Shown piece after piece: positions 1 through 36,622 of a DNA stretch of 36,622 nt (position 1 is the first letter of the stretch; each line of letters begins with the position of its first letter). Under the pieces are notes generated by a model. It was not told the origin of the DNA and searched no databases. It saw nothing but the letters and a program-made list of their open reading frames with translations. The stretch comes from Bacteroidales bacterium (lineage in GTDB: Bacteria > Bacteroidota > Bacteroidia > Bacteroidales > Azobacteroidaceae). Both the position numbers and the translations under genes were made by a program. Where the stretch lies: the NCBI GenBank assembly GCA_003851245.1, contig BHEP01000027.1:1-36622 (forward strand), written 5' to 3'.

Positions 1-44
1 AAATAAAATATTGATATTTAAGTGCCTTATTGTTTTTTTTATCC

Positions 45-52
45 TAACTTTG
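45..52 (+). promoter_or_regulatory. Promoter -7 element upstream of atpD
   Basis: TAACTTTG matches the Bacteroidetes primary sigma factor -7 consensus TAnnTTTG. It lies 88 bases before the atpD start codon, so the transcript would have an untranslated leader of roughly 80 bases. A -33 TTG at the usual spacing is not clear. It is the natural promoter for the whole ATP synthase operon because later gaps in the operon are short. Confidence 0.55.
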
Positions 53-83
53 TTTTTAGTATAATGATTTTGCGCGATCTTAA

Positions 84-1643
<1,560 letters not shown>

Positions 1644-1650
1644 TAAGCCA

Positions 1651-1884
1651 ATGAAATTAGAAATCATTTCACCCGAACGCAGGCTATTCTCAGGAGAGGT
1701 AGAAAAAGTCTCCCTGCCAGGCACAAAAGGACGCTTTACTATTCTGCAATCACATGCAGCCATCATCTCATCCTTGAGTGAGGGCTCCCTGGTATATAGC
1801 CAAAATGAAGTAGAGCATGAGCTCAACATTACGGGAGGATTTATAGAGATGAAAAACAATGAGATAGTCGTTTGTGTAGAGTAA
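1651..1884 (+). CDS. atpC: ATP synthase subunit epsilon, short form
   Basis: This subunit of the F1 central stalk couples gamma to the c-ring. The 77 residues cover only the N-terminal beta-sandwich domain: MKLEIISPERRLFSGEVEKV, then SLPGTKGRFTILQSHAAIIS, then the GGFIEMKNNEIVVCVE ending. The C-terminal two-helix domain that inhibits ATP hydrolysis in E. coli (about 139 residues in all) is absent. Short epsilon subunits are known in Bacteroidetes, so this is read as a family trait, not a truncation. The gene sits 7 bases after atpD and is surely cotranscribed. Loss of the helical domain suggests that any control of reverse ATPase activity works by other means; that last point is inference. 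Confidence 0.93.
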   Translation: MKLEIISPERRLFSGEVEKVSLPGTKGRFTILQSHAAIISSLSEGSLVYSQNEVEHELNITGGFIEMKNNEIVVCVE

Positions 1885-1903
1885 GTTTAGGAAAAAGTAT
1901 CTT

Positions 1904-2293
1904 ATGGGAAGAGGTGTTTTTAAATTTTTTCAATTAGCAGGAATTTTTGCGGTATTTGCAGCAGGAATACTAGTTTTTTTTAAGTGGTATGGGATGGATT
2001 TTTTTCCGCCTCTATCAGGTTTTATATTAATATTATTTTTGGCAAATGGGTTTTTTCTTACCGACTTATATGGCAAATATTATGATAAAGAAGAAAAACC
2101 CTCGCCTATACTATTGATGTATATTCGCCTAGGCAAGATTGTGGGCGGTTTTTTTGTCTTGCTTGGAGGAGTTTTGTTCGATAGGGCTCACGCACTTTCG
2201 TTTATTACTATTTTTGTAGTTTTATATATAGTTTATTTGTTGTTTGAGACAAGAACTTTACTGGAATTGACTAAAAATGCTAAAAAGATATAA
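1904..2293 (+). CDS. Membrane protein of the ATP synthase operon, unknown function
   Basis: The protein has 129 residues and about four hydrophobic segments (near residues 8-26, 33-52, 72-92 and 96-115), so it should be an inner-membrane protein. The loop DLYGKYYDKEEKPSP between the second and third segments is charged. It lies between atpC and atpB, 2 bases before atpB, a place where Bacteroidetes operons commonly carry a small membrane protein. The position recalls AtpI, which helps assemble the c-ring in other bacteria, but I see no clear AtpI sequence motif. A role in F0 assembly is therefore inference from position only. Confidence 0.8.
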   Translation: MGRGVFKFFQLAGIFAVFAAGILVFFKWYGMDFFPPLSGFILILFLANGFFLTDLYGKYYDKEEKPSPILLMYIRLGKIVGGFFVLLGGVLFDRAHALSFITIFVVLYIVYLLFETRTLLELTKNAKKI

Positions 2294-2295
2294 GT

Positions 2296-3393
2296 ATGTT
2301 GGAATCAAAATTTAAGAGGCATAATATTTTTCGCCCGCTTATTTTTCTTTTGCTATTTTTTCTTCCTGCAATTTGCATACAAGCAAATACAGGATCTACT
2401 GAAGCCGATGGAGAAAAGCCAATCGTGCTCAAAGACATTATTTTTTCGCATGTGACAGATGCTTACGATTGGCATTTATTTTCAACATCCGATCATCATT
2501 ATAGCATTCCCCTACCCATAATAGTAAAAAGTGCCGATAGGGGCTGGTTTATTTTTTCCTCATCGAAAGTTTCGCATGGCGACACCTACCAAGGGTTTAG
2601 GCTAGCTACCGACGATCCATACAAGGGCAAGCTTGTTGAAATTTCAACCGCAAATGCCACCGAATACCATCGCCCCTTGGACTTGTCTTTTACCAAGACT
2701 GCGGCAGAGATTGCATTGACCTCTATTGCATTGGTTTTGCTCCTATTGAGCATGGCAAAATCTTATAAGAAAGATAGCTTAAAATCGAGAAGAGGCTTTG
2801 TAGGAACTATAGAGATGTTGATAATATATATCTACGACGATGTCATAAAGCCCTGTGTAGGTCCCGACTACAAGAAATTTGCACCTTATTTGCTTACAGC
2901 CTTCTTTTTTATTTTCTTTAACAACCTATTGGGTTTGGTTCCCTTTTTTCCGGGAGGAGCTAATGTAACGGGCAATATTTCGGTAACATTTGTGTTGGCA
3001 TTCTGCACCTTTAGCATCACCAACCTGATGGGAACTAAGGAATATTATAAGGAAATATTTTGGCCCGACGTGCCATTGTGGTTAAAAGTGCCGATACCCG
3101 TTATGCCATTCATTGAAGTTTTGGGAGCTTTCACCAAGGCCTTTGCACTGATGATTCGTTTGTTTGCCAATATGCTGGCAGGGCATATGATTTTATTGGT
3201 TCTCACGAGTTTAATATTTGTTTTCTATGCTATAGGCGGTCCTCTTGTAGCTTCGGGAGTTTCGCTGGTATCTATTTTATTTTCTATATTTATGCTCGTT
3301 ATAGATGTTTTGGTATCATTTATTCAGGCCTATGTTTTCACTATGCTCTCGTCTATATTTATAGGAATGGCGAGGGTGCATCACTCACATTAA
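2296..3393 (+). CDS. atpB: ATP synthase F0 subunit a
   Basis: Subunit a forms the proton half-channels next to the c-ring in the inner membrane. The 365 residues are longer than the E. coli protein (271) because of an N-terminal extension: a hydrophobic signal-like segment (residues 11-30, ending near AICIQA) and a domain of about 100 residues rich in His and aromatics (SHVTDAYDWHLFSTSDHH), probably periplasmic. This extension is usual in Bacteroidetes. The membrane core starts near residue 134. The essential Arg is seen as R288 in ALMIRLFANMLAGH. The gene lies within the operon, 34 bases before atpE. Confidence 0.95.
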   Translation: MLESKFKRHNIFRPLIFLLLFFLPAICIQANTGSTEADGEKPIVLKDIIFSHVTDAYDWHLFSTSDHHYSIPLPIIVKSADRGWFIFSSSKVSHGDTYQGFRLATDDPYKGKLVEISTANATEYHRPLDLSFTKTAAEIALTSIALVLLLLSMAKSYKKDSLKSRRGFVGTIEMLIIYIYDDVIKPCVGPDYKKFAPYLLTAFFFIFFNNLLGLVPFFPGGANVTGNISVTFVLAFCTFSITNLMGTKEYYKEIFWPDVPLWLKVPIPVMPFIEVLGAFTKAFALMIRLFANMLAGHMILLVLTSLIFVFYAIGGPLVASGVSLVSILFSIFMLVIDVLVSFIQAYVFTMLSSIFIGMARVHHSH

Positions 3394-3427
3394 ATAGGAT
3401 TTACTTACAATTTTAAAAATAAAAATC

Positions 3428-3682
3428 ATGATGTTACTTAGTATTTTATTGCAAGCAGTAGCAGGCGCGGGCCTTGCTAAGGTAGGAGCCTGTATAGGCG
3501 CAGGCATTGCCGTTGTAGGTGCAGGATTAGGAATTGGTAAGATTGGGGGTCAGGCCATGGATGCCATTGCCCGTCAGCCAGAGTCGGCAGGAGATATTCG
3601 TGCCAATATGATTGTTATTGCAGCCCTTATTGAGGGAGCAGCACTCTTGGCTATCGTAGTTTGTCTTTTAGGAGTACTCTAA
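3428..3682 (+). CDS. atpE: ATP synthase F0 subunit c
   Basis: This is the c-ring proteolipid, two transmembrane helices joined by the polar loop ARQPES. Helix 1 has the Gly-rich packing motif GAGIAVVGAGLGIGKIGG. Helix 2 has the ion-carrying acid as Glu69 in ALIEGAALL. The ligands that mark sodium-binding rings (Gln in helix 1 and Glu-Ser in helix 2) are not seen, so proton coupling is the simpler reading. Length is 84 residues, within the family range. Two ATG codons stand next to each other (3428 and 3431), and either could start. The larger upstream gap of 34 bases may serve the higher translation needed for a multicopy subunit. Confidence 0.96.
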   Translation: MMLLSILLQAVAGAGLAKVGACIGAGIAVVGAGLGIGKIGGQAMDAIARQPESAGDIRANMIVIAALIEGAALLAIVVCLLGVL

Positions 3683-3685
3683 ACT

Positions 3686-4180
3686 ATGGAACTGTTTAGT
3701 CCCGAGATAGGGCTGATATTATGGATGGCTATTCCTTTTTTGATTGTCTTTTTTATACTTGCCAAATTTGCTTGGCCAGTAATTATTAAGGGCGTTGAAG
3801 ACCGAGGGAAGTTTATAGATCAGGGAATACAGTCGGCCAAAGATGCCAATGAAAAATTGGCGCAGGTAAAGATTGAAGCCGAGCAATTGCTTGCCGACAC
3901 ACGCAAGCAGCAATTGGTATTGCTCGATCAAGCCTCATTGATGAGGGATAATTTGATCAAGACGGCTCAAGAACAGGCTATATTGGCTTCCGCAAAGATT
4001 ATGGAAGAAAATAAGGAAGCATTGGAAAGAGAACGAAAAGCTGCTCTGGCATCCATTCGTCATGAAGTTGCAGAATTGTCGCTACAAATTGCAGAACAAG
4101 TTTTAAGAAAAAATTTGGAAAACAAGTCGGTACAATTGCAGCTAATCAATCAGATGCTTGACGAATCAAAAACGAACTAA
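3686..4180 (+). CDS. atpF: ATP synthase F0 subunit b
   Basis: Subunit b is the peripheral stalk that stops F1 turning with the rotor. The 164 residues show one N-terminal membrane helix (about residues 8-30, ending FAWPVIIKG) followed by a long charged amphipathic helix (about 40-150) that would pair with a second copy. The start is 3 bases after the atpE stop. Its stop codon shares one base with the atpH start (TAATG at 4178-4182), which indicates translational coupling to delta, its direct partner in the stalk. Confidence 0.95.
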   Translation: MELFSPEIGLILWMAIPFLIVFFILAKFAWPVIIKGVEDRGKFIDQGIQSAKDANEKLAQVKIEAEQLLADTRKQQLVLLDQASLMRDNLIKTAQEQAILASAKIMEENKEALERERKAALASIRHEVAELSLQIAEQVLRKNLENKSVQLQLINQMLDESKTN

Positions 4181-4719
4181 TGGATACAGGTAAAATTTCG
4201 GGGCGCTATGCAAAAGCCATTTATGACTTTGCAAGTTCCAAAGGACAGGAAGACATACTGTACTCAGAAATGAGAGTTCTTTCCGACAGCTTTATGGGTT
4301 TCAAAAGCCTACAAAGGGCAATGATAGAGCCTAGTCTTGCGGCAGAGGAGAAGAAAAAATTGCTAATCACGGCAGGAGGAATACAGGTGAGCGATGCCTA
4401 TTTGGCATGGGTAAATTTGGTTTCCACCAATAAGCGAGAGAAATATGCCCGAAATATGGCCTTGATGTTTCAGGATTATTATAGGAGCAACAAAGGAATG
4501 CTGGTTGGAGAATTGACCTCCGCAGTGGAATTACCTCTTGAAGTACAAGGCAAAATAAGAGCAATGCTTACAAAAACGTATCACCAACAGAGCATAGATT
4601 TCAAGACCCAAATAGATCCTTCATTGATCGGTGGTTTTGTTTTAGAAATAAATGCCCAACGCATGGATGCTAGTGTAAAAGATCAATTGCGTAGATTAAG
4701 AATAAAACTGAATTCATAA
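4180..4719 (+). CDS. atpH: ATP synthase subunit delta
   Basis: Delta joins the b stalk to the top of the F1 alpha subunits. The protein has 179 residues, the usual length, and the family signature near the N terminus (GRYAKAIYDFASSKGQ) and the C-terminal signature IDPSLIGGFVLEINAQRMDAS. The first codon overlaps the atpF stop by one base. atpA follows after 14 bases. Confidence 0.95.
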   Translation: MDTGKISGRYAKAIYDFASSKGQEDILYSEMRVLSDSFMGFKSLQRAMIEPSLAAEEKKKLLITAGGIQVSDAYLAWVNLVSTNKREKYARNMALMFQDYYRSNKGMLVGELTSAVELPLEVQGKIRAMLTKTYHQQSIDFKTQIDPSLIGGFVLEINAQRMDASVKDQLRRLRIKLNS

Positions 4720-4733
4720 TTAATTAATATATT

Positions 4734-6314
4734 ATGCCTGGAATAAATGCAAGCGAAGTTTCGTCAGTATTAAAAATGCAGCTAGAGGGTATCGACAGCT
4801 CTATAAAATTTGAAGAAGTAGGCAGGGTCTTACAAGTGAGCGATGGTGTAGTGCGTATTTATGGACTTACAAATGCCGAAGCTGGCGAACTATTGGAATT
4901 TGAAAATGGGGTAATGGCCATTGTCATGAACCTCGAAGAAGATAATGTTGGAGCGGTACTCTTAGGATCAACAGCACTGATACAAGAGGGCGATATTGTA
5001 AAGCGCACCAATAGAATTGCTTCCATCATGGTGGGCGAAGGCCTGCTAGGAAGGGTTGTAGATTCTTTGGGAGTGCCCATTGATGGAAAGGGAGCTGTAA
5101 AGGGTGAATTGCTAGAAATGCCCTTGGAGCGTAAAGCCCCAGGAGTTATTTTTCGCCAACCAGTGACCGAGCCCATTCAAACGGGAATTAAATCAATTGA
5201 TGCGATGATACCCATAGGTAGGGGGCAGCGAGAATTGATAATTGGCGATAGACAGACTGGAAAGACTGCCATTGCGATAGATGCAATATTGAATCAGCGT
5301 TCCAATTTTATTGCAGGAAAACCAGTATATTGCATCTATGTAGCCATAGGACAAAAAGGATCTACCGTTGCCAGTATTGTAAGTACCCTAGAAAAATATG
5401 GGGCCATGGACTATACCTGTATTGTGAGTGCTACTGCATCAGATCCAGCAGCAATGCAATTTTATGCCCCTTTTGCAGGCGCTTCTATTGGGGAATATTT
5501 TAGGGACACTGGCCGACATGCCTTAGTCGTTTACGACGATTTGTCAAAACAGGCAGTATCTTACCGCGAGGTATCGCTCATTTTGCGAAGACCCTCAGGA
5601 CGTGAGGCCTATCCTGGAGACATATTCTATCTCCACTCGCGCTTGCTCGAAAGAGCGGCAAAAATCATTAATAACGATCAGGTAGCAAGCATGATGAACG
5701 ATTTGCCTACCTGCCTCAAAGATAGGGTCAAGGGAGGGGGTTCTTTGACAGCCCTGCCAATCATCGAAACCCAAGCAGGCGATGTGTCGGCATATATTCC
5801 TACCAATGTGATTTCCATTACTGATGGTCAGATATTTCTTGAAACGGGTCCTTTTAATGCAGGCATTCGCCCAGCCATCAATGTAGGTATTTCGGTATCA
5901 CGAGTGGGAGGAAATGCTCAAATAAAGGCAATGAAAAAAGTGTCGGGAACATTAAAAACCGATCAGGCACAATACAGAGAGCTGGAGGCTTTTACTAAGT
6001 TTGGTGGTGATATGGACCAAATTACGAAAATGACCTTAGATAAGGGGCAAAAAAACACAGCCCTCCTTATACAGCCTCAATACCATCCGCTGTCGGTAGA
6101 AAAAGAGATTGCAATTATTTTTTGTGGAACTCAGGGCTTGCTCTCTGATGTGCCTGTAGATAAGGTGAAAGATTTTGAGAAAATATTTCTTGAAATATTG
6201 GAAGCAAGATACCAAAAAGAGGTCTTGGATATCTTGGCTCAAGGAATCATGAGCGACGAAGTAACATCTCTACTCAAAGAAACAGCATTGGAAGTAGCAA
6301 AAACATTTCAATAA
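4734..6314 (+). CDS. atpA: ATP synthase subunit alpha
   Basis: Alpha is the non-catalytic nucleotide-binding subunit of F1, alternating with beta. The 526 residues carry the P-loop GDRQTGKT at 171-178, the family signature near [14 protein letters not shown] (which contains the arginine finger that reaches into the beta active site) and an N-terminal segment [12 protein letters not shown] that binds delta. Length is close to the usual 505-525. The gene is in the operon between atpH and atpG. Confidence 0.98.
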
Positions 6315-6377
6315 AATAAGTGTCGCAGATTATTGGCTCGCAATTAATAGTTAGCAATTAATTTATAATTTTAAAGT

Positions 6378-7274
6378 ATGGCCTCATTAAAGGAAGTAAA
6401 AGGACGTATAGCTTCGGTCAAGTCAACGCAGAAAATAACGTCGGCGATGAAGATGGTTTCTTCATCAAAACTTAGAAAAGCACAATCTAGAATTGAGCAT
6501 TTCTTGCCGTACGAAGAAAAATTAAAAGATATTTTAGATAACTTTCTTTCGTCTGAAAATGACTTTGCAAGTCCTCTGACAGAACAAAGAGAGATAAAGT
6601 CGGTAGCTATAATTGTCTTGTCGTCCAACTCTAGTCTTTGTGGGGCCTTCAATCATAATATAATTCGCATGCTCGCAGAAATAAGGAATAGCTATGCTGC
6701 TCAAGGAGTAAATAGTATAGCTATTTACCCCATTGGGAAAAAAGTGGAGACTTCCTTGACCAAAGCCGGAATTCCAATCGAAGGTTCTTATATAGAGCTA
6801 ATGGATAAGCCCCACTTCGAGGGAGCAAAAAAATTGGCGGACTTACTTATCAATTCTTTCCTTGAAAAAACCTATGATAAGGTGGAATTGGTATACAATC
6901 ACTTCAAGTCTACAGCGAGTCAGCCTACTCTAAGAACACAGTTTTTACCCCTAGATTTTCAAGCCAATACAGAGATTGAGACTCTCAAGCGTGTGGACAG
7001 AAAGGCCGAAAGGCAAATTGACTACATATTAGAACCCAGCAAGATTGAGATCATAGAATCGCTGATACCCAAGGCATTGAGGTCAAAAATATTTTCTATA
7101 CTCTTGGATTCAGCAGCAGCCGAGCAAGCAGCCCGAATGATTGCTATGCAGATGGCTACAGAAAATGCCGATGTTATCTTAGAAGATTTAACCATACAAT
7201 ACAACAAACAACGCCAGCAAGACATTACCAACGAATTGTTGGACATCGTTGGTGGAGCCGAGGCCTGCAAGTAA
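6378..7274 (+). CDS. atpG: ATP synthase subunit gamma
   Basis: Gamma is the rotating central shaft of F1. The 298 residues begin with the conserved KEVKGRIASVKSTQKITSAM helix and end with the other half of the coiled coil, ITNELLDIVGGAEA. It is the last gene of the operon, after a 63-base gap that holds a short AT-rich near-repeat (GCAATTAATAGTTAGCAATTAAT, about 6341-6363) but no terminator. Short 11-base tandem repeats begin right at its stop codon. Assignment is secure. Confidence 0.97.
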   Translation: MASLKEVKGRIASVKSTQKITSAMKMVSSSKLRKAQSRIEHFLPYEEKLKDILDNFLSSENDFASPLTEQREIKSVAIIVLSSNSSLCGAFNHNIIRMLAEIRNSYAAQGVNSIAIYPIGKKVETSLTKAGIPIEGSYIELMDKPHFEGAKKLADLLINSFLEKTYDKVELVYNHFKSTASQPTLRTQFLPLDFQANTEIETLKRVDRKAERQIDYILEPSKIEIIESLIPKALRSKIFSILLDSAAAEQAARMIAMQMATENADVILEDLTIQYNKQRQQDITNELLDIVGGAEACK

Positions 7275-7306
7275 ATGATTTGTGAATGATTAGTGAATGA
7301 TTAGTG
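7274..7306 (+). repeat. Three tandem copies of an 11-base repeat
   Basis: Units read AATGATTTGTG, AATGATTAGTG and AATGATTAGTG, followed by a partial AATG. The array starts at the last base of the atpG stop codon and fills the front of the gap before the next gene. Function is not known. Confidence 0.85.
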
Positions 7307-7356
7307 AATGCAAGTTTTAAACCTTTTGTAGTGTGAAACGTCAAAGTATTGAAAAG

Positions 7357-7364
7357 TAACTTTG
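7357..7364 (+). promoter_or_regulatory. Promoter -7 element for the small secreted protein
   Basis: TAACTTTG fits the Bacteroidetes TAnnTTTG element and lies 49 bases before the start codon at 7413. No -33 TTG at good spacing is clear. It suggests that the small gene is transcribed apart from the ATP synthase operon. Confidence 0.5.
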
Positions 7365-7412
7365 TGACATGTTGTAAATTAAATTTAGTATCTTACTTAA
7401 TATCTTAACAAG

Positions 7413-7787
7413 ATGAAAAAAATATCCTTATTTGCACTTATATTGGTGCTATCTTTGGCTTTTATGCAAGCCCAAAATCGCTCTGGAGGCTCAAGAATGA
7501 CTGTTGAAGAGAGGGCAAAAAGTATCACTACATGGATGACTACAGAATTGGAGCTTCGCGACGACCAAATCGTAGCCGTCGATTCTATCAATCTTCTATT
7601 TACCAAAACTCAGCAAATACTCTTTCAATCGGCCAATGGCGACAGAGATAAAATAAGGGAGTCTATGAGTGGGCTAGAGAAACAAAAAGAGGAGGCTTTA
7701 GCTAAGGTGCTAAGCGACAAGCAACTAACAACATACAAAGAAAAAGCTGCGAAACTTTTAGAAGAGCGACGTTCTCGTAAAAATTAA
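7413..7787 (+). CDS. Small secreted protein, Spy/DUF4890-like, function unknown
   Basis: The protein has 124 residues with a clear Sec signal peptide (MKKISLFALILVLSLAFMQA, cut probably before QNRSGG). The mature part is helical and charged. It has two LxxxQ-type segments (LELRDDQIVAVDS and LSDKQLTTYKEKA), a pattern seen in Spy/CpxP-like and in Bacteroidetes DUF4890 proteins, ending in a basic tail EERRSRKN. A periplasmic chaperone or sensor role would be an inference from that pattern and is not certain. It has its own promoter element and is followed by a strong terminator. Confidence 0.8.
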   Translation: MKKISLFALILVLSLAFMQAQNRSGGSRMTVEERAKSITTWMTTELELRDDQIVAVDSINLLFTKTQQILFQSANGDRDKIRESMSGLEKQKEEALAKVLSDKQLTTYKEKAAKLLEERRSRKN

Positions 7788-7819
7788 CTACCATATAAAT
7801 TATAGCCCATATAAATTAG

Positions 7820-7877
7820 CTCCCTACTTGGTAGCTTCGTCCCTAAAAAGACGCAGCTACCAAGTAGGGAGTTTTTT
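7820..7877 (+). terminator. Rho-independent terminator
   Basis: A perfect 17-base inverted repeat (CTCCCTACTTGGTAGCT at 7820-7836 and its complement at 7855-7871) with an 18-base loop is followed by six T residues. It ends transcription from the left and lies between convergent transcripts; der ends at 7922 on the other strand. Confidence 0.92.
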
Positions 7878-7921
7878 GTATCCTCACATTTAGAGAATGA
7901 TGATCAGTAGGAGAGTAATAA

Positions 7922-9235
7922 TTACTTCTCCCTCATAAAGATATTGATGGGAGTTCCCCTAAGATTCCAATTTTTACGAATTTGGTTTTCCAAAAATCTC
8001 TTGTAAGGTTCTTTTACCCACTGAGGCAGGTTGCAGAAAAATACAAAACTTGGCACTTGCGTATTGGGGATTTGTGTGATATACTTTATTTTTACAACCT
8101 TCCCCTTATTTACGGGAGGCGACATCTTATGAACAATGGGCAATAGCACCTCATTGAGCTTGTGTGTAGGTATCTTGGTTTTCCTAATATCATAGACCTC
8201 TTTGGCAGTCTCTAATATTTTGAATATACGCTGCTTACTGGTGGCGGAAGCAAATATGATGGGAACATCCACAAATGGGGCTATCCTCTCATAAATTGCG
8301 CTCTCAAATTCGTTTATCACCTTTTGGTCCTTGCTCTCTACCAAATCCCATTTATTTACAACAATAACCAAGCCCTTGTGATTTTTTTGTATGATAGAGA
8401 AAATATTCATATCCTGAGCCTCAATACCTCTGGTGGCATCGACCATCAATATACAAACATCGGCGTTCTCTATGGCTCGTATTGAGCGAATAACGGAGTA
8501 GTATTCTAGGTCTTCGTTTACCTTTCCTTTTTTGCGAATCCCCGCAGTATCTACCAGATAGAAGTTGAGTCCAAATTTATCATATTTGGTATAAATAGAA
8601 TCGCGGGTTGTGCCAGCTATTTCAGTTACAATATTTCTTTCTTCGCCTATAAACGCATTTATAAGGGAAGATTTTCCAGCATTGGGCCTTCCTACTACAG
8701 CTATTTTGGGTAGGTTGTCGTCAACAATTTCTTCTGCCTCATTTGAAAATTTGGATACCAACTGATCCAAGAGGTCTCCTGTGCCCGAGCCATTGACGGC
8801 AGAGATGCAGAAAGGATCACCCAAGCCCAATGAATAAAATTCGGCCGCCTGATAGTGCATTTCAAAGTTGTCGGCCTTATTTGCCACAATAACAACAGGC
8901 TTAGAGCTGCGCCTCATAACACCTGCTACATGCAGGTCGAGGTCAATTATCCCATTTTGAATGTCGAGCACAAAGAGTATAATGTCGGCCTCTTCCAATG
9001 CTACTTCTACCTGCTTGTTTATTTCAGCCTCAAACACATCGTCTGAGTTTACAACAAGCCCCCCAGTATCAATAACTGAAAAAATTTGTCCCAACCATTC
9101 AGCCTTTCCATATTGCCTATCTCTGGTGGTGCCAGCCTCTTCGTCAACTATTGCCTGACGGCTCTGTGTAAGTCTATTAAACAGGGTTGATTTGCCCACA
9201 TTGGGACGACCTACTATCGCTACTATATTACTCAT
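7922..9235 (-). CDS. der: Ribosome-assembly GTPase Der (EngA)
   Basis: Der is a double GTPase that acts in maturation of the 50S ribosomal subunit. The 437 residues contain two G domains in series, with P-loops GRPNVGKS at 9-16 and GRPNAGKS at 182-189, switch motifs DTGGL and DTAGI, and NKAD/NKWD base-recognition motifs. The C-terminal KH-like domain ends with a basic segment ([18 protein letters not shown]), the normal family ending. It lies 81 bases after era on the same strand, and both act on ribosome biogenesis. Confidence 0.97.
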
Positions 9236-9316
9236 AATTTTCTTTTTTTCTCTTGGTTTTAATACTCCAAGTTCGTATGTATCGCCTTTTGCCCTTTTTG
9301 AAGTTTATTTAGACTA

Positions 9317-10198
9317 TTAATCCAGTTTGTATCCATAACTTTTAAGGATATTGTCCCTGCTTCTCCAGTCTTTCTCTACCTTAGCAAAGAGCTCTAAGAA
9401 TATTTTTTTTTCGAAGAAACGCTCAAGATCTTGCCTTGCCATTGTTCCTACTTTTTTTATTGCCAATCCCCTATCTCCAATTATTATTCCTTTTTGGGAA
9501 TCGCGTTCTACTATGATCAGGGCTTTTATGTGCAGCAGTTTATCTGTTTCCTTAAATAGCTCCACCACGACTTCGGTGGCATAGGGTATTTCTTGCTGAT
9601 AGTAGCGTAGTATTTTTTCTCTAATCACCTCGGTCACAAAAAAACGTGCAGGCTTGTCGGTGAGGGCATCTTTTTCAAAATATGGGGGCGACTCAGGGAT
9701 ATTTTCTTCTATCCTTTTTTTTAGGTAATCGATATTGAATTTGCTAATAGCCGATATGGGAATAATTTCAGCCTGCGGAAGTATTACTGCCCATTGCTCA
9801 ACCAATTTTTCTAGCTTCTCTTGGTCGCCAAGATCTATCTTATTTATTACCAGTATTTTTTTAGCCTCAGCATTTTGTACCTTTTGCAGAAAAAAATCGT
9901 TCTTGTCTATTTGCTCGTAAATATCTGTTACATAGAGCAGCACATCGGCATCCCCCAGGGCAGATTGCGAAAAATTGAGCATAGACTCCTGCAATTTATA
10001 GTTTGGACGCAACACTCCTGGAGTATCGGAATACACTATTTGCATGTTTTCGGTATTTACAATACCCATAATCCTGTGCCTTGTGGTCTGAGCCTTGGCA
10101 GTGATGATGGATATTCGCTCTCCTACCAACAAATTTGTGAGCGTCGATTTCCCTACGTTTGGATTTCCTACAATATTTACAAAACCTGATCTATACAT
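9317..10198 (-). CDS. era: Ribosome-maturation GTPase Era
   Basis: Era binds 16S rRNA near its 3' end and helps 30S assembly. From the ATG at 10198 the protein has 293 residues, starting MYRSGFVNIV with the P-loop GNPNVGKS at 11-18. It has the switch region DTPGVL, the NKID motif and a C-terminal KH domain with a GDRG loop. A reading frame extends 22 codons further upstream to 10264, but that part overlaps the end of fabH and is not conserved in style, so the inner ATG is chosen. It gives the usual family N terminus and starts 7 bases after fabH stops. Confidence 0.95.
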   Translation of the reverse strand: MYRSGFVNIVGNPNVGKSTLTNLLVGERISIITAKAQTTRHRIMGIVNTENMQIVYSDTPGVLRPNYKLQESMLNFSQSALGDADVLLYVTDIYEQIDKNDFFLQKVQNAEAKKILVINKIDLGDQEKLEKLVEQWAVILPQAEIIPISAISKFNIDYLKKRIEENIPESPPYFEKDALTDKPARFFVTEVIREKILRYYQQEIPYATEVVVELFKETDKLLHIKALIIVERDSQKGIIIGDRGLAIKKVGTMARQDLERFFEKKIFLELFAKVEKDWRSRDNILKSYGYKLD

Positions 10199-10205
10199 TA
10201 TTTTT

Positions 10206-11207
10206 TTATTTGGGGTCATATCCCCATTTGAGATATACTGCACCCCATGTAAATCCTGCACCAAAGGCAGTCAAGATGAGCTTGTCGCCTTTTTTAAGTT
10301 TTGATTCCCAATCCCATAGGCATAGAGGAATTGTTCCGGCGCTGGTATTGCCATATTTTTCAATGTTTACCATCATTTTTTTAGGGTCGATACCCATACG
10401 ATGCGCTACAGCATCAATGATGCGCAGGTTTGCTTGGTGGGGCACTACCCACTGAATATCGTCTTTTGAGAGCTTGTTTTTCTCCATAATTTCGGTGCAG
10501 GCATCCGACATCTTAGAAACAGCGTATTTGAATACCACCTTTCCTTCTTGCCATAGCGTATGCTCGTTTCTTTCTACCGTTTCGAGGGAGGCGGGATGAA
10601 CCGAGCCTCCAGCCTTTTGGTGCAGATACTTAAATCCCGCACCATCGGCCTTAAGTATAGAATCGATTATTCCCAAGTCGTCGTGGGTAGCTTCAAGCAA
10701 TACAGCACCGCAGCCATCACCAAAAAGAGGGCAGGTATTCCTGTCTTTATAGTTGGTTATAGAGGTCAAAACATCGCCCGAAAGCACCACTACTTTCTTA
10801 TATTTGCCGCAAGAAATAAAACCAGAGGCTATTTCTAGGGCGTATATAAAACCGCTACAGGCAGCACTTATATCAAAGCATAAGGCATTCTTCATCCCCG
10901 TCTTTTCTGCGGTGAGGGCGGCAGAATTGGGAAATACATAATCGGGGGTGGTGGTTGCAAAGATAACTGCCTCTACATCCATAGGATCTAAATTGGTTTT
11001 TCTTATAAGTTCTTGCATGGCCTTTGTTGCCAAATAAGAAACTCCCACTCCCTCTTCTTTTTTAAGAACCCTTCGTTCTTTAATCCCGACTCTCGAAAGA
11101 ATCCATTCGTCGGTAGTGTCTACTATTTCGGCTATTTCTTGATTGGTCATTATGTAGTTGGGTACATACCCTGCAACTCCTGTAATGACAGCATTTATTT
11201 TATTCAT
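10206..11207 (-). CDS. fabH: Beta-ketoacyl-ACP synthase III
   Basis: FabH starts type II fatty acid synthesis by condensing an acyl-CoA with malonyl-ACP. The 333 residues show the thiolase fold with the catalytic triad: Cys117 in ISAACSGF, His257 in [10 protein letters not shown] and Asn287 in KYGNTSAGT. The C-terminal GAGFTWGA loop is standard. The gene is downstream of rpmF, the widely conserved yceD-rpmF-fabH order that links membrane synthesis to ribosome supply. A hairpin in the 79-base gap before it may trim readthrough from rpmF. Confidence 0.97.
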
Positions 11208-11230
11208 ATCTTTTGAATTGAAAAGATTTT

Positions 11231-11263
11231 TAAAAAAAGTTACCCTAAAAAATTGTTTTAGGG
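11231..11263 (-). terminator. Hairpin with T-run between rpmF and fabH
   Basis: CCCTAAAA (11243-11250) pairs with TTTTAGGG (11256-11263). On the minus strand the hairpin is followed by TAACTTTTTTTA, so it could act as a partial terminator after rpmF. The same TAACTTTT also resembles a weak -7 element for fabH. Which use is real cannot be told from sequence. Confidence 0.5.
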
Positions 11264-11286
11264 CACTTTTTTTCTTGCATCATTTC

Positions 11287-11472
11287 TTAAACTTTGGCTG
11301 CCTTTTCGATAGCCAATTTTCCTCTGTAATACCCACATTCTCCACAAACAGTGTGGTAAATATGCCATGCTCCACAGTTTGCGCATAGCGCCATGGTAGG
11401 CATCAATGCCTTGTCATGCGTTCTTCTTTTTCCTTTTCTGGACTGCCCAGTTCTTCGTTTTGGATGTGCCAT
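11287..11472 (-). CDS. rpmF: Ribosomal protein bL32
   Basis: This is a small protein of the 50S subunit. The 61 residues start MAHPKRRTGQSRKGKRRTHD, the family signature, and carry a zinc-ribbon Cys set at 30, 33, 43 and 46 (CANC and CGEC). It therefore belongs to the zinc-binding form and not to the Cys-free form. It lies 12 bases downstream of the yceD gene, as in most bacteria. Confidence 0.97.
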   Translation of the reverse strand: MAHPKRRTGQSRKGKRRTHDKALMPTMALCANCGAWHIYHTVCGECGYYRGKLAIEKAAKV

Positions 11473-11484
11473 TTTGTTTTTATT

Positions 11485-12084
11485 TTAATTATTATCATTT
11501 TCTATCAATTTTTTTAAGCCATCCCAACGAGGATCACTTATTGTCTCTTGCTCAAGCTCTTCGCCATCATCATCGGTAATGATTATGATGTCTCCTTCTT
11601 TAGCAAACTCATCATCGCTGTCAATGATGTTTTTTGCTGTGTGCTTCTTGAGAACAGAGGCCATTTCTTTATTGCATTTGCCCGGGGCATGAACATGCTT
11701 GATAGGAATTGAGAGTACTATAAACTCATAAATAAACCAAGCCAAATTAATGACTCCTTCACCTATGGGGATTACGATAATTTCGTCGCTCTCCTCACAA
11801 TACTCCTTTCCTAGCTTTACTATTAGGCGATTGTTGCAATTAAAAGGAAGATTCATATCCTCCAAACAACGGTCGCATGCTATGACTATGTTTCCTTGTA
11901 TATTAAAAGAAAGTTCAAATATACCAACTTGTCGCTTGACATTTAGCACAAGCTTAACCTTCCCCTTTTCAACTTCTTCGCCACCAATATCATAAAAAAA
12001 CTGAGTATCTATCAGATACTCAATCTCTTGAGTGTCTGACACCATGTTTTTTAAATCAACTTTGTACAAATCAAACTTACCCAA
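11485..12084 (-). CDS. yceD: DUF177 family protein (YceD-like)
   Basis: This is a 199-residue member of the DUF177/YceD family, whose genes almost always precede rpmF; a role in 23S rRNA accumulation is proposed for the family. Visible signs are the Cys motif ACDRCLE (Cys70, Cys73) with Cys83, and an acidic C-terminal region. The start is a TTG codon at 12084: the upstream frame is closed within three codons, and the next ATG (residue 14) would remove the conserved FDLYKVDLKN start. A TAACTTTG promoter element lies 27 bases upstream. Assignment to the family is firm; the detailed function is not. Confidence 0.9.
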   Translation of the reverse strand: MGKFDLYKVDLKNMVSDTQEIEYLIDTQFFYDIGGEEVEKGKVKLVLNVKRQVGIFELSFNIQGNIVIACDRCLEDMNLPFNCNNRLIVKLGKEYCEESDEIIVIPIGEGVINLAWFIYEFIVLSIPIKHVHAPGKCNKEMASVLKKHTAKNIIDSDDEFAKEGDIIIITDDDGEELEQETISDPRWDGLKKLIENDNN

Positions 12085-12110
12085 TGTCTCTTAATTTAGT
12101 AAAAACATTG

Positions 12111-12118
12111 CAAAGTTA
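12111..12118 (-). promoter_or_regulatory. Promoter -7 element for yceD-rpmF-fabH-era-der
   Basis: On the minus strand this reads TAACTTTG, 27 bases ahead of the TTG start of yceD. It supports the TTG start, because the leader would be about 20 bases. It probably drives at least yceD and rpmF. Confidence 0.6.
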
Positions 12119-12164
12119 GGAAAAAAAATCAATAAGAGAAAACAAAACCCAAGTAAAAAAGATC

Positions 12165-13343
12165 TTAATGTTTTTTTAATTCTATTCGGAATGTAGTTCC
12201 CTTGTTAAATTCGGACTTTAAAACATAGATCTTCCCTTCTTGGTACGATTCTATAATCCGCCTTACCAAGGAGAGCCCCAGCCCCCAGCCTCTTTGCTTG
12301 GTGGTATAGCCTGGCTGAAATATGGCATCAAAATTAGATTTGGCTATACCTTTGCCGGTATCGCTAATATCAATTTTTATCCTTTTTTCTGTTTCAGCAA
12401 TAACAAAAGACATCTTGCCCTTTCCATCCATTGAATCGACCCCATTTTTGATGATATTTTCTATGACCCACGAAAAGAGAGATTCGTTCATCATCGTAGA
12501 TATCGGCTTGTCAGCAAAATTACACTCTATGGACACCTTCGAGGATATTCTACTCGACATATAATCTACCGCTGTGCGAACAACCTCGTTAAGATCCATG
12601 GGTTCGGGCCTGGGCTTTGACCCAATTTTGGAAAATCTGTCGGCAATGGTTTGCAATCTATGTATGTCTTTGTCCATTTCCGAAAGAAAGGAGGGATCAA
12701 TTTCCTTGGTTTTCAAATACTCCATCCACGCTACCAAGGACGATATAGGCGTGCCCAATTGGTGTGCCGTTTCTTTGGATAGTCCCACCCATATCCTGTT
12801 TTGCTCGGCTTTTTTCGAACTGTTGAGAGCCAAGAAAGAGATTAGAATAAATATGGAGACCACCCCCAATTGTATATAAGGAAAAAGCTGGAGCTGCTTG
12901 AGTAAGCTGGAATCGTCATAATACACAAATTGGGAGGCTGTTTCGTCAAGTTTTAGTTCCAAAGGAAGGTGTGCTTGACGAAAATAGTCGATTTTCTTCT
13001 GAAGATATTCGTTTTGCCCTTCTTTGGGTGGGTTTATATTCATGTATTGAAGAATATTGTCTTGATCGTCGGTGAGTATCAGAGGTATTGTTGTGTTGTC
13101 GGTAGTGAAGTGTATGATTAATTTGTCGTAATCATTAAAAACATTGGGATCCATACCCGTTTCGGGGATTTGTGTTGCCATCAGTTTGACAGCTTCTGCC
13201 CAGATTTCGATTTTTTTTTGTTCCTCATCTGCCAACTGGCTCACAAGATTATTGGATACCAACAATGAGCCTATTCCGATAAAAATAGCGAAAAAGATAA
13301 AGAAGTATTTTGATTTTTGCTTGGACTTATATGGGCTTTGCAT
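12165..13343 (-). CDS. Membrane sensor histidine kinase, orphan
   Basis: From the ATG at 13343 the protein has 392 residues. Two membrane helices (about 13-33 and 153-173) enclose a periplasmic sensor region of about 120 residues. The phospho-acceptor His194 is in SKETAHQLGTPISSL. The ATPase domain shows an N box (ENIIKNGVDSM), a G1 box (DTGKGIA) and a G2 box (GWGLGLSLVRRI). No HAMP or PAS domain is evident between helix 2 and the H box. No response regulator gene lies nearby, so its partner is unknown. A TTG start at 13358 would add five residues and overlap xth by 8 bases; the ATG lies 7 bases past the xth stop and is preferred. Coupling to xth seems likely. Confidence 0.88.
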   Translation of the reverse strand: MQSPYKSKQKSKYFFIFFAIFIGIGSLLVSNNLVSQLADEEQKKIEIWAEAVKLMATQIPETGMDPNVFNDYDKLIIHFTTDNTTIPLILTDDQDNILQYMNINPPKEGQNEYLQKKIDYFRQAHLPLELKLDETASQFVYYDDSSLLKQLQLFPYIQLGVVSIFILISFLALNSSKKAEQNRIWVGLSKETAHQLGTPISSLVAWMEYLKTKEIDPSFLSEMDKDIHRLQTIADRFSKIGSKPRPEPMDLNEVVRTAVDYMSSRISSKVSIECNFADKPISTMMNESLFSWVIENIIKNGVDSMDGKGKMSFVIAETEKRIKIDISDTGKGIAKSNFDAIFQPGYTTKQRGWGLGLSLVRRIIESYQEGKIYVLKSEFNKGTTFRIELKKH

Positions 13344-13350
13344 AGAGCTA

Positions 13351-14115
13351 CTATTCAAGACTTAGTACCACTGGGCAATGGTCGGAATGAACTACTTGCT
13401 GCAGTATGGCTGCCGACTTTAGCCTATCTTTTAGGCTTGCAGTGGCTATGTGGTAGTCTATTCTCCAGCCCAAATTTTTTACTCTAGCCCCCGCCCTATA
13501 GCTCCACCAGGAGTACTGGTCTTTTTCGCAATTAAATTGCCTGAAGGTATCGACAAATCCCAAGTCAATAAAATCGTCGAACCAAGCTCGCTCTTCGGGC
13601 AAGAAGCCAGAGTCTTTGGTATGTCTTTCGGGTCTGTTGATGTCAATGGGCTTGTGGCAGATATTGTAATCGCCACAGATGATGAGGTTGGGGCGTTTTT
13701 TTCTCAATTCTACTAGGTAATTGGTAAAATCGGCAAGAAACTTCATTTTAAATTCCTGCCTAATGTCGCCTGTTGTGCCAGAGGGAATGTATACGCAGAC
13801 TAGTGTAATGTCGCCAAAATCGGCTCTTATCACACGTCCCTCACTGTCGTAGACTTCCATGCCCATGCCTATTTCGTAGTAGTCGGCAGCATTTTTACTA
13901 AAAATAGCAACCCCACTATAGCCTTTTTTTTGTGCCGAGTGTATCAGGTGGTGCTTGTAGCCTATGTTTTCAAAATGAGAAGTCTCTATTTGTTCCGGCT
14001 GTGCCTTTGTTTCTTGAATACAGAACATATCAGGATTTTCTGCTTCAAGCCATTCGATCAGTCCCTTGCTGAGAGCCGACCGAATGCCATTGAGATTGTA
14101 GGATATTATTTTCAT
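13351..14115 (-). CDS. xth: Exodeoxyribonuclease III / AP endonuclease
   Basis: This enzyme cuts DNA at abasic sites and removes 3' blocking groups in base-excision repair. The 254 residues carry the full endonuclease/exonuclease/phosphatase fold markers: NLNGIRSA at the N terminus, metal-binding Glu35 in IQETKAQ, the GDYNICH motif, and the SDHCPVV ending with catalytic His246. Its length matches the ExoA/ExoIII family (about 250-270). The histidine kinase gene begins just after it on the same strand; a functional link is not evident. Confidence 0.95.
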
Positions 14116-14147
14116 ATTTATGCTTAGGGAATTAACGCATTAATAAT

Positions 14148-14177
14148 AATTCATCATAATTCATCGTAATTCATCGT
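14148..14177 (+). repeat. Three tandem copies of a 10-base repeat
   Basis: Units read AATTCATCAT, AATTCATCGT and AATTCATCGT, in the gap between the end of speA and the start of xth. The last unit plus the following bases also forms an inverted pair ATTCAT/ATGAAT. No T-run follows, so it is not a clear terminator. Confidence 0.8.
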
Positions 14178-14199
14178 AAATGAATACTCCTTGATTATT

Positions 14200-16095
14200 T
14201 TACTCCAAATAGGTGTATCCATAGAGTCCCGAGCGATAATTAGACAAAAATTCGCGCCCTTCTTCTACCGATATTTTGCCCGCTTTCATAGAAGCTGTCA
14301 CCCAGGTTTCTACCGTGCGCACCAGTTTTTTGGGGTTGTATTGAACATACTCCAATACGTCGGCAACGGTTTCTCCATCTATAATTTGCTCTATATTATA
14401 ATTTTCTTTATTGACAGATATATGTACTGCGTTGGTATCTCCAAAAAGATTGTGCAAATCGCCAAGAATTTCTTGATAAGCACCTACTAAGAATACAGCA
14501 ATATAATAACTCTCTTTTGCCTTTAAGGGATGTACTGGCAGATGGTATGCAAAATTTTTGGTGCTAATAAAGTTGTCTATTTTACCATCGGAATCGCAGG
14601 TAATATCTTGCAGTGTTGCCGTTCGCGAAGGTTTTTCGTCGAGGCGCGAGATGGGCATTATGGGAAATACCTGATCTATTGCCCATGAATCTGGCAGGGA
14701 CTGAAATAGGGAGAAGTTGCAGAAGTATTTGTCGGGAAGCATCTTAGATATTTTGCGCAATTCTTCAGGAGCATGCTTGAAGTCGCCAGACATCTGGTAC
14801 ACTTCCCTGGCAATAGTCCAGTATAGCCTTTCTACCTGAGCTCTGGTTGTAAGGTCTAGCATTCCTAGGCTAAAGCGGTCGAGAGCTTCCTCTCTAATTT
14901 GCTGGGCATCGTGCCAAGTTTCTAGCAAACGGGCTTGTACCATTCCATTGTCCCACAATTCATAGAGCTCTTTTACCAATTCGTGAGAATCTTCAGGAAG
15001 GTCTACATCTTCTTCCCATTCGGGAAGGGTGGCCGTTTCGAGCACTTCAAAGATGAGTATGGAGTGATGGGCTGTGAGGGAGCGTCCGGATTCGGTGATT
15101 ATATTAGGCTGAGGAATTTCATTCTTCACACAAGCATCTACCAATGCAGATATGGAATCGTTGACATATTCTTGTATAGAATAGTTCATGCTGCTCGCAC
15201 TTCCCGAGGATCGCGTGCCATCATAATCTACACCCAATCCGCCGCCAATATCCACAAAATCTACGTTATAGCCCATTTTGCGCAGCTGCACATAAAACTG
15301 GGAAGCTTCGCGCAGGGCATTTTTTATACGCCTTATGTTTGTTACCTGGCTACCAATATGGAAATGTATGAGTTTGAGGCAATCTTCGAGATTATTTTGT
15401 TTTAGGAAATCAAGGGCTTCCAATAGTTCGCTAGAGGAGAGTCCAAATTTGCTTACATCACCTCCCGACTCTTCCCACTTCCCACTTCCTGCACTCGCCA
15501 GCTTTATGCGTATGCCAATATTGGGACTTATTTTCAGCTTCTTTGCTATTAGTGCAATTTGCTTGAGTTCGTTCATCTTTTCGACGACCAAGAAAATGCG
15601 CTTACCCATTTTTTGAGCCAGAAGTGCCAGTTCAATATAATTGGCATCCTTGTATCCGTTGCATATAATTAGGGAATCGTTGCTGGTATTGATTGCCAAT
15701 ACTGCATGCAACTCAGGTTTTGAGCCAGCTTCCAATCCAATATTAAATTTCTTGCCATGACTCACAATTTCTTCTACCACCTGACGCATTTGGTTTACCT
15801 TGATGGGGTATATTATAAAATTTTGCGCCGTGTATTGATACTCCATAGAGGCTATCTTGAAACAATTGGATATTTTTTCAATTCTATTGTCGAGTATGTC
15901 AGAAAAGCGCACGAGCAATGGGGCTGCCACGTCCCTAAGGACAAGCTCGTCCATCAGCTCTTTTAGGTCTACCGACGCACAGCCCTTCTTGGGGCTTACG
16001 GTGATATTCCCTTTTTCATTGATTGAAAAATACTCTAATCCCCAGCCATGAATATTGTACAATTCCGCTGAGTCTTCAATACGCCATTTTCTCAT
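14200..16095 (-). CDS. speA: Biosynthetic arginine decarboxylase
   Basis: SpeA converts arginine to agmatine and CO2 using pyridoxal phosphate, the first step of putrescine and spermidine synthesis by the agmatine route. The 631 residues match the fold-III SpeA family. The PLP lysine is Lys99 in IYPIKVNQ. The HIGSQ motif and VDIGGGLGVDYDG phosphate-binding loop follow, and ITESGRSLTAHH is also typical. The C-terminal part has the helical region special to SpeA (AREVYQMSGDFKH, LPDKYFCNFSLFQSLPD). Transcription diverges from kdsA; the 94-base spacer should hold both promoters, but no clear -7 element for speA was seen. Confidence 0.96.
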   Translation of the reverse strand: MRKWRIEDSAELYNIHGWGLEYFSINEKGNITVSPKKGCASVDLKELMDELVLRDVAAPLLVRFSDILDNRIEKISNCFKIASMEYQYTAQNFIIYPIKVNQMRQVVEEIVSHGKKFNIGLEAGSKPELHAVLAINTSNDSLIICNGYKDANYIELALLAQKMGKRIFLVVEKMNELKQIALIAKKLKISPNIGIRIKLASAGSGKWEESGGDVSKFGLSSSELLEALDFLKQNNLEDCLKLIHFHIGSQVTNIRRIKNALREASQFYVQLRKMGYNVDFVDIGGGLGVDYDGTRSSGSASSMNYSIQEYVNDSISALVDACVKNEIPQPNIITESGRSLTAHHSILIFEVLETATLPEWEEDVDLPEDSHELVKELYELWDNGMVQARLLETWHDAQQIREEALDRFSLGMLDLTTRAQVERLYWTIAREVYQMSGDFKHAPEELRKISKMLPDKYFCNFSLFQSLPDSWAIDQVFPIMPISRLDEKPSRTATLQDITCDSDGKIDNFISTKNFAYHLPVHPLKAKESYYIAVFLVGAYQEILGDLHNLFGDTNAVHISVNKENYNIEQIIDGETVADVLEYVQYNPKKLVRTVETWVTASMKAGKISVEEGREFLSNYRSGLYGYTYLE

Positions 16096-16165
16096 TTCTT
16101 TCTTTTTTTGTCTTTAGTAATTTTAATTAGAAGCAAAACTCATGCGAAATTACTAATAATATCAA

Positions 16166-16173
16166 TAACTTTG
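16166..16173 (+). promoter_or_regulatory. Promoter -7 element for kdsA
   Basis: TAACTTTG lies 16 bases before the first ATG of kdsA, giving a very short leader. The -33 element is not clear. Confidence 0.55.
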
Positions 16174-16189
16174 CGTAAATTTTAAAATA

Positions 16190-17005
16190 ATGAAAATAAT
16201 GGACTTAAATAATTTTTTCGCAAAAGATAGAGGGCAGTTTTTCTTGCTAGCCGGACCCTGCGCTATTGAGGGAGAGGATATGGCAATGAGGATTGCCGAA
16301 AGCATGCTTCGCACGTGTCAGGATCTAGGCATAAGCCTTATTTTTAAGGGCTCCTACAAAAAAGCTAATCGCTCAAAAAAAGATTCTTTTACAGGTATTG
16401 GCAACCAAAAGGCCTTGGAGATATTGAGGAAGGTGGGGGAAAATTTCTCCATTCCCACGGTAACAGATATTCATGAGAGTTGCGATGCTGCGATTGCGGC
16501 AGAGTATGTCGATATATTGCAGATTCCTGCCTTTTTGTGTAGGCAGACCGATCTTTTGGTGTCGGCAGCAAAGACGGGGAAGATTGTAAATATCAAGAAA
16601 GGCCAGTTTTTGGCTCCTTCGGCAATGAAGTTTGCAGCACAAAAAATACTCGATGCAGGCAATACTAAGGTGATGCTAACCGAGCGAGGCACAACTTTTG
16701 GATACTCCGATCTGGTGGTAGATTTTAGGGGAATCCCCCAAATGCAATCTTTTGGCTTTCCTGTGATATTAGACGTAACACATTCTTTGCAGCAGCCCAA
16801 TCAGGAGTCGGGAGTTACTGGTGGGCAGCCACACTTGATAGAGACAATAGCCAAGGCGGGCATTGCCGTTGGAGTAGATGGATTGTTTATAGAAACCCAT
16901 CCAGAGCCTCTCAAGGCACTCTCCGACGGGGCCAATATGCTGCCTTTGCATCTTTTAGACCCCTTGCTAAGGAAGCTAGTTCGCATAAGAGAGGCCCTTG
17001 CTTAA
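16190..17005 (+). CDS. kdsA: 3-deoxy-8-phosphooctulonate synthase (Kdo-8-P synthase)
   Basis: KdsA joins phosphoenolpyruvate and D-arabinose 5-phosphate to give Kdo 8-phosphate, the sugar that links lipid A to the rest of lipopolysaccharide. The 271 residues form the usual barrel, with GSYKKANRS for substrate binding. The segment AGPCAIEGED has Cys24 where E. coli KdsA has Asn. With later His (DVTHSLQQ), Glu (IETHPEP) and Asp (LSDGANM) residues, this fits the metal-dependent class known from Aquifex. A second ATG (16199) could also start. It is the last protein-coding gene before ssrA. Confidence 0.95.
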   Translation: MKIMDLNNFFAKDRGQFFLLAGPCAIEGEDMAMRIAESMLRTCQDLGISLIFKGSYKKANRSKKDSFTGIGNQKALEILRKVGENFSIPTVTDIHESCDAAIAAEYVDILQIPAFLCRQTDLLVSAAKTGKIVNIKKGQFLAPSAMKFAAQKILDAGNTKVMLTERGTTFGYSDLVVDFRGIPQMQSFGFPVILDVTHSLQQPNQESGVTGGQPHLIETIAKAGIAVGVDGLFIETHPEPLKALSDGANMLPLHLLDPLLRKLVRIREALA

Positions 17006-17058
17006 TTTTATTTACAAACTTTAGCATTACATTTTGCTCATTGTATTCTAAAAAACAC

Positions 17059-17066
17059 TAACTTTG
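17059..17066 (+). promoter_or_regulatory. Promoter -7 element for ssrA
   Basis: TAACTTTG is placed 14 bases before the mature 5' end of tmRNA, a distance that leaves a short 5' piece for RNase P to remove. A TTG at 17034-17036 is a possible -33 element, though the spacing (22 bases) is a little long. Confidence 0.6.
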
Positions 17067-17080
17067 CAAAATATAATCAC

Positions 17081-17476
17081 GGGGTTGACTGGTTTTGACA
17101 GCGGGAAGAAGTGATTTGTAAGCATGCAGTGCGTTGTTGGCTGGCACTATAATCTAGGACAACAAAATTTCAACTGGCGAAGATAACTACGCTCTTGCTG
17201 CTTAATCGAATTATAGTAGATAAAGCTTAATTCTGGCACTAGGTGCCGGAACGAGATATCACCCGGAAGCTCTGGCTTCGAAGCAATCCGAATTAGGTGG
17301 TACAGCAATATCGAAGATAGCTTAAAGTAAGCCTCGGGCTTTGAGCGAAATTAAGAGGATAAGGTTGGTGTAGGTGGCTTCGGTCTTGCACCAATTCGAA
17401 AACGAAGGCGAAGATAAGCATGTAGAAAGCAGGTTAGTTCCTCGTTTGGACGAGGGTTCGAGTCCCTCCAACTCCA
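17081..17476 (+). ncRNA. ssrA: tmRNA (10Sa RNA)
   Basis: tmRNA rescues stalled ribosomes by acting first as an alanine tRNA and then as a messenger for a degradation tag. The 5' end GGGGTTG pairs with CAACTCC at 17469-17475 as the acceptor stem (one G-U pair). A T arm with TTCGAGTCCC lies near 17456-17465. The tag frame at 17176-17205 reads Gly-Glu-Asp-Asn-Tyr-Ala-Leu-Ala-Ala then TAA, close to the Bacteroidales tags. CCA is not encoded after the discriminator A at 17476. Transcription is from the element at 17059. The 3' end is the probable integration site of the prophage that follows. Confidence 0.95.
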
Positions 17477-17529
17477 CAATAAAGGCTGATTATCAGCAAG
17501 TTATAAAAACCGTACACGCAAATGTACAC
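17469..17529 (+). other. Probable prophage attachment region (left junction)
   Basis: The 3' end of ssrA passes directly into prophage sequence. Just past it are a 13-base palindrome GCTGATTATCAGC (17485-17497) and two direct copies of GTACAC (17512-17517 and 17524-17529) spaced 12 bases apart, start to start, which could be integrase arm sites. The core should be a piece of the ssrA 3' end, duplicated at the far prophage end, which is outside this window. This is inferred from gene order and from the common use of ssrA 3' ends by integrases. Confidence 0.5.
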
Positions 17530-17530
17530 A

Positions 17531-17558
17531 AAAGCACCTAAATTTAGGTGCTTTTTTT
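17531..17558 (+). terminator. Rho-independent terminator after ssrA
   Basis: The 24-base stretch 17531-17554 is a perfect palindrome centred on AAATTT (AAAGCACCTA and its complement) and runs into a run of T residues up to 17558. It would end plus-strand transcription from ssrA. It is on the prophage side of the junction, so it may be supplied by the phage. Confidence 0.85.
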
Positions 17559-17568
17559 GTTTTAGGCT

Positions 17569-17605
17569 AAAAAAAGAAGTCCAGCTTTCGTAAAAGCTGG
17601 ACTTC
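17569..17605 (-). terminator. Rho-independent terminator of the prophage late operon
   Basis: GAAGTCCAGCTTT at 17576-17588 pairs with AAAGCTGGACTTC at 17593-17605 through a four-base loop. On the minus strand it is followed by seven T residues (17575 to 17569). It lies 58 bases beyond the stop of the last late gene and stops prophage transcripts from running into ssrA. Confidence 0.9.
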
Positions 17606-17662
17606 AACATTGTACCTGATAAAATAAGGCTTCGCAACAATGTTTGACAGATACATGATAAA

Positions 17663-18271
17663 TTAGAAAACTAGCCGAATACCTGAAAGAATTGTTTTTA
17701 TCCAATTTAATATTGGCACACGTTTTATATATAACAAGCCTATCGCAACAATAAGTAAAATATAAAAGATATATCGCCATCTGTATGGGTCAGGTGCTGG
17801 TGTTGATTCCTCCGTTCCGGACTGACTTGTGTTTGAAAGCATGGCTTCACTCTTTGAATTATCACTTTCCTTAGAATCTTTACTTTCACCTTTTTGCTCC
17901 TTGTTCGATTCAATCGTTGTTTGTTTAATTGATTTTATAGCTGCATTTTTAATGTTGCCGACATTTGACAAGTTTATTTCACTAACATTGTTTCCTTTTG
18001 GCTTGTCAATATTGGTGTTTTTGGAGGTCAGTTCACTTGGCGTGTCCTTTTCATTCAGGAAATTGGATGTCAGGTAAAATTCAATTTCAGTGATTGTTAT
18101 TTTACCACTCTCTTTTTTTGTAGTATCAACTAACTTTTCCGTCTTTGAAGTTTCCTTTTCGGTTGATTCTATACTAGTGTGACTTGTGTGCAAAACTTGC
18201 ACACTCTTTCGTGTACTTGCACACGAAATCATAATAAAGCAAAAAATAAATGGCAGTAATGTCCCTTTCAT
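17663..18271 (-). CDS. Probable unimolecular spanin (u-spanin) of the lysis cassette
   Basis: From the ATG at 18271 the protein has 202 residues. It starts with a lipoprotein signal (PFIFCFIMISC) whose lipid-bearing Cys would be Cys17, then about 150 residues rich in Ser, Thr, Lys, Glu and Asn, then a C-terminal membrane helix (about 167-183, YIFYILLIVAIGLLYI) with a basic tail. A protein fixed in the outer membrane by lipid and in the inner membrane by a C-terminal helix is the design of u-spanins such as T1 gp11, which join the two membranes at the last step of lysis. It directly follows the endolysin gene (one base between stop and ATG), which supports this. A TTG start at 18295 is possible but less likely. 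The function is inferred from layout and context, not from sequence likeness. Confidence 0.72.
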   Translation of the reverse strand: MKGTLLPFIFCFIMISCASTRKSVQVLHTSHTSIESTEKETSKTEKLVDTTKKESGKITITEIEFYLTSNFLNEKDTPSELTSKNTNIDKPKGNNVSEINLSNVGNIKNAAIKSIKQTTIESNKEQKGESKDSKESDNSKSEAMLSNTSQSGTEESTPAPDPYRWRYIFYILLIVAIGLLYIKRVPILNWIKTILSGIRLVF

Positions 18272-18272
18272 T

Positions 18273-18851
18273 TTATATGTTTTTGATAGATTCAAGGCGA
18301 TTCAACCAACCTTTCAAGAACCGTTTGTTGGTATATTTAAGCAATTCATTTTCGGTCGCTTTGCGCCTAATTTTTCGTTCATACTTTGCAATGCTGCTTT
18401 CTGTTATCTCATTGAGAAAATCGACACGTGCTTTGTGAATGGCTTCAAACAATTGGTTTGGGTCTGCAAAATTGACGGCGGACAGCGTTTTGTTGCCAAC
18501 TATTCCATCAGCTTGCACCCCAAGTACTCTTTGTGGAATGACAATACCATGCTTGCCTGAACACCAAACCCAATCAACCAAAATATTCGCAACTTTTTGA
18601 CTTTGGATGTGGTCAGCTTTCCACTTGTCCCAATAATGTGGTTTCAATACCCTGTTCATAACATCATCGTTGGTAATCAACTTTAAATCTTGAACGTCAA
18701 TATCGCCATCACCATTTTTGTCATATCCAACTTGTCGCCATGTGCCAATTGTTACACCTTTATTGGTTGCACCACCAGCATCTGCTGGGTCGTTCACAAA
18801 TCCACCCTCCCATTTAAGAATAAAGGGTAATAATAATTTAACATTTGCCAT
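18273..18851 (-). CDS. Endolysin, glycoside hydrolase family 108 muramidase
   Basis: This enzyme should cut peptidoglycan glycan strands at the end of the phage cycle. The 192 residues show the GH108 signature [20 protein letters not shown], in which Glu15 is the expected catalytic acid, followed by GVTIGTW. A 12-residue EF-hand-like loop, [12 protein letters not shown] (44-55), has Asp/Asn at the calcium positions and suggests calcium binding near the active site; such an insert occurs in other Bacteroidetes members. The second half ([19 protein letters not shown]) is the peptidoglycan-binding part typical of this family. No signal peptide is seen, so export must depend on the holin. The start overlaps the holin gene by 14 bases. 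Confidence 0.92.
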
Positions 18852-19320
18852 TTTTGTTTCCTTTAGTTTTTTCTTCTTTCAAAAAATCGCTTAATCCGGG
18901 TATTTTATTAACCCATTCAACAGCAAGTATATAGTGCATGAACTTGAGGAAGCGATTCTCAGGGAAAAGAATTAGTATATTTTCTAGGTTACTTACACAT
19001 TCAAACCATGTAGCTGACCAAACGGCAACATTTAGTATGCTCATAAAAGTGTCAACTTTTTTTAAAGACAAACCTAGCAGAACTATTACAGCGAACGTCC
19101 CAAGGTAGCAAAAAGCCTTAGCAAACCCCCAACGTGCCTTACTGCTTTGAAATCCTTTGCCTTGCTTCATAGATGCAAGAAATCCAGTAATAAAATCTGA
19201 AATAAAGAAGAATATAAAAAGTACAGCAATGCCAAGTAATTCGTGAGAATATGCCAACACTGCACCTATTATATAAATTAACCAACTGTATACAATCGGC
19301 AGTATTTTATCTGTACACAT
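18838..19320 (-). CDS. Phage holin, toxin-secretion/phage-lysis holin family
   Basis: The holin forms lesions in the inner membrane at a set time and lets the endolysin reach the cell wall. The 160 residues have about four hydrophobic segments (near 7-23, 28-49, 66-86 and 90-108), the [11 protein letters not shown] motif with the family Asp-x-x-Thr-Gly pattern, and a charged, basic C-terminal tail ([13 protein letters not shown]). Overlap with the GH108 gene (14 bases) and its place before it make the lysis role likely. Confidence 0.87.
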
Positions 19321-19705
19321 AATTTGAAAAGTCTTTAACCAACATTGTTTCTACATCTTCTGTAAAAATTAAATACTCTTTATATTTATCAACAGCGGTT
19401 ATATCAACTTTGACTCCCAAAACATGTTTGTTGTAGGAGTTAACAAGCTTTAATTCTGCCGATTCGTCAACAACTGACCGAATGATAGCTTTTTTCAACA
19501 TTGGTTTTGTAAGCGCATCCCAAATACGTATTTCGCAACAAGTCCAACCAATTTTGACTTGTTTCTTTTGCCCCTCAAGGATACCCATTTTAGATTCTAT
19601 GTTGAATCGATAGATGTTAGAGCCGTCATTATCTCTTTCAAACACAGATGGCTTGCCATGCACAAGGTCACAATTTGCGTTTGGCGCTATTGAATTTAAT
19701 TCCAT
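19307..19705 (-). CDS. Conserved phage protein between receptor-binding protein and holin, unknown
   Basis: From the ATG at 19705 the protein has 132 residues, starting MELNSIAPNANCDLVHGKPS. No membrane segment or known motif is seen. It has one Cys pair (WTCCEIRI). A GTG start at 19750 would add 15 residues and overlap the stop of the preceding gene, but the inner ATG has an A-rich leader and a more natural N terminus. Its end overlaps the holin start by 14 bases. Its place behind the receptor-binding protein gene suggests a tail-fibre assembly or attachment role, which is only a guess. Confidence 0.75.
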   Translation of the reverse strand: MELNSIAPNANCDLVHGKPSVFERDNDGSNIYRFNIESKMGILEGQKKQVKIGWTCCEIRIWDALTKPMLKKAIIRSVVDESAELKLVNSYNKHVLGVKVDITAVDKYKEYLIFTEDVETMLVKDFSNYVYR

Positions 19706-19746
19706 AAGAAATTTTTTTTTGAATTTTAGACATTGAATTTTTTGAA

Positions 19747-21045
19747 TCACAAAATTTGCACCACCTCAGGAATAAAGCAAAGCCTAGAACCCATGTAGGG
19801 ATAAAGACTTGATTCAGTACTATTTATAGCTACGCATGCTAGCCCTGCATCTGCACCACCATATAACACACCACCACCAAAAGATGGACTTAATTCATAT
19901 ACACCGCTTGAGGGTGTGTCTGTATAGAATATATCACAGAAATATGTGGTTGAACCTGCACCTACTGTTAAGGGTACTATTTCACCATATTCACCCAAAA
20001 TAATTTCCTTGACATACCCAACGGCTCGTGGTAAGTATCCACGCAATTCATAATTTGTAATGCCTGAACTTGTATAGTTGGCAGGGTTGTCACAAACATA
20101 AAATTCTGATACTCCCTTGTCTGAATCAGCATATGCCATACATTTACAACCATCTGTCCACTTCCATAGATGGCCGAAAATATTTTCGACCCCCCGATAT
20201 GATGGAACATTTGTTGTTCCTATTTCACCGTATTCGAGGGGCATAGTGTATGTCACAATTCCCGTCTTGTTTCCAAGTTTGTTTGTAGTTCCGCAAGGAA
20301 TACAGGATATACTGGTAGAGCTCAAATTTGTAACGCCATTACTCAAGCCTCCCTGACGGTACCCATTACTTGTCAATTGCGCATTGAAGTTGTCTTGTGA
20401 GTTGAAATTGGCATATTCCACGGCATAAAGCCACCATAATTTACGGTGAATATGATAGGTGTTGCAATTCCATTCAACTGAACCACGATTTCGGGCATAC
20501 TTACGAAAATCGGTTAGAGAAATGTTCGTTGCAGGCTTACCAAGAAATGTTTTGCCACCAAAATCGTGTATTTCCGAATTATTGCCACCTCTGAAAGCAG
20601 CAGTTTTGTTTACAACGCAAGCAAGCTTGCTTGTTGCTCGCTCAACGGTTGCTTCGTATGCAGAAACATAGTCTTTTGACCACTTAATAAATCCGGGCAA
20701 TGCTTTGTCAGACATCAAGCAACGGCGTTTATTTCCATCTGCTTCAAATCTAACGTAGGTGTCAGGCAATTCAACCATCACCATTCCGTGCGAACCGTCA
20801 AGGTTTGCAGCTGTCGAATTGTCACGCAAGGTCGAATTATTGGCATCCAAATAATAATTTACCTTTCCGTCATCCGTTAATATGCAACGCCGCATCCTTG
20901 ATTGAACTGGTAATGATTTGTGCAATTCATCTTTACCTATACGGGTTAGTTTAGGATTGGAAACGGTGATATCCCATTCCACCCCGTAAAAATCATCGAA
21001 AGCAAATTGGGATTTAATTTGCCCCATTCCTATTAAAAGACCCAT
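19747..21045 (-). CDS. C-type-lectin-fold receptor-binding protein, DGR-target type
   Basis: The protein has 432 residues. The C-terminal two-thirds has the formylglycine-enzyme-like C-type lectin pattern of proteins diversified by retroelements: LWWLYAVEYANFNSQ (203-217), IPCGTTNKLGNKTG (249-262), YRGVENIFGHLWKWTDG (283-299), GYVKEIILGEYGEI (343-356), GAGSTTYFCD and a final GGVLYGG...MGSRLCF block (391-424) that matches the place and style of a variable repeat. Such proteins sit at the tail tip of Bacteroides phages and bind cell surface ligands. The N-terminal 120 residues would anchor it to the tail. No reverse transcriptase, accessory gene or template repeat is seen in this window. It lies between tail genes and the lysis cassette. 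Confidence 0.85.
   Translation of the reverse strand: MGLLIGMGQIKSQFAFDDFYGVEWDITVSNPKLTRIGKDELHKSLPVQSRMRRCILTDDGKVNYYLDANNSTLRDNSTAANLDGSHGMVMVELPDTYVRFEADGNKRRCLMSDKALPGFIKWSKDYVSAYEATVERATSKLACVVNKTAAFRGGNNSEIHDFGGKTFLGKPATNISLTDFRKYARNRGSVEWNCNTYHIHRKLWWLYAVEYANFNSQDNFNAQLTSNGYRQGGLSNGVTNLSSTSISCIPCGTTNKLGNKTGIVTYTMPLEYGEIGTTNVPSYRGVENIFGHLWKWTDGCKCMAYADSDKGVSEFYVCDNPANYTSSGITNYELRGYLPRAVGYVKEIILGEYGEIVPLTVGAGSTTYFCDIFYTDTPSSGVYELSPSFGGGVLYGGADAGLACVAINSTESSLYPYMGSRLCFIPEVVQIL
19774..19896 (-). other. Putative DGR variable region (VR)
   Basis: These bases encode about residues 384-424 of the receptor-binding protein and end at the GSRLCF motif. In known DGR targets this is the stretch rewritten by adenine-directed mutagenesis from a template repeat. 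The call rests on the protein motif and position only. The matching template repeat, which would prove it, is not in the window. Confidence 0.55.
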
Positions 21046-21063
21046 AATATAATTGTTTAATCG

Positions 21064-21339
21064 TTAATACCCCCATTTAAGATTCAAATCTGACAATGAA
21101 GTTTGTTTCACCACCTTGACAATCTCAGGATTCCATCCGACTTCAAAAGTTGTTTCTACAAAATCATCATCTTGCATTCCAGCAAGTTGTATTTGCAAAA
21201 TTACAGGTTGCAAACCGTCATTTTTGATATTAAAACATTGTCCATCTGTCAATGAGAAATCATTACTTTGTAAGTTTTCAATAACTCCCATTCTTCCTAT
21301 TTGGGCTGATACCATTTCGCCAGACCTTGTTGTATTCAT
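21064..21339 (-). CDS. Small conserved protein upstream of the DGR-type target, unknown
   Basis: The 91 residues start MNTTRSGEMVSAQIGRMGVI and show alternating hydrophobic stretches (QPVILQIQLAGM, DFVETTFEVGWNPEIV) suggesting a small beta-sandwich. It has no membrane segment and no known catalytic motif. It lies 18 bases upstream of the receptor-binding gene, so the two are probably made together. A role as fibre adaptor or folding aid is inference. The 108-base gap on its other side holds AT-rich palindromes. Confidence 0.75.
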   Translation of the reverse strand: MNTTRSGEMVSAQIGRMGVIENLQSNDFSLTDGQCFNIKNDGLQPVILQIQLAGMQDDDFVETTFEVGWNPEIVKVVKQTSLSDLNLKWGY

Positions 21340-21408
21340 AATTTTATTATTTTTTGTAAAAATACCTATTAATGTATTATAGTAATATACTTCTTAAGAA
21401 CTTAAGTA

Positions 21409-21440
21409 TAACTTTGTTTATTGTGTTTATAGCCACAATG
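21409..21440 (+). promoter_or_regulatory. Possible antisense promoter and hairpin in the prophage tail region
   Basis: TAACTTTG at 21409-21416 on the plus strand is followed by a six-base stem (ATTGTG 21420-21425, CACAAT 21434-21439). A transcript from here would run antisense to the tail-tip gene. On the minus strand the same hairpin is a weak candidate terminator for that gene. The -7 match may be chance in AT-rich DNA. Confidence 0.25.
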
Positions 21441-21447
21441 GTTTATT

Positions 21448-24400
21448 TTACCTCCAATTATTGTCATGGAATGCTCCTGCAAGCCACCCCCTCCCAAGAA
21501 CCTCGGGTGCTTTTGGGCTCTGAACAGCTGCTACACATACAAAATCACGCACGTACCCGCCAAGAAGAGGAACTCTTACGCCGTTTGCAATGATGTATAC
21601 CTCTGGGCTGCCGTCGTTTGCATTAACAACAGTTACGCGCTTACCTGTAAATCCTAAAAGCTCATAAGTAACAGGTTTGAAAACATTAATAATAACCAAA
21701 TCGACAGGGAAGGCTGTGGCATCCAGCTCCCAAGGATTTTGCGGGGCGTCCCCATACAAATCAAGCTTGTAATACGGAACACCTTGGTCAGAGGTGTATT
21801 TTGTAAAATTTCTACCTGCATTTTTCGACTCGTCGGTAAATTGCCCGCTAATCACATAATAACCCCAATTGCCATCGTCTTTCATGTACAACGTATTGCT
21901 ATAGCGCGTACCAAACCCTCCTCTGCACCATATGTCGGAACTCAAAAATCGCAAGCTACGCTTCTCTATACTATGAGGACCTTGATGTTGAATGTCGCCG
22001 TCGATAAAATCCATTATGCCATATTTAGAAAATGTTATTCCTGCCACTGCAACGCCTTGGTCATTAAGGCAATCTAATCGCTTAAAACTCCCTGTAACCC
22101 CTGATATTTTGCCTGTAAATGTACCCGAAGTGGCCTCTATTTCACCTTTAACCGTTGCTCGCTCCATAACAACAGAACCATCTTGCATGACTCTAAATGG
22201 TGCGGTATCTCTATTTTCAAATGAAGCACCAGCCCAAAATCGCACGGATGTCTCCTCTATACCTTTCCCCGTAATCCCTGCTACTATTGAATAATCCTTA
22301 GTGCCTACAAGTTCTACGGTTCCTGCAGTTACAATTCCTTTATCTAATTCTACTTCTGTATTGTCGTAATGAGTTGCTATTACCCAATGGGTAGTAACAT
22401 AGCTTCCTATTTCCCTTTCGGTAATGCAACGAAATAAATCTTGTCCGTCTAGCCACAAATCCCCAATGTCATAAGGGGGGTAAGGCGTGGCGGTAAATAC
22501 CCTTCGTTTTCCGTCCGCCGTATCCTGGGCTTTACTTGCTACATCATAGGCATCAATTGCTTTTTGGTCTTCAATTTTCACCCACATGTGACTTGCTGAA
22601 TACCGATGCAAAAGATTTGTGGTGCTACTATACCACATATCGCCTACGTGTTTAGCCTTAATGGCTACCGTAGTCCAAGTTGTAGCCGGATCGGAAGGTT
22701 GAAACCAGCTTTCTATTTTTCCATCTATTTGGTCTAGCAAATCGGAAATGGTGGAGCCGTAAGAACCTGTTACAAAGCTTACTAGGGCGGCATCATTTGT
22801 ATAATAGCTTGCTTTTTCCCAATCATAACTATTATAACTACCTGTTAAACGTGTAATCTTACAGCGCATAATATCCCCGCTTGCGCCTTGTACCCACAAA
22901 TCGCCTATTTCGTAGGGGGTAGGGGGTGTTGTAGTGAAAATTCTATTTTTATTTTTAGCCAAACTAAGGGCTTCGTTTGCCAACGCAAGGGCTTGGGCTA
23001 ATTCTGTATCCCGTAATTCTTGCCACTTATATACGTTTCCTTCTTTAACCCAACGCCAAACCTTACCCGTAGAAGTATTATAAAACAAATCTCCTAAATG
23101 TTCTTCCTTTAATTGTCCCGTATTCCAAGTATTAGCCGGGGCGTTGATTGTAGTAGGGTCGTATGTTTCAAAGAATTGTTCTATTTGCCCGTCTAATTGT
23201 GCTTGTATTTCGCCAAGAACACCGGGTAAGGTATTATTAATATAATCCTTTGATTCTCTTGTCATTTCATCAACGTCCGCAACATCCTTTGGTGTTCCAT
23301 CGGAAGAAACAAATTTAATTTTACCCCCAATTTCCCCCTTATCCAAGTCGAAGTAGGTATTACCTCCCCCGCTACTTTCAATACGCCCCGTTTTGATGAA
23401 TCTCCCATTTATCGTGGAGAATCCGTACGACAATGCCACTGAACGGGCTTTCAATTCAACAGCCACCGAATTTACAACGCCCACCCAAAAATGATAAAAC
23501 GCCGCAGCTTGTTCGACTTTGATTTGTTCAATTGAAAAAATAATTGAACCAGCCGTTCCACCCTTGGCGCACTTGGCATAAATGTAATATGCTTGTGTGT
23601 CTTTACTAAAAGTGGTTGTGTTATCTGCCAGCACCCATGAACGTGCTGAATTTTCATCGATGGTGTAATGGGTTAATACACCGCCCTGTACCCTCATTAA
23701 ATTTTTATCTCCATTAAAATTGGGCTGTAATACGGTATTGGTCAATCCAAATTGCATTGACTTAGCACCTACAGACAAGGCAATTGTATCTATAGATTCA
23801 GGCTTTATTTTATCAGTATAATAATCACCCTCAGGGTCGAATACCATGTTCAAAACTTCACGTGATGAGCGCCAAGTGGCTCGTGCCCTTGTAGGGTCTT
23901 TTAAGTTGTTTATTGACAATACGTTATCAATATTTGTAAGCTCTGAAATAACACGATTTGTGATATTGGTGGTAACGGTGTCCGAAATGGTCAAAGAGTA
24001 TCTATACTCATCGATTAAATCCCGTTTGAAACCCTGTATACGTACTGCTTTTTCCACGCCAATATCGGCATCTTTTATTTGAACATAATCTCCTACCTTA
24101 AAGATATTTACGATAGAACCATTGCCAACAATTTTCCTTAAAAAAGAATCGTCCAACTTCAATCCGTATTGTACTTTCGGCTGGCAATTTTGATTGTAAT
24201 ATGTTTCACCAGCATTAGCCAGTTCGCTTTCTGCTTCTGCTTCAAATTCAGGGGGTAAAGCAACGTCAATCAACTTATACTCGTCGTTGGGGGCGAATTG
24301 AAATGCTGCAGAGCTCGCATTAGGAAACGCATCGCCCCTCTCATCAATTAATTTAACCAATGTAAAAGCACGGCTTATATGGTCATAGGAATGCACATCA

Positions 24401-25413
24401 AATTCATATCCAGCAAGATTCCCAGTATTGAAATGAATCTTAGCCGAAACGCCAGACAATAGATATTTAGTTGTTTTCCCATCAGCCTCTGTAGCGTTCA
24501 AATCAAACATGCTTACATCAACGAACTTCAATACAGAACCACTCACCAATGCCGTAACCTTTCCTGTTCTTTTTGGAAAAATGTCGTCAAAATACTTAGT
24601 TGCTTCCCAAATACCGTAATTTGCAAGGGCATCAGTTTTTTCAATATACGATTGTCCTTTGTTTTTGCCCGCCAAGCAAAGTCGCTGAGCTCTATATTTA
24701 GAAGTGATATTTTTACTAGAGCCATATACTTTAAGCCTTGTAATAATGTTTGAGGATGATACATTTTGCCTCTCAAGTTGAAAAACACCTTTGCCTTTGC
24801 CATACTCAAAAATAAATGGAAATATTTGTCCGGCCTTGCGAAAATGAATTGTATTTACCCCGTCTATTTGTTCAATTTCAAATTCAGTATCAAACTCCGT
24901 ACAGAGTTTTTGCAAAACAGACAAGCAATTATCTGTTTCTCCAAAAGTAAGCAGTTTGTCCGAATCAGTTTCAGGGCATTCACCCAATACCCACTCGCTC
25001 GGCATTACTCTTTTGGCATTCGATATTAATACACTTGCGAAGCGCTCCAAGTCGCCAATCAAAGAGTCGGCTTGTACATCTTGCAATTGACTGCTAGTGG
25101 TGTCTATGGTCAAATCATATGTTGCCCTAGCTAAGTCATATTGTATGCCCTCAAATTCCAAATTATAAGAAAAATGGTGAGCCCCCGTTTTACTCACCCT
25201 CGGTAAACGATTAATCTTATATGCTTTGCCGAACACTAAGATGGTATCACCAATCCCATAGTCTTGCTTAAATGGTGATTCCACATTTATATTTACAACA
25301 TCAGCTCCCAGTAATGCTACGTCTTGTGATGCCGACTTTATTGCCGTTACTGCCTGTTTGTTTTGTAGAGGCACTTTTACGCCGTTTGGCTTAGTTATTA
25401 TAATTTGTTCCAT
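21448..25413 (-). CDS. Tail-tip / tail-associated protein with repeats
   Basis: The 1321-residue protein directly follows the distal tail gene, as tail-tip (Tal, gp18-like) proteins do in siphoviruses. Residues 1-480 look like the baseplate-hub part (VGDYVQIKDADIGVEKAVRI is typical of such hubs). A middle region has two related segments, about 740-872 and 895-1018, each with a QIDG..E..F start, a W..G.L..LGDL/VGDM turn and a PYEIGDLW or PYDIGDLW motif. The C-terminal 280 residues (TGSFKRLDCLNDQGVAVAGI onward) are fibre-like. Its job should be to pass through or contact the cell envelope and carry the receptor-binding protein. No peptidase motif was found. It overlaps the previous gene by 16 bases. 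Confidence 0.85.
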   Translation of the reverse strand: MEQIIITKPNGVKVPLQNKQAVTAIKSASQDVALLGADVVNINVESPFKQDYGIGDTILVFGKAYKINRLPRVSKTGAHHFSYNLEFEGIQYDLARATYDLTIDTTSSQLQDVQADSLIGDLERFASVLISNAKRVMPSEWVLGECPETDSDKLLTFGETDNCLSVLQKLCTEFDTEFEIEQIDGVNTIHFRKAGQIFPFIFEYGKGKGVFQLERQNVSSSNIITRLKVYGSSKNITSKYRAQRLCLAGKNKGQSYIEKTDALANYGIWEATKYFDDIFPKRTGKVTALVSGSVLKFVDVSMFDLNATEADGKTTKYLLSGVSAKIHFNTGNLAGYEFDVHSYDHISRAFTLVKLIDERGDAFPNASSAAFQFAPNDEYKLIDVALPPEFEAEAESELANAGETYYNQNCQPKVQYGLKLDDSFLRKIVGNGSIVNIFKVGDYVQIKDADIGVEKAVRIQGFKRDLIDEYRYSLTISDTVTTNITNRVISELTNIDNVLSINNLKDPTRARATWRSSREVLNMVFDPEGDYYTDKIKPESIDTIALSVGAKSMQFGLTNTVLQPNFNGDKNLMRVQGGVLTHYTIDENSARSWVLADNTTTFSKDTQAYYIYAKCAKGGTAGSIIFSIEQIKVEQAAAFYHFWVGVVNSVAVELKARSVALSYGFSTINGRFIKTGRIESSGGGNTYFDLDKGEIGGKIKFVSSDGTPKDVADVDEMTRESKDYINNTLPGVLGEIQAQLDGQIEQFFETYDPTTINAPANTWNTGQLKEEHLGDLFYNTSTGKVWRWVKEGNVYKWQELRDTELAQALALANEALSLAKNKNRIFTTTPPTPYEIGDLWVQGASGDIMRCKITRLTGSYNSYDWEKASYYTNDAALVSFVTGSYGSTISDLLDQIDGKIESWFQPSDPATTWTTVAIKAKHVGDMWYSSTTNLLHRYSASHMWVKIEDQKAIDAYDVASKAQDTADGKRRVFTATPYPPYDIGDLWLDGQDLFRCITEREIGSYVTTHWVIATHYDNTEVELDKGIVTAGTVELVGTKDYSIVAGITGKGIEETSVRFWAGASFENRDTAPFRVMQDGSVVMERATVKGEIEATSGTFTGKISGVTGSFKRLDCLNDQGVAVAGITFSKYGIMDFIDGDIQHQGPHSIEKRSLRFLSSDIWCRGGFGTRYSNTLYMKDDGNWGYYVISGQFTDESKNAGRNFTKYTSDQGVPYYKLDLYGDAPQNPWELDATAFPVDLVIINVFKPVTYELLGFTGKRVTVVNANDGSPEVYIIANGVRVPLLGGYVRDFVCVAAVQSPKAPEVLGRGWLAGAFHDNNWR

Positions 25414-26603
25414 ACTATTATTGAATTTGTTGAGAATAAATAAATTTCGTCTATGCAGCCAGTAATAATTACAAAAAAATCGCCTCTGTCCGTGTAATTA
25501 TGTTTTAGAGTCAAGTTTTGACCTGAGATGTCAAAATCAGCACTTCCGTCACCCCAGTATATATTTACCAATTTCTCAGTTGTGAAAGTGATTGAACATA
25601 GTTTCGTAGAATCTCCAGCACTAATGTGCTTCAAGACACGCTTCACTGGTTCAGGCTCAATCAATTTCAATTCAAATGTTCCAATCATCATTGAGTCACT
25701 CCATTTTTTTACAAGGTTTATTTCGTCCTTGCAATACACCTCATATACGAGAGGCTTAACAGGATGAACGTCAAGCATTAGTCTCTGTGTCCCTTTTTTG
25801 TCAAACAACTGCTCAAACTGAGAGGATTGGGCAATGAAATCACTTTTATTGTCGGCCTTAATAAAACATGACAATGTGATTTCACGAGGCTCATAGAACT
25901 TATGGTTAAGGTCGACCGCTTCGCCGTGGTAATTGTCCCAAGACACTGATGCCATCGATTTTAGTTTAGGGCGGCTTACCACTCCTTTTGAATCAGACAC
26001 AAAAACACCATATTTTCTAAAATCAATGCCATCAATTAAATATGACTGATGATATTTATTTGTAAAATCTTCGTATAATTCTTCTCGTGTCAATGCTTTA
26101 TTATATACCTTAACATCGTCAAGTAGCCCCAATCCATAGCTACCTCCGTAGTAGTCTTGGTTTAACGATATACCTTTCAGGGTACTTGAGTTACTCAAAG
26201 TCTTCACTGGAGAAGAATTTACGTAGAAATTGAAATTGCCAGCCTGTTTTGTTAATGCTAAAAAAACCCAAGTATCAGGTCTCGCCCCTATAATTAGGTC
26301 AATAGAATTGTTTGACCCAGAAAAAAGCAAAACCCAAATAAGCTTGCTAGGTGAACCGCATTCGATTTCACCTCCTTTTACCCACGCTGACAACGTGAAA
26401 TCACGGTCGAAATTAGGCAAGACGAATTTTGAAACTTCGCATGTATCATTGCCTTTGAATTTTATAGCGTTGCCATTTTTACCAGCTGTGAATTGCGCAC
26501 CATTCACATGTCCGTCTGCTCTGGAGGGGCTGTAATCGTAGGCTATAGTAGAGCCGTCGCTTTCATCGAATGGCAGATTTAAAATGATGTTGTTAGAAAG
26601 CAT
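25398..26603 (-). CDS. Distal tail protein (Dit) with LamG and PKD-like domains
   Basis: From the ATG at 26603 the protein has 401 residues in three parts. Residues 5-178 read as a LamG/concanavalin-like carbohydrate-binding fold (ILNLPFDESDGSTIAYDYS, FTLSAWVKGG, LGLLDDVKVYNKALTREE). Residues 190-320 match the siphovirus Dit hub (GIDFRKYGVFVSDSKGVV, EITLSCFIKA, QRLMLDVHPVKPLVYEVY). Residues 335-383 look like a PKD-type domain (VNIYWGDGSADF, LKHNYTDRGDFFVIITG). It connects the tail tube to the tip and may help attach to surface glycans. A TTG start at 26630 would overlap the preceding gene; the ATG fits better, directly past that gene's stop. Confidence 0.82.
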   Translation of the reverse strand: MLSNNIILNLPFDESDGSTIAYDYSPSRADGHVNGAQFTAGKNGNAIKFKGNDTCEVSKFVLPNFDRDFTLSAWVKGGEIECGSPSKLIWVLLFSGSNNSIDLIIGARPDTWVFLALTKQAGNFNFYVNSSPVKTLSNSSTLKGISLNQDYYGGSYGLGLLDDVKVYNKALTREELYEDFTNKYHQSYLIDGIDFRKYGVFVSDSKGVVSRPKLKSMASVSWDNYHGEAVDLNHKFYEPREITLSCFIKADNKSDFIAQSSQFEQLFDKKGTQRLMLDVHPVKPLVYEVYCKDEINLVKKWSDSMMIGTFELKLIEPEPVKRVLKHISAGDSTKLCSITFTTEKLVNIYWGDGSADFDISGQNLTLKHNYTDRGDFFVIITGCIDEIYLFSTNSIIVWNKL

Positions 26604-26604
26604 A

Positions 26605-27117
26605 TCAATATGTTTTTTTAATCTTTTCAACTATTTTTATTACGCTACAATCATTTTCGTAGGGCACTATTGTAGCTCCCATATACCTATTTACGCACAC
26701 TTTAGCCCTATCGTGTGCCTGAATATTAATGATGGCATCATCGAATACGTCAACCATAATGAAAGCATCATCCTTGGCAATGATGGTCAATTCGGAAGTA
26801 TGTTTGACAAATATTTCAGAGCATCCGAAACCAGTTATTTCAATACTTCCCTTGGTGCTGCCAAGAGACACGCACTTGGCGATATTAACCAAGACTATGC
26901 GGTCATCCAAGAATACCCCAAGAGACTCCATTACGCCCTTGAAATTGGCACGTATGTATTCATTGCTTGGGTAGTCGTTGGAGAGGCAAAAATCAATACC
27001 TTTGAGGTACATATGAACCATCTGTTTTTTATCTTCAAGCCCCTTTAATTCGGCAAGCCAAGACTTGCAAATTCCTTTACACTTAGCTTCTTTTGCTAGT
27101 TCTTTTGATATTTTCAT
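26605..27117 (-). CDS. Conserved phage protein with a C-terminal beta-solenoid-like repeat
   Basis: The 170-residue protein has an N-terminal helical half (KEAKCKGICKSWLAELKGLE, KGIDFCLSNDYPS) and a C-terminal half built from about six short units of 8-10 residues with alternating hydrophobic positions (SEIFVKHTS, ELTIIAKDD, AFIMVDVFDD, AIINIQAHDR, AKVCVNRYMG). This looks like a small beta-solenoid. Similar proteins occur in other Bacteroidetes prophages, as far as I recall, with no known role. It lies between the tape measure and the distal tail protein, so a structural or assembly role is likely but unproven. Confidence 0.78.
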   Translation of the reverse strand: MKISKELAKEAKCKGICKSWLAELKGLEDKKQMVHMYLKGIDFCLSNDYPSNEYIRANFKGVMESLGVFLDDRIVLVNIAKCVSLGSTKGSIEITGFGCSEIFVKHTSELTIIAKDDAFIMVDVFDDAIINIQAHDRAKVCVNRYMGATIVPYENDCSVIKIVEKIKKTY

Positions 27118-27131
27118 ATTCTTGTTTTTAA

Positions 27132-30100
27132 TTATGACAAACCCTGTGACCTCAGGGGGTCGCTTGATGCTGTCATTTTATCATAAATATTTTTAATAAA
27201 TTTGGTATTATTGTCAATAGCGCCTGTATTCCTGTCAATATTTGCCAAGTGAAAAAGCTGCTGCCTCATAACTTCTATTGATTGGATTTGATTGATGCGC
27301 ATGGCATTTATTTGACCCCCAAGCATAGACGCTGTTTCTTCTGTAACACCTTTAACTGCCCCTGTCAGAGAAGTATCCGAATCAGGCATTGAAACGTCTT
27401 TAAATAATTCTGAATAACCCTCTAATTGTCGGTTAAATCCATTGGATATGTCAGCAACTTGTGCCTTGAATCGTGCAATTTCGGCATCTGTCAAACCATC
27501 AAAACTAAAATTTTCTTTGTTTCCACCCATTGATTTATACAAGTTGTCCAGCGCACCTTGTAATTGTGTTTCAAGAAAATTCTTTTTCAATTGGTTTAAT
27601 ACCGCTTGTTTTATTATCTTGTCGGTGGTCGCTCCAAAGGCTTCTGCAGCACTTTCACCCTTGCCAAAGGCATTTACTAAGGCATCACCTAATTCATCAG
27701 CAAAAGACTTTCCTGTTGTTTGCAAAACATCATTAGCAATACTTTCAATTGTATCTTCAATGGCATATCCAAGTTCTTTCAATTGTTGGTTCAATTGTTC
27801 TATTTTAGCATGGTCAGTTTTCTTTTTACCGCCCTCTGCATCTATCATTTCTTGCAAATGCTCCTTTTGCTTGCGCATGTTATCGACGGATGCCTTTTGA
27901 TTGTCATAAACAGAAGACCCCAATGCCTTATCGACTGCACGTGAAAGGTCTTGATATGAAGATTCCAGTATCTTAAGAGCCTCGGCATGTTTCTTTATTG
28001 CTTTTTCTGCATTTCGGTCTTTTGAGTTGAACAAATCAAAAGCCGATGTCAACAAACCGATACCACCCTGAATAACAGACAGAGGATTGCCAGACGCAAT
28101 GCCTATTGCCAGCTGACTTGCACCCTCAACTATTCCACTAATGTCATTTATTATTGTTTGAGTTTCCTCATCCATTTGAACCCCCATCTTTTCCATGCCG
28201 CTAACAACGGCATCTATTGAACCTGAAAGCAAGTCGGTAGCGGATGATGCGCTTTCAAACATATTGGTCAATGCTTTTTTCTTGCTTTCGTCATCGGCGG
28301 CTTTAGAATAATCTTTGATAGAAGAAACAAGGGCTTTGAAAGGATTACGTTCTTTTATTTCACCTTTTATTTCCTGAATTTTATTCTTGATAGTTTCCAA
28401 GTCTTTTGGGTCAAATTCCACACCAAGGAATGCGGATTGCCCCTCAATCATCGCCAATAATTCTTCCAACTTTTTGGTTGAAATTTCATCAAGATTTCCA
28501 AACATCTTTTCCCAATTTGGATTAGATTGCATTTCACCCAGTGCAATACCTGAAAGGGCTTTGGCTTGTGCCTTATTCAATTCTTCAATCAATTCTTGAT
28601 TGCCATGTTCTACTGCTTTTTGGCGTTTTTCATCAAATTCATCAATGATGGCTTGCTTTTTTTGCTCAAAGGTGGCGTAGTCTTTCAACAATGAAGTGTA
28701 GTCAGTGTCGCCACCATTTTGGGTTTCCCTTGCATGCTGCTTTTCTTGATTGGCAATAACCTTGTCGATTTCCGTACGTTGGGCATCAGTGGTGGCTTCT
28801 GAGCGGCGTTTTTCAAGCAGCTTTATATCGTTGGTGAATTGTTCTTCCAGCTTTATTTTTCTTGCTAAATAGGATGAATATTTTTCCAACAAAGCGTTCG
28901 TTTCTTCTTCTGCTTGCTTGACAATGTTTTTTTCAGCATCATCCAAAGTTCCTTTTTTGGAATTATCCAATTCCGTTCCATCATTAGCCAACATTTTGCG
29001 TTTTTGTTCAATTATGTTCAGCATTTCCATTATTGAACGAGCATTGTCCAATTGTTCTGACAGTTCGGTATTGAAAGACTCCAAAACAGTCTTCTTGGTT
29101 TCCTCTGAAATTTGGTCATTCAATGTGCGTAATTGATTGTTTTGGGTCTTGGTTCGGTTCGCCACGTCAACGGAAAGGATGGTTTCACGCTGCATCTTCA
29201 AGTAATCAATGTATGTTGAGCCTTGCTTCAACAAGCCCTCAAATTCTTTGTTAGCAGCTGTAACCAATACCTCATCAGCTGAATTTACCCATTTCATAAA
29301 CCTTTGGTATTCTTTTTTTTGTTTTTCCAACTTATCCAAGAATGGGTCTTTTGATTTGGACGAGCCTCCATCAATACTAGTTATTTTCTTACCAGTGATA
29401 CCCTCTAACTGTTTTTGCAAATCAGCTATTTCTGCAATATCTTTCTTATATTCATCATTATTTGCAAGCAATTTCAATGCAGCTTGTTTTGCCTGTATAG
29501 CTTGTTCGATAGCACCAATTGTACCATCGTTATATGTATTTACTGCAGCAACACCAAGCTCCGTCATGTTCCTTAAGGATTCCGATTCTTCTAAAGCGGC
29601 ATTTTTATAACCCAAATTTATTTCTTTCCTCAGGTCTTCTAATTCGTTTTTCTTGTTGGTTTTTGCATAATTTTCCGCTTCGTAAGATGAGCCACCACCA
29701 AAAGAGCCACCACCAACAAGATACGTTTTTCTATCACTCATCTTGCCTATTTCGGCTTCCAACTCCATTTGCTTCTTGATTTTCTCAGTGGATTGCTGAA
29801 CGTATATCATTGCCTTTGCTTTTGCAATTTGAGCTGCAATAAACGCTTCTTTACCCGAATTGAGAACCCTTTCAGCATCCGCAACATCATTTACGGAAAC
29901 ACCCAATTCGTCAAATGCCTTTTTATTTTCCAAGACAAACTTTTTCTTGGCATCCAAGTCATCACCCAATTGATTCCATTTCAATGATAGATTTTCAATT
30001 GCTGCAATTGGTTTGTATGCAGTTTCAATCATCGCCTTGTTAAATTCTTCTTGAGCCTTAGCAGCCTCTCTTGCTTTGCTCGAAAAATAGGAATACAGCC

Positions 30101-31229
30101 CAATCAATGCGGATATTCCCGCAAGTATCCATCCGAAAACAGGGATTGATTTGATGGCAGCCCCGACCATGCGGAATGCACCAGCAAGACCAATATTGGC
30201 GATAGTTCCTGCTGCTGCTGCTGCTGCCTGCCCACCAGTTGCAAGAGTATTAGCATTATTAGCAACTATATTGCCTGAAACTGCTGTATTATTAGCCCTT
30301 TTAGCCGCCGTATTAGCGTTTGTAGCCACCGTTTCGGCGGTTTCTACAACAGTAGCCTTGGCTACTAACCCAGTCCACCATTTTTTTAAACCATTGAGTG
30401 TAACTTGCTGAAATGCTGAATCTTTGTTCAGTGTTTGCGAAACTTGCTGCATACCCATAGTAATAGCCATCACGGACTGAACCTTGACCATTATTTTTTG
30501 TAAATCTTCATTTTCGCCAGCAAATAACGACATTGCACCAGTTGCTGCAGAGAACCCACCTGCCAAACCCGACAAACCTGTGATGACTCCTTGAAATCTT
30601 GACTCATCGTTTGCCAAAATTCTTCCTTGTTGTGCAACATCTCCTTGAATATCGGTAAGTCGCCCCAACTCAATAGCAAGTCTCCTGTAGGCGTCTGATT
30701 GCTCATCAATACCTTGGTCAACCAAGGTCATCATTTCTTCTTTCAGTTCTTTGATTCTACTCCTGAAAGAAACATGTGCACTTGCACTTTCTTCAATCTT
30801 CTTGCGTTCTGCTTCTTGTTTCCTCTCGACTTCCGCTAAGGCATCAGCCTGTTCACCTATTTCTACCAACAATTGTTTGCGAATGGTGATTTCGCCTTTG
30901 ATGGCATTTTGTTTTTCAGTAAAGGCTCTGTATTCATCATCCTTTCCCAGCCTGAAAGAATTGCCAGCCACTTCACCAAGGCGAGCATATTCTGTTTCAA
31001 GTTCACGTAATGCGGCTTGGTGAGTATCAGCCATCTTATCAATATTCTGAAAGGCTCTGTTTATGTCGTCGGCTGTCTTTCTAAAAACAGCATCCATTTC
31101 ACTGCCACCAGCAACGCTTGCATCAGAGAGCCCCTGAATACGGCGCATTGTTTCGTTGATTGCGCTATTTAACTTCTCGTTATCTAATGTGGATTCAAAA
31201 TGTAGTCCACCACCATCTATTTCAGCCAT
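27132..31229 (-). CDS. Tail tape measure protein
   Basis: This protein sets tail length and is ejected with the DNA. The 1365 residues are mostly helical with long coiled-coil stretches (about 60-210 and 590-960). A hydrophobic region at 335-382 (AAAAAAGTIANIGLAG, IPVFGWILAGISALIGLYSY) is typical of tape measures and may cross the inner membrane. Just before it is an Ala/Asn/Thr-rich segment (301-334) of imperfect repeats. At about 0.15 nm per residue, the tail would be near 200 nm. It begins one base after the stop of the gpT-like frame, as expected for a siphovirus. Confidence 0.95.
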   Translation of the reverse strand: MAEIDGGGLHFESTLDNEKLNSAINETMRRIQGLSDASVAGGSEMDAVFRKTADDINRAFQNIDKMADTHQAALRELETEYARLGEVAGNSFRLGKDDEYRAFTEKQNAIKGEITIRKQLLVEIGEQADALAEVERKQEAERKKIEESASAHVSFRSRIKELKEEMMTLVDQGIDEQSDAYRRLAIELGRLTDIQGDVAQQGRILANDESRFQGVITGLSGLAGGFSAATGAMSLFAGENEDLQKIMVKVQSVMAITMGMQQVSQTLNKDSAFQQVTLNGLKKWWTGLVAKATVVETAETVATNANTAAKRANNTAVSGNIVANNANTLATGGQAAAAAAGTIANIGLAGAFRMVGAAIKSIPVFGWILAGISALIGLYSYFSSKAREAAKAQEEFNKAMIETAYKPIAAIENLSLKWNQLGDDLDAKKKFVLENKKAFDELGVSVNDVADAERVLNSGKEAFIAAQIAKAKAMIYVQQSTEKIKKQMELEAEIGKMSDRKTYLVGGGSFGGGSSYEAENYAKTNKKNELEDLRKEINLGYKNAALEESESLRNMTELGVAAVNTYNDGTIGAIEQAIQAKQAALKLLANNDEYKKDIAEIADLQKQLEGITGKKITSIDGGSSKSKDPFLDKLEKQKKEYQRFMKWVNSADEVLVTAANKEFEGLLKQGSTYIDYLKMQRETILSVDVANRTKTQNNQLRTLNDQISEETKKTVLESFNTELSEQLDNARSIMEMLNIIEQKRKMLANDGTELDNSKKGTLDDAEKNIVKQAEEETNALLEKYSSYLARKIKLEEQFTNDIKLLEKRRSEATTDAQRTEIDKVIANQEKQHARETQNGGDTDYTSLLKDYATFEQKKQAIIDEFDEKRQKAVEHGNQELIEELNKAQAKALSGIALGEMQSNPNWEKMFGNLDEISTKKLEELLAMIEGQSAFLGVEFDPKDLETIKNKIQEIKGEIKERNPFKALVSSIKDYSKAADDESKKKALTNMFESASSATDLLSGSIDAVVSGMEKMGVQMDEETQTIINDISGIVEGASQLAIGIASGNPLSVIQGGIGLLTSAFDLFNSKDRNAEKAIKKHAEALKILESSYQDLSRAVDKALGSSVYDNQKASVDNMRKQKEHLQEMIDAEGGKKKTDHAKIEQLNQQLKELGYAIEDTIESIANDVLQTTGKSFADELGDALVNAFGKGESAAEAFGATTDKIIKQAVLNQLKKNFLETQLQGALDNLYKSMGGNKENFSFDGLTDAEIARFKAQVADISNGFNRQLEGYSELFKDVSMPDSDTSLTGAVKGVTEETASMLGGQINAMRINQIQSIEVMRQQLFHLANIDRNTGAIDNNTKFIKNIYDKMTASSDPLRSQGLS

Positions 31230-31230
31230 A

Positions 31231-31530
31231 TTACATCAAGTTATTTACGTAATTCAAAATATCACCTGTATTATTTTCAGTCAATGCAATTTCCTCATCT
31301 TCACCCGTTTTGTCTTCAAAATTAGGTGCATCAATCATCATACGCTGCACTATTGACCAAGCAATGCCATTTGTAAGGTATTCCAATGTCCATCCAAAAT
31401 GCGAACATATTGCACCACGCCGACCATGAGGACTGTTTAAACCTCTTTGTTTGGCTCTATCCGAATCGGCATTGTTGTCCGGTCGGCGGACATCAATCGA
31501 ATAGAGTTCATAAAATCCCCAAGGTTGCAC
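31231..31530 (-). CDS. Tail assembly chaperone extension (gpT-like frame)
   Basis: This 99-residue frame overlaps the end of the upstream chaperone gene by 94 bases and lies in the -1 frame relative to it. The frame is open back to 31563. The only start seen is a GTG at 31530, so the product may instead be made as a gpG-T fusion by -1 frameshifting, as in lambda and many siphoviruses. The segment GIAWSIVQRMMIDAPNFED resembles the short C-terminal motif of such extensions. No canonical slippery heptamer was found in the shared stretch; GGATTTT at 31514-31520 is the nearest. Confidence 0.7.
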   Translation of the reverse strand: MQPWGFYELYSIDVRRPDNNADSDRAKQRGLNSPHGRRGAICSHFGWTLEYLTNGIAWSIVQRMMIDAPNFEDKTGEDEEIALTENNTGDILNYVNNLM

Positions 31531-32006
31531 ATGGCATTGATAAGGATATACAATTGGTATAATTTAGATGGCTTGATTGTACGTGCAAACAATGCTGTTA
31601 ATTGTTCCAATTGCTCAACATCTTCAACATATCGCACAACACCATTTCGGGTGTATTTAGGAATTAAATAATCAGAACCAAGAACCGCCAATGCCACAAC
31701 CTTGGCACATCGAATAGAATGCTTGCCAGCAAGCGTCCTAGCCATCTGCAATCCGTCATCTGATTTCATTTGAGATTCGTCCATCTCAAACTCAATCCAT
31801 TCACAAGAAAGGCGGTCAAGCGTTCCCAATGTTAGTTCTTCAACCTTAAATTTCTTCTTAACCTTAATTGGAATACGTCTTTTAATAAAGCTAAAAAACA
31901 CCCTTTTTTCTTCAAATTCGGTATCTTCAAGCTCGAATGTTACGCCCTTGTTTATCAGGGCATTTAATTCGTTTCTTTCTTGTTCTAGTGTTTTTATTTC
32001 ATCCAT
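31437..32006 (-). CDS. Tail assembly chaperone (gpG-like)
   Basis: The 189-residue protein lies between the major tail protein and the tape measure, the place of the chaperone that coats the tape measure during tail building. It is helical and charged, with RRIPIKVKKKFKVEELTLGT, a segment RTLAGKHSIRCAKVVALAVLGSDYLI and the ending LINAMCNLGDFMNSIRLMSA that I associate with Bacteroidetes phage chaperones. Its end overlaps a second frame, which fits the G/GT design. The name is inferred from position and pattern. Confidence 0.75.
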   Translation of the reverse strand: MDEIKTLEQERNELNALINKGVTFELEDTEFEEKRVFFSFIKRRIPIKVKKKFKVEELTLGTLDRLSCEWIEFEMDESQMKSDDGLQMARTLAGKHSIRCAKVVALAVLGSDYLIPKYTRNGVVRYVEDVEQLEQLTALFARTIKPSKLYQLYILINAMCNLGDFMNSIRLMSADRTTMPIRIEPNKEV

Positions 32007-32024
32007 AAATGTTATTTCTTACAA

Positions 32025-32059
32025 GAAAGCCCCGAAAACACTTTGGTCTTGGGGCTTTC
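32025..32059 (-). promoter_or_regulatory. Hairpin after the major tail protein gene
   Basis: GAAAGCCCC (32025-32033) and GGGGCTTTC (32051-32059) form a nine-base stem with a 17-base loop in the gap between the major tail gene and the chaperone gene. No T-run follows on the minus strand. It could weaken transcription into the downstream genes or protect the upstream mRNA end. A second palindrome, ATTCATAATGAAT, is at 32078-32090. Confidence 0.45.
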
Positions 32060-32092
32060 AATATTCATAATCCTACCATTCATAATGAATAG

Positions 32093-32590
32093 TTAAGCCT
32101 TTGGTACACCTCTTATTGCTTTTCCTGAGGCAACCGCTAAAGGGGTAACCACAAATTCTACAAGAAAAATACCCTTAGCCGACATATCAGCATTAATGAC
32201 AGCCTCAATATCAGCATTAGGTATCTCGAAGTTTAAACCCTGCTCTGTTTCAACAAGAACTGATTTGTTCGCCACCAATTCGTCACCATCATAAGCCCAT
32301 GACTCCTCACCCTCCAATCCTGATGCCACACCACCAACGTAGTCGGCAAGCATCTTGGCATCAGCGTCCATTAGGGAAAATGTTAATTTTGGTATTTTCC
32401 GACTCTTTTTGCGAATTTCAGGAGCTGCTTTGCCCTCCTCGAAGTGCTCCGTAACATCGGCTGCATCTTGCCCAATTTTACAAGTATCCTTGTATGTCTT
32501 ACCAATTTTGGTAAGAGTTCCCGGCATTGTTCCGGTTGGTGCGGCTGTGCCTACTTTTATTACACTAAGCCCAAGTGTTATAAGTCCCAT
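32093..32590 (-). CDS. Major tail (tube) protein
   Basis: From the ATG at 32590 the protein has 165 residues, starting MGLITLGLSVIKVGTAAPTG. It carries the pattern TLTKIGKTYKDTCKIGQDAADVTEHFEEG and KIPKLTFSLMDADAKMLADYVGG, like tail-tube proteins of Bacteroidetes siphoviruses. It would form the stacked rings of the tail tube. Its position before the chaperone and tape measure genes agrees. An ATG at 32623 would add 11 residues and overlap the upstream gene by 22 bases; either is possible. Confidence 0.82.
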   Translation of the reverse strand: MGLITLGLSVIKVGTAAPTGTMPGTLTKIGKTYKDTCKIGQDAADVTEHFEEGKAAPEIRKKSRKIPKLTFSLMDADAKMLADYVGGVASGLEGEESWAYDGDELVANKSVLVETEQGLNFEIPNADIEAVINADMSAKGIFLVEFVVTPLAVASGKAIRGVPKA

Positions 32591-32601
32591 ATTTAAAAAA
32601 T

Positions 32602-33015
32602 TTAAATTGTTTGTATATTCCATGAAATGCGGATGTTCACATAGTGTTGTTTTACGCTCGGTTCAGCCAATGTGTATTGGCTTTCGATGGTAAATAACAA
32701 TCCGGGAATTTTTGCGCCTCTCAATATTTTCATTGTCTTTTCAGACAAAACTTTTAATCGTAATCGGTTTGATTTAGATTGCTGTTTGTTATTAATCTTA
32801 ACCAACATATCAGGCACATAGATGTTCACATTTGAAGTTCCTAACTGTGGGTGGTAGTCTTGGGTTAAGTCAATGCTATTAATCACCACATCCTCATCTT
32901 GTGAATCATCAGGTCTGTCATCACCCAAATAAATATTTCCACTAATGGCATTTTTTATTTGGGAATTAAACAATATGCCATATAAAATAGAATCCGTATC
33001 AAATGTTTGTTTCAT
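32602..33015 (-). CDS. Tail terminator/completion protein candidate
   Basis: The 137-residue protein lies between the gp10-like gene and the major tail gene, the usual place of the protein that caps the tail tube. It has beta-strand-like stretches (TSNVNIYVPDMLVKINNK, RLRLKVLSEKTMK, KQHYVNIRISWNIQTI). No sharp motif is seen, so the name is from position. It overlaps the upstream gene by 4 bases (ATGA), showing coupling. Confidence 0.65.
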   Translation of the reverse strand: MKQTFDTDSILYGILFNSQIKNAISGNIYLGDDRPDDSQDEDVVINSIDLTQDYHPQLGTSNVNIYVPDMLVKINNKQQSKSNRLRLKVLSEKTMKILRGAKIPGLLFTIESQYTLAEPSVKQHYVNIRISWNIQTI

Positions 33016-33473
33016 TCTGCCGCTCTTTTAATATTAGAAACCAATTTTTCAAGCATCCTTGGCAATGTCCTTTGTGCTAAATGTTCAGCTGACGCAATTA
33101 CATCACGACCTTTTGACTCAAGATATAAAGCATAATTCATTCCTGCCGTAACAATAAGGCAAATTCCTTTGCTTGCCTCACCTACTTTTATTGCCAAGGC
33201 TTCGCCTGTCTTTGCCCCCTCTGAACCATTCGATACTGTGTCATACATCCTATGAACTGCAACACCATCATTGAAAACCATATACCCAATTGACGAACGT
33301 AAATTGCCTGTTTGGTCTTCAAATCCCTGCCCTGCAGGAACACTTCTTGCATGTATTACACACATTTCGCCAAGGATTTGCAATCTTTCAATCTGCTTGC
33401 GTTCAATCTCATCAAGAAATGCTTGGAAACGCTTTTCGACATCAGCTCGTGTAAATCGTGGTGTTATAGCCAT
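33012..33473 (-). CDS. HK97 gp10-like head-tail/tail completion protein
   Basis: The 153-residue protein fits the HK97 gp10 family: an N-terminal helix (FQAFLDEIERKQIERLQILG), the segment GNLRSSIGYMVFNDGV, and the family hallmark MNYALYLESKGRDVI, followed by a C-terminal helix. Such proteins finish the neck or tail during joining of head and tail. It overlaps both neighbours by a few bases. Confidence 0.85.
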   Translation of the reverse strand: MAITPRFTRADVEKRFQAFLDEIERKQIERLQILGEMCVIHARSVPAGQGFEDQTGNLRSSIGYMVFNDGVAVHRMYDTVSNGSEGAKTGEALAIKVGEASKGICLIVTAGMNYALYLESKGRDVIASAEHLAQRTLPRMLEKLVSNIKRAAE

Positions 33474-33799
33474 AGCCTTGAATGTAATTGCGCAGCATCA
33501 AATTTCAACACCGTGCCTTTTATTCGTACATCAGACACATCGGGCTTGTTCGATATGAAAACCATTGTGCCAACATCAACACCTTGTGCCCCCTTTGGTA
33601 ATTGAATCAAAGAAGCGAAAATATGAAAAGTTCCGCCAGCAATTTGGATTTGAGAACCACGACCGTTTGTTTCTTCACGGCAAGTTGAAATCAACTCAAT
33701 GCTTTCACTTGCTTGTGTCCAGTTCCCATTTTCATCTTGCGTGGATTCTCCACCAAGAACGGCAAATAAATAATGTGGATATTGCTGTATCATTACCAT
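33464..33799 (-). CDS. Head closure (stopper)-type protein candidate
   Basis: The 111-residue protein lies between a connector-like and the gp10-like gene. It is rich in short beta strands (IAGGTFHIFASLIQLP, VDVGTMVFISNK, VRIKGTVLKFDAAQ), like head-closure proteins of siphoviruses that plug the portal after packaging. Name by position and pattern only. ATG codons at 33799 and 33793 are both possible starts. Confidence 0.62.
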   Translation of the reverse strand: MVMIQQYPHYLFAVLGGESTQDENGNWTQASESIELISTCREETNGRGSQIQIAGGTFHIFASLIQLPKGAQGVDVGTMVFISNKPDVSDVRIKGTVLKFDAAQLHSRLWL

Positions 33800-34113
33800 G
33801 AATTTGAACGGTTACGAACTTTAGGCCGACCAACCAACACATTTTCCTTTCCCAACTCATTGCACAATGCGCTGTAATACATCTTTACAGCTTCCATATT
33901 CCACGAAATAGAATATCCACCCTCAGATACATTTTGCGTTGCTCCTTTCAACACAATAGACATGCGGCTGTACACCGCATTGTCACATACTAAAACATCA
34001 GCGGTTGAATCAGCATCAATTAAACTTTTCAAAAGAATAATCTCAATATCATCTTCTGAAACGTTCAACCCGTTCAATGATTTGGTCAAGTATTGTTTGT
34101 TTGTCATTGCCAT
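33793..34113 (-). CDS. Head-tail adaptor candidate (gp6-like)
   Basis: The 106-residue, mainly helical protein (MTNKQYLTKSLNGLNVSEDD, NMEAVKMYYSALCNELG) comes first after the major capsid gene, where the adaptor ring protein is usually encoded. A basic tail GRPKVRNRSNSW ends it. It overlaps the next gene by 7 bases. The function is inferred from position and helical content. Confidence 0.62.
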   Translation of the reverse strand: MAMTNKQYLTKSLNGLNVSEDDIEIILLKSLIDADSTADVLVCDNAVYSRMSIVLKGATQNVSEGGYSISWNMEAVKMYYSALCNELGKENVLVGRPKVRNRSNSW

Positions 34114-34156
34114 AGTTTAAAATAAAAGCAGACACGCTTAAATGCCCGCCATTTAT

Positions 34157-35263
34157 TTAGTTTTTGTTCCAAGAAGTTGCATTCACTTGCATAAGAACCG
34201 AGCGCCCAGCCAAGTTCCATGCAGGAAACAAGTTTGCAATTCCCTCAGTAATTTCTTTTACTGGCGATTCGTGGGAATACTTTTTGATAAGAGTATGCCC
34301 GTGCATTATCTTTTCAGCAACACTGCCAGGCAATTTCTTGGCATCAATAGGTCGTTTCCAATATGTATTGCCAAGAACCTTGCTTTCAGAGAACAAAATC
34401 ACATCATCTTCAAATGGATTTGAAGTGGTGCGTGTTCCGTCAGCAAGTTCAATGGTAATATCTTGGTCAATCAAAACCACTTGCAAGCCCTTGAACGTTT
34501 CAGAACGGTTCGACAAGTAAGCATTCACGGCTTGCAAGTTCGGAGCATCTTGGGTATTAGCCATGTTCTGAACAAAACTTGCACAACGCTTGTAAACCTC
34601 ATCTTGTGCAGCTAATTTTTCAAACGTGGAAACATTCATAAATGCAAACTTATAATTTGCACCATACAATGCTCTGCCAAGCTTTAAAGCTTTGGCAAAA
34701 TCCTTTGTGAAAGGCTTTCCAGCAGTTCCGGATGTGTACGAAGTATCCACACCGACTTTTTGTTCCGACGGAATCATATAATCCACGTCGTATTCGGTTA
34801 CAACAGCAGCGTTGTTTGAGTTTGTAAACTTCACCTTGCCTAATGATATTTGCCTTAAGGCAATCCATTCTGCACGTGCCGCAACACCATCCCAACAAAA
34901 CTTGGTGTCTTCCGCCCAAAATTCTACTAGAGCTTGCAAGTCGGGATTTTGCGACGACATGGCAATCATGATGTCATATTCCGTCAACTCATCTTCATTT
35001 TTTTCTCTCGAAATGGTGATTTTTGGTATATCTCCTTGAATACGTGAAATTGCTTCACGTGTTTTTCTTGGAATGCTTGCACCCCTTGACACAAGGTCGG
35101 CGGCAATCTTTAAACCTGATTGCGCTTCAAGCATTTTCCACGTCAAAAAATTAGTTTCTTTGAGTGGGAAAAGGGTTGGGTAATAGTATGGCTTCAAGTC
35201 GTAAGTATAAATTACGGCTGCCATATCTTTTTCATTCAACCCAATCATTAATGATTTTTGCAT
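34157..35263 (-). CDS. Major capsid protein, lambda gpE-like
   Basis: The 368-residue protein makes the phage head shell. It resembles the gpE family (HK97 fold): an N-terminal arm with YTYDLKPYYYPTLFPL, the signature AADLVSRGASIPRKTREAIS leading into DIPKITISREKNEDEL, a middle helical part (PDLQALVEFWAEDTKFCWDG), and late segments NPFEDDVILFSESKVLGNTYWK with an ending SVLMQVNATSWN. It follows the scaffold and decoration genes on the same strand, the expected order in a head module. The family assignment is good; residue-level homology was not computed. Confidence 0.9.
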   Translation of the reverse strand: MQKSLMIGLNEKDMAAVIYTYDLKPYYYPTLFPLKETNFLTWKMLEAQSGLKIAADLVSRGASIPRKTREAISRIQGDIPKITISREKNEDELTEYDIMIAMSSQNPDLQALVEFWAEDTKFCWDGVAARAEWIALRQISLGKVKFTNSNNAAVVTEYDVDYMIPSEQKVGVDTSYTSGTAGKPFTKDFAKALKLGRALYGANYKFAFMNVSTFEKLAAQDEVYKRCASFVQNMANTQDAPNLQAVNAYLSNRSETFKGLQVVLIDQDITIELADGTRTTSNPFEDDVILFSESKVLGNTYWKRPIDAKKLPGSVAEKIMHGHTLIKKYSHESPVKEITEGIANLFPAWNLAGRSVLMQVNATSWNKN

Positions 35264-35282
35264 TTCTTTTATTTTTTAGGGT

Positions 35283-35849
35283 TTAAACATAAACCACACC
35301 TTTCAGTGCAGATTTTATTGTTGCATTCACTATTGGCGCATTGGCCGCATTGACAACTCCAATAACCCAGGCTGAAACAAACAGATTGTCACCGGAAGCA
35401 ACATCTTCATTTGAACCTGCAAAAGCAATAGGTGATACTTTCAATGTTTTATTTGCGCCACTTGATTCAAATGCGCAAGTCCCAGCAGTAATAGCAGTAC
35501 CCAAAGTAGTACCAAGGGTAACAACATCTTTTAATGCGTCTGATTTGTCAATAGCTGTTATAGCCTGCCCATTGGCATCCTCGGCAGCAAATCTGTCACC
35601 GACTTTGAAGTGATGTCCTTTTGCAATTTCGTAGGTCGTGGCTGTGGCTGTGGCATCTGTGATAACCTGTGCCGTCTTACAAACCTTATACAAACCACCT
35701 TGACCTTTGCCTATCGGAGTGCCCTCAAATAGTGCTGAACCGCCCAAGTCTACAACCGATACAGTTACCCCGCCTGGTATGTCAGCTACACGGTGAAGAA
35801 CACACTTTATAAGCCTGTTGTCTTTTTGTCTCTTAATTGATAGTGCCAT
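35283..35849 (-). CDS. Capsid decoration / head fibre protein candidate
   Basis: The 188-residue protein lies between scaffold and capsid genes, where decoration proteins (such as lambda gpD) are found. It is rich in Ala, Thr and Gly, with few Cys and a repeated beta-strand look (ATATATTYEIAKGHHFKVGD, VVTLGTTLGTAITAGT). The C-terminal ANAPIVNATIKSALKGVVYV resembles proteins named head fibre in Bacteroides phages. It should stabilise the shell or stick out from it. Name uncertain. Confidence 0.65.
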   Translation of the reverse strand: MALSIKRQKDNRLIKCVLHRVADIPGGVTVSVVDLGGSALFEGTPIGKGQGGLYKVCKTAQVITDATATATTYEIAKGHHFKVGDRFAAEDANGQAITAIDKSDALKDVVTLGTTLGTAITAGTCAFESSGANKTLKVSPIAFAGSNEDVASGDNLFVSAWVIGVVNAANAPIVNATIKSALKGVVYV

Positions 35850-35869
35850 AATTAAAACTTTAAATTCTT

Positions 35870-36574
35870 TTAAATTTCTTTTCCCGAAAGCACACTTTGT
35901 GCATCGGGCTTTTGACTTGCCACATATTCAGCTACTCCTTGAGATATTCCAGTTTCGCTTTTTTGAGCAAACAAGGGCTTGCCTTGTCCACCCAAGGCAG
36001 TATCAGCTGTATGTTGATTTGCCGTTGTAATGTCCGTATCCGTTTCTGTCAAGTATTCGTTGAACTCATCATCTGTTTCAAATTTCATGCGTCCAAAGTC
36101 TTTCATTGCTTTAGCTTTAAAAGTTTCATCTTTGCAAGCACTTAATTTTTCAGTTAATGAGTGAAGCCTTGATTTTGAAATTTCACTTGATTTGAAACCT
36201 GCCAATTCTTGTCTGAGTGGAGTTAATTCCGCCGCAAGGGCTGCCTGTACTGCCGCCGCAATATCGGTAGCACCACCATCTTTTGGATTTGGCATTACCT
36301 CCTTAGTTTCAGGGTCTTTTTTTTCCACGAAATCAAATTTCTTTTTTAGGTTGCTTTCAAGTGTTTTTTTACTTTCGGACACTTCCTTGTCCACTTCCGA
36401 ACGATAGTCCTTGATAAACTTATTGACTTGCGCTTCCGTCAATTTATCAACAAGTGCTTTCGCCTCGTCCTCGGTTGCCACTTGTAACGCAAGAGTACGT
36501 GCCAATTGGTTCAATCCGTCTTTACGCATGCCTGAAAATAATACAGTCAGTAATGCGATAATTTTTTCGTCCAT
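35870..36574 (-). CDS. Phage scaffold-type protein (gp20-like)
   Basis: The 234-residue protein is highly charged and helical, with a coiled coil about residues 55-80 and a second about 105-150, and an Ala-rich stretch DIAAAVQAALAAELTPLRQE. This is the usual form of capsid scaffolds that are lost or cut as the head matures. It is directly upstream of the decoration and capsid genes. No protease motif is visible, so the prohead protease, if any, must be elsewhere. It is the last full gene in the window. Confidence 0.75.
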   Translation of the reverse strand: MDEKIIALLTVLFSGMRKDGLNQLARTLALQVATEDEAKALVDKLTEAQVNKFIKDYRSEVDKEVSESKKTLESNLKKKFDFVEKKDPETKEVMPNPKDGGATDIAAAVQAALAAELTPLRQELAGFKSSEISKSRLHSLTEKLSACKDETFKAKAMKDFGRMKFETDDEFNEYLTETDTDITTANQHTADTALGGQGKPLFAQKSETGISQGVAEYVASQKPDAQSVLSGKEI

Positions 36575-36608
36575 TTTAAATGAATTTTAATGTGTAATAC
36601 AAATCATG

Positions 36609-36616
36609 CAAATATA
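36609..36616 (-). promoter_or_regulatory. Possible promoter -7 element for the head gene module
   Basis: On the minus strand TATATTTG matches TAnnTTTG, 34 bases ahead of the scaffold start. It could begin transcription of the structural genes, or be chance in AT-rich DNA. The region upstream is cut off by the window edge. Confidence 0.4.
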
Positions 36617-36622
36617 CTACGT

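What the first reader, a model, noticed from the sequence alone, without database searches (positions are those of the whole stretch)
19747..21045. DGR-type receptor-binding protein with no reverse transcriptase or template repeat in view
The protein has the C-type-lectin pattern and the terminal GSRLCF block seen in targets of diversity-generating retroelements in Bacteroides phages. DGR targets normally lie within a few kilobases of a reverse transcriptase, an accessory gene and a template repeat. Downstream here there are only a small gene and the lysis cassette up to ssrA, and upstream only tail genes. Either the retroelement acts from a distant part of the prophage or the chromosome, or this target was left frozen after loss of its machinery. 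Both would be informative about host-range evolution.
Basis: partly seen in the sequence, partly recalled or inferred. Interest (0 to 1): 0.75.

Follow-up and report, generated by a model that had tools for sequence, protein, structure and literature searches.

The report
Frozen hypermutation target with enzyme fossil
A prophage tail protein, predicted to bind the phage's host, belongs to a family whose genes are normally rewritten by a neighbouring reverse transcriptase, but here only the last 31 codons of that enzyme remain beside the gene and no template or other copy of the enzyme was found in the assembled genome, so a deletion has likely frozen it.

Summary
The 432-aa ORF at 19747-21045 (-) belongs to a tail-protein family (phrog_5302) that in most relatives is the target of a diversity-generating retroelement (DGR). 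Of 85 related loci with at least 1.4 kb past the target stop, 75 have a DGR reverse transcriptase (RT) downstream. In 68 distinct variable-repeat/template-repeat (VR/TR) pairs, 1256 of 1306 mismatches lie at template A.

The window has neither at that place. Behind the target lies a fossil: 96 nt (19668-19763, -) reading WCKFCDSKNSMSKIQKKISYGIKFNSAKRKL*, the RT's C-terminal tail (82 of 96 nt identical to L007), overlapping the next gene by the same 38 nt as in its nearest relatives. An RT profile finds this fossil and nothing else in the 2.94-Mb assembly.

So about 1.27 kb (TR plus about 310 RT codons) was most likely deleted. The target stays open; its last codons are former RT DNA. Its VR scaffold has left the template consensus (12 of 23 positions kept; 119 relatives average 97%). 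Ten other loci (nine distinct) also lack RT. RT loss in DGRs is already in print.

The parts
19747..21045 (-). Orphan DGR target, 432 aa, phrog_5302 tail protein, predicted receptor binder
19774..19893 (-). Former variable repeat (residues 385-424)
   Evidence: codon alignment to relatives' templates; VR/TR pairs in relatives
19769..19791 (-). 3' end of the VR, GGTTCTAGGCTTTGCTTTATTCC, one base different from L004; where the homing-initiation site would lie (inferred)
19668..19763 (-). Fossil: last 31 codons and stop of the DGR reverse transcriptase, in another frame than the target
19763..19774 (-). Deletion junction: end of target VR joined to RT tail (exact base not resolved)
   Evidence: comparison with L004, L007, L048
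19307..19705 (-). 132-aa gene (phrog_11557), start overlaps the RT fossil by 38 nt; in relatives this gene follows the RT
21064..21339 (-). 91-aa gene upstream of the target (phrog_26422)
18838..19320 (-). Holin (PF05105)
18273..18851 (-). Endolysin (GH108)
17081..17477 (+). tmRNA gene at the prophage end

Best explanation
This is an orphan DGR target: the last 31 codons of the retroelement's reverse transcriptase still sit against its 3' end, and a deletion of about 1.27 kb likely removed the template repeat and the rest of that enzyme. SHOWN: the RT-tail fossil, its frame and its 38-nt overlap with the next gene; no other RT match and no TR match in the assembly; an RT at this place in most relatives; the open target ORF whose last codons are former RT DNA; a VR scaffold that departs from the relatives' templates. 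INFERRED: in the ancestor the RT copied TR RNA with errors at A and the cDNA overwrote the VR, so the receptor-binding surface was reshuffled. The deletion ended that, and the protein now carries one fixed variant that changes only by ordinary mutation, recombination and selection. The deletion probably stopped where it did because the last 38 nt of the RT gene are also the start of the 132-aa gene.
For: (1) Fossil: tblastn with the L007 RT gives 71% over 31 aa, E 2.8e-9. 82 of 96 nt are identical to L007; the overlap with the next gene is 38 nt, as in the nearest relatives L004-L007 and L048. Score 117 against mean 30.4, maximum 50 in 60 dinucleotide shuffles. A profile of 10 RTs finds one place in 2.94 Mb, this one, E 2.7e-4. 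(2) No RVT_1 match in the genome at E up to 0.001; no second VR copy; no paralogue; no match to the L007 TR beyond a 22-nt piece at E 0.1. (3) 75 of 85 informative related loci have an RT downstream. The window groups with 6 RT-bearing rows in a supported clade (100/96), so absence is best read as loss. (4) Past DGR action in the family: 1256 of 1306 mismatches in 68 distinct VR/TR pairs are at template A, A being 26% of template bases. In the window 11 of 11 template AAT/TAT codons end in a pyrimidine, against 214 of 384 codons in the rest of the gene, p 0.0016; if the window's one extra codon is placed otherwise it is 10 of 11. (5) No templating now: 12 of 23 VR scaffold residues kept, lowest of 120, others' mean 0.97. 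Non-A template positions changed 36 of 86 against the L004 TR, versus 5-9 of 86 in the seven RT-bearing relatives compared with that TR.
Against: The genome is a draft (118 contigs). Terminase and portal of a relative gave no match and only a MuF fragment on another contig did, so the upstream half of the prophage is unseen and an RT there is not strictly excluded. The fossil is less changed than the VR scaffold: 8 of 58 non-overlap nt against L007 versus 34 of 87 non-A VR positions, p 0.0013; on conserved columns 4 of 29 versus 27 of 69, p 0.017. Neutral drift after the deletion alone therefore does not explain the VR: a divergent template before the loss, or selection on the VR, must be added, or the fossil is held by its place at the start of the next gene. 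Between more distant RT-bearing relatives, too, non-A changes reach 22 of 82 and 23 of 85, so scaffold change alone does not prove loss. Receptor binding is inferred from family and fold, not shown.
Confidence: 0.88

Rival explanations
1. The target is still rewritten by a DGR RT encoded elsewhere, on the unassembled half of the prophage or supplied by another phage.
For: The upstream half of the prophage was not found. The 3' end of the VR is nearly unchanged. L093, L104 and L111 show TR without RT in their records.
Against: No RT or TR in the assembly. Each of the 22 RT-bearing records has one RT, and it lies downstream of the target. The fossil shows that the RT of this locus is gone. The VR scaffold departs from the relatives' templates.
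Confidence: 0.06
2. Assembly artefact: TR and RT exist but were skipped when contigs were built.
For: Repeats such as VR/TR can break or collapse assemblies; no reads were available here.
Against: A VR/TR collapse would join VR to TR, not the target's end to the RT's last codons, and no long repeat is shared by the two joined points (sequences). The scaffold change and changes at conserved places of the RT tail, 4 of 29 columns, are not explained by an artefact.
Confidence: 0.03
3. The VR was exchanged, or its template had already diverged, before the cassette was lost, so the present VR is not the product of freezing.
For: The VR scaffold is more changed than the RT fossil (p 0.0013 and 0.017), and the change starts at the VR border: residue 384 matches the consensus, 385-388 do not.
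Against: No protein with this VR scaffold was found (29 candidates). Compatible with the main reading: it concerns order, not loss.
Confidence: 0.35
4. The locus never had its own DGR; an RT tail arrived with the 132-aa gene by recombination.
For: The RT tail overlaps that gene and could travel with it.
Against: The window sits inside an RT-bearing clade, its VR keeps the pyrimidine pattern of template-A codons, and the gene order matches intact relatives apart from the missing block and the missing 138-aa gene.
Confidence: 0.03

Closest known systems
Intact DGR cassettes of Bacteroidota phages and prophages (e.g. L007, L048 Culturomica sp., L051 Bacteroides pyogenes)
   Same: Same target family, same order target - (TR - RT) - 128/132-aa gene - lysis genes; VR at the target's C-terminus
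   Different: TR and RT body missing here; the 138-aa gene that follows in most close relatives is missing too; VR scaffold departed from the template
Incomplete DGR cassettes of Epsilon and Alpha crAss-like phages (PMC11054128, PMC12386605; passages seen)
   Same: The authors report RT genes fragmented or deleted in some Epsilonunovirus members while the receptor-binding protein is conserved
   Different: Different phage group; the passages seen give no RT fossil joined to the target and no measure of VR scaffold decay
Cyanobacterial variable-protein paralogue all3226 (PMC7517822; passages seen)
   Same: Remnant TR-VR homology without RT; the authors suggest removal of diversification components once a good variant is selected
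   Different: Dispersed duplicate without RT pseudogene; here the original locus with an RT fossil
TaqVP, Thermus aquaticus DGR variable protein (PDB 5vf4)
   Different: About 10% sequence identity; not shown on the window's own model

Membership tests
Functional DGR | Intact reverse transcriptase | tested here: not met
   Only a 31-codon tail fossil in the assembly; unassembled half of the prophage not tested
Functional DGR | Template repeat matching the VR except at A | tested here: not met
Functional DGR | VR changes directed by template A | tested here: inconclusive
   No own TR to compare. 11 of 11 template-A codons keep a third-position pyrimidine, but non-A positions changed too (36 of 86)
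Functional DGR | Accessory gene such as Avd | not tested
   No search for it was run
phrog_5302 tail protein (a DGR target family by its relatives) | Sequence match over the protein | tested here: met
   E 1.1e-113, residues 15-428
C-type-lectin/FGE-type fold of DGR targets | Fold match to a solved DGR variable protein | tested here: inconclusive
Decayed (orphan) DGR | Target kept, RT and TR lost, remnant at the ancestral place | tested here: met
Phage receptor-binding protein | Binds the host surface | not testable with these tools
   Inferred from family, fold of a relative and position

The most novel reading that the evidence does not exclude
Phages of this family repeatedly fix one receptor-binding variant by losing their hypermutation cassette, in at least two cases (window, L103) by a deletion that leaves only the RT's tail, and once freed from the template the former variable region evolves under strong selection, faster than the RT fossil beside it: a natural time series from young orphans with an intact scaffold (L103 4 of 72, L118 7 of 72, L108 8 of 72 non-A changes) to the window (36 of 86).
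Probability: 0.25. Interest if true: 0.65.

Novelty: new member of a known kind. Interest (0 to 1): 0.5.

Why it matters
DGRs are mostly found through their RT, so targets that outlived the machinery are easily missed. Here the loss leaves a readable scar, and the same tail family shows RT absence in several branches. That makes a question testable: what happens to a hypervariable binding surface after hypermutation stops, and is stopping it a repeated route to a fixed host range?

Tried and rejected

138-aa gene as a DGR accessory: no match in the window's genome (a search without positive control) and no tblastn hit in the window, but many distant RT-bearing relatives have no hit either, so no link is claimed.

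RT-tail remnants in other orphans: clear in L103 (159, shuffle maximum 40); not significant in L085 (43, shuffle maximum 48) or in L088, L096, L108, L115, L118 (60 shuffles each).

Dating the loss: the fossil has 4 of 29 conserved columns changed against a mean of 0.69, maximum 3, in 32 RT-bearing relatives; too short for a date. In that script the relatives' VR maximum of 41 of 69 is probably one wrongly anchored row, which inflates their mean of 2.97. The ungapped window numbers (38 of 86 against L004) are replaced by the gap-corrected ones; the L062 row (52 of 69) looks mis-anchored and is not used.

Rows dropped: L060, L089, L092, L109 and L114 were left out of the tree for low target coverage, and L021, L067, L078, L084, L098 and L112 stand in it as unknown because their contigs end early. 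The 96 loci include near-copies of one phage from both collections (such as L013 and L051). Related loci were the best hits of capped searches (one search kept 80 of 97).

Full report
What was checked. The ORF at 19747-21045 (-) is real, 432 aa, ending in the GSRLCF block. It is a phage tail protein of phrog_5302; 4034 homologues with E up to 0.001 were found among 7996 scored candidates, the best listed one 71% identical. The window is contig C27 of a 2.94-Mb, 118-contig, 99.68%-complete assembly. The prophage runs on the minus strand from beside the tmRNA gene (17081-17477) to the right end of the window, which cuts it.

Relatives carry DGRs. Searches of IMG/VR and of genome contigs gave 96 related loci, near-copies included. 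I compared each target's 3' end with the rest of its locus. In 68 distinct VR/TR pairs (76 loci with a TR of 98 nt or more, of 97 sources including the window), 1256 of 1306 mismatches lie at template A, while A makes up 26% of the template. Of 85 loci with at least 1400 nt past the target stop, 75 have an RT by tblastn. The order is target, TR, RT (about 343 aa, RVT_1), a 128-aa gene, usually a 138-aa gene, then lysis genes. RVT_1 was found in 22 of 24 records of the first IMG/VR set; of the other two, the L021 contig ends inside the target and the L022 contig ends 752 nt behind its stop.

The window lost the cassette and kept a scar. No TR was found. tblastn with a relative's RT hit the target's 3' end. 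Read in another frame, 19668-19763 (-) gives WCKFCDSKNSMSKIQKKISYGIKFNSAKRKL*, against WCKYCDSINLMSKIQKTIPYEIKFTRAKRKV* in L007: 71% over 31 aa by tblastn, E 2.8e-9; 82 of 96 nt identical; score 117 against at most 50 in 60 shuffles. The last 38 nt overlap the start of the 132-aa gene, as in the nearest intact relatives. The target's last codons lie in this former RT DNA. In L004-L007 and L048 about 1.27 kb separates the two joined points (positions). A profile of 10 RTs finds this fossil and nothing else in the genome (E 2.7e-4). RVT_1 finds nothing, and neither the window VR nor the L007 TR finds a template.

The variable region is a former VR. Aligned to the template codons, 11 of 11 AAT/TAT codons end in a pyrimidine in the window (background 214 of 384; p 0.0016). 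The window has one extra codon (TTA) that the alignment sets opposite a gap; placed opposite a template AAT instead, the count is 10 of 11. The scaffold that the template dictates has changed: 12 of 23 conserved residues kept, against a mean of 97% in 119 relatives, the lowest of 120, while 243 of 281 conserved positions elsewhere are kept (Fisher p 0.0002). At nucleotide level 36 of 86 non-A template positions differ from the L004 TR, against 5-9 of 86 in the seven RT-bearing relatives compared with that TR; two controls between more distant RT-bearing loci reached 22 of 82 and 23 of 85. A word search over 5.8 billion proteins found no other protein with this C-terminus (29 candidates).

A result that complicates the simple story. 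If the VR only drifted after the deletion, the RT fossil beside it should have drifted as much. It has not: 8 of 58 non-overlap nt differ from L007 against 34 of 87 non-A VR positions (p 0.0013), and on conserved columns 4 of 29 against 27 of 69 (p 0.017). Either the lineage's template had already diverged, or the VR was under selection, or the fossil is held back by its position at the start of the next gene. I cannot decide between these.

RT absence recurs. Ten of 85 informative loci have no RT hit near the target (L085, L088, L093, L096, L103, L104, L108, L111, L115, L118; L093 and L104 have identical targets), and RVT_1 is absent from their whole records, which may be fragments. On a target tree without the VR this label needs 9 changes, at least 8 on well-supported branches; a count of changes does not tell gains from losses. 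L103, next to RT-bearing L099, also keeps an RT tail directly behind its target (E 1e-5; score 159 against a shuffle maximum of 40), an independent parallel. L093/L104 and L111 keep a TR without RT, L118 a 35-nt piece of one. Non-A changes are few in L103 (4 of 72), L118 (7 of 72) and L108 (8 of 72) against their neighbours' templates, as expected for young losses; they are more in L085 (27 of 80), L096 (34 of 77) and L115 (43 of 83), whose nearest templates are distant.

Prior art. I saw passages, not whole papers. PMC11054128: the RT gene is fragmented or deleted in some Epsilonunovirus crAss-like phages. PMC12386605: Alpha and Epsilon phages hold both complete cassettes and fragments. PMC7517822: a variable protein with remnant TR-VR homology and no RT, removal after selection suggested. 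PMC3521204: truncated and strongly mutated RTs. PMC8867640: a crAss-like tail collar target also conserved in phages that lack DGRs. PMC8008677: a Quimbyvirus RT spread over three frames still seems active, so interrupted RT frames are not proof of loss. So RT loss is known. In the four listings and the passages seen I met no RT fossil fused to its target and no measure of scaffold decay; supplements and most subscription papers were not seen.

Limits. Draft genome; upstream half of the prophage not seen (only a MuF fragment on C72; these searches had no positive control); no reads; receptor binding and mutagenic homing are inferred from the family.

Noticed in passing
G000:C72:1-1200 (L134): A truncated MuF-like phage gene lies just before a near-copy of the sequence that ends the window's prophage beside the tmRNA gene (ORF with MLKSSFYESWTSFFSLKQKKHLNLGAFVY), probably a second, collapsed prophage remnant.
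   Followed up: partly
window 36622 (right end): The window ends inside the prophage head genes; a relative's terminase and portal have no match in the assembly.
   Followed up: partly
relatives, e.g. L049:11075-11488: A conserved 138-aa gene without Pfam match follows the 128-aa gene in most close RT-bearing relatives, but gives no hit in the window or in many distant RT-bearing relatives.
   Followed up: partly
L062, L072, L082, L083: RT frames interrupted by frameshifts or stops although TR and VR are present: possible early decay, programmed frameshift or sequencing error.
   Followed up: no
L093, L104, L111: TR and VR present but no RVT_1 match in the whole record: candidates for supply in trans or recent loss.
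   Followed up: no
P0043, P0106, P0047, P0041, P0002: Homologues with the next lowest VR scaffold conservation (17 to 19 of 23): further orphan candidates, genomic context not available.
   Followed up: no
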